The notes under the pieces were generated by a model. That model was given only the letters and a program-made list of their open reading frames with translations. It was not told the origin of the DNA and did not search any database. A stretch of 64,000 bases of DNA from Candidatus Epulonipiscium sp. (lineage in GTDB: Bacteria > Bacillota > Clostridia > Lachnospirales > Defluviitaleaceae), in contig JAAYQR010000027.1 of the NCBI GenBank assembly GCA_012519205.1, forward strand, positions 62,001 through 126,000, written 5' to 3'. This document shows positions 1-64,000 of the stretch, one piece after another (positions within the stretch are counted from its first letter, which is position 1; each line of letters begins with the position of its first letter). Both the position numbers and the translations under genes were made by a program.

Positions 1-246
1 TTTTTTGGGGGCTTTTTTATTTAAAGGAATATAAAGGACAATATTAATATTAAAATTTAGCGGTATATCTTCTGAGGAATTGATTATGAAATCATTAAAT
101 TCATCTTCTATATCCCTTTTTTTAAAAGGAGAAGGATCCCAATCATCATAAACGTCATCATAATCATCGAGGGATACTTCAATTAAATAGGATTTAGAAG
201 TCTCATCAAATTTATATATTTTTTGAAAGTATTTTTTCTTTCTCAT
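1..246 (-). CDS. Hypothetical protein, N-terminal part (truncated by window edge)
   Basis: An open frame starts at an ATG on the minus strand (position 246) and runs off the left end of the window without a stop, giving 82 residues. The visible part begins MRKKKYFQKIYKFDE and is rich in aspartate, with a DDYDDVYDDWDPSPFKKRD segment, and ends in a hydrophobic stretch followed by KKAPKK. No known motif is recognised and no function is proposed. The short basic N-terminus does not look like a signal peptide. It is transcribed away from the exporter gene that follows, so the 140 bp between them should hold divergent promoters. Confidence 0.6.
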   Translation of the reverse strand, partial: MRKKKYFQKIYKFDETSKSYLIEVSLDDYDDVYDDWDPSPFKKRDIEDEFNDFIINSSEDIPLNFNINIVLYIPLNKKAPKK

Positions 247-389
247 AATTATCACCCAGAATTATTATAGTGCATTTTTTATGATTGTGCATATACTTTT
301 ATAAGAATATATGAACTGTATGCTTTTAAATAAATTGTGATATAATCAATACTAGTATATACAATTGACAGAAAGGAATACATATATTC

Positions 390-1337
390 ATGGAGAGTAA
401 AAAGTTTTTTAAAAATCAGTACTATGTTATAGCAATTGCTATTTTTTGCTCAGTTTTATGGGGAAGTGCTTTTCCTGTTTTAAAGGTTAGTTATGAAGAA
501 ATCGGGCTAGGAGCAGATGATTTTTACGGTAAGATTGTATTTGCAGGAATGAGATTTTTTCTTGCAGCTATTTTTTTGTTTATTATTATTCAATGGGTAA
601 TTAAAATACCTCTTAAAGTGGATAAAAAGACGTTTTTTGAACTTTTTATTTTAGGGATGTTTCAAACAGCATTACAGTATTTCTTTTTTTATAATGGTCT
701 TGCCCATACCACAGGAATAAAAGGTTCAATATTGGGTTCTATAGGGACGTTTTTTGTTGTTTTATTTGCCCATTATATATACCAGGATGATAGAATGGAT
801 ATTAAAAAGGTTATAGGCCTTATAACAGGATTTGGGGGTATTATTATAGCTAATTTGGGTAAGGGCGGTGGACAAGCATTTACCCTATCCTTTTCTTTTG
901 TAGGAGAGGGATTTATGATTTTGTCAGGGCTTGTTAGTGCATGGGGTACTATTTTGGCTAAAAAACTAGCAAAAGATATTCACCCTTTTGTAGTAACAGG
1001 ATGGCAGATGTTTTTGGGGGCTATTGCAATGCTTTTGTTCGGAGTTACCGGTAGTAAATCTTGGATGGCCTTTTCATTTACCCCTAAGGCATGGATTTTA
1101 TTTATTTATTCCGCCTTATTATCGGCAGTAGCCTTTGCACTTTGGTACGGCTTATTAAAATATAATAAGGCAGGAGAAATAACATTATATCGTTTTATGA
1201 CCCCTGTATCTGGTAGTTTACTATCTGCCATTTTTATTCCAGGAGAAACTTTCACCGTAGGGCTACTTTGGGGAATTATTTTAGTATCTGTGGGATTTTT
1301 AGCCGTTAACGGGCGTAAAAATAACCTGAAAGTATAA
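390..1337 (+). CDS. EamA/DMT-superfamily transporter
   Basis: An inner-membrane carrier of the drug/metabolite transporter superfamily, usually an exporter of amino acids or other metabolites; the substrate cannot be read from sequence. The 315 residues show about ten hydrophobic segments arranged as two EamA repeats (about residues 13-155 and 172-308). The first helix begins with the family hallmark VLWGSAFPVLK, and the second repeat contains GLVSAWGTILAKKLAK. The length is typical. The start ATG is preceded by AGAAAGGAA about 12 bases upstream. It is monocistronic or lies at the head of a short unit; adenine deaminase follows after 70 bp. Confidence is high for the family and low for the substrate. 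Confidence 0.88.
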   Translation: MESKKFFKNQYYVIAIAIFCSVLWGSAFPVLKVSYEEIGLGADDFYGKIVFAGMRFFLAAIFLFIIIQWVIKIPLKVDKKTFFELFILGMFQTALQYFFFYNGLAHTTGIKGSILGSIGTFFVVLFAHYIYQDDRMDIKKVIGLITGFGGIIIANLGKGGGQAFTLSFSFVGEGFMILSGLVSAWGTILAKKLAKDIHPFVVTGWQMFLGAIAMLLFGVTGSKSWMAFSFTPKAWILFIYSALLSAVAFALWYGLLKYNKAGEITLYRFMTPVSGSLLSAIFIPGETFTVGLLWGIILVSVGFLAVNGRKNNLKV

Positions 1338-1407
1338 ATAGGAATAATATGAAGTAATTACCTATAATATTAAAGAAGACAATTTTTATGAGTTAAAGGA
1401 GTATTGT

Positions 1408-3108
1408 ATGGGATATAATAATTTTAAAAAGGCTTCTCAAATTGCCTTGGGAAAGGCTAAGGCAGATTTAGTATTAAAAAATGCCAACATAATCAATGTT
1501 TTTAGCGAAGAAATAATCAAAGGCGATATAGCTATAAATGGTGGAATAATCATTGGTATTGGTGAATACGAGGGAAAAACGGAACATAATTTGGGAGGAA
1601 AGTTCGTATGCCCAGGGTTTATTGACTCTCATTTGCACTTAGAATCTACCCTAGTCCCGCCGCCAATACTACTTCATAATGCTGTTTTGTTCGGAACGAC
1701 TACCTACATTGTAGACCCCCATGAATCTGTTAATGTAAGCGGTTTAGATGGACTCGATTATATATTAGAGCAAACTAAAGATGTTCCTGCTAATGTTTTT
1801 GTTATGATACCATCTTGTGTACCGGCAGCCCCTATGGAGGATAATGGGTATGAGTTCGGTGTAAATGAAATGAAAAGATACATTAATAACGAAAGAATAT
1901 TAGGGCTTGGGGAAGTTATGGATTATAATGCAGTAATAAATGCAGATATCTCCATGTTTGAAAAGCTCAACCTATTTAAAAATAAAATAATAGATGGCCA
2001 TGCACCTTTTTTAAATGATAAGCAATTGGCAGCATATACTTTAGCCGGAATAGTTACAGACCATGAATGCTGTGATTTTGAATATGCCATAAAAGAGTGC
2101 AGAAACGGAATGCAGGTACTTATTCGTGAAGGCTCAGCAGCCAAAAATCTTGAGGCTATCGTAAAAGGGATAATAAAAAATAATATAGATACAACATGTT
2201 TTTCCTTTTGCACAGATGATAAACATATCGAGGAAATCAAAAAGGAAGGACATATCAGTTACAACATAAAAAAATCCGTATCCCTGGGGTTAAATCCAAT
2301 ACAGGCAATAAAAATGGCAACCATCAATGCAGCCAGATGTTACAATCTAAAAAACCTAGGTGCAATTGCCCCAGGATATCAGGCAGACTTGGTTATTCTA
2401 AAAGATTTGGAAAATGTTGAAGTAGAGACGGTATATTATAAGGGAAGCATAGTAAACGATAAAACCCCTATAGTTATTCCAAAGCCCAAGGATAAGATTA
2501 AAACTACCGTTAATATAAAAGAAATCTCGGAAGAAATGTTAGAAATCAAAGTACGAAACAATCCTATATCTGTAATCAAAATGATAGAAGGACAAATTGT
2601 GACAAAGCATATAAAGGCAAATGTCCCCAACAGGAATGGTATTTTTATTACCAACGAGGAATTTAATAAGGCCTGTGTAATTGAAAGACATAAACAGACG
2701 GGGAAAGTAGGTCTTTCCATCGTCACAGGATTTGGAATAAGAGATGGAGCAATTGCCTCTAGTGTTTCCCACGATTCCCATAATATTATAGTGATTGGTG
2801 ATAATGATAAGGATATGATATTGGCAGTCAATGAGCTTATTAGAACACAAGGAGGGTATACAATCGTAGAAAAAGGTAAGGTACTTGAAACTTTGCCCCT
2901 ACCTATTATGGGATTAATCAGTGATTTGGAATTTGACGAGGTTTCTTTAAGAATTAGCAAGATGATTAGCCATGCCCACAGAATGGGAGTCCCCATGGAT
3001 ATGGAACCTTTTATAACTCTTTCATTTATAGCTTTACCCGTGATACCAGAAATACGTATAACCACCAATGGACTTATGGATGTTGTTAATAATAGGATAA
3101 TAAAATAA
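1408..3108 (+). CDS. ade: Adenine deaminase
   Basis: Hydrolyses adenine to hypoxanthine and ammonia in purine salvage; cytosolic, metal-dependent amidohydrolase. The 566-residue length fits the Ade family. The metal-binding HxH motif lies in CPGFIDSHLHLEST (about residues 68-81), followed by a segment with VDPHESVNVSG that carries a further conserved His, then the catalytic-domain motif FCTDDKH (about 270) and the C-terminal family block VTGFGIRDGAIASSVSHDSHN (about 447). The start ATG follows AAAGGAG. A DUF4250 gene follows 26 bp downstream and is probably cotranscribed. Long open frames on the opposite strand here are shadows of this gene. Confidence 0.95.
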   Translation: MGYNNFKKASQIALGKAKADLVLKNANIINVFSEEIIKGDIAINGGIIIGIGEYEGKTEHNLGGKFVCPGFIDSHLHLESTLVPPPILLHNAVLFGTTTYIVDPHESVNVSGLDGLDYILEQTKDVPANVFVMIPSCVPAAPMEDNGYEFGVNEMKRYINNERILGLGEVMDYNAVINADISMFEKLNLFKNKIIDGHAPFLNDKQLAAYTLAGIVTDHECCDFEYAIKECRNGMQVLIREGSAAKNLEAIVKGIIKNNIDTTCFSFCTDDKHIEEIKKEGHISYNIKKSVSLGLNPIQAIKMATINAARCYNLKNLGAIAPGYQADLVILKDLENVEVETVYYKGSIVNDKTPIVIPKPKDKIKTTVNIKEISEEMLEIKVRNNPISVIKMIEGQIVTKHIKANVPNRNGIFITNEEFNKACVIERHKQTGKVGLSIVTGFGIRDGAIASSVSHDSHNIIVIGDNDKDMILAVNELIRTQGGYTIVEKGKVLETLPLPIMGLISDLEFDEVSLRISKMISHAHRMGVPMDMEPFITLSFIALPVIPEIRITTNGLMDVVNNRIIK

Positions 3109-3134
3109 TAAATATACATACAAGGAGAATGACA

Positions 3135-3341
3135 GTGAAGAATGATTATGTACCCCTAAGCGATCCCTATATACTACTTAGTTGGTTAAATATGAAATTA
3201 AGGGATGAATGTAGGGATTTGAAAGAACTATGTGAAAGATACAATCTATCAGAAGTGGTGATAAAAGATAAAATAAAAGCCATAGATTATGTGTATAAAA
3301 AAAGTACAAATCAATTTATTACGTCTATAACGGAAGAATGA
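3135..3341 (+). CDS. DUF4250 domain-containing small protein
   Basis: A cytosolic protein of about 68 residues matching the DUF4250 pattern: PLSDPYILLSWLNMKLRDE near the start, then a short helix-turn-helix-like middle (LKELCERYNLSEVVIKDKI) and a final YVYKKSTNQF block. The function of the family is unknown. The GTG at 3135 is preferred because AAGGAG (3122-3127) is 7 bases from it; the in-frame ATG at 3129 would be only one base from that site. It sits directly behind ade and in front of a strong terminator, so it is probably the last gene of an ade operon. Confidence 0.75.
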   Translation: MKNDYVPLSDPYILLSWLNMKLRDECRDLKELCERYNLSEVVIKDKIKAIDYVYKKSTNQFITSITEE

Positions 3342-3354
3342 ATTAATACTTATT

Positions 3355-3386
3355 AAAAACAAGTGGAAATCTTACCACTTGTTTTT
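3355..3386 (+). terminator. Rho-independent terminator after ade-DUF4250
   Basis: A 12-bp perfect stem (AAAAACAAGTGG / CCACTTGTTTTT) with an 8-base loop, the right arm ending in a T tract. It closes the ade transcription unit. Confidence 0.85.
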
Positions 3387-3414
3387 AATTTTTAGGGTTA
3401 AGCCTTAAATTTTG

Positions 3415-3443
3415 TTGAATAAATATTCAATGTAGTGTATAAT
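3415..3443 (+). promoter_or_regulatory. Sigma-A promoter for argC
   Basis: TTGAAT at 3415-3420 and TATAAT at 3438-3443, separated by exactly 17 bases, 42 bp upstream of the argC start. There is no obvious ARG-box palindrome that can be asserted by eye. Confidence 0.75.
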
Positions 3444-3485
3444 TATTTAAAAAGTAACTAACTTTAAGTAATTGGAGGATGAATT

Positions 3486-4442
3486 ATGAAATATAAAGTG
3501 TTCGTAGATGGGCAGATGGGAACCACAGGGCTCCAAATTCATGAAAGATTGGAGAAACACCCAAATGTCGAGTTAATGATGATAGACCCCGAAAAGAAAA
3601 AAGACATAGAAGAAAAAAAGAAATACCTAAACAATGCCGATATAGTATTTTTATGTTTACCTGATGAGGCAGCAAGGCAATCAGCTAAACTAGTAACAAA
3701 CCCCAAAACAAAAATAATTGACCCCAGTGTAGGTCATAGAACCACGAAAGGCTGGACCTATGGAATGCCCGAATTAGTAAAAGGGCAAAGGGAAAAGATA
3801 GCTGCATCAAGCCGAGTAACAGTTCCGGGGTGCCATGCCTCAGCTTTTATATTGTCGGTTGCACCACTTATTAATATGAGGATTATGCCTAATGATTATC
3901 CTGTTACAGTTCATTCTCTTACAGGTTATAGTGGTGGTGGAAAAAACTTAATAGAAAAATATGAAAACAAAGAAGTTAACACCCCATATATAAAATCCCC
4001 AAGACCATACGCTCTAGGGCTTAGTCATAAGCATCTTCCCGAAATGAAAATGTATTCGGGACTTAAAAACGATCCGATTTTTCTTCCAATACTCAGCAAT
4101 TATTATAAAGGATTGGCTGTAACTATACCAATATATAATCATCTATTATCTAAGAAAATGACCAGTGCGGAAATAGCCTTAAGTTTAGCTGAATATTATG
4201 AGGAGGAAAGATTCGTCAAAGTTATGCCTTATCAGCCGATGGACTTACTATTTGATGGTGGCTTTGATGTTACAGCATGTAATGATACTAATAAATGTGA
4301 TATTTTCGTATTTGGAAATGATGAAAACGGAACTACCTTAATTCTTACAAGGCTAGATAACTTGGGCAAGGGGGCATCGGGAGCAGCGGTTCAGAATATG
4401 AATATAATTATGGGCATTGATGAGGATACAAGTTTAGAATAG
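3486..4442 (+). CDS. argC: N-acetyl-gamma-glutamyl-phosphate reductase, type 2
   Basis: NADPH-dependent reduction of N-acetylglutamyl-5-phosphate to the semialdehyde, the third step of arginine synthesis. The 318-residue length and the opening KVFVDGQMGTTGLQIHERL (nucleotide-binding loop) mark the shorter type 2 ArgC group rather than the common type 1 of about 345 residues. The catalytic cysteine lies in VPGCHASAF (about residue 117). An AATTGGAGGATGAATT ribosome site precedes the ATG. It stands alone between two terminators, with no other arg gene in the window, which is unusual because arginine genes are often clustered. Confidence 0.92.
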   Translation: MKYKVFVDGQMGTTGLQIHERLEKHPNVELMMIDPEKKKDIEEKKKYLNNADIVFLCLPDEAARQSAKLVTNPKTKIIDPSVGHRTTKGWTYGMPELVKGQREKIAASSRVTVPGCHASAFILSVAPLINMRIMPNDYPVTVHSLTGYSGGGKNLIEKYENKEVNTPYIKSPRPYALGLSHKHLPEMKMYSGLKNDPIFLPILSNYYKGLAVTIPIYNHLLSKKMTSAEIALSLAEYYEEERFVKVMPYQPMDLLFDGGFDVTACNDTNKCDIFVFGNDENGTTLILTRLDNLGKGASGAAVQNMNIIMGIDEDTSLE

Positions 4443-4527
4443 TATATAGTTTCGTGTGATATATATGTAGATTTATAGGTTATTTAAATGGATTATGTCC
4501 TTAGTGAATCCATATTTTCGAATAAAG

Positions 4528-4573
4528 AAAGGTCCCTTTCTAGGTATTGGCTTTACCAAGAAGGGACCTTTTA
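4528..4573. terminator. Bidirectional terminator between argC and the PRC-barrel gene
   Basis: A long hairpin with outer arms AAAGGTCCCTT / AAGGGACCTTT and inner pairing GGTA / TACC, followed by a T-rich run. It lies between two convergent genes and has A/T tracts on both sides, so it can serve both strands. Confidence 0.8.
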
Positions 4574-4587
4574 TTTTACTAAAGGTT

Positions 4588-6087
4588 CTATTTGCAGTTT
4601 AAGATAAGCTCAATTAGTTTTCCTTGGGATTTTGCATTTTCTATCATATCAGGGTCGATTAATGCTCCTAACTTAGCAATTATTACACCGCTATCACTAA
4701 CAATATCTTTTAAAATGACTTTTCCTGTTAGAAACTCTGTTTGTTTCTGCTCAAACTTATCATCAAATTTAATTTCTTTAAGCTGTATTTCATCAGACTG
4801 CGAATCATTGGATTCATTAGCTTTTAAATCCTTTAAAATTTCATCAATAAAATCTTGTTCTTTATTTTTTGACTTCGTATTAAACTCCTGATTTGAAAAA
4901 TTGTCTGTCTTATCAAAATCAAATAAGAAGCTACCGTAGTCATCTGATTCGTCGGCATCGTCATAAAAAGACATATCATCTTGTACTTCTTCTGTATGTG
5001 CGTTAACATCAGAATTCATAGGGTTGGAATCTAAAAAACTTTTTTCGTTTAAATCGTCTTCTTGATGTTCATTCATTGTAAGGTCATCTGCATCCATGTC
5101 ATAAAAAAAATTATTGTAATCTGAATCCTTATCGTTATTATCTTCGGTTATTTCTTCATCAATTTCTAATGAAGGAGCAGTCTCAGATTCTAATGAATAC
5201 ATTTCAAAATCTAATGCTTCTTGAAGTTCATTAATATCATCTATAGTAATATCCTCTTCTTCTGTTTGTAGGTTTTCCTCGTTATCTGTAAAATTGATTT
5301 CTTTGTTGTTGTTTTCTTCAATATCTTCTACAGGTTCTTCAAATTTTAGGTTACCATCAAATTGGAGTTGTTCATTATAAATAAAGGGTTCTTCTTCCTC
5401 TATTATTTCAGTTATTTCATCAATATTTGTGTTTATTTCATTTTCGGTGGAAGGTAATATTAATGAAGGTTCTTCTTGCAATGTTATGCCTTTTTCAGGA
5501 ACAATTTCTTGGGAAAACTCTTCATTGTTTATAATGGTTTCTTCTATAAGGCTAAAAAAAGAATTTTCAAACTCATTAATGAAATCATCGGGTGAATCAC
5601 AAAGATTTTGAATAGCTTCATCTTTAACGATAATTGTATTTTTACCAAAGATAACTACATATTTGCTTGGTATCATTTTAACTTCTTTAATACCGTTATT
5701 ATTCCTAATAAGTTCTAATGCAGTAACATATAATTTTTCTTGGTTTATATAAAAGCCACCAATCTTACCAAGATAATTTCCCTTATCGGTTAAAATTTCA
5801 GTATTAATCACCCTAATATTTTTTTGAAACAAATTAAGGGCTTTTTTGATGTCATTATTATCAAGCATTATATTATCATGTTTAACTATTATGGCATTAT
5901 CTCCTACCCTAATAACATCCTTTGTTTGCATAACCATTGTAGTTGCCACTTCATCTTTGGGTTCTACCACTAAATAATCTACCATTCCAGTTTGGGAGTT
6001 GAAAATATAATTATTTATTTTGCCTATGTATTCAGCAGTAGCCATACTGATAATGCGTAAACCAATAATCTCATTCATCTTTTTCAT
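4588..6087 (-). CDS. PRC-barrel protein with long acidic linker
   Basis: A 499-residue cytosolic protein of unknown role. Residues 1-80 (MNEIIGLRIISMATAEYIGK...) and about 90-165 (NTEILTDKGNYLGKIGGFYI...) each look like a PRC-barrel domain, a small beta-barrel found in RimM and photosynthetic reaction-centre H subunits. Residues about 200-430 are extremely rich in Glu/Asp/Asn and probably disordered. The last 50 residues form a conserved-looking module (GKVILKDIVSDSGVIIAKLG...AKSQGKLIEL). There is no signal peptide and no cysteines in the barrels. The start ATG follows AAAGGGG. The long acidic segment could mimic nucleic acid or act as a tether; that is inference only. Confidence 0.75.
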   Translation of the reverse strand: MKKMNEIIGLRIISMATAEYIGKINNYIFNSQTGMVDYLVVEPKDEVATTMVMQTKDVIRVGDNAIIVKHDNIMLDNNDIKKALNLFQKNIRVINTEILTDKGNYLGKIGGFYINQEKLYVTALELIRNNNGIKEVKMIPSKYVVIFGKNTIIVKDEAIQNLCDSPDDFINEFENSFFSLIEETIINNEEFSQEIVPEKGITLQEEPSLILPSTENEINTNIDEITEIIEEEEPFIYNEQLQFDGNLKFEEPVEDIEENNNKEINFTDNEENLQTEEEDITIDDINELQEALDFEMYSLESETAPSLEIDEEITEDNNDKDSDYNNFFYDMDADDLTMNEHQEDDLNEKSFLDSNPMNSDVNAHTEEVQDDMSFYDDADESDDYGSFLFDFDKTDNFSNQEFNTKSKNKEQDFIDEILKDLKANESNDSQSDEIQLKEIKFDDKFEQKQTEFLTGKVILKDIVSDSGVIIAKLGALIDPDMIENAKSQGKLIELILNCK

Positions 6088-6293
6088 AATATTACCCCTT
6101 TATTGTAAAATATACTTATATACATTTTAACTATATTTTGAATATATTTCAACAAGATTCAATACTTTCTAATAAGGAATTGATAAAATTTTAGTAAATA
6201 TCCTTGTTTTAACACATATAATGTAAAAAAGAGGATGAATATTTTACTAATAAGTTGGAAAATATTTAAGAGCCGATTTATATACTACCATTT

Positions 6294-6573
6294 AATAAGG
6301 AACTTTTCTCAGCTTATCTGTATCTAGATTTTGCAAATTATTACATAGGAAGGTTTAGATGGATTTGCAAACTGGTTTATGATACAGGCACAAGAGGAAA
6401 GGGAATATGCCATTTTGTTTATACAGTATATGCAAAATAATAACCTAAAAGTTATCTTTGAGTCAATAGATAAGCCTGATAAAAAATATGATAGTTGTAA
6501 AGCTCCAGTGTTAGAGAGTTTAGAACATGAACAGTATATTACAAGTTCTATTAATGATATTTATACCAATTAG
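6294..6573 (+). pseudogene. Ferritin remnant (truncated at both ends and frameshifted)
   Basis: Two frames together encode the central part of a bacterial ferritin. The first (6294-6350) reads NKELFSAYLYLDFANYYIGR. The second, displaced by two missing bases near 6346-6352, reads GLDGFANWFMIQAQEEREYA and continues to SLEHEQYITSSINDIY, stopping at 6573. These are ferritin helix A/B and C segments, including the di-iron site region (AQEERE) and EHE. The first helix, the start codon and the C-terminal third are missing, so the gene is dead. Read alone, the second part (6379-6573) looks like a 64-residue ORF, but it has no ribosome site. Confidence 0.85.
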
Positions 6574-6689
6574 CATTAACTATTCTTGATTAAGCAAATG
6601 TCTTTCAAAAAGAAGGTGCCATTTGAATTATTGCATAAATCCCATAGCTATAGTATTATGGAATAAAAGTAATATGAGTGGGTGATTTT

Positions 6690-7985
6690 ATGAATATTAA
6701 AGATATGGCAGTACAAGCAAAGCAGGCATCAATCAAATTAGCAATAGCAGATACAGAACTTAAAAATAAAGCATTAAATAAAATAGCTCAAGCCCTAAGG
6801 GAAAGAAAAGGTGAAATAATAAAGGCAAATGAACAAGATTTATACAATAGTGAAAAGGATAATCTTGCCCTGCCTCTTTTAAAAAGGTTGAAATTTGATG
6901 AAGCAAAGATTGAAGATGTAATACAAGGGATTGAAAGTTTGATCAGACTTGAGGATCCTGTTAATGTAACTCAGGCAGCTACTCAGCTAGATGATGGACT
7001 TGAGTTATATCGTATTAGCTGTCCTATAGGGGTAATTGGCATTATATTTGAATCAAGACCAGATGCATTGGTTCAAATTTCAACCCTCTGCTTAAAAAGC
7101 GGAAATGCAGCTCTCCTTAAAGGAGGTAGCGAAGCAAATAATACCAACAGGATTTTAACTGATATTATTAAAGAAGCTACAAAAGAAGCGGGTATTATTC
7201 CCGGCTGGATTCAACTTCTCGAAACTAGGGATGACGTAAATGAAATGCTTAAGATGGACAGACATATAGATTTGATTATTCCAAGGGGATCTAATGAATT
7301 TGTAAGATACATTATAGATAACTCGAGGATTCCCGTTTTAGGTCATGCAGATGGAATCTGCCATTGTTATGTGGATCAATTTGCTGATATTAATAAAGCC
7401 CTTAATATTGTAGTTGACTCTAAGACACAGTATGTTGCCGTATGTAATGCCACAGAAACTTTATTGGTTCACGAAAATATCGCGGAAGTGTTTCTACCAA
7501 AGCTAAAAGAAGAACTATATAAAAGGGAAGTTGAGCTGGTAGGATGTAAAAAAACAAGAAGTATTATAGACGTAGGTGTAGCTTCAGAAGAAGACTGGAA
7601 AACAGAATATCTAGATTATAAACTTTCAATCAAAATTATATCCAGTATAGAAGAAGCTATTGATCATATTAATCAATATGGTTCCGGACACACGGAGACA
7701 ATTATAACAGAGGACAAACAAAATGCCTCGATGTTTATGAATCTTGTAGATTCAGGCAATGTTTTTTTAAATTGTTCTACTAGATTTAGTGATGGATTTA
7801 GATATGGCTTTGGGGCAGAGGTAGGAATTAGCACAAATAAAATTCACGCAAGAGGACCAGTTGGTTTAGATGGACTTTTAATTTATAAGTATAAGCTTAT
7901 AGGAAATGGTCATGTCGTATCAGATTATGTTGACAAGACAAAAACTTTTAAACATAAAAAATTAAATAAAAAATTTAATGAATAA
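6690..7985 (+). CDS. proA: Glutamate-5-semialdehyde dehydrogenase (gamma-glutamyl phosphate reductase)
   Basis: NADPH-dependent reduction of gamma-glutamyl phosphate in proline synthesis; cytosolic ALDH-fold enzyme. The 431 residues include the family block PIGVIGIIFESRPDALVQI, the nucleotide region LLKGGSEANNTNR, the catalytic cysteine in AVCNATETLLVH (Cys252) and the C-terminal ARGPVGLDGL. A GTG at 6678 is in frame, but the ATG at 6690 is chosen because GTGGGTGAT lies directly upstream of it and MNIKDMAVQAKQAS aligns with known N-termini. proB is not adjacent. An isochorismatase-fold gene follows 16 bp downstream and is probably cotranscribed. Confidence 0.95.
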   Translation: MNIKDMAVQAKQASIKLAIADTELKNKALNKIAQALRERKGEIIKANEQDLYNSEKDNLALPLLKRLKFDEAKIEDVIQGIESLIRLEDPVNVTQAATQLDDGLELYRISCPIGVIGIIFESRPDALVQISTLCLKSGNAALLKGGSEANNTNRILTDIIKEATKEAGIIPGWIQLLETRDDVNEMLKMDRHIDLIIPRGSNEFVRYIIDNSRIPVLGHADGICHCYVDQFADINKALNIVVDSKTQYVAVCNATETLLVHENIAEVFLPKLKEELYKREVELVGCKKTRSIIDVGVASEEDWKTEYLDYKLSIKIISSIEEAIDHINQYGSGHTETIITEDKQNASMFMNLVDSGNVFLNCSTRFSDGFRYGFGAEVGISTNKIHARGPVGLDGLLIYKYKLIGNGHVVSDYVDKTKTFKHKKLNKKFNE

Positions 7986-8001
7986 TTTTGGAGGAAATAT
8001 T

Positions 8002-8679
8002 ATGCAGGGAATTAACAAAGAGTTATTTATTAAGAGAAGCTCAGAAACCCTAAGGCGTATGGTAGATGACTTTGAAAAATTAGAAATATTAGAGGTAGAA
8101 TCTTTAGTAGGGGAAGCAGCTCTTATCCTCATGGATATGAATAATGGATTTGCACAAAAGGGAGCCTTATACAGCCCAAGAATTGAAGCATTAATTCCCG
8201 AGGTATCAAGAATTGCCCATAGCTTTTCTAAAAATAAGGATATACCTATTATTATTGTTAATGAAGATCATCTAGAGGATTCGAAAGAATTTGATGCTTA
8301 TCCACCTCACTGCATAAGAGGAACAGAGGAAGCCAAAATAATTAAAGAGTTAGATGATATAGAAGATAAAATCATTATAGGTAAAAACTGTACCAATGCT
8401 TTTGTTGTAGATGAGTTTAGAGAAAAGTTTATCAATTTATATAATAGGGGTATTAAAAAGTTTGTAATCATAGGTGATTGCACAGATATATGTATTTATC
8501 AAGCAGCTATATCCATGCAGACGTATTTTATTCATAATAACTATGATGGTCAGGTTATTGTTCCTACCTATGGGATAGATACCTATGACCTTGATATAGC
8601 GAATCATGATGGAGATTTAATGAATATTGTGTTTATATACAGCATGATTGGAAATGGAGTAAAGGTTGTTAGAAAATAA
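8002..8679 (+). CDS. Isochorismatase-family cysteine hydrolase
   Basis: A 225-residue cytosolic hydrolase of the isochorismatase/nicotinamidase superfamily. Visible motifs are the catalytic Asp region LILMDMNNGFAQKG, a short PPHCIRGTEEAKI segment, and the nucleophile loop VIIGDCTDICIYQAA. The overall pattern resembles nicotinamidases (NAD salvage) more than isochorismatases, but the substrate is not certain. ATG 8002 is preferred over the in-frame ATG at 7978, which overlaps proA, because TTGGAGGAAAT lies just upstream of 8002. A stem-loop follows the stop. Confidence 0.85.
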   Translation: MQGINKELFIKRSSETLRRMVDDFEKLEILEVESLVGEAALILMDMNNGFAQKGALYSPRIEALIPEVSRIAHSFSKNKDIPIIIVNEDHLEDSKEFDAYPPHCIRGTEEAKIIKELDDIEDKIIIGKNCTNAFVVDEFREKFINLYNRGIKKFVIIGDCTDICIYQAAISMQTYFIHNNYDGQVIVPTYGIDTYDLDIANHDGDLMNIVFIYSMIGNGVKVVRK

Positions 8680-8682
8680 TGG

Positions 8683-8712
8683 GGTTGTCTCAGAAATTAT
8701 TCTGAGGCAACC
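8683..8712 (+). terminator. Stem-loop after the proA unit
   Basis: A 12-bp stem (GGTTGTCTCAGA / TCTGAGGCAACC, one T-G pair) with a 6-base loop directly after the stop codon. The downstream T tract is weak (TTGTATT), so it may be an attenuating or RNA-stabilising hairpin rather than a full terminator. Confidence 0.5.
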
Positions 8713-8770
8713 TTGTATTAGGTAAGCTTATTAGAATAGAATTAAATCTACAATAAAGGGGAAATTCATA

Positions 8771-9445
8771 ATGGTGAATATCGAAAACGATTGGGATGAA
8801 GTTTTAAAAAATGAATTCGAAAAGGAATATTATAAGAAGCTTAGACAATTTCTTTTAAATGAATACAAAACAAAGACTATATATCCTAATATGCATAATA
8901 TATTTGAAGCCTTAAAGTTAACATCTTATAAAGATACTAAGGTCGTAATATTAGGACAAGACCCCTATCATGGGGAAAATCAGTCCCATGGATTGGCTTT
9001 TTCTGTACAAAAAGAAGTCAAGATTCCACCATCCCTAAAAAATATATATAAAGAATTGCAAAATGATTTAGGCTGTTACATACCTAATAATGGATACCTA
9101 GTCCCTTGGGCAAAGCAGGGGGTTTTGCTTCTTAACACGAGTTTAACCGTAATAGCAAATAAAGCAAATTCCCATAGAAATAAAGGCTGGGAGCAATTTA
9201 CTGATGTTATTATGCAACTTCTAAATAAAAAAGAATCCCCTATAGTATTTCTATTATGGGGAAACAATGCAAAAGAAAAGATTACCTACATAACAAATCC
9301 TAAACATTTAATATTGACCTCAGTCCATCCAAGTCCCCTTTCTGCCAGTAAGGGGTTCTTTGGATGCAAACATTTTTCGAAGACAAATAACTTTCTAAGG
9401 AAAATGGGAGAAACTGAAATAGAGTGGCAGATTCCCGATGTCTAG
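8771..9445 (+). CDS. ung: Uracil-DNA glycosylase, family 1
   Basis: Removes uracil from DNA in base-excision repair. The 224 residues carry the two family-1 signatures: the water-activating loop GQDPYHG (62-68) and the minor-groove loop HPSPLSA (186-192), plus LLWGNNAK (161-168). AAAGGGGAAATTC precedes the ATG. Length and motifs are fully canonical, so activity is expected. A second, unrelated UDG-superfamily protein is encoded near 22.9 kb. Confidence 0.96.
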
Positions 9446-9499
9446 CCTTAAGGGGACTGCATATATGTAAGGGCAGGTTTTATGCCTACCCAAATTTAT

Positions 9500-10690
9500 T
9501 TATTTTGCATAATTATCAAAATATCCTTGAATATATACAATAGGCGTTCCCTTATCTCCACTTCCAGAGGTTAAATCGCTAAGGGAGCCTATTAAATCGG
9601 TAAGTCTCCTTGGAGTGGTTCCTTGGGATTCCATAGAACCTACAAGATCTTCCCCTTTATTTTTAATGTATTCAGAAATTGCTTTTTTAAGCTCCTCGCC
9701 CTTCAGGTCGGAGAAATTATTATCTGCAAGATATTTTAACTTGATTTCGTTGGGAGTCCCCTCAAGTCCTTTAGTATACCCCGGTGAAACTACTGGGTCC
9801 GCCAGCTCCCAAATCTTGCCTACAGGATCTTTGAATGCCCCATCCCCATATACCATTACTTCAATTGTCTTTCCGGTAAGTTCTTTAATAGAGCCTTGAA
9901 TTTCGTCCACTATGGGTTGACAGTTACGGGGGAAAAGTTTAACGGTTTCTTCTGTTGCTTTGTTGGAGCCTAAAAGCCCATATTCCTCATTATAACCATT
10001 ACCATCGATGGGTGTGGATAATATATCATCAAGCCCATATATTCTATCTACCCCATTTGCCTTTAGAATCCTTTTTGTTCTAAGTCTTGTATGGACATCA
10101 CATACAAGAACACTTTTTGTGTATTTTAAAATAGTCTTGGGATTATTGGAAAATATAACCTCACATTCAATGCCATATTCCTCAACTAAAGATTTATAAT
10201 AATCAATATAATCGATACCAGTAAAAGTGTGTTTAATATATCCAAAGTAATCTCTAAACTGTTCTTCAGTCAATACATCGGTCCAAGGATTTACCCCTTT
10301 TTCGTCAAGAAGATCAATATCAACTAAATGATTTCCAACTTCATCTGAAGGATAGCTAAGCATTAATATGATTTTTTTGGCCCCTTTTGCAATTCCTCTA
10401 AGGCAAACAGCAAAACGATTGCGGCTTAAGATTGGGAAAATGATTCCAATAGTATCATCACCAAATTTATCCGTTATATCCTTTGCAATAGCATCGATAC
10501 TAGCATAATTGCCCTGTGCACGGGCAACAACAGATTCAGTAATAGCAACTATATCCTTATCATGTATACTAAAGCCTTCAGTCTTTGAGGCCTTTAATAT
10601 AGTATCTACAGTAATCTTTGCTATATTCTCCCCTTCATTGATGATTGGGGCACGAAGACCCATTGCAACTGTTCCTATCATTCTTTCCAT
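9500..10690 (-). CDS. Coenzyme F420-0:L-glutamate ligase-like protein (CofE family)
   Basis: A 396-residue protein with a CofE-type N-terminal domain: [34 protein letters not shown] (about 47-62) and [15 protein letters not shown]. CofE adds glutamate to F420-0 using GTP in methanogens and actinobacteria. Those enzymes are about 250 residues, whereas this clostridial version has a longer C-terminal half ([22 protein letters not shown]) and no other F420 gene is near, so its real substrate is probably different. AAGGAG (10699-10704) is 8 bases from the ATG at 10690 but only 2 from the one at 10696, hence the start. It is divergent from a LysR gene that may regulate it. Confidence 0.82.
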
Positions 10691-10798
10691 TTGCATCTCT
10701 CCTTAACCCATAAGAGTAAAATCTATACTTGTATTATACATAATTTAATGATATAAGTAAAATAAATAGCTTTAATATTTGATATAAGGAGTAGTTAT

Positions 10799-11688
10799 AT
10801 GTCAGTAAAATTAGACTTGTATAATATTTTTTGTGAAGTCGCAAAACAACAAAGTTTTTCTAGGGCTGCAAAAAGGTTGTATATGACCCAGCCTGCCATA
10901 AGTCAGGCTATTATGAATCTAGAAAAGGAATTAGATATTCGTCTTTTTACAAGGACATCAAAAGGGGTGACCCTAACAAATGAAGGAGAGCTCCTATTTG
11001 AACATGTAAACTCAGCAATCAATTTAATCCATGTTGGCGAAAAAAACTTTTTGAAACCAAAAGTTTAATGGCAGGAGAAATGAAATTAGGAGTTGGAGAT
11101 ACCATCTCAAGACATTTTTTATTGCCGTACCTATCAATATTCCACAAACAATCCCCAAATATTAAACTTAAAATTATAAACCGCACCACTCTTGAATTAT
11201 GCTCTATGTTAAAATCTGGGGAAATTGATATAGCCCTTTGCAATCTGCCTGTTAAGGATTCGGCTTTAAAGATAAAAAAATGCATTGATATTCATGATAT
11301 CTTTGTATGTGGGGAAAAATACAAAGATATATGTTCTATTCCCTTACACCTAGAGGAAGTCATCAATTTGCCCCTAATATTTCTAGAACGCAACTCTAAT
11401 TCAAGGCAGTATGTAGAGAAATATATGTCATCAATGGGAATTAAATTAATACCGGAGATTGAGCTAGGTTCCCATGAATTATTATTGGAATTTGCAAGAT
11501 ATAATTTTGGGATATCCTGCGTTGTTAGAGAATTTTCTCAGGAATACTTAGAGAATAAACTATTATATATAGTAAATACTAAAGAGAAGATTCCTAAAAG
11601 AGCTATAGGTTTTTGTTTTTTAAAAAGCGTTTCTCTTTCGCCTGCCGCTAAAAAATTCGTTGAGATAGTAGAGGAAAAGATTTTGTAG
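10799..11688 (+). pseudogene. LysR-family transcriptional regulator split by a -1 frame change
   Basis: Two adjacent frames together make one LysR regulator of about 296 residues. The first (10799-11068) has the winged helix-turn-helix (FSRAAKRLYMTQPAISQAI, LEKELDIRLFTRTSKGVTLT). The second (11068-11688) has the effector-binding domain from GEMKLGVGDTISRHFLLPYL. The frames are joined in the -1 direction at A7 (11040-11046) followed by CTTTTT; reading through -1 there gives EKKLFETKSLMAGEMKLG, matching the usual linker. The zero frame ends at TAATG, where the second ATG begins. This could be decay, a sequence error or programmed slippage (A AAA AAC is correctly phased). It is divergent from the CofE-like gene, its likely target. 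Confidence 0.85.
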
Positions 11689-11738
11689 AATAGTCAAACA
11701 ATAGAAATCACAAAATAGGAATCTTGCATTGACGATTG

Positions 11739-11767
11739 GTATCAGGAGTGATATAATAATTCAATGA
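11739..11767 (+). promoter_or_regulatory. Sigma-A promoter for glutamate dehydrogenase
   Basis: TTGACG at 11739-11744 and TATAAT at 11762-11767 with a 17-base spacer; close to consensus, 43 bp upstream of the start codon. This suggests strong expression. Confidence 0.8.
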
Positions 11768-11809
11768 ATTAATGATTAATTTGGAATACATATATTTAGG
11801 AGGGAAAAC

Positions 11810-13096
11810 ATGAGTAAAGAGACATATAATGCATATGAAAATGCTCAAGCACAGTTTAATAGTGTAGCCGAAAAAATTGGACTTGATGAAGGTATGCGTG
11901 AACTTCTTCGTCAGCCAATGAAGGAATTCCATTTTTCTATTCCTGTAAAAATGGATGATGGAAGTGTAAAAGTATTTAGAGGGTATAGAATCCAACATAA
12001 CGATGCAAGAGGTCCTGCTAAGGGGGGGATTCGTTTTCATCCTGAAGAAACTGTAGATACAATTAGAGCATTATCCCTATGGATGACTTGGAAATGTGCA
12101 GTGGTAGATATTCCTCTTGGAGGAGGAAAGGGTGGGGTAGTGTGTGACCCCCGCATTCTATCAGAGCGGGAGCAAGAGCAAGTATGTCGCGGATATGTAA
12201 GACAGATATCAAAAAATATGGGACCAGTCCAAGACGTTCCTGCACCGGATGTAATGACTAATGCAAAACACATGCTATGGATGCTTGATGAATATGAGAC
12301 AATCCATGGGGGAAGATACCCAGGTTTTATAACAGGAAAGCCTGTTGGCATGGGGGGATCCCTTGGAAGAACTGAAGCAACGGGATTTGGTGTTATCTTC
12401 GTATTAAGAGAAGCCCTAAAAGCATTGGATATAGATATTACTAAAACAACTGCCAGCCTACAAGGCTTTGGTAATGTAGCTCAACATGCAGCTAAACTGT
12501 ACCAACAACTTGGCGGAAAAGTTGTAGCTATTTCTTGTTGGGATAATAACGATAAAAAGGCATATACCTTTAAGAAATCTGATGGACTAGATATTAATGA
12601 GCTTGCAAACATCACTGATACTTTTGGTACTGTCGATAAAAATAAGGCTAGGGAAATGGGTTGTGAAATTTTAGATGGCGGTGCATGGCTTGAACAAGAT
12701 GTTGATATACTTATACCTGCAGCCCTAGAAAATCAAATTACAGCAAAGAATGTACAAAATATAAGCAATCAAGTTAAAGTAATTGTTGAAGGAGCTAATG
12801 GGCCAACTACCCCAGATGCTGATAAGATTATAAATGAAAGAAATATATTTGTTATTCCTGATTTCTTGGCTAATGCTGGGGGAGTTACATGCAGCTACTT
12901 TGAACAAGTTCAATGTAATATGAACTACTTCTGGGAAAAAGACGAGGTAATGGAAAAGCTAGATACAAAGATGACTGCTGCATTTAAAGCAGTTTATAAA
13001 CTTTCAGTAGACAAAGATTTAAATATGCGTGATGCTGCTTATGTAATTGCGATAGATCGAGTAGCACAAGCAGTCAAAAACCGAGGCTGGGTATAA
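11810..13096 (+). CDS. gdhA: Glutamate dehydrogenase (Glu/Leu/Phe/Val dehydrogenase family)
   Basis: Reversible oxidative deamination of glutamate to 2-oxoglutarate and ammonia. In clostridia this NAD-dependent enzyme links amino-acid fermentation and nitrogen metabolism; the cofactor here is inferred. The 428 residues carry the family block PAKGGIRFHPEETVDTIRAL, the catalytic-lysine/glycine region PLGGGKGGVVCDPR, DVPAPDVMT, and a Rossmann domain (LQGFGNVAQHAA, about 216). AGGAGGGAAAAC precedes the ATG. It has its own strong promoter and terminator, so it is monocistronic. Confidence 0.95.
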   Translation: MSKETYNAYENAQAQFNSVAEKIGLDEGMRELLRQPMKEFHFSIPVKMDDGSVKVFRGYRIQHNDARGPAKGGIRFHPEETVDTIRALSLWMTWKCAVVDIPLGGGKGGVVCDPRILSEREQEQVCRGYVRQISKNMGPVQDVPAPDVMTNAKHMLWMLDEYETIHGGRYPGFITGKPVGMGGSLGRTEATGFGVIFVLREALKALDIDITKTTASLQGFGNVAQHAAKLYQQLGGKVVAISCWDNNDKKAYTFKKSDGLDINELANITDTFGTVDKNKAREMGCEILDGGAWLEQDVDILIPAALENQITAKNVQNISNQVKVIVEGANGPTTPDADKIINERNIFVIPDFLANAGGVTCSYFEQVQCNMNYFWEKDEVMEKLDTKMTAAFKAVYKLSVDKDLNMRDAAYVIAIDRVAQAVKNRGWV

Positions 13097-13123
13097 AAAG
13101 ATGCTTTCAAAAGCATCTTTTTA
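13096..13123 (+). terminator. Terminator after gdhA
   Basis: A near-perfect hairpin AAAAGATGCTTT / AAAGCATCTTTT with a tiny loop and a following T tract immediately after the stop codon. Confidence 0.85.
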
Positions 13124-13166
13124 TATGCCCAAACTCGGTTTTTCTAAGTGATTAAGAATCTATTGT

Positions 13167-14195
13167 TTATATTTTAGCTGCATGACTAGTTGAAGCAGAA
13201 GAATCTTTGGAAGAAACTAAAATACCCTTTTTAATTAGACATTTGATTAAAATTAAAATCGATAAAGTGAATATGATAGTAACAATAGCTCCACCCTCAG
13301 GGCCAAAGGTCCCTCCAGTAATCCAAGTAGGTCCAACTAATTTTGTTTCTATTATGCTTACATTGCCAGCAATCATACCGCTAACAGGCAATCCAAGGAT
13401 ATTACCCATAAACCAGTTCCAGATAGAATGCTGAGCAAAAACCCCCCATAATCCATCATCATATAGGGCATACAGGGCTGCAAAAACCCCATAAAGAATT
13501 AGATTAATCATAGATAGTACATCAAGGTTAGGATTTTGAAAATGCAAAAATCCAAAAAAGGCAGCGGATAAAATAATAGATGTTGTTACCTTGTAATGCC
13601 TTGATAGTACAGGAAGCATCCAGCCCCTTACAACTACCTCCTCGCTAGCCCCTTGAATAATAAATCCTGTGAGGAGTAGAATAACGAAACCTATGGCTGA
13701 AGGCCCGAGTGCATATGTTGCATTAATGGGTTTTGATAGAATCTCCCCCCAACCAAAAAGCAAAATCGTTATAAAATAAACTAATTGCATGACAATGGCA
13801 ATACCGGCACCTTTTAAATACTTCGATAACTTATTTGTAGTTTTGAGACCGATGGATTTAAAAGGCCGTTTCTCTGCTAGTTTTATGTATAGAAAAAAAG
13901 ACAATATGACCATTCCATTGGATATTGTCAGTGATATCCATTCAATCCATGGATTGTGAAGTATAAATAAATATAGAGCATCCATATTACCGCCTAATAT
14001 AGCATACATAGCTCCGATAAAACCAGCCGAAAACATAGTAAGAAAGAGTGGAATGATAAGCAATCCGAAACAGATTAAATAACTAACAATCCAGAAGACA
14101 GGTTTTTTAGCCCCTATTTTCATATAAGATCGTTTTGCATTTTCCTCAAAACTTTTTAAATAAGTTTTTTCCCTTTTAAAATAATACAAATACAT
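13167..14195 (-). CDS. CPBP-family intramembrane metalloprotease
   Basis: A polytopic membrane protein of 342 residues with about eight hydrophobic segments. Motifs of the CPBP (CAAX protease and bacteriocin-processing) family are present: the catalytic EE pair in GASEEVVVRGWMLP followed by FFGFLHF and QHSIWNWFMGN with the metal-binding histidine region. Family members process prenylated proteins or bacteriocins, or confer bacteriocin self-immunity; the target here is unknown. It starts 14 bp after the stop of the secreted M16C peptidase gene, so the two are probably cotranscribed and may act in the same envelope proteolysis process (inference). Confidence 0.88.
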   Translation of the reverse strand: MYLYYFKREKTYLKSFEENAKRSYMKIGAKKPVFWIVSYLICFGLLIIPLFLTMFSAGFIGAMYAILGGNMDALYLFILHNPWIEWISLTISNGMVILSFFLYIKLAEKRPFKSIGLKTTNKLSKYLKGAGIAIVMQLVYFITILLFGWGEILSKPINATYALGPSAIGFVILLLTGFIIQGASEEVVVRGWMLPVLSRHYKVTTSIILSAAFFGFLHFQNPNLDVLSMINLILYGVFAALYALYDDGLWGVFAQHSIWNWFMGNILGLPVSGMIAGNVSIIETKLVGPTWITGGTFGPEGGAIVTIIFTLSILILIKCLIKKGILVSSKDSSASTSHAAKI

Positions 14196-14209
14196 AACCC
14201 CCTTATATA

Positions 14210-17200
14210 CTAATTAATATTAAAAACTTCCAAAACTTCATCAAATATTTCTTTGCTTTCTTTAATTTTGCCTTCATTGCCTACGATACAGTAATTGTCT
14301 TGTTTCATAACATCTGCTATAAGTATAGCATAATTTTTAATGTCTTTAGTAGTAGTATTTAGAATTTCCTTTTGTTCCTTTATATAATCTTTATTACTCT
14401 TACCCGTTATATAGAAAGAATCTCCTATATCTCCTTTTTGAGAGGGGTTTAAAAGGGGATCATAGTTTTTAAAAGTGCCAATTATATAGTTTGTCATTTC
14501 TTGTTCATCTGCATTGAAGGTATTTAAAAATGCAGGAATTTTATCAAACACTGATAAACTTTCTTTTAGGTTAGGATCTCTATAGGTAATGAAATAAAGG
14601 TTACCATTTTCACTGATATTTGGAAGAAAGTCATAAGCTCCTCCCTTTACCCTTAGTTCATTCCATAAATATTCTAAAGCAATAATATTTCGCAGAACCT
14701 GCATCTTTCCACTGTAGTCATAGCCCAAATCTCTAAAATTATATCCTTTGCCAACATATTGAATTTTTTCTCCATTTATAACTCCTTGTTTTGTAGAAGA
14801 AGCGGGGAAATAATATGTTTGAGGTTCCAAATCAGAGGTTTTTAAAGTCTCTGAAAAATGAATCAAAGATTTTCTGATATTGTTATACTCTGATGAATCT
14901 ACGGTAACCCCTATTAAGAGATTTTTTCTATCAAATGCCAAGGAGTGCACCTCTTGGAGATTTTTAATCACATTTTCAGGATTAGTATTTAGTTCTTCTT
15001 GTATTTGTAATATAAATTGATATTGCTCTAAAGTACCTAGGTTTTCATACCGTGATGCTTGCAAGAAATAACTTTCTAGCTGGCTTTTTGCTATATTTAT
15101 ACCATTACTATTAAGGGCAGTCTCATAATCACCTCTAATTTCTGAAATAACTTCTTTTAATCTTTCTACATTATCCAATTTGCTTTTATTAACTATTTCA
15201 TCTAGAAGACTTAGTAAAGAACTTACATTACTTGATAATGTATAAGTGGAAATTACCATTTTGGGGTGAATGAGTTTATAGTCTTCGTAATCCGTATATA
15301 CGGCTGGATAGCAATTGAACTGCCCAACATTAGCCATGATATTCGTAAATAAATCTTGATAAGTATAATTTTCTGTATCTACCATTCCAATTATATTCGG
15401 TAACAAAAATAGATAAGAAAGTTTTTCCTGCGAAATTTTTGTAGTATCAAAGTAAAAATTAATATATGCAATTTTATTGGTATACAAAGGATGGTTTAAT
15501 ATAGTGATTTCGTCTAACTTCTCGACATCAGTAGGGAATGGATTTTCTTTAATATCTATATCATCTAAAGATAGGGAAGGAAGTTTAGCTAAATCTTCTT
15601 TAGAGTTTGGAGTATTCTTCCATGCCTCTATTTCCTTAGTTTGCTCTACTAAACTAAGTAATTCTTTTTCTGAAAGACTTTCCTTATATTCCTTTAACTT
15701 ATCTTGAAGCTTAATCTGATTTTGCGTTTCAAGCCCCATTATTGGATTTAGTATAACTAGAGAGCTATGGGGATTATTTATAAGATATTTCTCTATTAAT
15801 TCCTCAAAGTATCCATTTTCAGCTTTCTTTTTGATGTTACTTAATTCTTTTTCGAAGGTAAGATATAGGGTGGGGTCCATATCATAATTCCAAGCAGTCA
15901 TTATATTGTCATTGAAGCCAAGACCTCTATCGGCAGAGGATTTAGAAGCTCTCAGATTGATTTCTAGAGAACTTATAACGGAATTAATTAAATTCTTATC
16001 AAGTCCCTTCTTTACCAACTGATTCAAATTATTTTCCACGGATTGCTCAAACATTATAGCATTTTCCTTTGAGGCGTTTTCAATAATGATGCTAAAAAAA
16101 GGTTGAATTTGAGATGCAGAATACTGTCCATATATGTTAGTTCCTATCCCTTCCTGTTGCAATGCTAATTTTAGGGGCGATGAATTTCCATTAAGCAATA
16201 GGCTTGATAAAATAGAAAATCCTAAATATAATTCTTTATCCTTAGTATCACCCACTACATAGTTTAAGCTTAGATAAGATTTGTTTGTGGGATCTGTATT
16301 TTCAGGAAGGCTATAAAAAGCCTCTTCATAGACTCTTTCACAAAAAGGTTTTTGCATAGAAATAACAGAATCTATTTCCTTTTTGTTAAATTGATTTAAA
16401 TATTCTTCATCAATAAATTTTAGGGTATCTAGAAGATTTAAGTTTCCGTATAAATACATAAAGCTATTAGATGGGTGATAATAAGTTTTATGGAAATTAA
16501 CATATTCTTCATAAGCTAAATTTGGAATTTCACTAGGATCTCCGCTAGAATCATTAGAATAAATGGTGTCTGGATATAGAGACTTCATAATTTGGTTATA
16601 TAAAACTTTAGATGGATTAGAATAGCTACCTTGCATTTCATTATAGACCACACCATTGTATGTGATTTCATCATTCACACTATTTAAGGAATAGCTCCAA
16701 CCTTCCTGCATAAAAATCCTTTCATCATGAAGGAAATTAGGGTAGAACACTGCATCTAAATATACATTCATGAGGTTTTTAAAATCTTTTTCGTTTCTAC
16801 TGGACACTGGATAAGCCGTGCGGTCTGAATGGGTAAGAGCATTTAGGAATGTAGACAAGGAGCGTTTTCCCATTTCTCCAAAAGGGGATTTTATAGGAAA
16901 GTTTTTAGAGCCATCCAATACGGAATGTTCGATGATGTGAGGAATTCCTGTACTATTTTCTTGAGGTGTTCTAAAATTAATAGTAAATACTTTATTATCA
17001 TCATCGTTATTTAAGGAAATTAATTTTGCCCCAGTTTTAGTATGTTCAAAGACCCTTACTATAGAATCAATCTCATCAATTATGCTTTCCTCAAGAAGTC
17101 GAAATCCAAAGTAGCTCTTTCCCACAATAAAGCTGTTGTTTGAAGAAGCAAATATAGAAAATGGGGAAAGAAAAGTAAGTATGGACAATACTAATGCAAT

Positions 17201-17239
17201 AGTTTTGCCAAAAACAAGTATTTTTTTTGATGAATTCAT
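14210..17239 (-). CDS. Secreted M16C (presequence protease-type) zinc metallopeptidase
   Basis: A 1009-residue insulinase-superfamily peptidase. The inverted zinc motif HIIEH is at residues 101-105, followed by the family block SPFGEMGKRSLSTFLNAL and the third zinc ligand region VVYNEMQGSYSNP (about 198); the M16C-associated central domain and the inactive-like second half follow. Known M16C enzymes degrade peptides up to about 70 residues inside a closed chamber. Residues 1-31 form a Sec signal peptide (KK, hydrophobic core, IFASS), so this one is exported; many clostridial homologues lack such a signal. TAGGAGGC precedes the ATG. It is probably cotranscribed with the CPBP gene downstream. 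Confidence 0.93.
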   Translation of the reverse strand: MNSSKKILVFGKTIALVLSILTFLSPFSIFASSNNSFIVGKSYFGFRLLEESIIDEIDSIVRVFEHTKTGAKLISLNNDDDNKVFTINFRTPQENSTGIPHIIEHSVLDGSKNFPIKSPFGEMGKRSLSTFLNALTHSDRTAYPVSSRNEKDFKNLMNVYLDAVFYPNFLHDERIFMQEGWSYSLNSVNDEITYNGVVYNEMQGSYSNPSKVLYNQIMKSLYPDTIYSNDSSGDPSEIPNLAYEEYVNFHKTYYHPSNSFMYLYGNLNLLDTLKFIDEEYLNQFNKKEIDSVISMQKPFCERVYEEAFYSLPENTDPTNKSYLSLNYVVGDTKDKELYLGFSILSSLLLNGNSSPLKLALQQEGIGTNIYGQYSASQIQPFFSIIIENASKENAIMFEQSVENNLNQLVKKGLDKNLINSVISSLEINLRASKSSADRGLGFNDNIMTAWNYDMDPTLYLTFEKELSNIKKKAENGYFEELIEKYLINNPHSSLVILNPIMGLETQNQIKLQDKLKEYKESLSEKELLSLVEQTKEIEAWKNTPNSKEDLAKLPSLSLDDIDIKENPFPTDVEKLDEITILNHPLYTNKIAYINFYFDTTKISQEKLSYLFLLPNIIGMVDTENYTYQDLFTNIMANVGQFNCYPAVYTDYEDYKLIHPKMVISTYTLSSNVSSLLSLLDEIVNKSKLDNVERLKEVISEIRGDYETALNSNGINIAKSQLESYFLQASRYENLGTLEQYQFILQIQEELNTNPENVIKNLQEVHSLAFDRKNLLIGVTVDSSEYNNIRKSLIHFSETLKTSDLEPQTYYFPASSTKQGVINGEKIQYVGKGYNFRDLGYDYSGKMQVLRNIIALEYLWNELRVKGGAYDFLPNISENGNLYFITYRDPNLKESLSVFDKIPAFLNTFNADEQEMTNYIIGTFKNYDPLLNPSQKGDIGDSFYITGKSNKDYIKEQKEILNTTTKDIKNYAILIADVMKQDNYCIVGNEGKIKESKEIFDEVLEVFNIN

Positions 17240-17488
17240 TTTTAGCCTCCTAAGTTTAAATATTCATGATTATAAATAAAAATTATAACAATTTATTTAC
17301 ATTTATTCAAGTAAAGATATATTAATCTTAATATATTACAATTATAAAACTTAACCTTGTAAATATCAAAGATATATTTGCTATAATAAACTTTAAAATA
17401 TAAAATAATCATATAGTATAATTAAAAACCCATGACTTTACATAGGTCTTAATTAGTACTAGAGATTAATAATATAACGGGTGAGATA

Positions 17489-18547
17489 ATGATAAAAAAG
17501 AAAATGATTATTCCCATATTCGTATCCCATCAAGGATGCCCTAATGACTGTATATTTTGTAATCAAAAACGAATAACAGGTGTAAAGGATACCTTTGATG
17601 AAGCTCAAATTTGTAACCTCATAGAGAGTTATTTAGTAGATTATAATCAAGATAAGATAATTGAAATTGCTTTTTTTGGGGGAAGTTTTACGGGAATTAA
17701 CCCTATTATTCAAAAAAACTATCTAGAAATAGCTACAAGATATATAACTAAATATAATCTAGAAGGTATTAGAATATCCACAAGACCTGATTATATCAAT
17801 GAAGAAATATTGGACCTTTTATTAAATTATCCTGTTAAGGCAGTAGAATTAGGAGTCCAATCCCTAGATGAAAAGGTGCTACAATTAAGCCGTAGAAATC
17901 ATAAAGTAGAAGATGTATATAGGGCTGTTTCTCTCATAAAGAAAGCTCCCATTGAGTTGGGGCTTCAAATGATGCTTGGTCTTCCAGGGGATACCTTAAA
18001 AAAGAGTATAATTACAGCTAATCAAATTATATCTATGAATCCCAAAACTACCAGGATATACCCGACAGTTATAATGAAAGATACAGAGCTTGAAACCCTA
18101 TATTACAAAGGGGAATACACTCCCTTAACCCTAGATGAAGCAATTGACTGGACATGTCAAATACTTCCCTTGTTTTACAATGAAGATATAACTGTACTTA
18201 GGGTAGGACTTCAAGCTTCAGAAGAAGTAAACTTGGGCAAGGGGATTGTGGCAGGGCCCTATCATCCTGCCTTTAGACAATTAGTAGAAGAAAAAATGCT
18301 CCACGAAGAAATAATCAAAGTATACAAAAACAGTGGGGGGATGCCCCTCATAATATATGCAAACCAGAAAGCATATCAGAGCCTCATAGGACATAAAAGA
18401 AAATACAAAAAGATAATACAAAAAAAGGGGATACCCATCGAATTCAAAATAACTGATAAACCAATAACTGATGAACCAGCTTCAATGATTTTTGAAAGCG
18501 AGGGGAAAACTCTAAATGATATTTGTATCCCAAAATACTTCAAATAA
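17489..18547 (+). CDS. Elp3-like radical SAM protein
   Basis: A 352-residue radical S-adenosylmethionine protein. The 4Fe-4S cysteines are in GCPNDCIFCNQKRITG (CxxxCxxC, about residues 16-31), followed by AFFGGSFTGI and the SAM-binding region GLQMMLGLPGD. Clostridial homologues are often called elongator protein 3-like, but they lack the acetyltransferase half of true Elp3, so a tRNA-modifying or other role is unproven. GGGTGAG precedes the ATG. Near the C-terminus (about residues 320-336) the frame contains a copy of the palindromic repeat (ITDKPITDEPAS). It overlaps the next gene by 32 bp, implying translational coupling. Confidence 0.86.
   Translation: MIKKKMIIPIFVSHQGCPNDCIFCNQKRITGVKDTFDEAQICNLIESYLVDYNQDKIIEIAFFGGSFTGINPIIQKNYLEIATRYITKYNLEGIRISTRPDYINEEILDLLLNYPVKAVELGVQSLDEKVLQLSRRNHKVEDVYRAVSLIKKAPIELGLQMMLGLPGDTLKKSIITANQIISMNPKTTRIYPTVIMKDTELETLYYKGEYTPLTLDEAIDWTCQILPLFYNEDITVLRVGLQASEEVNLGKGIVAGPYHPAFRQLVEEKMLHEEIIKVYKNSGGMPLIIYANQKAYQSLIGHKRKYKKIIQKKGIPIEFKITDKPITDEPASMIFESEGKTLNDICIPKYFK
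18448..18495. repeat. Palindromic repeat copy A, inside the Elp3-like gene
   Basis: Two tandem 15-base units, AATAACTGATAAACC (18448-18462) and AATAACTGATGAACC (18463-18477), followed by a degraded opposite arm (AGCTTCAATGATTTTT). The second unit is the same half-site as in the copies at 22.9, 33.9 and 36.0 kb. It is read in frame as ITDKPITDEPAS. Confidence 0.65.
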
Positions 18548-19244
18548 TTTGAAGGAAGTACTTCAAGGTTTAGATAAAGTTATAGAAATAAAATCACTGG
18601 ATATTGTCTACGAAAGTATAAACCATCACCCTGATATATTCTTATTTTGTAGTAATGAAAAAATCTATATATCAAAAGAACAGCATGAACTCATTAAGGA
18701 TAAATTAGAAGATACATTAATCCAAATCGAAATTCTAGAAGGGCAATTAGGGTATAGATACCCTCAATCCGTAAGGTTTAATGCAGTAATGATGGGAGAA
18801 TACTTTATTCATAATTTAAAGCATACCACCCCTCGCATTTTGGAGGATATGAAAAAACTAAATAAAAAACTTATTCATGTTAACCAAGGATATACTAGAT
18901 GTTGTACTCTCCCCATAGATAGTAAGAGTATTATAACTTCTGATGTAGGTATTGCTAAGGTATGTTCGTCCCAAAAGATAGATGTTTGTTTGATTCAGCC
19001 AGGATTTATAATATTACCCGGGCAATCTTCTGGTTTTATCGGAGGATGTGGGGGAAGAATTAAAGATACAATGTATTTTACTGGGGATATCACTAAGCAT
19101 CCGGATTATAAAAGGGTAAAAGATTTTATAGATAAAAGGGGATTAAAGATAATATATGATAAAACAAGACCTTTGATTGATTTAGGATCCATTTTGACGA
19201 TAGGGCAGAAAACTACATTTTACATTGAAAAACAGATGAATTAA
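18516..19244 (+). CDS. DUF6873 family protein
   Basis: A 242-residue cytosolic protein resembling the DUF6873 family (guanidino-group modifying-enzyme-like fold) often found next to this radical SAM gene in clostridia. Recognisable features are HVNQGYTRCCTLPIDSKSI, ITSDVGIAKV, PGQSSGFIGGCGG and YFTGDITKHPDY. No catalytic activity is established. The ATG at 18516 lies inside the upstream gene, preceded by GAGGGGAAAA, so translation is probably coupled. The gene pair suggests a joint but unknown role. Confidence 0.75.
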   Translation: MIFVSQNTSNNLKEVLQGLDKVIEIKSLDIVYESINHHPDIFLFCSNEKIYISKEQHELIKDKLEDTLIQIEILEGQLGYRYPQSVRFNAVMMGEYFIHNLKHTTPRILEDMKKLNKKLIHVNQGYTRCCTLPIDSKSIITSDVGIAKVCSSQKIDVCLIQPGFIILPGQSSGFIGGCGGRIKDTMYFTGDITKHPDYKRVKDFIDKRGLKIIYDKTRPLIDLGSILTIGQKTTFYIEKQMN

Positions 19245-19339
19245 GTGAACCCCATTTTATTGATTTTGTAAGGGATTAATAGTACAATGTTATCTATATA
19301 TTTTAAAAAATGAATTTTGTATTGAAGAGGAGAGCAAAT

Positions 19340-20530
19340 ATGATATCGAATAAAATGAAAACTCTAGTAGCTAATAGTTCTACCATAAGAGCAATGTTCG
19401 AAGAAGGTAAAAGATTAGCAAGTATTCATGGAGAAGAAAATGTATTTGATTTTAGTTTAGGAAACCCTAATGTAGAGCCACCAAAAAATATAAAGGATTC
19501 AATTCAAAATATACTCAATAGTGAGGCTCCTAATCTTGTTCATGGGTACATGAATAATTCAGGATATGAAGATGTTAGAACAAAGATTTCTAACTTTATT
19601 AATAAAAAACACAATTTAAACTTATCATTAGATAGTATTGTTATGACCTGTGGAGCAGCAGGGGGGCTTAATATTCTACTTAAGACCCTCCTAAATCCAG
19701 AGGATGAGGTCATTGTTTTTGCACCTTTTTTTGGGGAATACAGAAATTATGTAAATAATTTTGATGGTAAATTGGTAGTCGTTTCCCCTGATATTGACAC
19801 CTTCGAACCTAATATCGAAGCCTTAAAAGGAAAAATCACGGAAAAAACTAAGGCAGTAATTATTAACTCCCCTAATAACCCTACAGGGGTAGTATATTCT
19901 GACGAGGCAATGAAAAAGTTAGCAGCAACTCTTTTAGAAAAAGAAAAAGAATTAGGAACTAGCATATACCTTATATCTGATGAACCCTATAGGGAAATTG
20001 TATATGATGGGGTAGAAGTTCCTTATGTTTTAAAATATTATAAGAATTCTTTTATCGGATATTCCTATAGTAAATCTTTATCCCTTCCAGGGGAAAGAAT
20101 AGGATACATAGTTTCAAATCCTAAAATGGATGATTATGAAAATATTATGGCGGCCCTTAATGTTGCCAATAGAATTCTTGGATTTGTCAATGCCCCTTCT
20201 TTATTTCAAAGAGTTATTGCAGACTGTCTAGAATCTGAAGTGGATATTAATGTCTATAAGAAGAATCGGGATTTATTATACGATTATTTAGTAGATTTAG
20301 GTTTCAAATGTATCAAGCCAGAGGGAGCATTTTACTTATTTCCAAGAACTCCTATTGCCGATGATAAAAAGTTTTGTGAAGATGCAAAACAGTTTAATCT
20401 CCTACTAGTACCCGGTTCTGCCTTTGGTTGTCCGGGGCATGTAAGACTTGCCTATTGTATTTCTTACGAAAAAATAAAAAATTCTTTACCAGCATTCGGA
20501 AAGTTGGCAAAGTTATATAATATGAAGTAA
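19340..20530 (+). CDS. Pyridoxal phosphate-dependent aminotransferase (class I/II)
   Basis: A 396-residue fold-type I aminotransferase. The substrate-binding FSLGNPNVEPP is near residue 40, the cofactor cradle is CGAAGGLN, the ring-binding motifs are INSPNNPTGVVY and ISDEPYREI, and the Schiff-base lysine lies in GYSYSKSLSLPGERIGY; APSLFQ and the C-terminal Arg in GHVRLAYC follow. It is probably an aspartate/aromatic-type enzyme; the substrate is not certain. An in-frame ATG at 19310 exists, but ATG 19340 has GAGGAGAGC just upstream and is preferred. It ends in a strong terminator. Confidence 0.9.
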   Translation: MISNKMKTLVANSSTIRAMFEEGKRLASIHGEENVFDFSLGNPNVEPPKNIKDSIQNILNSEAPNLVHGYMNNSGYEDVRTKISNFINKKHNLNLSLDSIVMTCGAAGGLNILLKTLLNPEDEVIVFAPFFGEYRNYVNNFDGKLVVVSPDIDTFEPNIEALKGKITEKTKAVIINSPNNPTGVVYSDEAMKKLAATLLEKEKELGTSIYLISDEPYREIVYDGVEVPYVLKYYKNSFIGYSYSKSLSLPGERIGYIVSNPKMDDYENIMAALNVANRILGFVNAPSLFQRVIADCLESEVDINVYKKNRDLLYDYLVDLGFKCIKPEGAFYLFPRTPIADDKKFCEDAKQFNLLLVPGSAFGCPGHVRLAYCISYEKIKNSLPAFGKLAKLYNMK

Positions 20531-20550
20531 ATATTAAAGAAGGAATGTTT

Positions 20551-20585
20551 AAAAAGTGTGGTAGATTATCTACCACACTTTTTAT
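20551..20585 (+). terminator. Terminator after the aminotransferase gene
   Basis: A perfect 16-bp stem (AAAAAGTGTGGTAGAT and its complement at 20568-20583) with a one-base loop; the right arm ends in T5. It rules out the longer reading of the next gene from 20558. Confidence 0.85.
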
Positions 20586-20626
20586 ATAATGAATACAAAG
20601 ATTTCTTATTAAGCAGGAGGGATACT

Positions 20627-22783
20627 ATGAATGAGACAAGGATTGAGCAGCTACTTAGGGAATTAACTTTAGAGGAAAAGATAGGCATGATACACGGGGA
20701 AGGAATCTTTCGCACAAAGGGAGTAGAAAGACTTGGGATTCCACCCCTTAAGATGTCCGATGGACCCATGGGAGTCCGTAATGAATTTGAAGACAATTCT
20801 TGGAAACCTATAGGCAATTCTGATGACTATGTCTCCTATCTTCCAAGTAATACAGCCCTTGCCGCTACCTGGAATAGAAAATTGGCATATGAAATTGGAC
20901 AGGTTTTAGGAGAAGAAGCAAGGGGCCGGGGGAAAGATGTCATCTTAGCACCGGGGATTAATATTTTGAGAACTCCCTTATGCGGCCGTAATTTTGAATA
21001 TATGAGTGAGGATCCATATCTTATATCGGAAACAGTGGTTCCTCTTATAAAAGGAATAGAAGAAAATGATGTAGCAGCCTGTGTGAAACATTTTGTTGCA
21101 AATAATCAAGAAACAAGAAGGTTGGACGTTAATGTAGAAGTTAGTGATAGGGCCTTAAGGGAAATTTATTTCCCAGGATTTAAGGCAGCTGTTAGGAAAG
21201 CAAAAACCAAGACCATAATGGGGGCTTATAATAAATTCAGGGGCCAGTATTGCTGCCACAATGATTATCTACTTAATGAAGTTCTCAGGAAAGAATGGGG
21301 CTTTGATGGGACCGTTATTTCTGATTGGGGTGGTGTCCATGACACAAGAGAGGCAGCATATAATGGTCTTGACATAGAGATGTCTGTTGAGAATAATTTT
21401 GATAATTATTATATGGCAAATCCCTTGCTTCAAGCAGTAAAAAGAGGGGAAGTAGAAGAAACAGTAATAGAGCAAAAAGTAAGAAATATCCTTAGATTGA
21501 TGGAACGGCTTAATATGCTGGATGGAGAAAGAAAATCGGGAACCTATAATACTCCAGGGCATAGAAAAAAGATATTAGAGGTGGCAAAAGAGTCAATAGT
21601 GCTTTTAAAGAATGAGGATGAAATATTGCCCTTAAACCCCAAAAAAATAAAAACCTTAGCTGTTATAGGAGATAATGCCAATAGGATCCATTCAGATGGA
21701 GGAGGTAGTGCAGAAATCAAGACTCTATACGAAATTACACCTCTAATGGGCCTTAAAATGAAATTAGGTGGCAATGTGGATGTAAAATTTGCTAGGGGAT
21801 ATTACGTAGATAAAAAAGAAAAGGATGAAGAAATTAATTGGCAAGCCAATAGCTTAGAAGAAAGGATTTCGAAAGAAAAATACCAAGAAGAATTAAGCAA
21901 ATCTATACTAACAAAGCGTAAGGAACTTCTAGAGGAAGCAGTTGCAATTGCAAAAGGATCCGATGCAGTTGTTCTATTTGGAGGTCTAAACCATGACTTT
22001 GATTCCGAAGGAAAGGACAAGGAGGATATGAAACTTCCTTACGGACAAGATGAGCTTATAGAAGCAGTATTAAAAGCAAATAAGAATGCAATAGTTGTAA
22101 TGGTTGCCGGTTCCCCCGTAGATATGAGTTCTTGGGCAGATAAAGCAAAAAGCATAATATATAGTTGGTATGCCGGTATGGAGGGAGGTATAGCCCTAGC
22201 AGAAGTCCTTTTTGGGGAAGTCAATCCATCAGGAAAACTTCCGGAAACACTCCCTAAGAAATTAGAAGATTCTCCCGCCCATCATTTTGGAGAATTCCCT
22301 GGGGGAGATAATGTCAAATATAATGAAGATATATTTGTAGGGTATCGATATTTTGAAACTTATAGAATAGAGCCACAATTTTGTTTTGGTCATGGATTAT
22401 CTTATACTACATTTGAATACAAGGATTTACAGATTTTTGTAGAGGAAAAAGAAAAAGATTTAGAGGTATTCCTAAGTTTAAAAATAAAAAACATAGGTAA
22501 GCAGGTAGGGGCTGAAGTTGTGCAAGTATATACCAACGATAAAGAAGCTTCCCTAAAACGTCCTAAAAAAGAGTTAAAAGCATACGAAAAAACAAACCTT
22601 AATCCAGAAGAGGAAAAAGAAATTAGATTTAGATTAGATAAGACTGCTTTTGGGTATTATGATGAAAATAAGAAAAGTTTTTATGTTGAACCTGGGGAAT
22701 TTTCTATTTTGGTAGGAAGTTCTGTAAAGGATATAAGATTAAAAAAAGAAATCGTACTATCTAGAGAGTATAGGTATTTATAA
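20627..22783 (+). CDS. Glycoside hydrolase family 3 beta-glucosidase-like enzyme
   Basis: A 718-residue enzyme of family GH3, releasing terminal beta-linked sugars (glucose, xylose or others; not determined). The N-terminal barrel starts IEQLLRELTLEEKIGMIHGEG; conserved substrate residues lie in CVKHFVANNQE and the nucleophile Asp233 is in VISDWGG. The second alpha/beta domain spans about 340-560 (GSPVDMSSW, GEVNPSGKLPET), and a fibronectin-III-like C-terminal domain ends at GEFSILVG. There is no signal peptide, so it is intracellular and works on imported oligosaccharides. The start ATG 20627 follows GCAGGAGGGATACT; the upstream in-frame ATG lies inside a terminator. Confidence 0.93.
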   Translation: MNETRIEQLLRELTLEEKIGMIHGEGIFRTKGVERLGIPPLKMSDGPMGVRNEFEDNSWKPIGNSDDYVSYLPSNTALAATWNRKLAYEIGQVLGEEARGRGKDVILAPGINILRTPLCGRNFEYMSEDPYLISETVVPLIKGIEENDVAACVKHFVANNQETRRLDVNVEVSDRALREIYFPGFKAAVRKAKTKTIMGAYNKFRGQYCCHNDYLLNEVLRKEWGFDGTVISDWGGVHDTREAAYNGLDIEMSVENNFDNYYMANPLLQAVKRGEVEETVIEQKVRNILRLMERLNMLDGERKSGTYNTPGHRKKILEVAKESIVLLKNEDEILPLNPKKIKTLAVIGDNANRIHSDGGGSAEIKTLYEITPLMGLKMKLGGNVDVKFARGYYVDKKEKDEEINWQANSLEERISKEKYQEELSKSILTKRKELLEEAVAIAKGSDAVVLFGGLNHDFDSEGKDKEDMKLPYGQDELIEAVLKANKNAIVVMVAGSPVDMSSWADKAKSIIYSWYAGMEGGIALAEVLFGEVNPSGKLPETLPKKLEDSPAHHFGEFPGGDNVKYNEDIFVGYRYFETYRIEPQFCFGHGLSYTTFEYKDLQIFVEEKEKDLEVFLSLKIKNIGKQVGAEVVQVYTNDKEASLKRPKKELKAYEKTNLNPEEEKEIRFRLDKTAFGYYDENKKSFYVEPGEFSILVGSSVKDIRLKKEIVLSREYRYL

Positions 22784-22849
22784 TTTAAATTAGTTATTGG
22801 CATTCATATTACATTAAAGCGTATTATAGCCCTATGAGGAGGAGCAAAG

Positions 22850-23527
22850 ATGGAATACACAAGAAAACCTGCAATAACTGATGAAGCTGCTTCATCAGTT
22901 ATTGCAGGTTTTGTGGAAGAACTAGCATTTACTGATGTAACCCCAAATGTATACAATCAATATTCCTATCAATATCAGGAAAACTCTATAAGAAGAGATA
23001 ACCTTTTGATTTATCTAAATCAAATGTATGAGTTAAAACCTAAAGTTATATTGGTAGGAGAGGCGCCGGGATACAGGGGATGTCGACTTACAGGGGTTCC
23101 CTTTACTAGTGAACATTTGCTTATGAACAATATGGAGGGATTAGGGCTGTTTGGGAAGGAAAAGGGATATAGGTTGGCATCAAATAAAGAAAAGCTACTC
23201 AAAGAGGCCACAGCTACCATCATATGGGAGACCCTTATAAAACATGATGCAGTAGCCCTTGGATGGAATGCATTTCCTTTTCATCCCCACAAAAAAGACA
23301 ACGAAAAAAGCAATAGAGCTCCCTTAAAGCAGGAACTTTTAATAGGGCAGAAGCCCCTCCTTCGAATAATAAAAATGTTTCATATTAAAAAGGTTATTGC
23401 AGTAGGCAATAAGGCTTATGAAACTCTTAATAAGTTAGGTATTAGCTGCAATAAGGTAAGACACCCATCTCAAGGCGGAAAAAATGAATTTGTTATGGGT
23501 ATAAGGGAGATATTTCACGGTCATTAA
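22850..23527 (+). CDS. Uracil-DNA glycosylase-superfamily protein
   Basis: A 225-residue protein of the UDG superfamily distinct from Ung. The core begins with VILVGEAPGYRGCRLTGVPF (about 64-83), the motif-A loop of UDG-like proteins, and later has LGWNAFPFHP and a C-terminal VRHPSQGGKNEF replacing the usual HPS loop. DNA-repair activity is plausible but not shown. GAGGAGGAGC precedes the ATG. Residues 5-21 are encoded by a perfect inverted repeat (copy B of the palindromic family), giving RKPAITDEAASSVIAG, so the N-terminus may be a repeat-derived insert. The mRNA would fold into a long hairpin 14 bases after the start. Confidence 0.82.
   Translation: MEYTRKPAITDEAASSVIAGFVEELAFTDVTPNVYNQYSYQYQENSIRRDNLLIYLNQMYELKPKVILVGEAPGYRGCRLTGVPFTSEHLLMNNMEGLGLFGKEKGYRLASNKEKLLKEATATIIWETLIKHDAVALGWNAFPFHPHKKDNEKSNRAPLKQELLIGQKPLLRIIKMFHIKKVIAVGNKAYETLNKLGISCNKVRHPSQGGKNEFVMGIREIFHGH
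22864..22912. repeat. Palindromic repeat copy B, translated in the UDG-like gene
   Basis: A perfect inverted repeat: arms of 24 bases (22864-22887 and 22889-22912) around a single T, with the shared core AACTGATGAAGC. It lies wholly inside the reading frame, just after the start codon. Confidence 0.9.
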
Positions 23528-23647
23528 TATTAAGTTTTTGAACTAATTTAAGCCATAGCTTTAGAAGACGGACAAATAAAATGTGGACAGACAGGAATAA
23601 ATCACTCCCCTTAATTACATTTTATGTAAAAGATGTACTTGTTTTTC

Positions 23648-23677
23648 TTGCAATGTCTATCCATAACGTGATAAAAT
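23648..23677 (+). promoter_or_regulatory. Possible sigma-A promoter for citrate synthase
   Basis: TTGCAA at 23648-23653 and TAAAAT at 23672-23677 with an 18-base spacer, about 30 bp before the start codon. Moderate match only. Confidence 0.45.
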
Positions 23678-23708
23678 TATAAGAAAAATATTTTAAGGGG
23701 AGATGAGA

Positions 23709-25079
23709 ATGAAAAAGCAAGATTTTTCAAATGTAGAAAGAGAACCTATTCTAAACAGGTTAAGTAATAAAGTGAGAGAAAGTAGCTATATCAACCCAGA
23801 ACTATATACTAAATACGAGGTGAAAAGAGGCTTAAGGGATATCAGTGGAAAAGGCGTCCTTGCAGGATTAACTGAAATAGGTGAGGTTCACGCTTATCAT
23901 CTTAGTGAAAATGAATTGGTTCCTGTTCCAGGACAGCTAATTTATCGCGGAATAGATATATATGATATTACAAAGAATTTTTTAGAAGAAGGTAGATTTG
24001 GATTCGAAGAAATTGCATATGTACTCATTTGTGGAGATTTACCTACGGAAACTGAATTCAAGGAGTTTAAGGCTCTTATAACTAATGCTTTAAAAATGCA
24101 AGAGGATTTCGTCAGTGACACTATTTTGCAAATCCCAAGCAAAGACATTATGAATGTACTGGCAAGGGGAGTCCTTAGTTTATATGGTTTTGATGAAAAC
24201 CCAGATGATATTTCCATAGAAAATGTATTAAGACAATGTATTGAACTAATTGCAAGAATTCCTTTAATTGCTGTATACGGATATCAATCATATGTTCATA
24301 GATATTTGCAAAAGAGTCTAGTATTGCATAGTCCTCAGCCCGAATTAAGCATTGCGGAAAATATTCTTCATATGCTTCGACCCAATTCAAAATATACCAA
24401 ATTAGAAGCTACCATATTGGATTTATCCCTAGTACTTCATGCGGAACATGGGGGAGGGAACAACTCTTCATTTACTACCCATGTGGTGACATCAACAGGT
24501 ACGGACACTTATTCCGCTATTGCTGCCGCTATTGGAGCTTTAAAGGGACCAAGGCACGGGGGAGCAAATATTAAGGTAAAACATATGTTCCAAGATATTA
24601 AGGCGAATATCAAAGATTGGAATGATGAAGAGGAAATTAAAAATTACCTTATCAAGTTATTAAGAAAAGAAGCCTTTGATAAATCTGGCTTAATTTATGG
24701 TATGGGTCATGCAGTGTATTCTATTTCTGACCCTAGAGCCGAAATATTAAGGGGATATGCGAAAGAGTTAGCAAAGCAAAATGGATACGAGGAGATATTT
24801 AATTTATATAGAACAGTAGAAAAAATAGCTCCACAAGCAATAGCTTCAGAGCGAAAAATGTATAAGGGAGTATGTGCAAATGTAGATTTCTACTCAGGGT
24901 TGGTTTATGATATGTTAGGAATCCCTGAAGAACTGTACACACCGATTTTTGCAATCTCCAGGATAGCTGGTTGGGGTGCTCATCGAATAGAGGAATTGGT
25001 TAACTCAGGTAAGGTTATCCGCCCAGCATATAAGAGTGTAGCCCATAGACGGGAATATGTATCAATGCAGAATAGGTAG
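23709..25079 (+). CDS. gltA: Citrate synthase
   Basis: Condenses oxaloacetate and acetyl-CoA to citrate, here probably for the glutamate-forming branch in an anaerobe. The 456 residues carry LIYRGIDIYDI, the catalytic histidine block HGGGNNSSFTTHVV, GALKGPRHGGAN, the second His/Asp block YGMGHAVYSISDPRAEIL (with the catalytic Asp), and the C-terminal GWGAHRIEEL. The N-terminus is about 60 residues longer than in short type II enzymes, typical of clostridial forms. ATG 23709 is preferred to 23703, since AAGGGG (23695-23700) is only two bases from the latter. Confidence 0.94.
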   Translation: MKKQDFSNVEREPILNRLSNKVRESSYINPELYTKYEVKRGLRDISGKGVLAGLTEIGEVHAYHLSENELVPVPGQLIYRGIDIYDITKNFLEEGRFGFEEIAYVLICGDLPTETEFKEFKALITNALKMQEDFVSDTILQIPSKDIMNVLARGVLSLYGFDENPDDISIENVLRQCIELIARIPLIAVYGYQSYVHRYLQKSLVLHSPQPELSIAENILHMLRPNSKYTKLEATILDLSLVLHAEHGGGNNSSFTTHVVTSTGTDTYSAIAAAIGALKGPRHGGANIKVKHMFQDIKANIKDWNDEEEIKNYLIKLLRKEAFDKSGLIYGMGHAVYSISDPRAEILRGYAKELAKQNGYEEIFNLYRTVEKIAPQAIASERKMYKGVCANVDFYSGLVYDMLGIPEELYTPIFAISRIAGWGAHRIEELVNSGKVIRPAYKSVAHRREYVSMQNR

Positions 25080-25131
25080 AACTAATGGGGGTTCATCTTT
25101 CCACGATTAGAAAGGTACAAAAGGGTGGCTT

Positions 25132-26301
25132 ATGGTTACTTTACTTTTAATTGTAATTTATTTAGCTTTTATTAGTTTAGGACTTCCGGATTCATTATTA
25201 GGTTCAGCATGGCCGGCGATGCATATGGAGTTAGGGGTATCTTCTTCCTCAGCTGGTATTGTTACGATGGTAATTGCTGGATGTACAATTATCTCAAGTT
25301 TAGTAAGTGATAGATTAATACACAAATTTGGAACATCGATTGTTACATTAGTTAGTGTTGGGATAACGGCATTTGCATTAATGGGATTTGGTTTTTCAAG
25401 TGAGTACTGGATGCTCATTATTTTAGCTATTCCTTTAGGGTTAGGTGCTGGCTCAGTAGATGCAGCCCTAAACAACTATGTGGCCATTCATTTTAATGCA
25501 AAACATATGAATTGGCTACATTGTTGCTGGGGGTTAGGAGCGACCCTAGGCCCTATCATCGTATCTAGCTATTTGGCGCAGCCAGGGGGCTGGCATACTG
25601 GATATAAGGTTATATCCGTGATACAGTTAGGGCTTACAATCATTTTACTTCTAAGTTTGCCAATATGGAAGAAGGTTCATCCCAATGTAGATATTAAGAC
25701 AGAAAATACTAAGGAAATTTCAAGTACAAAAAATGTTTTTAGGATGTCAGGGGTAAAACTAACGCTTTTTGTCTTGTTTTTTTATTGTGCTGCAGAAATG
25801 ACTGCAGGACTTTGGGGCAGCACATACTTGGTAACGGTTAGAGGATTTGCAGTGGATATGGGTGCAAGGGCCATATCATTTTATTATGGAGGAATTACAG
25901 CGGGTAGGATGATTGCAGGGTTTTTGAGTGTAAAGATGAGCAATAAAAGCTTGGTAAGGTTGGGGCAGGGCGTATCCTTACTAGGAAGCATACTTGTTTT
26001 ACTGCCCCTAGGGAATATACTTCCTGTAGTAGGCCTACTGCTTGTAGGTTTAGGTTTTGCCCCGATTTACCCTGCTATGATCCACGAAACGCCCAAACGA
26101 TTTGGGGTTAGTAATTCGCAAAAGATTATTGGATATCAAATGGCATCTGCATATATAGGAATTACATTTATGCCTATGCTCCTTGGACAAGTTTCAAGAT
26201 TTACAGGGATAATAATTTTTCCACCGGTCCTAATAGGTTTTATCTTATGCATGGTGGTTACCTCAGAAGGCGTGTTAAGGATTATTAATTCATCTATGTA
26301 A
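25132..26301 (+). CDS. Major facilitator superfamily transporter
   Basis: A 389-residue inner-membrane protein with about 12 hydrophobic segments and a longer central loop (about 185-205), typical of MFS carriers. SDRLIHKFGTSIV between helices 2 and 3 matches the MFS loop signature, and NWLHCCWGLGATLGP is typical of the FucP/sugar-like MFS group often seen in Firmicutes. The substrate is unknown. AAGGGTGG precedes the ATG. It is 52 bp downstream of citrate synthase with no terminator in between, so partial cotranscription is possible; it is followed by a strong terminator. Confidence 0.88.
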   Translation: MVTLLLIVIYLAFISLGLPDSLLGSAWPAMHMELGVSSSSAGIVTMVIAGCTIISSLVSDRLIHKFGTSIVTLVSVGITAFALMGFGFSSEYWMLIILAIPLGLGAGSVDAALNNYVAIHFNAKHMNWLHCCWGLGATLGPIIVSSYLAQPGGWHTGYKVISVIQLGLTIILLLSLPIWKKVHPNVDIKTENTKEISSTKNVFRMSGVKLTLFVLFFYCAAEMTAGLWGSTYLVTVRGFAVDMGARAISFYYGGITAGRMIAGFLSVKMSNKSLVRLGQGVSLLGSILVLLPLGNILPVVGLLLVGLGFAPIYPAMIHETPKRFGVSNSQKIIGYQMASAYIGITFMPMLLGQVSRFTGIIIFPPVLIGFILCMVVTSEGVLRIINSSM

Positions 26302-26332
26302 AATAAAAGCATCATATATGATGCTTTTATTT
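26301..26332 (+). terminator. Terminator after the MFS gene
   Basis: A perfect 15-bp stem (AAATAAAAGCATCAT and its complement) with a two-base loop, starting at the last base of the stop codon and followed by ATTTTTC. Confidence 0.85.
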
Positions 26333-26469
26333 ATTTTTCTAGGAAGTTTCTTCATTCACTTGAACTAAGAAATAATAACTTTTGTATGGTTTTTTAACAT
26401 TATCTATTGTGTGATATTTTGATAAATAGACTAAGTTCTCAATAATATGTGCATTATATAATTAATTTA

Positions 26470-26478
26470 TGGTATAAT
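26470..26478 (+). promoter_or_regulatory. Extended -10 promoter element
   Basis: TGGTATAAT: an extended -10 (TGnTATAAT) 40 bp upstream of the DUF6930-like gene; no good -35 is seen. Confidence 0.5.
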
Positions 26479-26517
26479 ATTATCAAATAATAATACTACT
26501 GTTTACGGGAGGAATCC

Positions 26518-27528
26518 ATGCGAGTAGAATCTAATATAGAGCAATGGAAAGAATTATATAATATAGCAATGGAAATCGGAAAGCTAAAACCATGGGATTA
26601 TTTTTGGGATGTAGAGTTAATTACCATAATGCTACCAGGTAGGGAAGAACCCTGTTTTTGCAGTATCTTAGGGCGGGAAAGAGAACGCTATGGGATTAAT
26701 GTTTTTATAGGTTTTAAGGGATTAAGGGATTATCTTGATATTGTTGAAAGTGGGGAAGGCGGTATTCCGCCAGAATACGTCATGTTTGAACAATCCAATA
26801 TTTCTTGCTTTTGGGGAAGCAGGGAAGATGTACCTAATAAACAAAAGAAGATAATCAAGGAACTAGGATTAAAATTCAGGGGTAAAAATCAGTGGCTTTA
26901 TTTTGAATCATACAAAAAGGGTTATATGCCCTATATATTAGATGAAGAAGAAGTATTGTTTTTAACAGAACTTTTTCATCAGCTTTACATGGCATTGGGA
27001 GGTTATACCAATAATGAAATTAAAGTTAATTTTGGAGCAGGACAGACATTGCTACATGAGTATGACGAAGAGAAGAAGGAATGGGTAGATATGAGTGCTC
27101 CTCTTCCTATTGTAGAAAAACAATATCCTCTATTGATTCTCGAAGATGAACTTTTAAGGGCTAAAATGAAGAAACAGGCTAAGATAAATATATTATTAGA
27201 ATTAGATATGGTATATATGAATGCGTATGTTAGGGATGGTAAATATGATAGACCAATTAATCCCAAACTGCTCCTTCTAGTAGACCATTCAAATGGTGTC
27301 GTAGTAGGACAGAGCATGCTTACACCAGAACATGACGAGGCTAATGAAATTTTTAATATCTTTATTGATTTTGTTATGAGATACGGCCGAATGACAAGAA
27401 TTATCATTCGTAATCCTTATATTGCAAGTGTGCTTAAGGATACTTGCGATTATTGTGATATATCTTTAGGAACAGCCAATCAATTGCCGGCAGTTGATAC
27501 TTTTATAAATGAACTAATGGAAGTTTAA
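26518..27528 (+). CDS. DUF6930/DUF7309-like hypothetical protein
   Basis: A 336-residue cytosolic protein of unknown function. The N-terminal half (about 1-165; KPWDYFWDVELITIMLPGREEP, YGINVFIGFKGLRDYL, CFWGSREDVPNKQKKIIKELGL) resembles the DUF7309 type. The C-terminal half (about 215-332; PINPKLLLLVDHSNGVVVGQ, EIFNIFIDFV) resembles the DUF6930 type; these two are commonly joined in Firmicutes. No catalytic motif, signal or membrane segment is visible. GGGAGGAATCC precedes the ATG. It is monocistronic by its surroundings. The family assignment is from memory of the pattern and should be treated as provisional. Confidence 0.65.
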   Translation: MRVESNIEQWKELYNIAMEIGKLKPWDYFWDVELITIMLPGREEPCFCSILGRERERYGINVFIGFKGLRDYLDIVESGEGGIPPEYVMFEQSNISCFWGSREDVPNKQKKIIKELGLKFRGKNQWLYFESYKKGYMPYILDEEEVLFLTELFHQLYMALGGYTNNEIKVNFGAGQTLLHEYDEEKKEWVDMSAPLPIVEKQYPLLILEDELLRAKMKKQAKINILLELDMVYMNAYVRDGKYDRPINPKLLLLVDHSNGVVVGQSMLTPEHDEANEIFNIFIDFVMRYGRMTRIIIRNPYIASVLKDTCDYCDISLGTANQLPAVDTFINELMEV

Positions 27529-27589
27529 TTTTCATACCTTACGAAATAAGATGATTGTAAGAAAATAGGAAATCAAAAATATTACTTAC

Positions 27590-27616
27590 TAAGTATTCCC
27601 CTAATTCTGACGATAT
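27590..27616 (+). promoter_or_regulatory. Sigma-28 (SigD/FliA)-type promoter for flagellin
   Basis: TAAG at 27590-27593 and GACGATAT at 27609-27616 with a 15-base spacer; the SigD consensus is TAAA-N15-GCCGATAT, so 10 of 12 bases match. It lies 37 bp upstream of the flagellin start. Confidence 0.7.
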
Positions 27617-27653
27617 AGATATAAGTGCTAATATATCAAAGGCAGGTGGAATT

Positions 27654-28502
27654 ATGTATATTAATTGTGTGGCAGAGCTTAGAATAATCAATCATTTAAA
27701 TACCCTTGGAAGACAACAAGAGGTACTTTCATACCGTTTGGCCACTGGTCAAAGAATTAATTCAGCTGCCGATGACCCTGCAGGTTTTGCTATCTCCGAA
27801 AAAATGAGAGCGCAAATTAGAGGTGTGAGGCAGGCCCAAAGAAATACATTAGATGGTATATCCTTAATCCAAACAGCAGAAGGAGCGATGAATGAAGTTC
27901 ATTCTATACTCCAAAGAATGAGGGAGTTAGCAGTACAATCTGCTAATGGTACGAATACAGACAAGGACAGAGGATATTTAGATGAAGAGTTTCAACAATT
28001 AAAAGAAGCTATATATCAGATTGCAAAAGACACAGAGTTTAATACCCAACCTCTCTTAGATGGTTCAAAAAAGGACAAAGGAATTACCCTTCAAGTAGGG
28101 CCCAATGCGGGAAATACTATGGAATTTACCATTGGGGATATGACCGATATCGGCATTAAAGATTTAAGAATTGACAATGAAGAAGATGCCAAAATGGCTA
28201 TAGGTGCCTTAGATAGTTCTGTAGATAGAGTTTCTTCGGAAAGAGCAAGACTAGGAGCAATGCAAAACCGATTAGGGCATACCCTAAACAATTTAGCAAA
28301 TTATGAAGAAAACCTAACAGCAGCAGAAAGTCGTATAAGAGATGCAGATATGGCAGAAACTATGATGGAGTACGTCAAAAATCAAATTGCAATGATGGTA
28401 GCGCAAGCAGTCTTAGCCCAATCGATGAGAATGAAAAGACAAAACTTATTAATACTTTTATCCAGTCTAGAAGATACAAAAAAACTATGGCAGAAATATT
28501 GA
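27654..28502 (+). CDS. Flagellin
   Basis: The filament subunit of the flagellum; 282 residues, i.e. essentially D0/D1 helices with no large surface domain. The N-terminal D1 region has YRLATGQRINSAADDPAGFA and ISEKMRAQIRGVRQAQRN, and LIQTAEGAMNEVHSILQRMRELAVQSANGT is canonical. The C-terminal part has AESRIRDADMAETMMEYVKNQI. Odd points: the N-terminus MYINCVAELRIINHLN deviates from the usual MxINHN start, and a tail of about 12 residues (SLEDTKKLWQKY) replaces the usual terminal LLR. AGGTGG precedes the ATG. No flagellar assembly gene is nearby; a sigma-28 promoter suggests it still belongs to the motility regulon. Confidence 0.9.
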   Translation: MYINCVAELRIINHLNTLGRQQEVLSYRLATGQRINSAADDPAGFAISEKMRAQIRGVRQAQRNTLDGISLIQTAEGAMNEVHSILQRMRELAVQSANGTNTDKDRGYLDEEFQQLKEAIYQIAKDTEFNTQPLLDGSKKDKGITLQVGPNAGNTMEFTIGDMTDIGIKDLRIDNEEDAKMAIGALDSSVDRVSSERARLGAMQNRLGHTLNNLANYEENLTAAESRIRDADMAETMMEYVKNQIAMMVAQAVLAQSMRMKRQNLLILLSSLEDTKKLWQKY

Positions 28503-28507
28503 AACAC

Positions 28508-28536
28508 TTTACAAATACCAATCATAAGGTTATACT
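28508..28536 (+). promoter_or_regulatory. Sigma-A promoter of the thiamine operon
   Basis: TTTACA at 28508-28513 and TATACT at 28531-28536 with a 17-base spacer, placing the transcript start near 28543, just ahead of the TPP riboswitch. Confidence 0.75.
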
Positions 28537-28570
28537 AATATAGTAAGAAATTTTACAAAACTTAATAAAT

Positions 28571-28652
28571 TGCTAGGGGTGCCCTTGAATGGCTGAGAAG
28601 GAGAAATCCTAACCCTTTAACCTGATGTGGTTAGTACCACCGTAGGGAAGCA
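28571..28652 (+). ncRNA. TPP riboswitch (thi-box)
   Basis: Shows the conserved TPP aptamer elements in order: closing stem TGCT/AGCA, GGGGTGCC, CTGAGA (28593-28598), ACCCTTTAACCTGAT, and TAGTACCACCGTAGGGAA. It binds thiamine pyrophosphate and lies between the thi promoter and a terminator hairpin (28675-28700), so it should switch off thiSGHFEC transcription when TPP is plentiful. Confidence 0.97.
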
Positions 28653-28674
28653 TATGGGAACTTTATACATTATT

Positions 28675-28700
28675 AAGCTTACCTTCGGGTAGGCTTTTTT
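28675..28700 (+). terminator. Riboswitch-controlled terminator
   Basis: AAGCtTACC-TTCG-GGTAgGCTT hairpin with a tetraloop followed by T6, 23 bp after the TPP aptamer and 34 bp before thiS; the expression platform of the riboswitch. Confidence 0.9.
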
Positions 28701-28734
28701 GTGTTAAAATCCCCTAGCCTTAGGAGGTGAATCC

Positions 28735-28935
28735 ATGGAAATTAGTTTAAACGGAAAGAAAGAAATTCTAGAAAATAAAATGACTTTAACGGAGTTGATT
28801 TTATCCAAGGGCTTAAACCCAGACACCATCGTAGTTGAACATAATTCGAATCTTATTAAAAAAGAAGAGTGGAGCAGTGTTTCATTAAAAGAAAATGATA
28901 TCTTAGAGGTATTAAGATTTGTAGGAGGGGGATAA
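28735..28935 (+). CDS. thiS: Sulfur carrier protein ThiS
   Basis: A 66-residue ubiquitin-like carrier whose C-terminal glycine is adenylated by ThiF and turned into a thiocarboxylate that donates sulfur to the thiazole. The sequence starts [12 protein letters not shown], has the family-typical [16 protein letters not shown], and ends in VGGG, containing the required GG. AGGAGGTG precedes the ATG. It is the first gene of the thi operon; thiG follows after one base. Confidence 0.95.
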
Positions 28936-28936
28936 A

Positions 28937-29722
28937 ATGAGTGATTCATTGGTAATAGGGGGAGTTAAGTTGCAAAGCCGTTTATTTATCGGAACTGGTA
29001 AATATCCCGATGATAAAATGATACCTAGAATTTTGGAAAGAGGTGGAGCACAGGTTATAACAGTTGCCTTAAGGCGAATGGATTTTGATAAAGTTTCAGA
29101 AAATATCTTGAACTATATACCAAAAAATATTCAGTTATTACCTAATACTTCAGGAGCTAGAAATGCAAATGAAGCAATAAGAATTGCAAGATTAGCCAGG
29201 GCTTCGGGATGTAGTAATTGGATTAAGATAGAGGTAATTTCTGATAATAAGTATCTACTCCCTGATGGATATGAAACCATAAGAGCTACAGAGGTACTAG
29301 CTAAGGAAGGATTTGTAGTGCTTCCTTATATAAGCCCTGATTTAATGATAGCCAAAAATTTAGTAGATGTAGGGGCTGCTGCTGTTATGCCTCTTGGGGC
29401 TCCTATAGGGACTAATAAGGGACTTAAGACAAAAGAACTAATTCGCATTCTTATTGAGGAAATTTCTTTACCTGTAATTGTAGATGCAGGTATAGGCAAA
29501 CCCTCGGATGCTTGTGAGGCCATGGAGATGGGGGCGGCAGCTTGTCTTTTGAATACTGCTATCGCCAGTGCCAATAATCCTATCCTTATGGCAGAGGCTT
29601 TTGGATTGGGTATAAAGGCAGGAAGAAAGGCATATCTTGCAGGATTAGGAGGCATATCTTGTCATGCTAATGCATCTTCTCCATTAACAGGATTTTTAGA
29701 AGCTTCTAACTATAAAGTTTAA
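28937..29722 (+). CDS. thiG: Thiazole synthase
   Basis: Forms the thiazole phosphate from 1-deoxyxylulose-5-phosphate, dehydroglycine and ThiS thiocarboxylate. The 261-residue TIM barrel has [13 protein letters not shown] at the start, the Schiff-base lysine in WIKIEVI (about residue 97), [14 protein letters not shown], and the phosphate-binding [22 protein letters not shown]. Length is standard. It lies directly behind thiS and 15 bp before thiH, in the usual clostridial order. Confidence 0.97.
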
Positions 29723-29737
29723 AAAGAAGGTAATTTA

Positions 29738-30844
29738 ATGAGTTTTTATAATGAATATTTAAAGTATAAGGATTTTGATTTTTATAGGTTTTTTAAAAAA
29801 GTTACAGATAAGCAAATTATAAAAAGTATTAATAAAAGCACACTGGATATAGAAGACTTTTTAATATTACTATCACCCCAAGCCTCTTTTTACCTAGAGG
29901 AAATGGCACAAAAAGCCCATAGACTTACAGTACAGCATTTTGGGAAAACTATATTACTTTATACTCCTTTATATCTTTCTAATTATTGTACTAATCAATG
30001 TGTTTATTGTAGTTTCAACTGCAAAAATTCCATCCAAAGAAAACAATTAACCCTAGAAGAAGTAGAGGATGAGGCTAGAACAATATCTTCTACGGGACTT
30101 AAACATATCATAATCCTTACAGGGGATGCTAGAGGGATTGCAACCGTAGAATATATTAGTAAATGCACAAAAATCCTTAGAAAATATTTTCCTTCTATAG
30201 CTATAGAAGTTTATACCATGTCCAAGGAGGAATATGAAATCCTAATAGATGCAGGGGTTGACCTTTTAACGGTTTATCAAGAAACATACAATGAAAAACT
30301 ATATGATAGGCTTCACAAAAAAGGACCTAAGAAAGATTATAAATATCGCCTAGATGCCCCAGAAAGGGCTTGTAAGGCAAATATTAGGGCTGTAAATATT
30401 GGGGCATTATTAGGCCTTGATAAGGAATGGATAAGGGATGCATTTTTAACAGGGTTTCATGCTTTGTATTTACAAAATCTATACTTAGATGTGGAGATTA
30501 GTGTCTCTCTTCCTAGGATTAGGCCCCATGTAGGAAGTTATAAACCGGGCTCAATAGTAAGGGATAGGGATATGGTGCAGATTATGACAGCCTTAAGACT
30601 TTTTATGCCCAGGGTTGGTATTACTATTTCTACTAGAGAAAATGCTGATTTTAGAAATAATATTATCCAACTTGGAGTAACTAAGATGTCTGCTGGTTCC
30701 ATTACAGCGGTGGGAGGTCATTATCACAAAGATGAAAACACAAGTCAGTTTGAAATATCCGATGAAAGAGATGTAGGAGAAATGAAAGAAGCCATTTACA
30801 AATTAGGATATCAGCCGGTATTTAAAGATTGGCATTTTATATAA
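29738..30844 (+). CDS. thiH: 2-iminoacetate (dehydroglycine) synthase
   Basis: A radical SAM lyase that cleaves tyrosine to dehydroglycine and p-cresol, supplying the thiazole glycine unit under anaerobic conditions. The 368 residues carry the 4Fe-4S motif CTNQCVYCSFNC (about residues 88-99), preceded by LYTPLYLSNY, and the C-terminal SAGSITAVGGHYHKD. Having ThiH rather than the oxygen-dependent ThiO fits an anaerobe. AAGAAGGTAATTT precedes the ATG. Confidence 0.96.
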   Translation: MSFYNEYLKYKDFDFYRFFKKVTDKQIIKSINKSTLDIEDFLILLSPQASFYLEEMAQKAHRLTVQHFGKTILLYTPLYLSNYCTNQCVYCSFNCKNSIQRKQLTLEEVEDEARTISSTGLKHIIILTGDARGIATVEYISKCTKILRKYFPSIAIEVYTMSKEEYEILIDAGVDLLTVYQETYNEKLYDRLHKKGPKKDYKYRLDAPERACKANIRAVNIGALLGLDKEWIRDAFLTGFHALYLQNLYLDVEISVSLPRIRPHVGSYKPGSIVRDRDMVQIMTALRLFMPRVGITISTRENADFRNNIIQLGVTKMSAGSITAVGGHYHKDENTSQFEISDERDVGEMKEAIYKLGYQPVFKDWHFI

Positions 30845-30854
30845 AGAGGTGATT

Positions 30855-31478
30855 ATGAATTATTTTGAAAAAGCATTACTAGATTATATTGGAAAAGTAA
30901 ATTTAATAAAGATTCAAGAGGTTAAGATAGGTATTGCTGGTGCTGGGGGACTGGGTTCAAATTGTGCCTTTAATTTAGTTAGATGCGGATTTAAATATTT
31001 TAAGATAATAGACTTTGACAAGGTAGAGTTTTCCAACTTAAATAGACAGTTTTTCTTTTATCATCAAATAGGACTACCTAAGGTAGCTATCTTAAAGGAA
31101 AATTTATTAAATATTAATCCTGATATAGAAGTTGAGACCATAGACCTAAAACTAGAAAAAGATAATATTTCCTTGGGATTCTCTGATTGCGATATTATTG
31201 TAGAGGCCTTTGATAAGGCAATTTATAAAAAAATTATCGTAGAAGCCTATATGAATTCAGGAAAATTTTTAGTATCTGCCTCGGGATTAGGTGGTTGGGG
31301 TAAAAGTGATGATATAAAAGTTCATAAGATAAAGGAGAAATTCTATATCGTAGGAGATTTAGTAACGGAAACAGGAGAAAAATCCCCTCCAATTTCTCCT
31401 AGGGTAAATATTACAGCGGCAAAACAAGCAGATATTATTTTAGAATATGTTCTTAGAAAGGGGGAAATTCTTGAATAA
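30855..31478 (+). CDS. thiF: Sulfur carrier protein ThiS adenylyltransferase
   Basis: Activates the ThiS C-terminus by adenylation. The 207 residues are the short clostridial ThiF: the nucleotide-binding GIAGAGGLGSNCAFNLVRCG (about 27-46), DFDKVEFSNLNRQFFF and the loop DCDIIVEAFDKA. The zinc-binding CxxC pairs of longer MoeB-type enzymes are absent, as usual for this subgroup. ATG 30855 follows AAAGAGGTG; the in-frame GTG at 30849 is part of that site. The stop overlaps the start of the next gene by 8 bases. Confidence 0.94.
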   Translation: MNYFEKALLDYIGKVNLIKIQEVKIGIAGAGGLGSNCAFNLVRCGFKYFKIIDFDKVEFSNLNRQFFFYHQIGLPKVAILKENLLNINPDIEVETIDLKLEKDNISLGFSDCDIIVEAFDKAIYKKIIVEAYMNSGKFLVSASGLGGWGKSDDIKVHKIKEKFYIVGDLVTETGEKSPPISPRVNITAAKQADIILEYVLRKGEILE

Positions 31479-32577
31479 AATTTATCGAATAATAGATGCA
31501 AATCTAAATCGCACATCAGAAGGACTTAGGGTTTTAGAAGATTTATCAAGATTTTACTATGAAGAATCCATTTTGACAGAGCAAATTAAAAATATTCGTC
31601 ATAAAATTAGAAAATCCATAGGAATTATGGATAAAGTTATGATTAATTACAGGGATTCTGAAAATGACTTGGGACTTACAATATCTAAAAAAAGTAAATT
31701 TGATAATAAAATTAATATAAGGCAGTTAGTAACAGGAAATTTTAAACGGGTAGAAGAAGGCTTAAGAGTAATAGAAGAAAATCTAAAAATAATAGGACAA
31801 TATGAGACATCAAAAAAATATGAAGGATATAGATACGAAATCTATGCCTTAGAGAAAAACTACAATAATATTTTTTCAAGATTTATAAAAAAAGGGGCTT
31901 TAAATACAGATATATACTGTATTACGGCAGAGGAACATTCGAAAGGACAAAGCAATATTACTGTGGTAAAAGAAATGATAGAAGCAGGAATTAAAGTTAT
32001 ACAATATAGGGAAAAAGATAAAACAAATCTAGAAAAATATAAAGAATGTAAGATAATAAGAAAATTAACCAAGGACTTTGATGTTACTTTTATTGTTAAC
32101 GATGACATAGATATAGCTCTTGCTGTGGGAGCCGATGGTTTACATATTGGTCAAGATGATGTGCCCATAGAAAAGGCGCGAAAACTAGTGGGAGATGAAA
32201 TGATAATTGGTTTATCAACCCATTCCCCAGAACAGGCAAGGGATGCTGTTCTTAGGGGTGCCGATTACATAGGAGTTGGCCCCATATATAGGACTTTTAC
32301 CAAAAAAGATGTATGTAATCCCGTAGGACTTACATATTTACAATATATAGTAGAAAATATAAGCATTCCCCATGTAGCTATTGGAGGAATAAAGGAAAAT
32401 AATATAGAAGAAGTAGTCAAAAGTGGTGCTAAATGCATCTCATTAGTTACTGAAATCGTAGGGGCTGATAATATCAAAGAAAAGATTAAGAACATAAGAA
32501 CTATCATTAAGGATAGTAAAAACGAAGGGGAGAAAAATAATGAGTGCGAATTATACAACTCAAATGGATGCTGCTAA
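31471..32577 (+). CDS. thiE: ThiD2-ThiE fusion: HMP-phosphate kinase / thiamine-phosphate synthase
   Basis: 368 residues. The N-terminal part (about 1-130; [36 protein letters not shown]) matches the ThiD2 domain, shown in other bacteria to phosphorylate HMP-P. The C-terminal part (about 145-355) is Thi[29 protein letters not shown] and [12 protein letters not shown]. It therefore can supply both the kinase and coupling steps, and no separate thiD is in the cluster. The TTG at 31471 is preferred because AAAGGGGGAAA lies just upstream and NKIYRIID is the conserved N-terminus; an in-frame ATG at 31447 lies inside thiF. The last 38 bases overlap thiC. Confidence 0.92.
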
Positions 32578-33849
32578 AAAGGGAATTATTACTAAAGAAA
32601 TGGAGGAAGTAGCAAAAAAAGAACAATTAGAAGTAGCAAAAATAAGAGAATTACTTGCTGATGGTAAAATAGTTATTCCGGCTAATAAAAATCATATATC
32701 CCTTAATCCAGAAGGAATAGGACAAGGATTAAGAACCAAGATTAATGTAAATCTAGGAATTTCTAAAGATTGCTACAACATAGACCTAGAAATAGAAAAA
32801 GTAAGATATGCCCTAGATTTAAAGGCTGAATCCATTATGGACTTAAGCTCCTATGGAAAAACAAAGGAATTTCGTCAAAAGCTTATAGAACTTTCTCGGG
32901 CTATGGTAGGAACGGTACCTATATATGATGCTGTAGGATTTTATGAAAAGGAATTGAAAGATATAACCGAAGATGAATTTTTCGATGTAGTAGAAGAACA
33001 TGCTAAGGATGGTGTGGATTTTATGACTATCCATGCGGGAATAAATAAGGCTACCGCCAATAGATTAAAGAAAAACAAGAGACTTACTAATATAGTATCA
33101 AGGGGGGTTCCTTAATGTTTGCTTGGATGGAACTGAACAATAAAGAAAACCCTTTTTATGAACACTATGATAGACTTCTTGAAATATGTGAAAAATATGA
33201 TGTTACTCTAAGTCTAGGAGATGCCTTAAGACCGGGAAGTATTCACGATTCTACCGATGCCTCCCAAATAGAAGAACTAATTGTATTAGGGGAACTAACA
33301 AAAAGGGCTTGGGCAAAAAATGTACAGGTAATAATAGAAGGACCAGGGCATATGCCCATAAATGAAATAGCGGGAAATATGATGATAGGAAAAAAATTAT
33401 GCCATGGGGCTCCTTTCTATGTTTTAGGTCCCATAGTAACTGATGTAGCCCCGGGATATGACCATATTACCAGCGCTATAGGGGGAGCCATAGCAGCCTC
33501 TACCGGAGCAGACTTTCTTTGCTATGTAACCCCAGCAGAACATCTTAGACTACCTACCTTAGAAGATATGAAAGAGGGCATTATAGCCACAAGAATAGCT
33601 GCCCATGCAGCAGATATTGCCAAAGGCGTAAAGGGAGCAAAAAACTGGGATAATCAGATGAGTGAAGCTAGGGCAGATCTTAACTGGGAAAGGATGTTTA
33701 ATCTGGCTATAGATTCCGCAAAGGCTATAGAATATCGGAAAGAATCCACCCCAGAACACGAAGATTCTTGTACAATGTGTGGAAAAATGTGTTCTATGAG
33801 AAATATGAAAAAGATTCTAAACGGGGAAGACATAAGATTAAATAACTAA
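32540..33849 (+). pseudogene. thiC: HMP-phosphate synthase ThiC, split by a one-base frame change
   Basis: ThiC converts aminoimidazole ribotide to HMP-P by radical SAM chemistry. Two frames (32540-33115 and 33115-33849) together give a full-length protein of about 436 residues. The break is in G6 at 33102-33107: one more G would restore [20 protein letters not shown]. The first part has the ThiC N-terminal block and [10 protein letters not shown]; the second has [27 protein letters not shown] and the C-terminal iron-sulfur motif CTMCGKMC. Everything else is intact, so a sequence error or very recent mutation is likelier than old decay. A MarR- or TPP-independent start is not needed: thiC is the last gene of the thi operon. 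Confidence 0.9.
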
Positions 33850-33905
33850 CTGCTTAACTAATGAACCAGCTTTAACTGATGAACTAGCTTCATCAGTTAT
33901 TTTTG
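33841..33905. repeat. Palindromic repeat copy C, probable thi-operon terminator
   Basis: AACTGATGAA (33874-33883) and TTCATCAGTT (33889-33898) pair around CTAGC, and ATTTTT follows, so on the plus strand it looks like an intrinsic terminator after thiC. A second, degraded half-site (AACTAATGAACCAGC) precedes it, as in copy A. It overlaps the thiC stop region. Confidence 0.75.
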
Positions 33906-33983
33906 CTTATTTAAGAATTAAATGTAAAAATAATTTCTATTATTGTATAATAAATTATAACATTAGTTCATAGGAGGATAATT

Positions 33984-34826
33984 GTGAAGACAACAACTAA
34001 GACTTTTCTACAATCAAAGCTAGAGAATAAGAAACTTTCTATGTTAACAGCGTATGACTATACAACTGCAAAACTAATCGATGGGGCAGGGGTAGATGCT
34101 ATATTAGTCGGGGATTCCTTAGGAATGGTTATGCTTGGATATGAAAATACTCTATCTGTTACCCTAGAAGATATGATTTATCATACAAAGGCTGTAAAAA
34201 GAGGGGTTGAACGGGCTCTAATTGTGGCCGATATGCCCTTTATGTCTTATCACATTAGCGTAGGGGAGAGTATTAAAAATGCAGGAAGGCTTCTTAAAGA
34301 AGGAGGAGCGGAAGCAGTTAAAATAGAAGGGGGCAAGGATTTTATACCTCAGATTGAGGGGATTATTAAGGCAGGTATTCCTGTTATGGGACATCTAGGC
34401 TTGACCCCACAGTCCATACATAAACTTGGGGGGTATAAAGTACAAGGTAAGAGAATTGAAGGAGCGAAAAGGCTCTTGGAAGATGCTTATGCCTTGCAGG
34501 AATCAGGTGTATTTTCTATTGTACTAGAATGTGTGCCTCATATTCTTTCAGAACATATAGCCAAGAACCTTGATATTCCTGTTATCGGGATCGGAGCAGG
34601 AGGTGGGGTAGACGGTCAGGTTTTAGTATATGCCGATGTGTTTGGTATGTATGAAAATGTGAGGCCTAAATTTGTAAAACAATATGTAGATATAGGTGCA
34701 AAGATGAAAGAAACAGTAAAAAAGTATATAGAAGAAGTTCAACTAGGAACCTTTCCAGAAGAAGTACATAGCTATAAGATGGATGAAGGTATTCTAGAAG
34801 AACTTATTAGGGAATATATTAAATAA
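33984..34826 (+). CDS. panB: 3-methyl-2-oxobutanoate hydroxymethyltransferase
   Basis: Adds a hydroxymethyl group from methylene-tetrahydrofolate to alpha-ketoisovalerate, giving ketopantoate; first step of pantothenate synthesis. The 280 residues include SMLTAYDYTTAKLID, VGDSLGMVMLGYENT (metal and substrate site), KIEGG, MGHLGLTPQS and the C-terminal IGIGAGGGVDGQVLV. The start is a GTG preceded by TAGGAGGATAATT. It leads a compact panBCD operon. panE is not in the window, so another reductase (for example IlvC) may make pantoate. Confidence 0.96.
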   Translation: MKTTTKTFLQSKLENKKLSMLTAYDYTTAKLIDGAGVDAILVGDSLGMVMLGYENTLSVTLEDMIYHTKAVKRGVERALIVADMPFMSYHISVGESIKNAGRLLKEGGAEAVKIEGGKDFIPQIEGIIKAGIPVMGHLGLTPQSIHKLGGYKVQGKRIEGAKRLLEDAYALQESGVFSIVLECVPHILSEHIAKNLDIPVIGIGAGGGVDGQVLVYADVFGMYENVRPKFVKQYVDIGAKMKETVKKYIEEVQLGTFPEEVHSYKMDEGILEELIREYIK

Positions 34827-34843
34827 ATTTGCGAGGTAATGAT

Positions 34844-35689
34844 ATGAAAGAAATAAAAACGATTTCTGCAATAAAAGAAGAAGTAAAGGAAATAAAAGAT
34901 AAAGGGAAAACCATAGGTTTTGTCCCAACCATGGGTTTTTTACATGAAGGCCATAGGTCTTTGATAAAAAAAGCAAAAGAAAGCTGTGAATATGTCGTAG
35001 TAAGTATTTTTGTTAATCCAACACAATTTGGCCCTCAAGAAGACTACGAAATTTATCCTAGGGATTTGGACAGGGATTTAAAAATTTGCGAAGAGGATGG
35101 GGTTGATTTAGTATTTACTCCTCTTGTAAAAGAAATGTATCCCAAGGGATATAACACATTTTTAAACATAGAGAAAATTACAGATGTATTATGTGGAGCT
35201 AAAAGGCCAGGGCATTTTAGGGGGGTAGCCACTGTGGTAGCCAAATTTCTTAATATTGTTAAACCTAATGTAGCATTCTTTGGAGAAAAGGATTATCAGC
35301 AGCTCATTGTGATAAAAAGAATGGTAGAAGATTTGAATATGGATATAGATATTATCGGCTGTCCCATCATAAGAGAAGATGACGGTCTAGCAAAAAGCTC
35401 ACGAAATAAATATTTAGATGAAGAGCAAAGAAAAGCAGCAACGATACTCTATGATACTCTACAAAAAGGGGAAAAACTAATAAGAGATAATATATATTCC
35501 ATTCCTGATATAAAAGAAAGTCTAAAAAAACATATGGCAACTAAGTCAATATTGGAAATAGATTATGTAGAAATTTTAAATGCTAATACCCTAGAACCCC
35601 CCAAGTCTTTAGATGAAAAATTAGTTATTGCCTTAGCTGCAAAGATAGGGGAAACTAGATTGATTGATAATTGTATCATAGGAGGGTGA
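34844..35689 (+). CDS. panC: Pantothenate synthetase
   Basis: ATP-dependent condensation of pantoate and beta-alanine. The 281 residues carry the nucleotidylyltransferase signature in [14 protein letters not shown] (HxGH), [27 protein letters not shown] and the KMSKS-like [12 protein letters not shown] 34844 follows GAGGTAAT; the in-frame TTG at 34829 is rejected because that ribosome site lies downstream of it. It is 17 bp after panB and separated from panD by 2 bp. Confidence 0.96.
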
Positions 35690-35691
35690 AT

Positions 35692-36045
35692 ATGTTTTTA
35701 CATTTTATGAGATCAAAAATACATAGAGCAAAAGTAACAGAAGCAAATCTAAATTATGTAGGAAGCATTACAATTGATGAAACCTTAATGAAAGCAGCGG
35801 CTATTTTTGAAGGAGAAAAGGTACAGGTAGTAAATAATAACAACGGAGAAAGACTAGAAACTTATGTAATAAAAGGTAAAAGAGACAGTGGTATTATATG
35901 CTTAAATGGGGCAGCGGCGAGAAAGGCGCAGGTAGGAGATGAAATTATTATAATTTCTTACTGTATTCTTACGGAAGAGGAGATTACATCCCATAAACCT
36001 AAGACCATATTTGTAGATAAAGATAATAAGATAATAAATAACTGA
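35692..36045 (+). CDS. panD: Aspartate 1-decarboxylase
   Basis: Makes beta-alanine from aspartate using a pyruvoyl group formed by self-cleavage. The 117-residue proenzyme has the cleavage pair Gly24-Ser25 in NYVGSITID exactly at the family position, plus [23 protein letters not shown] 35692 follows AGGAGGGTGAA; residues MFLHF extend slightly before the usual MRSKIHRA start, which is an alternative. Its TGA lies within the left arm of palindromic repeat copy D. Confidence 0.95.
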
Positions 36046-36068
36046 TGAACCAGGTTCATCAGTTATTT
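36036..36068. repeat. Palindromic repeat copy D, bidirectional terminator between panD and the siderophore operon
   Basis: Perfect 16-bp arms (36036-36051 and 36053-36068) around one A, core AACTGATGAACC, with A/T tracts at both ends. The TGA stops of the two convergent genes sit at mirror positions in the arms. Confidence 0.85.
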
Positions 36069-36997
36069 GATTTTATTTCGTCTATCATTTTCATTGTTCC
36101 ATTCAGGCCACCGGAGCCTACATACCAAATATGGGCATTGAGGTATATGATGTTATTATTTTGATAAGCCTTGGTTTGTTTTATGATTTCATTATCAAAG
36201 ATTTGTTTTGCCAAGGAGCTTCCACCGGTTACAGCAGCTCTATCGATAATAAATAAATAATCAGGATTTTTCTCTAGAATATATTCGAAGGTAACACTTT
36301 GGCCGTGGTTACTTGCTTCTATTTGAGCATCCACTGGGGTAAAGCCAAAGTCACCATGGATGATGCCAAATCGTGAGTCTTGCCCGTAGGCACTGATAGC
36401 TCCATCATTAGCCAAAAGGATTAATGCATTTTTTCCATCTTTTTTTACTTCTTTACTTAAGTCTTCTATAGCTTTATTGATATTTGCCAATTCTGTTTCT
36501 ACGAATTCTTTTTTGTCGAAGATTTCTCCTAAGGTTTTGATGTTTTTTGTAACTGACTCCATATACTTTGAGCCATCTAATTCAAAATATATGGTGGGTG
36601 CTATTTTTGAGAGTTCTTCATAGGCCTCTTGTTGTCTTCCAGAAATAAAGATTACATCGGGATTAAGTTCGAATATTTTTTCGAAATTAGGCTCTTTTAA
36701 TGTCCCTACGTCTATATATTTACTTTCATTAAACTTATCTAGGAATGCAGGAAGGCTAGCTTTGGGGAGCCCTGTTACCTCAACTTCCATTTTATCTAGG
36801 GAATCTAATATACCATAATCAAATACAACTACGGTTTCTGGGTTTTTATTTACTGTGGTTTCTCCTAGTAAGTGGCTAATGGTTATGGTTTCACCCATTG
36901 TTGTATTGACTGTTTTAGTATTAGAGCTGCAGGCAGTAAAGACTAGTGCTATAGTTAATAAGGATAGTAAAGTAAATAAACTTTTAGTTTTTTTCAT
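36059..36997 (-). CDS. Ferric-siderophore ABC transporter, substrate-binding lipoprotein
   Basis: A 312-residue lipoprotein: KKTKSLFTLLSLLTIALVFTAC forms a type II signal with the lipidated Cys23. The mature part is a helical-backbone binding protein of the FatB/YclQ type (VVVFDYGILDSLDKMEVEVTGLPKA is typical of catecholate-siderophore binders; NPDVIFISGRQ; HIWYVGSGGL). It should capture a ferric siderophore outside the membrane and deliver it to the two permeases. ATG 36997 is preferred to the in-frame GTG 37006, as AGAGGTGA spans the latter. It is the last gene of a four-gene operon. Confidence 0.9.
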   Translation of the reverse strand: MKKTKSLFTLLSLLTIALVFTACSSNTKTVNTTMGETITISHLLGETTVNKNPETVVVFDYGILDSLDKMEVEVTGLPKASLPAFLDKFNESKYIDVGTLKEPNFEKIFELNPDVIFISGRQQEAYEELSKIAPTIYFELDGSKYMESVTKNIKTLGEIFDKKEFVETELANINKAIEDLSKEVKKDGKNALILLANDGAISAYGQDSRFGIIHGDFGFTPVDAQIEASNHGQSVTFEYILEKNPDYLFIIDRAAVTGGSSLAKQIFDNEIIKQTKAYQNNNIIYLNAHIWYVGSGGLNGTMKMIDEIKSNN

Positions 36998-37021
36998 TTT
37001 TATCACCTCTAGTAATTTTAT

Positions 37022-37777
37022 TTAGTAATAAATGCATATTTTACTGTTTTCTATATCTTGGATATTGAATTCCATATCATAGATATCTTCAAGAACTTTC
37101 TTGTCTATTATTTCGTTAACGCCCCCTTCCTTTGCTATTTGGCCATTACTTAAGGCCACTATATAATCAGAATAACAAGAGGCAAAGTTGATATCGTGGA
37201 TAACAATTACAACAGTTTTATTAAGTTCACTAGATAACTGTTTTAGTATCCTCATAATATCTACTGAATGCTTCATATCTAGATTGTTAAGGGGTTCATC
37301 CAAAAGGATATATTCTGTATCTTGAGCTATAACCATGGCAATATATGCCCTTTGTCTTTGTCCTCCACTTAATTCATCTAGATACTTATCTTGTATGTCA
37401 TAAAGCTTCATATAGCTTATGGCTTCATCTATATATTTCCAGTCTTTCTTAGTGAGCCTTCCTTGAGAGTATGGAAAACGCCCAAAGCTTACAAGTTCTC
37501 TGATGGTAAGTCTTATATTGATATGATTAGTCTGTTTTAAAATAGATATTTTTTTCGCCAACTCATTGCTATCCCATTGACTGATTTCCTTACCATCAAT
37601 AAGGATTTCTCCTCCATCTTTATCAAGAATTCTGCTCATCATAGATAAAAGGGTACTTTTACCAGCTCCATTGGGACCAATGAATGAAGTTATTTCACCT
37701 TTTTTTATCTTTACACTTACATTATCTACAACACTTTTATTGCCGTATTTTTTTAGGGCATTTTTTACTTCTATCAT
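37022..37777 (-). CDS. Ferric-siderophore ABC transporter, ATP-binding protein
   Basis: A 251-residue ATPase of the FecCD-type iron importers. Walker A GPNGAGKSTLL (about 36-46), signature LSGGQRQRAYIAM, Walker B YILLDEPLNNLD and the H-loop VIVIHDINFA are all intact. It starts within the end of the upstream permease gene (4-base ATGA overlap) and powers the two permease subunits. The gene set and order match yclNOPQ of Bacillus subtilis (petrobactin uptake), but the siderophore here is not known. Confidence 0.93.
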   Translation of the reverse strand: MIEVKNALKKYGNKSVVDNVSVKIKKGEITSFIGPNGAGKSTLLSMMSRILDKDGGEILIDGKEISQWDSNELAKKISILKQTNHINIRLTIRELVSFGRFPYSQGRLTKKDWKYIDEAISYMKLYDIQDKYLDELSGGQRQRAYIAMVIAQDTEYILLDEPLNNLDMKHSVDIMRILKQLSSELNKTVVIVIHDINFASCYSDYIVALSNGQIAKEGGVNEIIDKKVLEDIYDMEFNIQDIENSKICIYY

Positions 37778-38724
37778 ATTTTTTCCTCCTTTAAAAGCAG
37801 ATATATAAAGTAGATTCCACCTATAAAATTAATAATTACACTTATGGGGGTGCTAAAATTTATTATTCTTTCGGCAATAAGCTGTCCACCTACGAGAAAG
37901 GAAGAACCAAGAAGCATTGAACCTATAATCAGATATTTATGCTTATAGGTTTTGATAAACTCTCTAGAAAGGTTAACCACTAATAATCCCAAAAAGGTAA
38001 TAGGACCAACTAGGGCAGTGGATACAGAAACCAAAATAGAAATAACTATAAGCATTTTTTTAACGACTTTATCATAATCAATACCTAGATTAATAGCATT
38101 TTCTCTCCCTAGTGATAAAACATCTAAACTACTTAAATACTTATAAGTGTAACCCACAGATAAAAACGATATAAGAAGGGCTAACCATAGGATTTTTGTA
38201 TTTACATTATTAAAACTAGCAAACATTTTATTTTGTACAATCAAAAACTCATTAGGGTCTATTAATACCTGCATAAAGGAAGATATGCTTTGAAAAAATG
38301 TCCCAAAAACTAAACCGAGAAGTAAAAGAAAAAAGATGTTATTCCCTTGCTTTTTAAAAAGAAGCTTAAATATTACCAAGGAAAATAAAGCCATGAGCCC
38401 TATGGATAAGATAAAGTTAAAGCTGCCACTACTTGTAGCCAAAAAGCTAGAACCAAATATAAAGACAATAAAGGTTTGTATAAATAGATATAAGGAATCC
38501 AGTCCCAGTACACTGGGGGTTAATATACGATTGTTGGTTATGGTCTGGAATATAGTAGAAGAAAACCCTATGGCAGATCCTGTTAATATGATTGCAGTTA
38601 TTTTGGCTATACGAAGGGGGAGAGCATAACCTAGGTTTCTATCATTTAATCCCATAAAAATAAATAAAGAGAATAGGATTATCAAAATAACCCCAAGGAA
38701 GTATATTTTCTTTTTTTCTTTCAT
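37774..38724 (-). CDS. Ferric-siderophore ABC transporter, permease 2 (YclO-like)
   Basis: A 316-residue FecCD-family permease with about eight to ten hydrophobic segments. Typical elements: GSAIGFSSTIFQTITNNRILTPSVLGLDSLYLF (early helices), LSLGRENAINLGIDYDKVVK (cytoplasmic ATPase contact), and PITFLGLLVVNLSREFI. It overlaps the first permease gene by one base and the ATPase gene by four, so the operon is tightly coupled. The predicted partner is the other permease, forming a heterodimeric channel. Confidence 0.91.
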   Translation of the reverse strand: MKEKKKIYFLGVILIILFSLFIFMGLNDRNLGYALPLRIAKITAIILTGSAIGFSSTIFQTITNNRILTPSVLGLDSLYLFIQTFIVFIFGSSFLATSSGSFNFILSIGLMALFSLVIFKLLFKKQGNNIFFLLLLGLVFGTFFQSISSFMQVLIDPNEFLIVQNKMFASFNNVNTKILWLALLISFLSVGYTYKYLSSLDVLSLGRENAINLGIDYDKVVKKMLIVISILVSVSTALVGPITFLGLLVVNLSREFIKTYKHKYLIIGSMLLGSSFLVGGQLIAERIINFSTPISVIINFIGGIYFIYLLLKEEKI

Positions 38725-39668
38725 TATGAATTCCTCCTAAGAATCAAGTAAAGGAAAATAAAGCTTCCCAAAACTCCCACAGTAAGGCCTATGGATATTT
38801 CATAAGGGTATATTATTATCCGTCCTAAGATATCACATAATAAGAGAAAGAGTGCCCCTAATAGGGCCGTTGGAAAAATGCTTTTTTTCAAATTATCCCC
38901 TTGATACATGGTAACTATATTGGGGATTATAAGGCCTAAGAAGGGTATTCTACCTACGGTGATAACAACTACGGAAGATATTAAGGCAACGATGGATATT
39001 CCTATCCCCACAACCCTATTGTAATTAAGTCCTAGATTTTTTGAAAAATCTTCCCCCATACCAGCTAAGGTAAATTGATTCGCATATAAAAATGCAATAA
39101 CCAAAAGGGGAATACTAATATATAAAAGCTCATACCTACCTTTTATGACCATGGAGAAATTTCCTTGCATCCATGAGGAAATATTTTGGACCAAATCATA
39201 TTTATAGGCAAAAAAAGTAGTTATGGAGTCGATTACGCTCCCGACCATCATCCCTAAAAGAGGTACAATTATCGCATTTTTATACTTAATCTTTTTCAAA
39301 ATCCCTAAAAATAAAAAGCTTCCCCCAAGGGCAAAAGTGAAAGAAATGAGCATTTTTATTAGGGAACCCGCTGATGAAAACAATATTAAGGAAATCAAAA
39401 TCCCTAATTTAGCCGAATCTATAGTTGCAGCAGTCGTGGGGGATACAAATTTATTTTGTGTTATTTGCTGCATTATAAGACCACTTATGCTCATTCCCAT
39501 TCCTGCTGCTATGATACTTACAAGCCTTGGGAGCCTACTTAATAATAATATTTGGATCTTATCTTCATTTAAATTTAAAATATCTAAGGGAGATATTTCT
39601 TTAACACCGATAAATATTGAGGTAAAGGATAAAATAATTAGGATCGATATTAGATATCTTTTTTTCAT
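38724..39668 (-). CDS. Ferric-siderophore ABC transporter, permease 1 (YclN-like)
   Basis: A 314-residue FecCD permease: LSRLPRLVSIIAAGMGMSIS, GLIMQQITQNKFVSPTTA (the usual G..MQ...NP.A.P element), SKNLGLNYNRVVG and GRIPFLGLIIPNIV. The frame is open to 39932, but the 88 extra N-terminal residues are not membrane-like and have no ribosome site; ATG 39668 has TAGGAGGC 5 bases upstream and starts a transmembrane helix, so it is chosen. First gene of the iron operon, divergent from an AraC regulator. Confidence 0.91.
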   Translation of the reverse strand: MKKRYLISILIILSFTSIFIGVKEISPLDILNLNEDKIQILLLSRLPRLVSIIAAGMGMSISGLIMQQITQNKFVSPTTAATIDSAKLGILISLILFSSAGSLIKMLISFTFALGGSFLFLGILKKIKYKNAIIVPLLGMMVGSVIDSITTFFAYKYDLVQNISSWMQGNFSMVIKGRYELLYISIPLLVIAFLYANQFTLAGMGEDFSKNLGLNYNRVVGIGISIVALISSVVVITVGRIPFLGLIIPNIVTMYQGDNLKKSIFPTALLGALFLLLCDILGRIIIYPYEISIGLTVGVLGSFIFLYLILRRNS

Positions 39669-39721
39669 AATGCCTCCTACGGGGGGTTCTAATTGACATA
39701 TGTTAGCAAGTTTTATATAAT

Positions 39722-39740
39722 GATAGTGATTATGACATTC
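39722..39740 (-). promoter_or_regulatory. Possible Fur box in front of the iron operon
   Basis: The 19-mer GATAGTGATTATGACATTC agrees with the Fur consensus GATAATGATAATCATTATC at about 13 positions. It lies 54 bp upstream of the first permease gene, in the divergent region, where iron repression would be expected. Confidence 0.45.
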
Positions 39741-39868
39741 ATTTTCAATAAACAATAGTTTACCACTAAAACTAATATCAATCTTAAATATATTTAGTTT
39801 TTTATAACTAAATTTAGATACTTTATAAAAAATAGAAAAACATACCTGTTTTTTAAGGGGAGATATCG

Positions 39869-40222
39869 ATGGATATAAAAAGGACCGTTGGCAAGAAAGT
39901 CTATAGTTTTCATGTAAGAAAGGCAATAACATATATTAAGGAGCATTATGAAAAACCCCTCAATCTTGAGGGAATGGCGGAATACCTGGGCTTGAATAAA
40001 TGCTATTTTTGCAATTTGTTTAAAAAGGAAGTAGGAAAAACCTACTCCCACTTTGTTAATGAAATAAGAATTAAAAAGAGCAAGGATTTATTAGTAAATA
40101 CAAATCTATCAATGTTAGAAATTGCACTATCAGTGGGATATAATAATCAAAATTACTACAACATGGCATTTAAGAAGATTGTTGGGGTAACACCACTAAA
40201 ATATAGGAGATTTAATAAATAG
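39869..40222 (+). CDS. Short AraC-family transcriptional regulator (DNA-binding domain only)
   Basis: A 117-residue protein that is just the two-helix-turn-helix AraC domain: AITYIKEHYEKPLNLEGMAE, LNKCYFCNLFKKEVGKTYSHF, and the conserved second motif EIALSVGYNNQNYYNMAFKKIVGVTPLKYR. There is no sensory domain. AGGGGAGATATCG precedes the ATG. It is divergent from the siderophore uptake operon and is its probable activator or modulator. The two cysteines in NKCYFCNLF (CxxC) are unusual at this position and could be metal- or redox-sensitive; that is speculation. Confidence 0.85.
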   Translation: MDIKRTVGKKVYSFHVRKAITYIKEHYEKPLNLEGMAEYLGLNKCYFCNLFKKEVGKTYSHFVNEIRIKKSKDLLVNTNLSMLEIALSVGYNNQNYYNMAFKKIVGVTPLKYRRFNK

Positions 40223-40297
40223 CTGATGGAGTATAATCACTTAGAATTTGTTTTTTGGATGATTTGCGGTATAATTGAATCATCTATTTTGGCAAAA

Positions 40298-40330
40298 AAA
40301 TAAGCAACCAAATATTTTGGTTACTTATTT
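40298..40330. terminator. Bidirectional terminator between AraC and CarD genes
   Basis: AAATAAG and CTTATTT outer arms with inner AACCAAA-TATTTTGGTT pairing; flanked by A and T tracts on either side of two convergent genes. Confidence 0.75.
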
Positions 40331-40811
40331 ATGATATTCTCGATTTTAGAAAATCATCTGCTTCTTCAGTGGAAATATCTTTAATAACTGATATTTCTTC
40401 TAAAACCATTTTCTTTGCAGTTGCTAATATCTGTGTTTCATTGGAGTTAAGTTTTTTTATGTTTCCTGCATGGGTTAAGTCACGGACTAATTCGATAGAT
40501 TCTTTTAAGGAGCCTGATTTGATTTTTTTCATATTTAATGCATACTTTTCCTTCTGCGAAAGTTCCTCAGATTCTGGAGAAAGTTCCTTATTTATTGCGG
40601 AGAGTATTTTTTCTAATGTAGATAAATCAGAAACTAAACGCAAATTTGATTTGGGTATTTTATCTGCAGGAATTAAAATATTCATGGTACTGTTGAGAAT
40701 ATCTATTGTGTAGTAGCGCTTGGTTTCATCATAAAAATTTTTTTCTTCTATGCTACTGACTACTCCAATGCCCTGCATCGGGTAAACAACCTTACTTCCA
40801 ACCTTAAGCAA
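40329..40811 (-). CDS. CarD/CdnL-family transcriptional regulator
   Basis: A 160-residue protein with a CarD_CdnL_TRCF domain at the N-terminus (KVGSKVVYPMQGIGVVSSIEEK, then YYTIDI and LIPADKI), which binds the RNA polymerase beta subunit, and a helical C-terminal half (KYALNMKKIKSGSLKESIELVRDL, LATAKKMVLEEIS) that contacts promoter DNA in family members. It probably stabilises open complexes at rRNA and other promoters. The TTG at 40811 is preferred: GGAGGT is 7 bases upstream, whereas the ATG at 40826 is itself part of that ribosome site. Confidence 0.88.
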   Translation of the reverse strand: MLKVGSKVVYPMQGIGVVSSIEEKNFYDETKRYYTIDILNSTMNILIPADKIPKSNLRLVSDLSTLEKILSAINKELSPESEELSQKEKYALNMKKIKSGSLKESIELVRDLTHAGNIKKLNSNETQILATAKKMVLEEISVIKDISTEEADDFLKSRIS

Positions 40812-41066
40812 AAGAGCCACCTCCATATTTTAACTTGCTATAGATTACCAACAAAAAGGTCTAATAGAATTTCTGGTGCCTGTTGGAATCCACTTTAGGG
40901 AAGCTTTATATGATATCAATTGAGTTTTATAAATGCTCCCATATATAAGTATACCATAAATAATAGAAATTGCAAAATATTATATTTTATCATGCTATGT
41001 ATATCAAGTCAATAAAAACTTATAAACATATTTACTGGCAAATAATTAAAAAAGAGGAGATATGTT

Positions 41067-41819
41067 ATGAAACTAATATCATGGAATGTAAATGGGCTTA
41101 GGGCCTGTGTAAAAAAAGGTTTTATGGATTTTTTTGAGGCTGAAGATGCAGATGTTTTTTGTGTCCAGGAAATAAAGTTGCAAGAAGGTCAAATTGATTT
41201 GGAACTAAAAGGCTATCATCAGTACTGGAATTATGCCGAAAAGAAGGGATACTCCGGGACAGCTATTTTTTCGAAAATCAAACCAATTAGCGTATTTTAT
41301 GGTATAGGAGAAGAAGAACATGATAAAGAAGGAAGAGTTATAACCTTAGAATTTGATAAATATTATATTGTAACAGTATACACACCCAATTCCCAGAGGG
41401 GTCTTGCTAGGCTTGAATACCGTATGGAATGGGAAAATGACTTCCTTAGTTATCTGAAGAATTTAGAAAAAACAAAGCCTGTTATTTTTTGCGGAGATTT
41501 AAATGTAGCCCATAAAGAAATTGACCTTAAAAATCCTCAGTCTAATAGAAAAAATGCAGGATTTAGTGATGAAGAAAGGGCTAAATTCGATGAGATTATA
41601 CATAAAGGATTTATTGATACATTTAGATATTTTTATCCTGATAGAGAAGGGGCTTATACCTGGTGGTCCTATATGTTTAAAGCTAGGGAAAATAATGCAG
41701 GGTGGCGTATAGATTATTTTTGTGTTTCAAATAGTTTGAAGGATGAACTAAAAGATGCAATAATTTATAGTGATATATTAGGTTCGGATCATTGTCCCGT
41801 AGGACTTGAAATATTTTAA
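41067..41819 (+). CDS. xth: Exodeoxyribonuclease III / AP endonuclease
   Basis: A 250-residue EEP-fold nuclease of base-excision repair, cutting at abasic sites and degrading DNA 3' ends. Motifs: [16 protein letters not shown] (metal Asn), [13 protein letters not shown] (metal Glu), YSGTAIFSK, the [16 protein letters not shown] active-site block, [23 protein letters not shown] and the catalytic [13 protein letters not shown]. Fully canonical. AAGAGGAGATATGTT precedes the ATG. Monocistronic with a strong terminator. Confidence 0.96.
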
Positions 41820-41846
41820 GACGAGAATTTAATTTCTCGTCTTTTT
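41818..41846. terminator. Bidirectional terminator between ExoIII and thioesterase genes
   Basis: AAGACGAGAA / TTCTCGTCTT stem with an ATTTAAT-type loop followed by T tract. It overlaps the 3' end of the convergent thioesterase gene. Confidence 0.85.
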
Positions 41847-42299
41847 GCGTATTCTTTCATCCCGCCTTAATTGTGCTTTTTCATAATCACTTTTTTCTTC
41901 TTCCGTTTCGGGGAAGATAGGCGGCACAGGGGAAGGTTTACAATTTTCATCTAGGGCAACAAAAGTTAGATAAGCTTTATTTGTTAATATTATGGCCCCT
42001 GTTTTGGTGTTTTCTGCATAAACCCTTACCTTGACCTCCATAGAAGTTTTTCCTACCCAGGTTATTTTAGCTTTAAGCATAACCAATTCCCCTACTCTAA
42101 TGGGGTGTCTAAAATCTAATCTATCCACACAGGCAGTGGCAACGGTTTTATTAGAATGCCTTGAAGCAGCCATGGCTCCTGCAATATCCATCCAGTGCAT
42201 CATTCTTCCTCCCAGGAGATTACCGAGAATATTTGTATCATTAGGAAGAACTAATTCGGTCATTTCGACCGCAGATTGACTAGGGGTTTTACCGTTCAT
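41829..42299 (-). CDS. Acyl-CoA thioesterase (hot-dog fold, YkhA/YciA type)
   Basis: A 156-residue cytosolic hydrolase of acyl-CoA thioesters. The hot-dog signature is clear: LPNDTNILGNLLGGRMMHWMDIAGAMAA (metal-free catalytic Asp in the MHWMDIAG helix), RLDFRHPIRVGELV, and TNKAYLTFVALDE. The length is typical of the hexameric YciA-like group with a basic tail (RRDERIRKKTRN). GAAAGAGGTGGAAT precedes the ATG. No operon partner; substrate preference unknown. Confidence 0.92.
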   Translation of the reverse strand: MNGKTPSQSAVEMTELVLPNDTNILGNLLGGRMMHWMDIAGAMAASRHSNKTVATACVDRLDFRHPIRVGELVMLKAKITWVGKTSMEVKVRVYAENTKTGAIILTNKAYLTFVALDENCKPSPVPPIFPETEEEKSDYEKAQLRRDERIRKKTRN

Positions 42300-42436
42300 A
42301 TTCCACCTCTTTCTATCTATATTAAATGGGTTAAATTTAGTAGAAACAATTATATCATAACTAGTATATATAATAAAAATAAAAATATACCGATGATGAT
42401 TTCATGGGGATATAATAATGAGATAAAATCATAAAA

Positions 42437-43324
42437 TCACGAATCTATGGAGGGGTACATTTCTTTGTATTCCCTTGGCGAAATACCATATTCTTTCTTG
42501 AAGGCACGATAAAAGGTAGAATAATCATTAAAACCATAAAGTCTAAATACTTTAGTAATGGATTGATTACTTAAGATTACATCTTTACAGGCGTGCAATC
42601 TTTTTTTTGTTACATATTGATGAATGGATATTCCAATATTATTTTTGAACTCATGGGCAATATAAAATTTATTAACATAAAACTCCTTTTCAAGACAATC
42701 TAGGGATAAATCCCCGGATAGGTTGTCTGCAATATAATTACAAATATTTAGGTATAATGGTTTATTGGTAGTTTTAACTTTATTATGGTTTTTTTCATAT
42801 ACTAAGCGATTTAAATGAAGAAGCAAAGAATTAAGCTGTAAGGAAACTTCCGCCTCCTTACCAAAGCGCTCGTTTTTAATTTCTTCAATTAGTCTAAAAA
42901 TCATGGACTGAATGCTATTAAAAGAAATAACATCATTATGAAAGATATAGTTTTTAGTTGTAGATACATATTGCATCATATAAACATAGCTGGGTGAAAT
43001 TTTTAATAGTTGGTTACAATAATCTTGACTAATCCATAGTACAAAACGGCGGTAGGGCAGCTCATGATTTAAAAAGGAGGGATAATGATTGGTTCCAGGG
43101 GGTATTAGGAAAAAGTCCCCAGGTTTAATAGGATATCTATGGCCGGCAATATTGATTTCCATATTGCCCTCCAAAAAAAAGTAAAACTCATAGTAATCAT
43201 GGCTATGGGGTGCAACCGGAGGAAGCTGGGAATCAGAATAATAGTATATCTCAAAGTCCTTTGACAACATATATTGTCTGGTATTAAAGGAAGATTGTAA
43301 GTTCTTTTTCAAAGTTTTTTTCAA
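42437..43324 (-). CDS. AraC-family regulator with cupin sensor domain
   Basis: A 295-residue regulator: N-terminal cupin sugar-binding domain (about 25-110; PVAPHSHDYYEFYFFLEGN, YPIKPGDFFLIPPGTNHYP) and C-terminal AraC DNA-binding domain (LSLDCLEKEFYVNKFYIAHEFK, ITKVFRLYGFNDYSTFYRAFKKEYGISPREYKE). The start is a TTG after GAGGGATATCC. It is divergent from uxuA, with a strong promoter between the two genes, so it probably senses a hexuronate or derived sugar and controls uxuAB. Confidence 0.9.
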   Translation of the reverse strand: MKKTLKKNLQSSFNTRQYMLSKDFEIYYYSDSQLPPVAPHSHDYYEFYFFLEGNMEINIAGHRYPIKPGDFFLIPPGTNHYPSFLNHELPYRRFVLWISQDYCNQLLKISPSYVYMMQYVSTTKNYIFHNDVISFNSIQSMIFRLIEEIKNERFGKEAEVSLQLNSLLLHLNRLVYEKNHNKVKTTNKPLYLNICNYIADNLSGDLSLDCLEKEFYVNKFYIAHEFKNNIGISIHQYVTKKRLHACKDVILSNQSITKVFRLYGFNDYSTFYRAFKKEYGISPREYKEMYPSIDS

Positions 43325-43421
43325 GGATATCCCTCAATCTAATTTATTTATAAGATTTATATTACATTTATATAATACTTCCTCATAGCAAGATTTGCAA
43401 TATGTACAACAAGTTTTCCAA

Positions 43422-43449
43422 TTGAATTAATACAACAAACTCATATAAT
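43422..43449 (+). promoter_or_regulatory. Sigma-A promoter for uxuAB
   Basis: TTGAAT (43422-43427) and TATAAT (43444-43449) with a 16-base spacer, 42 bp upstream of uxuA and in the region shared with the divergent AraC gene. Confidence 0.7.
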
Positions 43450-43491
43450 CAAATTAAAATACTATTATACTCATTATAGGGAGGTAATATT

Positions 43492-44560
43492 ATGAAGATG
43501 ACATTAAGGTGGTTTACAAAAGAATTCGATACGGTTACCTTAGAACAAATAAGACAAATTCCAGGGGTAGAGGGGGTTATTACAACCCTATACGACTCTA
43601 TACCGGGGGAGGCATGGAGTAGGGAATCCATAAAAAGATTAAAGGAAGAAGTAGAAGAAGCAGGGCTAAAGATAGAAGGTATTGAAAGTGTGAACATCCA
43701 TGATGCTATTAAAGTAGGTACACCGGATAGGGATAAATATATAGATAATTATATTACTACTTTAGAGGGATTGGGAGAAGAAGGCATTCATATGGTATGT
43801 TATAATTTTATGCCCGTATTTGACTGGACCCGTACGGAATTGGCCCGCAAAAGACCCGATGGTTCTACGGTGCTGGCTTATAATCAAGGGGCAGTCGATA
43901 AGATAAATCCTAGGGACATGTTTAAGAGTCTAGATTCAGATGCTAAAGGCTTTATCTTGCCGGGCTGGGAGCCAGAGCGGATGGCTAAGATAAAAGAACT
44001 TTTTGATATGTATAAAGAAGTGGACGAAGAAAAACTCTTTAAAAACCTTAAATATTTTCTAGAAAGAATTATGCCAGTATGTGACAAATACGATATCAAT
44101 ATGGCAATACATCCCGATGACCCCGCGTGGAGTGTATTTGGTTTACCTAGAATTATCATTAATAAACAAAACATTTTACGAATGATGAAGATGGTGGACA
44201 ATCCCCATAACGGAGTTACATTTTGTTCTGGCTCCTATGGAACGAATCTAGAAAATGATTTGCCGGATATGATTCGTTCCTTAAAGGGAAGAATCCATTT
44301 TGCCCATGTTAGAAATCTAAAGTTTAACTCCCCCTATGGATTTTGAAGAATCGGCACATTTATCCTCCGATGGAAGTTTTGATATGTACGAAATTATGAA
44401 GGCACTTTATGATATAGGATTTACAGGTCCCATACGTCCAGACCATGGTCGTATGATTTGGGGAGAAGTGGCGATGCCCGGATATGGCCTGTATGATAGG
44501 GCTTTAGGTGCTTCTTACTTAAACGGACTTTGGGAAGCAATAAAGAAAGGAAACAGATAA
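43492..44560 (+). pseudogene. uxuA: Mannonate dehydratase, split by a +1 frame change
   Basis: UxuA dehydrates D-mannonate to 2-keto-3-deoxygluconate. Two frames, 43492-44346 and 44336-44560, together give about 355 residues, the family length. The first has MTLRWFTKEFDTVTLEQIRQ, DINMAIHPDDPAWSVFGLPR and [10 protein letters not shown]; the second has [20 protein letters not shown] and [11 protein letters not shown]. The break is C5 at 44330-44334: with four C the frame runs [13 protein letters not shown]. The rest is intact, so error or very recent mutation is likely. GGGAGGTAATATT precedes the ATG. uxuB starts one base after the stop. Confidence 0.9.
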
Positions 44561-44561
44561 T

Positions 44562-46178
44562 ATGAAACTAAATGAAAAAGGTCTAAAAAATAAGGACACA
44601 TGGACAATCAAAGGTTATAGGGTTCCTAAATACGATAGAGAAACAATCAGGATAAACACAATAAAAAACCCCTTTTGGATTCATTTTGGAGTAGGTAATA
44701 TTTTTAGGGCATTCCAAGCTAATACAGTACAAAATTTATTAAATAAGAATATAATTAATAGGGGACTAATTGCAGTAGAAGGATATGATTATGAAATCAT
44801 TGAAAAAATAAACAAACCCTATGATGATTATTCCATATTAGTAACCCTAAAATCCAATGGAACTGTAGAAAAAACAGTTATAGGGTCTGTTGTAGAGTCT
44901 CTTGTGGCAGATAGTGGGAATAAATTTCATTTTGACAGGCTAAAAGAAATCTTTATGAATGATAGTTTGCAGATTGCAAGTTTTACCATCACAGAAAAGG
45001 GTTATAGTCTAATAGATGCTAAATCTCAGTTTCTTAAGGATGTAGAGGCCGATTTAGAACAAGGGGTGTCTCTACCTAAAAGTTATATAGGAAAAGTAAC
45101 CGCCCTTATATACGAAAGATTCTTATCAGGAGAAAAGCCCATTGCCTTAGTCAGTATGGATAATTGTTCCCATAATGGGGATAAGTTATATGAAGCTATT
45201 AACACCATTGCGTCTGCCTGGGAAGAAAGAGGTTTAGTGAAAAAAGGATTTAGGGATTATATTAATAATCCATCAAAGCTATCTTTTCCTTGGACTATGA
45301 TTGATAAAATTACTCCAAGACCAGATGATTCCGTAAGAAAAGTATTAGAAGAGGATGGAATAGAAGACATACAGCAAATCATTACATCAAAAAATACTTA
45401 TGTTGCTCCTTTTGTTAACGGCGAAGAATGTGAGTATTTGGTAATCGAAGATGCCTTTCCTAATGGCAGACCTCCACTAGAAAAGGGAGGGATTATCTTT
45501 ACCGATAGACAGACAGTGGATAAAGTAGAAAAAATGAAAGTATCCACCTGTCTTAACCCCCTGCATACTGCCCTAGCAATCTTTGGCTGTTTATTAGGGT
45601 ATGACTTGATTTCAAAGGAAATGGAAAATCCGCTGCTAAGGAAAATGGTTGAAATTATAGGTTATAAAGAAGGGCTTCTTGTTGCAGTCGATCCCAAAAT
45701 AATCAATCCTAAAAAATTCATAGATGAAGTATTGCAAGTTCGTATCCCGAATCCTTTTATGCCGGATACCCCGCAGAGAATAGCTACAGATACTTCACAA
45801 AAACTACCTATTCGCTTTGGGGAAACTATAAAAGCCTATGAGCAATCAAATAAATTGGATACCCAGGATTTGAAAATAATTCCCTTGGTATTTGCAGGTT
45901 GGATTCGCTACCTTATGGGAGTTGATGATAAGGGGGAGCCCTTTATCATTAGTCCGGACCCCATGCTTGATGCCCTATCTTTGCACATAGAAGATATTTC
46001 ATTGGGAGATAGGATAGATGCTCACAAGGTCTTAGAGCCCATATTAAGTAATGAAAAAATATTTGGGGTTAATTTATATAAAGTAGGATTGGGAAAAAGA
46101 GTTGAAGATTATTTTACAGAAATGATTGCCGGCACCGGAGCGGTGGAAACTACTTTAAATAAATATATAAAGATATAG
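44562..46178 (+). CDS. uxuB: D-fructuronate reductase (mannitol dehydrogenase family)
   Basis: NAD-dependent interconversion of D-fructuronate and D-mannonate, feeding UxuA. 538 residues: an N-terminal Rossmann-like domain (IHFGVGNIFRAFQANTVQNLL with the cofactor loop), SMDNCSHNGDKL, and the catalytic region FPWTMIDKITPRPDDSVRK with the lysine, then KVSTCLNPLHTALAIFG. The family includes other polyol dehydrogenases, but position directly behind uxuA supports this role. It is longer than E. coli UxuB (about 486). The ribosome site is weak (GGAAACAG). Followed by a terminator. Confidence 0.9.
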   Translation: MKLNEKGLKNKDTWTIKGYRVPKYDRETIRINTIKNPFWIHFGVGNIFRAFQANTVQNLLNKNIINRGLIAVEGYDYEIIEKINKPYDDYSILVTLKSNGTVEKTVIGSVVESLVADSGNKFHFDRLKEIFMNDSLQIASFTITEKGYSLIDAKSQFLKDVEADLEQGVSLPKSYIGKVTALIYERFLSGEKPIALVSMDNCSHNGDKLYEAINTIASAWEERGLVKKGFRDYINNPSKLSFPWTMIDKITPRPDDSVRKVLEEDGIEDIQQIITSKNTYVAPFVNGEECEYLVIEDAFPNGRPPLEKGGIIFTDRQTVDKVEKMKVSTCLNPLHTALAIFGCLLGYDLISKEMENPLLRKMVEIIGYKEGLLVAVDPKIINPKKFIDEVLQVRIPNPFMPDTPQRIATDTSQKLPIRFGETIKAYEQSNKLDTQDLKIIPLVFAGWIRYLMGVDDKGEPFIISPDPMLDALSLHIEDISLGDRIDAHKVLEPILSNEKIFGVNLYKVGLGKRVEDYFTEMIAGTGAVETTLNKYIKI

Positions 46179-46180
46179 AT

Positions 46181-46223
46181 AAAGGAACAACTTTGGATGT
46201 TAAGGATTCAAAGTTGTTTCTTT
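46181..46223 (+). terminator. Terminator after uxuAB
   Basis: Arms AAAGGAACAACTTTG and CAAAGTTGTTTCTTT (one mismatch) around a 13-base loop, just after the uxuB stop. Confidence 0.75.
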
Positions 46224-46354
46224 ATAATGGGTTATCGTATCCTAAAACTATTAAACATGTAAAAAGAATATTTCATATGTTTAATAAGTGTGATAATATA
46301 ACCGTAGCTCTTATTTTTTCCAAATAAATATACAAACAAATGAGGAGGAAAAAT

Positions 46355-46990
46355 ATGGGAAATGGGATTTTTTCAGTAGATGGGCCCCTTTATAAATTTG
46401 GTGGTCTTGTTTTTGATTTATTTATGTTAAATTTATTATGGCTTTTATTTTGTATACCTATTGTAACTGCAGGGGCATCTACAACGGCATTGTTTTATGT
46501 AGCAGGTAAAAGAGTCCGTAAAGAAGAGGGCTATTTGTTTAGGGATTTTTGGAAAAGTTTCAAAATGAACTTTATGCAGTCTACCATAGTGTGGATTATT
46601 CTTTTAATCGCTTATTTTATACTATATGTTAATATAATGAATATAGGAAATGTAGGCACCATGGCAAGATTTATCATGCCCATCCAAATTATTATTCTAA
46701 TTGAACTCGTAGTTATGAGTATCTATATGTTTGCCCTGCTCTCAAGATTTTATATGACCATAGGTGGTCTTTTTAAGACCTCTCTTATCATGGCTAATAA
46801 GCATATTATTACTACATTTTTATGTATATTTGCCTTTGCTGGAGTAGTCTTTTTTATAAAAATATGGCCTTTATTTATTTTCTTCTTTGTTAGCACTTAT
46901 GCCCTTTGGAGTTCTTATTTTTTAGATAGAATATTTAAAAAGTATATACCCAAGACAGAAGAAGAAATAGAAGAACCTGAGGCAGAATAA
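46355..46990 (+). CDS. YesL-family (DUF624) membrane protein
   Basis: A 211-residue protein with about five transmembrane helices. The DUF624 pattern is clear: LVFDLFMLNLLWLLFCIPIVTAGASTTAL at the start, then RKEEGYLFRDFWKSFKMNF. YesL proteins are found within carbohydrate-use clusters of Firmicutes (for example rhamnogalacturonan genes), but their function is not established. ATG 46355 follows AGGAGGAAAAAT; an in-frame ATG at 46340 overlaps that site. Its place between uxuB and the IclR gene fits a link to pectin or hexuronate use. Confidence 0.87.
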   Translation: MGNGIFSVDGPLYKFGGLVFDLFMLNLLWLLFCIPIVTAGASTTALFYVAGKRVRKEEGYLFRDFWKSFKMNFMQSTIVWIILLIAYFILYVNIMNIGNVGTMARFIMPIQIIILIELVVMSIYMFALLSRFYMTIGGLFKTSLIMANKHIITTFLCIFAFAGVVFFIKIWPLFIFFFVSTYALWSSYFLDRIFKKYIPKTEEEIEEPEAE

Positions 46991-47049
46991 GTACAAAGGA
47001 TTAAAATTTTAAAGCGTGAAATCCACAGTATACAGAAAGGGAGAAAGAG

Positions 47050-47811
47050 ATGAAGGATATAGTTCAATCTGTTGATAGGACATTATCAATTTTGGAAGTA
47101 CTATCAGATTATGATGATGGGCTGGGAGTTGCAGATATAAGTGCTAAGTTAGATCTTCATAAGAGCACAGTGCACAGATTGTTATCCACATTGATTATAA
47201 AAGGATATGTAGAGCAAAATTCTGAAAATAGCAGATATAAAATTACTTTAAAATTATTTGAATTAGGAAGTAAAAGAATTTCTAATATGGATATATTAGA
47301 GATAGCTAGACCGTATTTAAAAGAATTAATGGAAAAAACTAACGAGGTTGTCCATTTAGTAATAAGAGAAAACACCGATATAATCTATATCGATAAAGTT
47401 GAATCCAAAACTACCATTAGAATGCATTCAAGAATTGGAAGAAGAAGCCCTGCCTATTGTACGGCCGTAGGAAAGGCCATACTTTCGGGGCTTGATGATA
47501 AAAAGATTGAAAAAATCTGGGAAGAAAGTGATATAAAGCAGTATACTCCCTTTACGATTATAAATCTTGAGGATTTTAAGAGAGAATTAAAATCCATAAG
47601 GGAAAAAGGCTTTGCAGTGGATGAAGAGGAAAATGAATTAGATGTCAGATGCGTAGGAGCTTCCATATATGACTATACAGGGGAAACCTGTGCTGCTGTG
47701 AGTATTTCCGGTCCCATAACGCGAATGACTGATGAAAAAATCAAAGAGTTTTCTAGATGGTTAGTGCATTATACCATGGAGATATCGAAAGAGCTAGGTT
47801 ATAAAAATTGA
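47050..47811 (+). CDS. IclR-family transcriptional regulator (KdgR-like)
   Basis: 253 residues: winged helix-turn-helix (about 1-65; SVDRTLSILEVLSDYDDGLG, AKLDLHKSTVHRLLSTLIIKGYV) and an IclR effector domain (VHLVIRENTDIIYIDKVES, GRRSPAYCTAVGKAILSGL, DEEENELDVRCVGASIYDY). In related bacteria such regulators (KdgR) repress KDG/KDPG genes and are released by KDG. GAAAGGGAG precedes the ATG. It lies directly upstream of kdgA-kdgK, whose promoter carries a repeated site consistent with its binding. Confidence 0.9.
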   Translation: MKDIVQSVDRTLSILEVLSDYDDGLGVADISAKLDLHKSTVHRLLSTLIIKGYVEQNSENSRYKITLKLFELGSKRISNMDILEIARPYLKELMEKTNEVVHLVIRENTDIIYIDKVESKTTIRMHSRIGRRSPAYCTAVGKAILSGLDDKKIEKIWEESDIKQYTPFTIINLEDFKRELKSIREKGFAVDEEENELDVRCVGASIYDYTGETCAAVSISGPITRMTDEKIKEFSRWLVHYTMEISKELGYKN

Positions 47812-47955
47812 TAACCTGGCTCTTTATTTTCGAATAAATCATCAAAATATCAAGAAGTAAATCGAATAGAAAATGAAAAGATACGAATAATAGAGAAAGG
47901 AAGAATAATACGGAGAAAACTAAAAGTAGTTTAAAAATAATCCATATATTTTGTT

Positions 47956-48009
47956 TTGCATTGCGACACTGTATTTCGTATAATGAAACTGTGGACCGTA
48001 TAATGGAAC
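47956..48009 (+). promoter_or_regulatory. kdgAK promoter with repeated operator
   Basis: TTGCAT (47956-47961) and TATAAT (47979-47984), spacer 17. Two near-identical 13-mers, CGTATAATGAAAC (47977-47989) and CGTATAATGGAAC (47997-48009), lie 20 bp apart, i.e. on the same helix face, and overlap the -10. TTTC...GAAA pairing around the first gives it dyad character. It is a likely binding site for the adjacent IclR regulator. Confidence 0.65.
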
Positions 48010-48029
48010 GAAATAGATAGGAGGATAAT

Positions 48030-48674
48030 ATGATTTCCAAAATCGAAACCTTAAATAAAATTATAAATGTGGGTATTGTAGCAGTGGTCAGGGCAGAAAA
48101 TAATGAGCAAGCAGAGAAAATTGCCAAAGCATGTATAGAAGGTGGCATACCGGCTATAGAAATAACCTTTACTGTACCTGATGCTCATAAAGTTATTGAA
48201 TCCCTAAAATCAACATTTACAAAAGAAGAGTTAATTATTGGGGCAGGTACGGTACTAGATAGTGAAACTGCCAGAGTTGCTATTCTTTCCGGAGCAGAAT
48301 ACATAGTTAGCCCTGGGTTTGATATGGATAGCGCTAAACTATGCAACAGATATCAAATTCCTTATATGCCGGGATGTATGACCATTACCGAAATGATTAG
48401 GGCTATGGAAGCAGGGGCAGATATCATAAAAGTATTCCCGGGAAGCGCATATGGACCTGATATTATTAAAGCTATAAAGGGGCCCCTCCCACAAGCAGTA
48501 CTCATGCCTACCGGTGGTGTAAGTTTGGATAATGTAGATCAATGGATTAAAAATGGATGCATTGCTGTTGGAGTTGGCGGTGAGCTAACTAGCGGTGCTA
48601 AAACCGGAAATTATGAACTTATTACGGAAACAGCAAGGAAATTTATCGAAAAAATAAAGGAAGCCAGAAAGTAG
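48030..48674 (+). CDS. kdgA: KDPG / 4-hydroxy-2-oxoglutarate aldolase
   Basis: Cleaves 2-keto-3-deoxy-6-phosphogluconate to pyruvate and glyceraldehyde-3-phosphate. The 214-residue class I aldolase has VVRAENNEQAEKIAKACIEGG, IEITFTVPDA (catalytic Glu), GAGTVLDSETA and the Schiff-base Lys134 in IIKVFPGSAYGPD, with LMPTGGVSLDN binding phosphate. TAGGAGGATAAT precedes the ATG. It is 9 bp from kdgK, an operon making the end of the hexuronate route. Confidence 0.95.
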   Translation: MISKIETLNKIINVGIVAVVRAENNEQAEKIAKACIEGGIPAIEITFTVPDAHKVIESLKSTFTKEELIIGAGTVLDSETARVAILSGAEYIVSPGFDMDSAKLCNRYQIPYMPGCMTITEMIRAMEAGADIIKVFPGSAYGPDIIKAIKGPLPQAVLMPTGGVSLDNVDQWIKNGCIAVGVGGELTSGAKTGNYELITETARKFIEKIKEARK

Positions 48675-48683
48675 GGGATAAAT

Positions 48684-49709
48684 ATGAGTAAAAAAGTGAT
48701 TACTATGGGAGAAATCATGCTTCGACTTTCGACCCCGGGACACTTAAAATTTGAACAAGCAGATACTTTAGAGGTTGTATACGGCGGTGGGGAAGCAAAT
48801 GTAGCGGTTTCCTTAGCTAATTATGGGCTGGATGCATATTTTGTAACCAAGCTTCCTGAAAACCCCATCGGACAATCAGCAGTAAATAGCTTAAGACGCT
48901 TTGGCGTTAAAGAAGATTATATTGCTAGAGGTGGGGAAAGAATAGGTATTTATTATCTAGAAACAGGAGCATCCATGCGCCCTTCTAAGGTAGTATACGA
49001 CAGAGCTAACTCCGCTATAGCAGAAGCAGAGATATTAGATTTTGATTTTGATAAGATTTTTAAGGGGGCAGATTGGTTTCATTTTAGCGGAATTACACCT
49101 GCAATCAGTGATAAGGCAGCTCTACTTACGGAAACAGCCCTTAAGGCAGCTAAGAGGCATGGAGTCATGGTTAGCGTAGACTTAAATTACAGAAAAAAAC
49201 TATGGACTCCCGAGAAAGCACAGCAAATCATGACTAAGCTTATGGCATATGTGGATGTATGTATCGGGAATGAGGAAGATGCAGAAAAAGTACTAGGGTT
49301 TAAACCGGGGGAAACCGATGTAACAAAAGGTGAATTAGAATTAGAGGGATACAAAACCATCTTTAAACAAATGAAAGATAAATTTGGATTCAAATATGTA
49401 GCTTCATCCTTGAGAGAAAGCTATTCTGCATCTGATAACGGATGGAGTGCAATGATTTACGATGGAAACGAATTTTATCATTCGAAAAAATACGATATTA
49501 GGATAGTTGATAGAGTAGGGGGAGGAGACTCCTTTGCAGCAGGATTGATTTATGGATTAATCACCGATCAAAACTTCAAAGACGCATTGGAATTTGGTGT
49601 TGCAGCATCTGCCCTAAAGCATACGATACCAGGAGATTTTAATCATTCTACCGTAGAGGAAGTTATGAACTTGGTCAAAGGAGATGCTTCTGGGAGGGTT
49701 CAAAGATAA
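48684..49709 (+). CDS. kdgK: 2-keto-3-deoxygluconate kinase (PfkB family)
   Basis: Phosphorylates KDG to KDPG. 341 residues of the ribokinase/PfkB fold: GEIMLRLSTPGHLKFEQAD, VVYGGGEANVAVSLANYG (substrate lid), and the catalytic signature DRVGGGDSFAAGLIYGL with the base Asp (about residue 277). It is somewhat longer than E. coli KdgK, as usual in clostridia. TAGGGGATAAAT precedes the ATG. It follows kdgA and ends in a strong terminator. Confidence 0.93.
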   Translation: MSKKVITMGEIMLRLSTPGHLKFEQADTLEVVYGGGEANVAVSLANYGLDAYFVTKLPENPIGQSAVNSLRRFGVKEDYIARGGERIGIYYLETGASMRPSKVVYDRANSAIAEAEILDFDFDKIFKGADWFHFSGITPAISDKAALLTETALKAAKRHGVMVSVDLNYRKKLWTPEKAQQIMTKLMAYVDVCIGNEEDAEKVLGFKPGETDVTKGELELEGYKTIFKQMKDKFGFKYVASSLRESYSASDNGWSAMIYDGNEFYHSKKYDIRIVDRVGGGDSFAAGLIYGLITDQNFKDALEFGVAASALKHTIPGDFNHSTVEEVMNLVKGDASGRVQR

Positions 49710-49732
49710 CAACTTAGTTGCTCATTGATATT

Positions 49733-49762
49733 GAGTATGTTAAATAACATACTCTCTTTTTT
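49733..49762 (+). terminator. Terminator after kdgAK
   Basis: Perfect 10-bp stem GAGTATGTTA / TAACATACTC with a two-base loop followed by a T7 tract. Confidence 0.85.
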
Positions 49763-49860
49763 TATTGTATACAATATATCTACTCATCTTTCCCATAAAG
49801 TATTTGAATGATTAGTGGATTTATAGTAGAATAATTGAGTTAGATAAAAGGAGGGAAAAG

Positions 49861-50805
49861 ATGAGCATTAGGAGTTTTCTAAAATTAGCGGAAATCCAAA
49901 CAAAGGTGGCTAGTATGATTCCTTTTTTGTTAGGAAATGCCTATGCCATATATCATTTTAAAAGGTTCAACATATTAAATTTTATGATAATGCTTATTTC
50001 ATTATTAACTTTTGATATGTTGACTACAACAATTAATAACTACATAGACTACAAAAAGGCAAGAAAAACCTATGGGTATAATTATGAGACCCATAATGCA
50101 ATAATAAGAGATAATATAAAAGAATCCGCCGTATGGATAACCATAATGATTCTTCTACTAATAGCCTCGACAACAGGATTTATCTTATTTTTAAGGACAA
50201 ACATAATCATTCTTATACTGGGAATCCTATCTTTTATAACAGGAATACTTTATTCTTTTGGTCCCATACCAATTTCAAGAATGCCCTTAGGGGAAATTTT
50301 CTCCGGACTTTTTATGGGGTTCATGATAGTTTTTATTTCTATATATATTCACATATACGATATAGGTATTGTAGATATTGTTTACCAAAATGAAATATTA
50401 ACCCTTAATCTTAATCTTAAAGAAATCATATATATATTTTTGATATCTTTGCCTGCCGTAATAGGTATTGCTAATATAATGCTGGCAAATAATATTTGTG
50501 ATATGGAAGATGATATTATTAATAAGAGATATACCCTTCCCATTTATATTGGAAAGGATAGGAGCTTAAGGATTTTTAAAATTTTATACTATATTATATA
50601 TATTGATATTATACTTTTGGTTATATTATATATAAGCCCGATATTTACTTTAGCTACACTATTTACATTTATAATAGTCAAGAAAAATATCCGTATATTT
50701 TTTGAAAAGCAATCAAAAAAAGATACCTTTGTTACCGCTGTACGAAATTTCACACTTATAAATCTTATCCATGTTTTGATGATTGGTATAGGAATTCTAC
50801 TGTAG
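49861..50805 (+). CDS. UbiA-family prenyltransferase (MenA-like)
   Basis: A 314-residue membrane enzyme with about eight to nine helices. The two Asp-rich motifs of the UbiA superfamily are recognisable: TTTINNYIDYKKARK (first; NxxxD, weaker than the usual NDxxDxxxD) and ANNICDMEDDIINKR (second, DxxDD). Superfamily members attach isoprenoids to aromatic rings; MenA acts in menaquinone synthesis. No other quinone gene is in the window, so the acceptor is uncertain. AAAAGGAGGGAAAAG precedes the ATG. Confidence 0.8.
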   Translation: MSIRSFLKLAEIQTKVASMIPFLLGNAYAIYHFKRFNILNFMIMLISLLTFDMLTTTINNYIDYKKARKTYGYNYETHNAIIRDNIKESAVWITIMILLLIASTTGFILFLRTNIIILILGILSFITGILYSFGPIPISRMPLGEIFSGLFMGFMIVFISIYIHIYDIGIVDIVYQNEILTLNLNLKEIIYIFLISLPAVIGIANIMLANNICDMEDDIINKRYTLPIYIGKDRSLRIFKILYYIIYIDIILLVILYISPIFTLATLFTFIIVKKNIRIFFEKQSKKDTFVTAVRNFTLINLIHVLMIGIGILL

Positions 50806-50856
50806 AAATGATAGGATGTTATAAAGGTTAATATTACTAATATCAAGGAGATGCAT

Positions 50857-51699
50857 ATGATAAAATTAGGTGAAATTCAAAAACTAAGGGTTTTAAGAAT
50901 TACTTCCATTGGTGCCTACTTAAACACAAAAGAAGGAAAAAAGGAAGAGGATGTTCTACTTCCTAAGAAACAAATACCAGAAGATACCGAAGTGGGAGAC
51001 GAACTAGAAGTTTTTATATATAGGGATTCGAAAGACCGTATCATAGCCACAACCAAAAGACCTAGAGTAACTTTAGGAAAATTAGCTATTTTAAAAGTCG
51101 TAGACACAAGTAAAATAGGGGCATTTTTAGATTGGGGTCTTGAGAAGGATTTATTCCTTCCCTTTAGGGAACAGGCCACCCGGGTTTCTAAGGGAAAAAG
51201 CTATTTAGTAGGTCTATACATAGATAAAAGCGATAGACTTTGCGCTACCATGGATGTGTATGACCTTCTAAGAAGCGATTCACCTTATAAGGAAAATGAT
51301 AAAGTTTGTGGGATTGTGTATAAAGTAAAAGAAGATTTAGGGGTTTTTGTAGCTGTCGATAGCAAGTATCACGGTTTTATTCCATCAACTGAATTATATG
51401 AAAAGTACCAAAATGGGGATGAAATAGAAGGCAGAGTAATAAAAATCCGTGAAGATGGAAAAATAGATATCAGTGTAAGGGAAAAAGCCTATATCCAGGT
51501 GGAGGAAGATGCTAAGGTTATCTTAGGAAAGTTATTGTTAAAAGGGGGCAAGCTTCCATTTAACGACAATACTGATCCATCTATAATAAAAAAAGAATTT
51601 AATATGAGTAAGAGAGCATTTAAAAGAGCAATCGGTAAACTATTCAAAGAAGGAAAAATAAAAATTACCACCTCAGGTATCGAAGAATTTCATAATTAA
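50857..51699 (+). CDS. CvfB/YitL-type S1 RNA-binding protein
   Basis: A 280-residue protein with S1-like OB folds: GEIQKLRVLRITSIGAYLN (about 5-60), RVTLGKLAILKVVDTSKIGAFLDWG (about 68-130), and YKENDKVCGIVYKVKEDLGVFVA (about 145-205), then a winged-helix tail (DPSIIKKEFNMSKRAFKRAIGKLF). CvfB binds RNA and influences virulence gene expression in Staphylococcus; here the role is unknown. ATG 50857 is chosen since AAGGAG abuts the ATG at 50851. It is followed 41 bp later by an RNA helicase gene, perhaps a functional pair. Confidence 0.88.
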   Translation: MIKLGEIQKLRVLRITSIGAYLNTKEGKKEEDVLLPKKQIPEDTEVGDELEVFIYRDSKDRIIATTKRPRVTLGKLAILKVVDTSKIGAFLDWGLEKDLFLPFREQATRVSKGKSYLVGLYIDKSDRLCATMDVYDLLRSDSPYKENDKVCGIVYKVKEDLGVFVAVDSKYHGFIPSTELYEKYQNGDEIEGRVIKIREDGKIDISVREKAYIQVEEDAKVILGKLLLKGGKLPFNDNTDPSIIKKEFNMSKRAFKRAIGKLFKEGKIKITTSGIEEFHN

Positions 51700-51740
51700 A
51701 AACACCATAAAGATAAAATTTAACAATAGGAGAGTAAAAT

Positions 51741-53321
51741 ATGAATACAGCTAGATTTGATGATTTAAATATATCAAAAGAACTAATTAAAGCAGTTGAG
51801 GATATGGGGTTTGAAGAAACCACCCCTATACAATCTCAGGCAATACCTCATATATTAGAGGGGAAGGACGTAATAGGACAAGCCCAAACAGGAACAGGTA
51901 AAACAGCATCTTTTGGAATACCTATCTTGGAAAAGGTTGATGTCCAAGACAATAATTTACAGGCTTTGGTATTATGTCCTACGAGGGAATTAGCGATTCA
52001 AGTTTCGGAAGAAATAAGAAAACTGGGAAAATACCTTCAGGGAATAAAGACCCTTCCCATATATGGGGGACAGCCAATTGACAGGCAAATTAAATCTTTA
52101 AAAAAGGGCATTCAAGTCATAATTGGGACCCCAGGACGGGTAATGGATCACATGAATCGAAAAACCATAAAACTAAATAAACTTAAAATGATAATTTTAG
52201 ATGAAGCAGATGAAATGCTTAATATGGGATTTAGGGAAGATATCGAGATGATACTTAAAGGTACCCCAAAAAGCCGTCAAACCATTTTGTTTTCTGCTAC
52301 CATGCCTAGAGCTATTTTAGATATTGCAAAAACCCATCAGGAAAACCCTGAAATAGTTAAAGTAGTGCGTAAACAACTAACTGTCCCAAGCATTGAACAA
52401 TATTATTTCGAAGTAAAAGAAAGAAATAAAGTTGAAATTCTTACAAGACTTATTGATATGCATAATCCTAAACTGTCCCTTATCTTTTGTAACACCAAAA
52501 AGAAGGTAGATGAACTGGTAAATGATTTACAAGGAAGAGGATATTTTGCAGATGGGCTCCATGGGGATATGAAGCAGCCCCTAAGAGATAGGGTCATGAA
52601 TAACTTTAGAAATGGAAACACAGAGATATTAATAGCAACAGATGTGGCAGCAAGGGGAATTGATGTGGATGATGTAGAGGCTGTATTTAACTATGATATT
52701 CCACAGGATGAAGAATACTATGTTCATAGAATTGGAAGGACAGGACGGGCAGGTCGCCTAGGGAAGGCATTTAGTTTTATCGTAGGTAGGGAAATATATA
52801 AACTTAAAGATATCCAAAGGTATACCAAGACCAAAATAAAGCTTCAACAAGCTCCTAGCCTCAATGACGTAGAAGAGGCCAAAATCAGTATTCTAATCGA
52901 CAACATAAAAAGCGTTATCGAAAATGAAGATTTAAATAAACAAATCAGAATCATAGAAAGATTAGTTGAAGAAGATTATACCTCCCTAGATTTATCTGCA
53001 GCTCTTCTAAAGATGGTAATGGGCAAAGAAACAGAGCATGAGGCAGATGCGGACTTCGAAGAAACAGGTTCAGAACCAGGAATGGTAAGATTGTTTATAA
53101 ATATAGGGCGAAAGCAAAATGTAAGGGCTAGGGATATCGTAGGGGCTATAGCAGGAGAAACCGGCCTTTCTGGAAAACTCATAGGAACCATTGATGTATA
53201 CGACAAATACACTTTTGTAGAGGTTCCTAAAGAATATACAAAGGAAGTTCTAAAGATAATGAACCACGCCCAAATCAAAGGGAAATCCATAAATATTGAG
53301 CCGGCAAATAAGAAAAAGTAG
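51741..53321 (+). CDS. DEAD-box ATP-dependent RNA helicase with DbpA-type RNA-binding domain
   Basis: 526 residues. Helicase core: Q motif FEETTPIQSQAIP, motif I AQTGTGKT (about 46-53), PTRELA, GTPGR, DEAD box ILDEADEML, SAT, and HRIGRTGRAGR near 330. The C-terminal 80 residues (MVRLFINIGRKQNVRARDIVGAI, KLIGTIDVYDKYTFVEVP) are the RRM-like DbpA/YxiN domain, which in relatives targets the helicase to 23S rRNA hairpin 92. A role in 50S assembly is therefore likely. AATAGGAGAGTAAAAT precedes the ATG. Confidence 0.94.
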   Translation: MNTARFDDLNISKELIKAVEDMGFEETTPIQSQAIPHILEGKDVIGQAQTGTGKTASFGIPILEKVDVQDNNLQALVLCPTRELAIQVSEEIRKLGKYLQGIKTLPIYGGQPIDRQIKSLKKGIQVIIGTPGRVMDHMNRKTIKLNKLKMIILDEADEMLNMGFREDIEMILKGTPKSRQTILFSATMPRAILDIAKTHQENPEIVKVVRKQLTVPSIEQYYFEVKERNKVEILTRLIDMHNPKLSLIFCNTKKKVDELVNDLQGRGYFADGLHGDMKQPLRDRVMNNFRNGNTEILIATDVAARGIDVDDVEAVFNYDIPQDEEYYVHRIGRTGRAGRLGKAFSFIVGREIYKLKDIQRYTKTKIKLQQAPSLNDVEEAKISILIDNIKSVIENEDLNKQIRIIERLVEEDYTSLDLSAALLKMVMGKETEHEADADFEETGSEPGMVRLFINIGRKQNVRARDIVGAIAGETGLSGKLIGTIDVYDKYTFVEVPKEYTKEVLKIMNHAQIKGKSINIEPANKKK

Positions 53322-53420
53322 CAATCATTTAGATATGAAGGGATTCTATGAAAATCAAAGGGATTTTTAGGATATATAAGTTATTTTAAAAATATAGGTA
53401 AAAATGACAATATACTAAAA

Positions 53421-53448
53421 TTGATAAATTGTAAAAACGTAATATAAT
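53421..53448 (+). promoter_or_regulatory. Sigma-A promoter for glutaredoxin gene
   Basis: TTGATA (53421-53426) and TATAAT (53443-53448), 16-base spacer, about 80 bp upstream of the start codon. Confidence 0.65.
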
Positions 53449-53526
53449 GATATTATAAACAACAACTTGAAATATGAGGCATAAATAATCCTATAAAACA
53501 TATTATAACGAAAAGGAGGTTTTTGC

Positions 53527-53760
53527 ATGAATAACATTATTGTATACTCTACTCCGACATGTCCATTTTGTCATATGGTGAAGAACTATTTGAAAAAAAA
53601 TAATTTTGAATACAAGGATATTGATGTAGCCAAGGACCAAATTGCAGCCGAGGAAATGGTCAAGAAATCCGGTCAAATGGGGGTACCCGTTATCGATATC
53701 GATGGAAGTATTGTAGTAGGTTTTGATAGGGAGAAGATAAATAGTTTATTAGGTTTATAA
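53527..53760 (+). CDS. Glutaredoxin-like protein
   Basis: A 77-residue thioredoxin-fold oxidoreductase with the redox motif CPFC at residues 12-15 (STPTCPFCHMVKNYL), the cis-proline region MGVPVIDIDGSIVVGF and a short C-terminal helix. It reduces disulfides, possibly with a NrdH-like or thioredoxin-reductase partner because most clostridia lack glutathione; this is inference. AAAAGGAGGTTTTTGC precedes the ATG. Monocistronic with its own promoter and terminator. Confidence 0.92.
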   Translation: MNNIIVYSTPTCPFCHMVKNYLKKNNFEYKDIDVAKDQIAAEEMVKKSGQMGVPVIDIDGSIVVGFDREKINSLLGL

Positions 53761-53770
53761 TATTAACCTC

Positions 53771-53800
53771 AAAAAAGTCGGGAAAAATCTCGACTTTTTT
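53771..53800 (+). terminator. Terminator after glutaredoxin gene
   Basis: AAAAAAGTCG / CGACTTTTTT stem with an extra GA/TC pair; T6 at the end. Confidence 0.85.
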
Positions 53801-53858
53801 GTGTTATCTTATACTTTTTTGTATAATAGAAATAGGTATGGAGGGAAAATGGTATATA

Positions 53859-54164
53859 CTACAGGTATTGAAGAAGCAAAAAGGTAGCCCCGACCGATGC
53901 TAATACAGATAACACTATATTACCCTTTAGCCAAGATAAGAGGAAGGCTGTAATGACTCCGCCCCAAGCTGCTAGCGGATTATTCGGTATAAAAGTAAAG
54001 GCATCAGGTATAATTAAAGCCCCTAAAGTCGCATAGGGAACATAGGTTAAAAACTTCTTAAGGGTAGGGTTCATGGATTTTTTTGAAACTAAGGTAAAAG
54101 GAATAAGCCTTGGTATATACGTAACGATAGCTATGCCTAATATTAGTGGGAAATAAGAACTCAT
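53859..54164 (-). CDS. azlD: AzlD-family branched-chain amino acid exporter subunit
   Basis: A 101-residue membrane protein with three to four helices and the AzlD pattern ITYIPRLIPFTLV followed by FLTYVPYATLGALIIPDAF. AzlD works with AzlC in exporting branched-chain amino acids and analogues such as 4-azaleucine. It begins inside the end of azlC (4-base overlap), preceded by TGGAGGTGCAAAT, so the two subunits are co-translated. Confidence 0.92.
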   Translation of the reverse strand: MSSYFPLILGIAIVTYIPRLIPFTLVSKKSMNPTLKKFLTYVPYATLGALIIPDAFTFIPNNPLAAWGGVITAFLLSWLKGNIVLSVLASVGATFLLLQYL

Positions 54165-54871
54165 ATATTTGCACCTCCATCATCTTTAGAAAATACAATA
54201 ACCCCAAGTAAGGAAGCGAGTATTATAGAAATAATAAGGGTCCAGCCTTGGGGGATTAGCTTACTTACATTTAAAATAGAGTGAATAGCTCCAGCGGATA
54301 ATGAAATAATAATTACTTTAAAGGATTTTTTCATCGATGGAACTAAAATAGCAATAAACATTGAATATAGAGCAATTCCCATACTGTTTTGCACGGTTTC
54401 AGGGAGAATTGAACCTGCCAAATAGCCTACAATACTACCACTAACCCAGGAAATATGAGCAGTTGTATTTACAATAAGGGCATATAGCATACTTATTTTC
54501 CCATCCTTCATAGCTGTGACAGAAAAGGTTTCATCGGTTATCCCAAAAGCAACTAGAGGAATTATACCCTTTTTAGGGTTTTTTATTTTTGTACTAAGGG
54601 TTGCACTCATTAAAAAATGTCTAAAATTCATTATGGCTGTTGCAAGGATTATTTCTAGGGCTGCTACCTTTAAAGCAATTAAATTTAAAGCAGCAAATTG
54701 GCTAGCCCCTGCAAAAATCATAAGTGAAAATAAAAAGGTATCCATAAGGGAAACTTGATTGGTTTTGGCTAATATTCCAAAGGCTATTGCAATAGGAATA
54801 TATCCGATTGCAATGGGGAAGGCGTCTTTGATACCCTCTTTTATGTCAGTTCTTTTATCCGAGATTGTCAT
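54161..54871 (-). CDS. azlC: AzlC-family branched-chain amino acid exporter subunit
   Basis: A 236-residue membrane protein with about six helices and family blocks AFPIAIGYIPIAIAFGILA, FAGASQFAALNLI and MNFRHFLMSATLS. It is the larger subunit of the AzlCD exporter. ATAAGGGGCTATACT precedes the ATG. No AzlB-like regulator is adjacent. Divergent from thyA. Confidence 0.93.
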   Translation of the reverse strand: MTISDKRTDIKEGIKDAFPIAIGYIPIAIAFGILAKTNQVSLMDTFLFSLMIFAGASQFAALNLIALKVAALEIILATAIMNFRHFLMSATLSTKIKNPKKGIIPLVAFGITDETFSVTAMKDGKISMLYALIVNTTAHISWVSGSIVGYLAGSILPETVQNSMGIALYSMFIAILVPSMKKSFKVIIISLSAGAIHSILNVSKLIPQGWTLIISIILASLLGVIVFSKDDGGANI

Positions 54872-55033
54872 AGTATAGCCCCTTATTCTTTAAATTTTAT
54901 AAATAAAATATACATAGGAAAGTATAAAATGTCAATCGACTATTTATTTGTTGATTCTACAAAAAATGTGCAGTATTATAGATTTAAGTTCAGGAAAAAG
55001 ATGAATAATAAATATTATGGAAGAAGGTGCAGG

Positions 55034-55864
55034 ATGAGTTTAGCAGATACTATCTTTATAGATATGTGTAAAGATATCATAGATAATGGAACAAGTTCAA
55101 AGGGGCAAAAGGTAAGACCTAGATGGGAGGATGGTACTCCCGCCCATACTATAAAGAAATTTGGTGTTATAAGTAGATATGATTTATCTAAGGAATTTCC
55201 TATTTTAACCCTAAGGAAAATTCCTTTTAAATCAGCAATTGACGAGATTCTTTGGATTTGGCAGAAAAAGTCCAATTATGTTAAGGATTTAAACAGTCAT
55301 ATATGGGATGCTTGGGCCGATGAAGAAGGTTCAATAGGAAAGGCTTATGGTTATCAACTGGGGATTAAACATAAATACCAAGAGGGGGAATTTGACCAAG
55401 TAGATAGGGTTCTTTATGATTTGAAACATAACCCCTATAGCAGAAGAATTATGACCAATTTATACAACCACCATGACCTTCACGAAATGAATCTGTATCC
55501 ATGCGCCTATAGTCTTACTTTTAATGTAACAGGGGACAAATTAAACGGTATACTTAATCAAAGATCCCAGGATATATTAGTAGCCAATGGATGGAATGTA
55601 TGTCAATACGCCATACTACTCCATATGTTTGCTCAAGTTAGCGATTTAAAAGTTGGAGAATTAATTCATGTTATAGCAGATGCTCATATTTATGATAGGC
55701 ATATTCCCATAGTAAAAGAATTAATACAAAGGAAAACTTATTCTGCGCCTAAACTATTAATCAATAAAGAGGTCAAGGATTTTTATGAATTTAAAGTAGA
55801 AGATTTTTCTCTAGAAGATTATGAACATGGGGAGCCAGTTAAAAATATTCCTGTGGCAGTGTAG
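55034..55864 (+). CDS. thyA: Thymidylate synthase
   Basis: Methylates dUMP to dTMP using methylene-tetrahydrofolate. 276 residues; the catalytic Cys157 is in NLYPCAYSLTF, and the dUMP-binding NQRSQDILVANGWNVCQYA and HVIADAHIYDRH are clear. The sequence resembles the B. subtilis ThyA (phage phi3T) type rather than E. coli ThyA (PCAYS instead of PCHAF). The frame is open from 54929, but ATG 55034 with AAGGTG six bases upstream gives the conserved N-terminus. Ten bases before folA. Confidence 0.94.
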   Translation: MSLADTIFIDMCKDIIDNGTSSKGQKVRPRWEDGTPAHTIKKFGVISRYDLSKEFPILTLRKIPFKSAIDEILWIWQKKSNYVKDLNSHIWDAWADEEGSIGKAYGYQLGIKHKYQEGEFDQVDRVLYDLKHNPYSRRIMTNLYNHHDLHEMNLYPCAYSLTFNVTGDKLNGILNQRSQDILVANGWNVCQYAILLHMFAQVSDLKVGELIHVIADAHIYDRHIPIVKELIQRKTYSAPKLLINKEVKDFYEFKVEDFSLEDYEHGEPVKNIPVAV

Positions 55865-55873
55865 GAGGTAAAT

Positions 55874-56377
55874 ATGAATATTATTGTTTCGGTGGATAAA
55901 AACTGGGGTATTGGATGTAGGGGAAATTTGCTTAAAAGAGTCCCGGAGGATATGAAACAGTTTAGAGAAAAAACCTTAGGAAAAGTCGTTATTATGGGAA
56001 GAAGGACTTTTGAATCCCTACCTAATTCAAAACCCCTAAAAGATAGGACAAATATAATAATCACAAAAAATAAAGATTATAAAGTAGAAGGTGCTAATGT
56101 TTGCAATTCTTTAGAAGAATTCTTAGAAATGTCTAAAGGTTATAAACAAGAAGATGTTTTCATTATAGGGGGAGAAAGTATTTATAGGGCACTTCTTAAA
56201 TACTGCAGCAAGGCTTATGTTACAAAGTTTCATAAAGGATACACCCCTGATACTTTTTTTCCTAATTTAGATAAAGAAAAAACATGGAAAAAGATTAGTG
56301 AAAGTGCAAAGAGGGAGTATGAAGATTTGGAATTTATATATACGGTTTATGAAAATACTTTCACAGTTCAATTATAA
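55874..56377 (+). CDS. folA: Dihydrofolate reductase
   Basis: Regenerates tetrahydrofolate from the dihydrofolate made by ThyA. 167 residues: IVSVDKNWGIGCRGNLLKRVPEDMKQF (active site with acidic residue), VVIMGRRTFESLPNSKPLKDR (NADPH binding) and VFIIGGESIYRALL. TAGGAGGTAAAT precedes the ATG. The thyA-folA pairing is standard. Confidence 0.95.
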   Translation: MNIIVSVDKNWGIGCRGNLLKRVPEDMKQFREKTLGKVVIMGRRTFESLPNSKPLKDRTNIIITKNKDYKVEGANVCNSLEEFLEMSKGYKQEDVFIIGGESIYRALLKYCSKAYVTKFHKGYTPDTFFPNLDKEKTWKKISESAKREYEDLEFIYTVYENTFTVQL

Positions 56378-56438
56378 TTTTATTTTCGTGGTATAACTTC
56401 TATTTAGCTTACAAATACTTAAATAGAGGTGATATACT

Positions 56439-56600
56439 ATGGCTTTTACACGGCAAGAGATGGAATTGATTCAAATGGAAGACGGAGTTTTAGGACAAGA
56501 AAAGATAGAAAGAGAACCAAGGAAGCTAGATGAAACAGCAAAGAAATATATAGAAAAAGAAAAGAAATATTCGCCTTTCTTAAATGAAGATAAAAAATAA
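56439..56600 (+). CDS. Small charged hypothetical protein (53 residues)
   Basis: A short frame beginning MAFTRQEMELIQMEDGVLG and ending KKYSPFLNEDKK, preceded by an appropriately spaced AGAGGTGATATACT site. It is highly charged (Lys/Glu-rich) with no membrane segment or cysteine. The good ribosome site and its place 5 bp ahead of the next gene's frame support it as real. Function unknown. Confidence 0.65.
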   Translation: MAFTRQEMELIQMEDGVLGQEKIEREPRKLDETAKKYIEKEKKYSPFLNEDKK

Positions 56601-56620
56601 AGGTTATGTGGGGGGATTTT

Positions 56621-57199
56621 ATGTTTAAAAAGATTCATTATAATGCGCCGATTATCTTAACATTTACTGTTTTATCTTTTGCCGCCTTATTATTGGGACA
56701 ATGGACTAAAATGTTTACTACCTCTCTTTTGTTTTCTGTTTATAGAAGTTCGCCAAAAAGTTTCTTTTTTTATATAAGATTATTTGGACATATATTAGGC
56801 CATGCCAATTGGGAACATTTTATTAACAACTTTTTACTAATATTGCTAATAGGCCCTATACTAGAAGAAAAGTATGGCTCGCGCAATATACTTTTTATGA
56901 TTTTGTTTACTGCTTTTATCACGGGTATTATTAATATTATGTTTTTTAATTCAGCCTTATTAGGGGCTAGTGGCATTGTCTTTATGCTTATTTTATTAAG
57001 TTCGTTTGCAAATATTCAAGAAGGAACAATTCCCCTAACTCTGATTCTTGTAGTTATTATATTTATGGGAAAAGAAATAATGAATGGACTATTTGCCAAG
57101 GATCAGATTTCACAATTGACCCATATAATAGGGGGTCTTTGCGGAGGAATATTTGGATATAAAATCAATACCCCCAAAAAAGAAAGCAGCAGCCTTTAA
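56621..57199 (+). CDS. Rhomboid-family intramembrane serine protease
   Basis: A 192-residue protein with six hydrophobic segments. The catalytic dyad is visible: Ser117 in LLGASGIVF (GxSG) and His168 in LTHIIGGLCGG; the HANWEHFINN loop with conserved His/Asn precedes them. Rhomboids cut membrane proteins within the bilayer; the substrate is unknown. ATG 56621 is preferred to 56606 because GGGGGATTTT lies between them. Confidence 0.9.
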   Translation: MFKKIHYNAPIILTFTVLSFAALLLGQWTKMFTTSLLFSVYRSSPKSFFFYIRLFGHILGHANWEHFINNFLLILLIGPILEEKYGSRNILFMILFTAFITGIINIMFFNSALLGASGIVFMLILLSSFANIQEGTIPLTLILVVIIFMGKEIMNGLFAKDQISQLTHIIGGLCGGIFGYKINTPKKESSSL

Positions 57200-57210
57200 G
57201 ATAATGGCTG

Positions 57211-57450
57211 CTACCAAAGACTTTCTATATTTAAACTTTCAAGTTCTTCTTCTGCTTCAGACAAATCAAAATATATGCTTTCTGTATTAAAAATATGATT
57301 TCCATTTTCATCTACCAATCGATACCCCTTAGTTACTTTAAAATTAGGATCTTCCCTTTCTACTTCAGTAGCACTTTCTTCGGAACTAAAAACTGATCCG
57401 TAATATCCAGTCTGATCCTTAGCTGTCCAGCATTCTTGAATGGTAATCAT
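57211..57450 (-). CDS. Small acidic hypothetical protein
   Basis: A 79-residue acidic protein (ITIQECWTAKDQTGYYGSVFS at the start, FDLSEAEEELESLNIESLW at the end). No membrane segment and no known motif. AAAGGATATCAAAG precedes the ATG. Convergent with the rhomboid gene; a 7-bp hairpin (57188-57212) lies between them. Function not recognised. Confidence 0.65.
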   Translation of the reverse strand: MITIQECWTAKDQTGYYGSVFSSEESATEVEREDPNFKVTKGYRLVDENGNHIFNTESIYFDLSEAEEELESLNIESLW

Positions 57451-57688
57451 CTTTGATATCCTTTCTCTCTATTTTAGTTACAGTTATAGTATTTGTGCTT
57501 TTGTCGTTTGTTATAATAACTTTTAAATATATTTTTTGGAAAAAGAAATTGCTACTTTAAAACTAAATAAAAGAAAGTCTATCATTCTTGCATAGTTATG
57601 ATTAAATAAAAGAATTAATACCTTTATGATTTATGAAAATTAGTGTATTATAATAGTATCAATCATAGAAACAAGGAGATGTTTTGCA

Positions 57689-58879
57689 ATGGAAAATAAT
57701 CATGTGGAAGAAATAACTATGGAAGAAATAACTATGGAAGATGCGATGAAGGATATTGATAAATCCATGAAAAGACTTCGTACAGGGGATATCATTAAAG
57801 GAAAAGTAATGAGATTAAGCGAGGACGAAGTCCTAGTTAACATAGGCTATATGTCAGATGGAATTATTACAAAAGAAGAATTAAGTGACGATGGGATCGA
57901 TACTAAGGACATCCTAAAACCCGGGGATGAAATTGATTTGTATATTCTTCAAATGGACGATGGAGAAGGAAATGTATTACTATCCAAAAAAATGGCAGAC
58001 CAAATCGTGGTTTGGGATGAATTAGAAGAGTATTATGCTTTAGGTAAGGCCTTTGACGTATCCATAAAAGAAGTGGTAAAGGGCGGTGTAACAGCAAGCA
58101 TTAAGGGTGTTAGAGCTTTTATTCCAGCCTCTCAGCTTTCTCTTAATTATGTTGAAGACTTAAATAAATATGTTGGGCAAACCTTAAAAGTAAAACTAAT
58201 AGAATTCGATAGGGAAAGCAAAAAGGTTATATTATCAAGAAAGGAAATAGAGCAAAGGGAAAGGGATAAGAAAAAGAAAGAACTGTGGAATACCCTTAAA
58301 AAAGGTGAAAAACGCAAGGGTGTGGTAACTAGATTAGCTAAATTTGGTGCATTTGTAGACTTGGGTGGAGCCGACGGATTAATACATTTATCAGATTTAT
58401 CCTGGAAAAGAGTATTAGATCCCGGGGAAGTGGTATCTGTAGGGGATAAAGTAGAGGTTTATGTAATAGATTTTGATGAAAAAAGAAACAGGATATCCCT
58501 AGGACTAAAAGATATACAAGAGGACCCCTGGAACGATTTAATTAGAAAATACAAACTAAATGATACAGTAGAAGGTAAGGTAGTTAGAATTACTAATTTT
58601 GGGGCTTTTATCGAAATAGAACCCGGATTGGAAGGTTTGGTTCATATTTCTCAGGTTACAGATAGGCATATTGCAAATGTTTCTGAGGTGTTATCCGTAG
58701 GTGATAAAATAAAAGTAAAGATTATTGAATTAAAGCCGGAAGAAAGGAAATTAAGCTTAAGTGCTAGGGAAGCTATAGAAGGCCATAATGAGGACTACTC
58801 AAAATACAATGATACCGATAATGGCGAAGTTACCATAGGAGATGTTTTGAAGGATAAATTAAAAGGATTAAAGTTCTAA
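57689..58879 (+). CDS. Ribosomal protein S1-like protein with four S1 domains
   Basis: 396 residues with four consecutive S1 OB-folds: about 33-100 (TGDIIKGKVMRLSEDEVLVN), 118-185 (GKAFDVSIKEVVKGGVTASI), 206-273 (KGEKRKGVVTRLAKFGAFVD) and 291-360 (LNDTVEGKVVRITNFGAFIE). It resembles YpfD of B. subtilis, the Firmicute S1 homologue that binds mRNA, though in Firmicutes it is not always ribosome-bound. The first residues contain a repeated EEITM motif from a 15-bp DNA repeat. ACAAGGAGATGTTTTGCA precedes the ATG. Confidence 0.93.
   Translation: MENNHVEEITMEEITMEDAMKDIDKSMKRLRTGDIIKGKVMRLSEDEVLVNIGYMSDGIITKEELSDDGIDTKDILKPGDEIDLYILQMDDGEGNVLLSKKMADQIVVWDELEEYYALGKAFDVSIKEVVKGGVTASIKGVRAFIPASQLSLNYVEDLNKYVGQTLKVKLIEFDRESKKVILSRKEIEQRERDKKKKELWNTLKKGEKRKGVVTRLAKFGAFVDLGGADGLIHLSDLSWKRVLDPGEVVSVGDKVEVYVIDFDEKRNRISLGLKDIQEDPWNDLIRKYKLNDTVEGKVVRITNFGAFIEIEPGLEGLVHISQVTDRHIANVSEVLSVGDKIKVKIIELKPEERKLSLSAREAIEGHNEDYSKYNDTDNGEVTIGDVLKDKLKGLKF
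57705..57741 (+). repeat. 15-bp tandem repeat at the start of the S1-like gene
   Basis: Unit TGGAAGAAATAACTA at 57705-57719 and 57720-57734 plus a partial third copy; encodes EEITMEEITMED. Perfect copies suggest a recent duplication. Confidence 0.85.
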
Positions 58880-58936
58880 ATGGATGAATAGACTATCATG
58901 CCTTATGAAATAATAAGCATAAAAGGAGGTATGACT

Positions 58937-59188
58937 ATGAAAAATATAGGAATACAAAAAGGTCTTTCACCAATTAAGGACTATTTAAAGGACAAGGGAT
59001 ATAATGTTCAAGAATTCGAAAGCAGTCTAGAAAATTCAATGGATAGTTTATCTAATGTTGATGCTATTGTTATAACGGGTATGACTGAAGATGTGACCGG
59101 TAATGAAACAACATCTACCAAAGTACCTATTATCGATGCTAGGGGCATGAGCCCGGAAGAAATTGAAAAATCTCTAAATAGAATATAG
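58937..59188 (+). CDS. YkuS-family (UPF0180) small protein
   Basis: An 83-residue cytosolic protein of the YkuS family: LSPIKDYLKDKGYNVQEFES, a central NVDAIVITGMTEDVTGNETT and VPIIDARGMSPEEIEKSL. Function unknown; widely conserved in Firmicutes. The strong AAAGGAGGT abuts an ATG at 58931 but suits the ATG at 58937 (six bases), which is chosen. Confidence 0.85.
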   Translation: MKNIGIQKGLSPIKDYLKDKGYNVQEFESSLENSMDSLSNVDAIVITGMTEDVTGNETTSTKVPIIDARGMSPEEIEKSLNRI

Positions 59189-59245
59189 CAAAAAAGAGGC
59201 AACCTTAGATGGTTAGTCTTAGGGATTTTATATCCTAGAAAAATA

Positions 59246-59287
59246 TCGGCATAGTTTGGTAGTATTACCGGCTATGTCGATTTTTCT
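59246..59287 (+). terminator. Terminator after YkuS gene
   Basis: Outer stem TCGGCATAG / CTATGTCGA with inner GGTA / TACC, followed by T5-C. Strong intrinsic terminator. Confidence 0.8.
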
Positions 59288-59460
59288 TGTTCTGTGGTGG
59301 ACATAGAAACCGCTGGCTCTACCTCCCGTCCTTACTATGCCCAGTCTGGGTATAGTAAAGAGGTCTTTTTGTTTGAGATGGCTTATTCGAGATTCTCCCT
59401 GATAAAAGCGATATTCTCCTCGGATAGCACTGTGATTATTTTTAAGTGGCTAAAATCCTC
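59288..59460. other. Structured non-coding stretch before the exporter module
   Basis: No gene is visible between the YkuS stop and the marR start (338 bp). Besides the terminator there is a second hairpin ACTATGCCCA-GTC-TGGGTATAGT (59334-59356) followed by AAAGAGGTCTTTTTG, and base use is richer in C and G than in the genes to the left. It marks the edge of the compositionally different exporter region; it may be a remnant of whatever brought it in. Confidence 0.4.
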
Positions 59461-59503
59461 TTGACACTTTTACCTAACAGTATTACAATACTAATTGTGT
59501 TAG
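59461..59503 (+). promoter_or_regulatory. marR promoter with palindromic operator
   Basis: TTGACA (59461-59466) and TACAAT (59484-59489), spacer 17. A 30-bp imperfect palindrome with ends CTAACA and TGTTAG and centre TATTACAATA (59474-59503) covers the -10. The same palindrome recurs before the exporter genes at 60004-60032, so it is very probably the MarR binding site (autoregulation). Confidence 0.75.
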
Positions 59504-59526
59504 CACTTCCGAAAGAAGGTGAAGAA

Positions 59527-59964
59527 GTGGACTACGAAGAATTGGCAAGACAGTTTCTGCATAACTCATATCAATACCGAAGCCGCGGTCATCAGAAGAG
59601 ATTTGATGATAATATGCATGGTGAAACTTTTGCAATGTTATATATTTATAGGCAAGGTGGAACAGTGTTACCAAGCGATATTAGTAACGAGATGAATATC
59701 AGTTCCGCCCGTGTTGCTGCCATGCTTAATAATCTTGAAAACAAAGGATTAATTACTCGGGAGATTGATAAAAGCGATCGAAGGAGAATTTTGGTAGAAC
59801 TCACTCAAGATGGAATAGAGTTTACAAAAGATCGTAATAAAACGGTAGTCAATTACACAGTAAGAATCCTCAAATTATTAGGTGAACATGATGCCAAAGA
59901 ACTCGTAAGGATTGTCGGAAGGCTTTCCGAATTAGGTCCTGAGATTGTAAATAATAAACAATAA
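59527..59964 (+). CDS. MarR-family transcriptional regulator
   Basis: A 145-residue winged helix-turn-helix repressor: LYIYRQGGTVLPSDISNEMN, ISSARVAAMLNNLENKGLIT (recognition helix) and the wing REIDKSDRRRILVELTQDG. The frame is open from 59446, but the promoter -10 at 59484 excludes that start; GTG 59527 with AAGGTG a few bases upstream is used. It leads a module with a two-gene ABC exporter and probably represses it, relieved by a drug or metabolite. Confidence 0.88.
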   Translation: MDYEELARQFLHNSYQYRSRGHQKRFDDNMHGETFAMLYIYRQGGTVLPSDISNEMNISSARVAAMLNNLENKGLITREIDKSDRRRILVELTQDGIEFTKDRNKTVVNYTVRILKLLGEHDAKELVRIVGRLSELGPEIVNNKQ

Positions 59965-60003
59965 TGCAGTCGTAAATAGCGGCTGCAAAAAAATTACATG
60001 TAG

Positions 60004-60032
60004 CTAACACTATTACAATATTATGGTGTTAG
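60004..60032 (+). promoter_or_regulatory. Second MarR-type operator, upstream of the exporter genes
   Basis: Palindrome with ends CTAACAC and GTGTTAG around TATTACAATA, nearly identical to the site over the marR promoter. A promoter within it (TACAAT or TATTAT) is possible but its -35 is unclear. Confidence 0.7.
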
Positions 60033-60067
60033 TAAATCTCTTCCGAATGAAAGGTAGGAAACAGTGT

Positions 60068-61828
60068 ATGGTTAAGATTTTTAAATATCTAAAAGCAAAG
60101 GAATGGCGCCAAGTTATTATAAGCCTTATCTTTATAGTGGCACAGGTTTGGCTTGATTTAAAATTGCCTGATTACATGTCTACAATTACCCGGTTAGTTC
60201 AAACGCCGGGGAGTGCAATGAGTGAAATTTGGAAGCAAGGCGGATTTATGCTTCTTTGTGCCTTTGGAAGCGTTGCGTCGGCCATTATAGTAGGTTTTTT
60301 TGCTGCACGCATTGCGGCTTCATTTTCACAAAGACTTCGTAGTATGCTATTTTCCAAGGTGGATTCATTCTCAACAAATGAAATTAATCAGTTTTCCACG
60401 GCCAGTCTAATTACTCGTTCCACCAACGATATCACGCAAATACAGTTGATTATTACAATGGGGCTTCAGATGATAATAAAAGCACCTATTATGGCAGTAT
60501 GGGCACTTTCAAAAATTGCAGGAAAGGGTGTTGAATGGTCAATTGCAACGGGTATATCGGTATTACTATTGGTTGTAGCTACTACCTTAATAATGATTTT
60601 TGTTATGCCTAAATTCCGTAAAATGCAGACTTTGACTGACAACCTGAATAAAATAACTCGGGAAAATCTAACCGGACTTAGGGTTGTACGTGCTTATAAT
60701 GCTGAGAGCTATCAGGAAGAAAAGTTTGAAAAGGCTAATAAAGAGTTAACACAAACTCATCTTTTTACCAGCCGTGGCATGGCAATCGTAATGCCTATGA
60801 TGAACATGGTAATGAGTGGAATTACCTTAGCTATATATTGGATTGGTGCGAACCTAATTAACAATGCTGTTGCTATGGATAAGCTGGCCATATTTTCAAA
60901 TATGGTCGTGTTCTCAGCCTATGCAATGCAAGTCATCATGTCGTTTATGATGTTTGCGATGATGTTTATATTGCTGCCAAGAGCATCCGTATCTGCTAAA
61001 CGTATTAATGAAGTGCTGGACACCGTGCCATCTATTATTGATGGGACAGAACACAGTGGTAAACCGGGGATTGTTGGGGAGGTTGAGTTCAAAAATGTAA
61101 GCTTCAAATATCCTGGAGCCGCTGACTATGTTTTGAAGGATATTAGTTTTACAGTAAAGCAAGGAGAAACCATTGCTTTTATTGGTTCGACTGGTAGTGG
61201 CAAAAGTACGCTTATCAACCTCGTGCCACGCTTCTATGATACAACTGAAGGCGAAGTATTGGTTGACGGTGTGAATGTGAAGGATTATGTGGGTGAGTCT
61301 TTATATAATAAAATCGGCTATGTTCCGCAAAAGTCAGTTTTGTTTAAGGGGACAGTAAATTCTAATGTAAATTACGGAGAAAACGGAAAAGATGCTGCAA
61401 CTGAAGACGAAATAAAAAAAGCTGTTTCTGTTGCACAAGGCACAGATTTCGTTGAATCTATGAACATGCAGTATGAAGCGGATATCTCTCAAGGCGGACT
61501 TAATCTATCTGGCGGTCAAAAACAGAGAATCGCCATAGCCCGTGCTGTGTGCCGCAAACCAGAAATCTATATCTTTGACGATAGTTTTTCGGCACTGGAT
61601 TATAGAACAGACCGCATACTGCGTAGTGCTCTTAAAGAAGAGACAGCAGGTGTTACAAGTATGATTGTTGCACAGCGAATTGGAACAATCATGGATGCTG
61701 ACCAAATCATTGTTCTTAACGATGGTGTGATGGTTGGCAAAGGCACGCATAAGGAATTGCTGTCATCGTGCAAAGTATATAAAGAGATTGCGCTATCACA
61801 GCTTAGCGAGGAGGAACTTGTGTCATGA
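60068..61828 (+). CDS. ABC exporter subunit 1 (multidrug type)
   Basis: 586 residues: a six-helix transmembrane domain (about 1-310) fused to an ATPase domain. Walker A GSTGSGKST, signature LSGGQKQR and Walker B IYIFDDSFSALD, where Asp replaces the usual catalytic Glu. That substitution marks the non-catalytic site of heterodimeric exporters such as TM287/288, LmrCD and BmrCD. ATG 60068 (VKIFKYLKAKEWRQ) is chosen; the longer frame from 60023 starts inside the operator. Its stop overlaps the next gene by 4 bases. Confidence 0.92.
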   Translation: MVKIFKYLKAKEWRQVIISLIFIVAQVWLDLKLPDYMSTITRLVQTPGSAMSEIWKQGGFMLLCAFGSVASAIIVGFFAARIAASFSQRLRSMLFSKVDSFSTNEINQFSTASLITRSTNDITQIQLIITMGLQMIIKAPIMAVWALSKIAGKGVEWSIATGISVLLLVVATTLIMIFVMPKFRKMQTLTDNLNKITRENLTGLRVVRAYNAESYQEEKFEKANKELTQTHLFTSRGMAIVMPMMNMVMSGITLAIYWIGANLINNAVAMDKLAIFSNMVVFSAYAMQVIMSFMMFAMMFILLPRASVSAKRINEVLDTVPSIIDGTEHSGKPGIVGEVEFKNVSFKYPGAADYVLKDISFTVKQGETIAFIGSTGSGKSTLINLVPRFYDTTEGEVLVDGVNVKDYVGESLYNKIGYVPQKSVLFKGTVNSNVNYGENGKDAATEDEIKKAVSVAQGTDFVESMNMQYEADISQGGLNLSGGQKQRIAIARAVCRKPEIYIFDDSFSALDYRTDRILRSALKEETAGVTSMIVAQRIGTIMDADQIIVLNDGVMVGKGTHKELLSSCKVYKEIALSQLSEEELVS

Positions 61829-63672
61829 GTGAAAATACAATGAAAAGACCATCACCTATGGGTGGAGGTCGCAGAATGGGCGGCCCAGTTGAAAAGCCAA
61901 AAAACTTCAAAGCGACTTGGGCTAAGTTAATTGAATACTCTAAATCCTATGTACTGGTAATTATTATTGCACTAATATTAGCTGCCATAGGCACTGTGCT
62001 AATGATTATAGGCCCGGAAAAGCTTAAGGATATGACAAATGAAATTGCAAAAGGTCTTCCTGCTCTAATTAATGGGAAACCCATACTTGGAAGTATTGAC
62101 ATGGATGCCATCACTAATCTCGCTTGGATGCTGGTTATCTTTTATGCTGGTTCTGCTTTGTTGGGTTTTGCTCAAAGCTTTATTATGGCGACTGTTACAC
62201 AGAGAATATCTAAAACCATGCGTACTGATATCTCCCAGAAAATAAATCGACTGCCTCTTCGGTATTTTGATAAAACCAGTTATGGAGATGTGCTAAGCCG
62301 CGTTACGAACGATGTCGATGCAATAGGACAAACTATGAATCAAAGTATCGGAACGCTTGTTACAGCGATAACTACATTCGTTGGTGCTTTGATTATGATG
62401 TTCTACAACAGCTGGATTCTTGCACTAACTTCTGTTGGGGCAAGCTTGATTGGATTTGTTCTCATGATACTGATAATGAAGAAATCACAAGGGTATTTTG
62501 TGTCCCAGCAAAAAAACCTCGGAAATATTAATGGTCATATCGAGGAAATTTACTCCGGACATAACGTGGTAAAGGCATATAACGGCGGACGAGAATCAAA
62601 GCAAACCTTTGAAAAAATAAATGAAAAGCTATATAGCAGTGCATGGAAGTCGCAATTTTTGTCAGGAATGATGATGCCTTTAATGCAGTTTGTCGGTAAC
62701 TTCGGATATGTTGCTGTTTGCGTGCTTGGTGCTGCCCTTGCTATGAATGGCACTATATCTTTCGGCGTGATTGTTGCTTTTATGCTGTATGTCCGCTTAT
62801 TTACACAACCTCTCTCTCAAATGGCACAAGCTGCAAACAATCTGCAAAGAGCCGCGGCTGCTGGAGAAAGAGTATTTGAATTTCTTGATGAAGAAGAACT
62901 TGAGAATGAGAGTCAAAAGATCAAGGCTTTACGAGATATAAAAGGAGATGTTGAATTTAAGAATATTAAATTTGGATATATCCCTGAAAAGACAATTATC
63001 CACGATTTCTCCGCAAAGATAAGACCGGGGCAAAAGGTAGCTATTGTGGGTCCGACGGGTGCGGGTAAAACAACGATAGTGAATCTGCTAATGCGGTTCT
63101 ATGAATTGGATGATGGTGAAATCTTGCTTGATGGGACGCCTATCAGTCAAGTGACAAGGGAAAATGTCCATGATCAGTTTTGTATGGTTTTGCAGTACTC
63201 ATGGCTTTTCGAAGGTACAATTAAGGAAAACATCATTTTCAGCAAACAAGGTGTAACAGATAAACAGGTTGTTGATGCCTGTAAGACCGCTGGATTGCAT
63301 CACTTTATCCAAACCCTACCGAATGCTTATGAAACCATTTTAAACGATAAAGTCAGCCTGTCCGAAGGACAAAAACAACTTATTACTATTGCTCGCGCTA
63401 TGATTCAAGATGCGCCATTACTAATTCTTGATGAAGCGACAAGCTCTGTAGATACACGAACCGAGCGTATCGTACAGGCAGCAATGGACAAGTTGACAGT
63501 CGGCAGGACTTCATTTGTTATAGCACATAGGCTTTCTACAATTAAGAATGCTGATGTGATTCTAGTAATGAAGGATGGTGACATTATCGAAAGTGGCAGT
63601 CATAACGTATTACTTGAAAAGAACGGTTTCTATGCGGAGCTGTATAATAGTCAGTTTGAAACAGTTGCATAG
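61825..63672 (+). CDS. ABC exporter subunit 2 (multidrug type)
   Basis: 615 residues: a Pro/Gly/Arg-rich cytosolic start (RPSPMGGGRRMGG), six-helix membrane domain, and ATPase domain with Walker A GPTGAGKTT, Walker B LLILDEATSSVD (with catalytic Glu) and a deviating signature LSEGQKQL. It is the catalytically competent partner of subunit 1; the pair should form one asymmetric drug exporter. The ATGA overlap with the upstream gene indicates co-translation. Substrate unknown. Confidence 0.93.
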   Translation: MSENTMKRPSPMGGGRRMGGPVEKPKNFKATWAKLIEYSKSYVLVIIIALILAAIGTVLMIIGPEKLKDMTNEIAKGLPALINGKPILGSIDMDAITNLAWMLVIFYAGSALLGFAQSFIMATVTQRISKTMRTDISQKINRLPLRYFDKTSYGDVLSRVTNDVDAIGQTMNQSIGTLVTAITTFVGALIMMFYNSWILALTSVGASLIGFVLMILIMKKSQGYFVSQQKNLGNINGHIEEIYSGHNVVKAYNGGRESKQTFEKINEKLYSSAWKSQFLSGMMMPLMQFVGNFGYVAVCVLGAALAMNGTISFGVIVAFMLYVRLFTQPLSQMAQAANNLQRAAAAGERVFEFLDEEELENESQKIKALRDIKGDVEFKNIKFGYIPEKTIIHDFSAKIRPGQKVAIVGPTGAGKTTIVNLLMRFYELDDGEILLDGTPISQVTRENVHDQFCMVLQYSWLFEGTIKENIIFSKQGVTDKQVVDACKTAGLHHFIQTLPNAYETILNDKVSLSEGQKQLITIARAMIQDAPLLILDEATSSVDTRTERIVQAAMDKLTVGRTSFVIAHRLSTIKNADVILVMKDGDIIESGSHNVLLEKNGFYAELYNSQFETVA

Positions 63673-63789
63673 TAAGAATCCGTAGAAACATTTAAGGGGG
63701 TGATTGAGAATCTTGATTAAAGTATAAGTGCTGTAAATACCAGTCCCAGCGGTCTTGAAGAAAAATCTTATTAAAAAAGGAGAATTATC

Positions 63790-64000
63790 ATGCAAGGAAT
63801 TATTGAGCTATTATTTGACATTGCGTATCTTTCCACTGTAATCATTATGGGAATTATAATGATAAAAAACAGTAACGACAACAAGCAATATAAGCTATTT
63901 GGAATTATGGCAGTAACCTTAGGAGTAGGCGATGCTTTTCATCTTGTACCCAGAGCATTAGCGCTTAATACAACGGGGCTTGAAAACTTCACCAGTGCGT
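63790..64000 (+). CDS. Multi-pass membrane protein, N-terminal part (cut by window edge)
   Basis: 70 residues visible before the window ends. Two hydrophobic segments (LLFDIAYLSTVIIMGIIMI and LFGIMAVTLGVGDAFHLVP) are separated by KNSNDNKQYK. AAAAGGAGAATTATC precedes the ATG. Similar proteins of unknown function accompany MarR/ABC exporter clusters in clostridia (from memory, not verified). Probably part of the same transcription unit, 117 bp after subunit 2. Confidence 0.7.
   Translation, partial: MQGIIELLFDIAYLSTVIIMGIIMIKNSNDNKQYKLFGIMAVTLGVGDAFHLVPRALALNTTGLENFTSA

Follow-up and report, generated by a model that had tools for sequence, protein, structure and literature searches.

Three MarR-family circuits are among the described systems closest to the locus analysed here. 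In Staphylococcus aureus, MepR recognises a GTTAG signature, the mepR site being located just 3' of the -10 element, and the regulator gene and the pump gene of the mepRA system each possess their own site (PMC3617543, PMC8044140). In Streptococcus agalactiae, the MarR regulator PefR, which is heme-responsive and for which a second locus (pefAB) exists, is followed by two ABC exporter subunits (PefCD), and an inverted repeat containing the -10 element is present in two copies before pefRCD (PMC2858704). In Streptococcus suis, the MarR repressor SatR, whose direct binding to DNA was demonstrated by EMSA, is encoded in one operon with the two-subunit ABC exporter SatAB, satR and satA overlapping each other (PMC9241815).

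The circuit described here is of this known kind, its module being a familiar and ordinary example. It is located near the end of the window, i.e. the whole stretch of 64,000 nt that was analysed, and the elements concerned are (all on the + strand):

59461..59489, marR promoter, with -35 TTGACA (59461-59466), a 17-nt spacer and -10 TACAAT (59484-59489)
59474-59503, site 1, CTAACAGTATTACAATACTAATTGTGTTAG, 30 nt, spanning the marR -10
59527..59964, marR, a MepR-like MarR-family winged-helix regulator of 145 aa with a GTG start, the start being aligned with those of relatives
60004-60032, site 2, CTAACACTATTACAATATTATGGTGTTAG, 29 nt, in the marR-abc1 gap, 5' of the ABC genes
60068..61828, abc1, exporter subunit (TMD+NBD), ATG start at 60068
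61825..63672, abc2, exporter subunit with a canonical Walker B (LDEATSSVD)
63790..64000, gene 4, a membrane protein of 225 aa that continues beyond the window (L044 6791-7468)

It is highly probable that marR and the two abc genes constitute a horizontally acquired, self-regulated exporter operon under the control of MarR with 13-bp operators of the GTTAG type. Judged from the DNA, it is through the two matched sites that a repressor of the MarR type very probably controls both the gene encoding it and a drug-pump-like exporter acquired from a relative.

The marR product contains the domain that defines the family (MarR_2 PF12802 with 42 bits against a cut-off of 27, E 1e-10; PF01047 with 39.8 bits against a cut-off of 24.6) and is accompanied by a predicted GTTAG-type operator at its own promoter; its top match among PDB sequences is MepR, a distant one of 37 bits. 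The half-site and the position known for MepR agree with the site pattern observed here, and the two systems are also alike in providing the regulator gene and the pump gene with a site each, whereas MepA is a MATE pump and the exporter here is of the ABC type. The gene order and the repeat over the -10 are those of pefRCD, but the PefR operator (a 23-nt sequence, TAAAATAGTTCTCACGATAACTA) differs from both sites, neither of which is of the PefR type (PMC2858704). In the case of satRAB, the overlap of satR and satA contrasts with a 103-nt gap which here carries a predicted operator, and the available part of that report describes no second operator, whereas the window contains site 2 (PMC9241815).

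With regard to the exporter, the abc1 and abc2 ORFs overlap by 4 nt and each encodes PF00664 together with PF00005, and are hence tandem half-transporters; the listed ORF start of the first (60023) falls within site 2, homology placing the abc1 start at 60068. The abc1 product carries a degenerate Walker B (FDDSFSALD) without the catalytic Glu and a Gln at the position of the H-loop His (VAQRIG), and the abc2 product carries a normal H-loop (IAHRLS) and a degenerate signature (LSEGQ). A pattern with one degenerate site is that of heterodimeric exporters of the TM287/288 type, and TM287/288 itself (3qf4) is a close PDB match of both subunits, with one degenerate ATP site in common. By its sequence, the abc1-abc2 pair is such a heterodimeric exporter, one of its ATP sites being degenerate. 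With regard to drug or heme export, the 25 NCBIfam matches listed per subunit include no curated model at or above its cut-off.

A first-pass annotation of this DNA had assigned MarR, two ABC subunits and a membrane protein to the module, an assignment which is supported for the first three components and not for the last. Gene 4 is separated from abc2 by a gap, neither marR nor ABC genes were found in the ~1.5-kb flanks of any of the seven gene 4 relatives fetched, and no gene 4 match was present among the 27 loci of marR relatives; gene 4 was accordingly rejected as a pump partner for want of neighbourhood support. Its protein matches no Pfam family, shows a weak likeness to the MASE3 sensor kinase model NF047874 (E 9e-5) and yielded no relative in a scan of viral contigs, and it has a patchy distribution in the class, being present in 13 of 148 genomes (its own included).

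The marR promoter, TTGACA-17-TACAAT, is the top promoter-like site in the stretch (11 of 12 matches). TACAAT is also present within site 2, for which a -35 was sought at 16-18 nt and none was recognisable. The first-pass annotation had reported near-identical 30-bp palindromes with the ends CTAACA/TGTTAG and the centre TATTACAATA, one on the marR -10 and one before the ABC genes; ends and centre are indeed read at both sites and the coordinates bear out both positions, and the length applies to site 1, site 2 being one base shorter. Its argument that the match is too long to be due to chance is also confirmed, as local alignment of the marR leader with the abc1 leader scored 45 against a maximum of 30 in 2000 dinucleotide shuffles, which rules out a chance match; the likeness extends from the sites into the Shine-Dalgarno (ribosome-binding) region. 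The 20-mer pattern CTAACANTATTACAATANTA has two exact matches in the window (three matches when three mismatches are allowed, against a shuffle mean of 0.34) and the same number in the 2.13-Mb genome, where no match with one mismatch occurs and the next best has two.

As whole palindromes, both sites are imperfect (11/15 pairs in site 1 and 11/14 in site 2). Reading of the DNA 5' of marR relatives retrieved a shorter near-palindrome, CTAAY-NNN-RTTAG, located mostly right after the -10, and in most related bacterial loci the promoter layout ahead of this 13-mer is the same as here. The predicted operator unit is this 13-bp sequence, repeated in tandem at 16-17 bp, so that each of the two sites, real as matched sites, would represent two tandem operators rather than the single 30-bp palindrome originally described:

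59474..59486, + strand, O1a CTAACAGTATTAC, predicted operator overlapping the spacer and the -10
59491..59503, + strand, O1b CTAATTGTGTTAG, predicted operator directly 3' of the -10, 17 bp from O1a
60004..60016, + strand, O2a CTAACACTATTAC, predicted operator in the marR-abc1 gap
60020..60032, + strand, O2b ATTATGGTGTTAG, degenerate second predicted operator, 16 bp from O2a

The 13-mers of the window are imperfect, with 4/6 pairs each and 2/6 for O2b, and O1b occupies an equal position in relatives. A second half-site in the tandem register was found upstream of marR in 9 of the 20 loci with a strict core (TAAY at -16 or -17) and in 7 of the 13 marR-abc1 gaps with a core (RTTA at 16 bp), the window being included in both sets, and half-sites at any other single distance were few. 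This recurrence in relatives indicates that the outer CTAACA/TGTTAG ends are real and recurrent; the simplest reading is that they represent the outer halves of two adjacent dimer sites.

The base set of loci consisted of 27 marR relatives obtained by a protein scan of species genomes. The 13-mer core is present 5' of marR in 25/28 loci, window included (shuffle mean 1.24, maximum 5), this count being made after removal of L074 (no upstream sequence), L084 (a marR fragment, also omitted from the gap count) and L085 (23% identity), and with contigs that appear under two names (L045 and L061, L046 and L071, L055 and L080) counted once. Between marR and abc1 the core occurs in 13/23 gaps (shuffle 0.80, maximum 4), the other 10 being without it. 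Eight further class- or order-level loci, outside the 28-locus count, carry the core in seven cases, i.e. six clear palindromes (L048-L052 and L058) and a doubtful one (L054), L053 having none. Before more distant MarR genes the core is at background level in an order-wide search (4/25 against 1.5 in shuffles) and little above it among phylum-wide matches (5/25 against 1.3), from which it follows that this type of site is the property of one MarR clade. The operator also precedes marR in members of the clade without ABC genes, and is absent from three more distant MarR/ABC modules (Paenibacillus, Niallia and Collinsella).

Across genera, conservation of the site type and of its position goes together with the MarR clade, and sites 1 and 2 therefore very probably serve as operators for the MarR encoded next to them, which would bind to both. 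The regulator-site prediction is thereby much stronger with the relatives than from the window alone, and the search in other genera that had been proposed did recover MarR relatives with the same type of site. A literature search for MarR/ABC operators of such sequence in Clostridia retrieved no paper. Among plasmid-borne relatives (MarR 27-36% identical, ABC up to 64%), three loci are without this operator type, and a Paenibacillus polymyxa plasmid (L165; ABC 64% identical) carries a different near-palindrome, TATCTTACAGTATAAGATA, at the promoter of its MarR gene, which suggests that operator and regulator changed together there.

One further element was recognised between marR and site 2:

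59965..59987, + strand, stem-loop directly after the marR stop, with a 9-bp stem, the loop AAATA and an A-tract behind it

A GC-rich stem-loop (as defined by one filter) is located before the second operator in 8/20 loci (the window, L059, L060, L062, L063, L070, L071 and L079), with compensatory changes in the stem, and is succeeded by an A-tract in three of these loci (the window, L059 and L060); this hairpin may determine how much abc transcript is made relative to marR transcript. Its recurrence, together with the predicted folding of site 2 RNA into a hairpin, would fit an explanation in which the near-palindromes function at the level of RNA or DNA structure, as an attenuator, a terminator or a mobile repeat, instead of as protein operators. 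We nevertheless regard this as very improbable, considering that site 1 lies on the -10 and the start region and would hardly be transcribed, that no terminator-like site was found at site 1, that Rfam returned no family at gathering score, and that conservation tracks the MarR clade and not the exporter, the site persisting in relatives that lack the ABC genes. A mobile repeat was rejected on the ground that the genome (2.13 Mb) holds two copies only, and an RNA family or tRNA insertion site was likewise dismissed, there being no gathering-level Rfam match and no tRNA nearby.

A different matter is whether both operator sites are functional. It is possible, if rather doubtful, that only site 1 is, in which case site 2 would be a copy of the marR promoter leader in decay and the ABC genes would simply be cotranscribed with marR in the manner of satRAB, which is described as a single operon with a single promoter (PMC9241815). 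The continuation of the leader likeness into the Shine-Dalgarno region, the absence of a -35 at site 2 and its degenerate second half (2/6 pairs) are in keeping with such an origin. However, the equivalent gap of relatives in other genera (L059, L060 and L078) carries CTAACACTATTAG, the counterpart of O2a, and these cores, together with the 16-bp register of half-sites in 7/13 gaps, make site 2 look maintained. As a maintained operator, site 2 may act against transcription arriving from the marR promoter or against a weak internal start.

Under the operator interpretation of both sites, a MarR dimer would bind to each 13-bp CTAAY-NNN-RTTAG operator. Two such dimers would probably occupy the marR promoter abreast, ~1.5 helical turns apart, one over the spacer and -10 and one over the start region, and would block RNA polymerase; the weaker tandem site before abc1 would add a further obstacle, probably hindering either transcription that reads through or initiation at a weak internal start. 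Release of MarR, and with it derepression of marR and of the heterodimeric ABC exporter, would be brought about by a small toxic molecule that is probably a pump substrate as well. The matched sites provide a precise and testable regulator-site pair for a MarR clade that is spread over several phyla, and the simple consensus with its spacing rule lends itself to regulon prediction for exporters, which in gut or digester microbes may blunt drugs or host compounds.

The first-pass annotation had also put forward that the module uses more G/C-rich codons than its surroundings, suggesting acquisition by transfer. Computation of GC content and codon usage bore this out for abc1 and abc2, with GC values of 0.400 and 0.401 and GC3 values of 0.362 and 0.358; the baseline consisted of 269 ORFs located on 384 kb of the genome (mean GC 0.344, GC3 0.279 +/- 0.034). 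The codon usage of both genes fits the genome more poorly than that of any baseline ORF, and marR (GC3 0.310) and gene 4 (GC3 0.329) deviate only mildly. None of the seven other genomes of the family contains a close marR relative (best E 7e-10), and in the abc1 tree the gene groups with that of Anaerocolumna aminovalerica (100/99) and then with Herbinix (99/97). Identity to A. aminovalerica amounts to 85-86% for the ABC proteins (85% for abc1) and 71% for MarR, as compared with 70% for CshA and 42% for ProA. Transfer into this genome, with Lachnospiraceae as the likely source or as a shared recipient, is therefore well supported, in accordance with the earlier suggestion. Codon selection acting in membrane proteins could in principle produce a shift in composition, and the mildly atypical marR and gene 4 are compatible with it, but the explanation is scarcely credible in view of a codon fit below all compared ORFs, the missing close marR relatives, the unequal identities to A. 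aminovalerica, and the arrangement in three family genomes (G001, G002 and G004), in which the S1-domain gene is followed, ~30-70 nt on, by the gene that here lies past the module, the module itself being absent. ParE was dropped as a yardstick of transfer, its matches in three genomes being 32-36% identical and possibly paralogues.

In G006 and, as judged from translations inspected by eye, in G005, a sugar-use cluster occupies the corresponding gap; in G003 this gap measures ~11 kb, and in G007 the contig ends too early at the junction. The junction between S1/UPF0180 and the RNase T-YkuD-parE block (59189-59460 to L044 7520) is a variable site, which is empty in three family genomes, occupied by the sugar-use cluster in two and by the exporter here. 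That cluster comprises a PfkB kinase, an amylase-like gene and LacI, with more genes in G005 by visual reading. A remnant ORF (59294-59464) gave no protein match in plasmids or phages and no DNA match in plasmids, and a genome search with its DNA returned no second copy.

An archaeal label is attached to five of the 27 loci (L064, L066, L067, L068 and L082); these are metagenome bins, for which reason the archaeal reading is a lead. Bins with the MarR-ABC-ABC module are assigned to Bathycorpusculum, Nitrososphaerota and Methanomassiliicoccaceae and take at least two places in the abc1 tree. L068 and L082 possess a bacterial-looking TTGACA/TAAAAT and no 13-mer core before marR. In L066 and L067 (module at 2828-7032 and 543-4667, respectively) the operator adjoins TTTATATAATGG, which we take to resemble an archaeal TATA box, and no good -35 is present. 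Tentatively, marR, its GTTAG operators and the exporter might form one portable cassette that has reached gut archaea, the core promoter having been replaced in L066 and L067, where the operator abuts the TATA-box-like TTTATATA, and the repressor-operator pair having been kept; a literature search, judged by title, retrieved no paper on transfer of a MarR-ABC module to archaea. In L066, the genes immediately 5' of the module encode an EMC3/TMCO1-like protein and a CMP kinase of archaeal type (93.9 bits, slightly short of its cut-off of 102.1), and these archaeal-type neighbours argue against simple misbinning at that locus.
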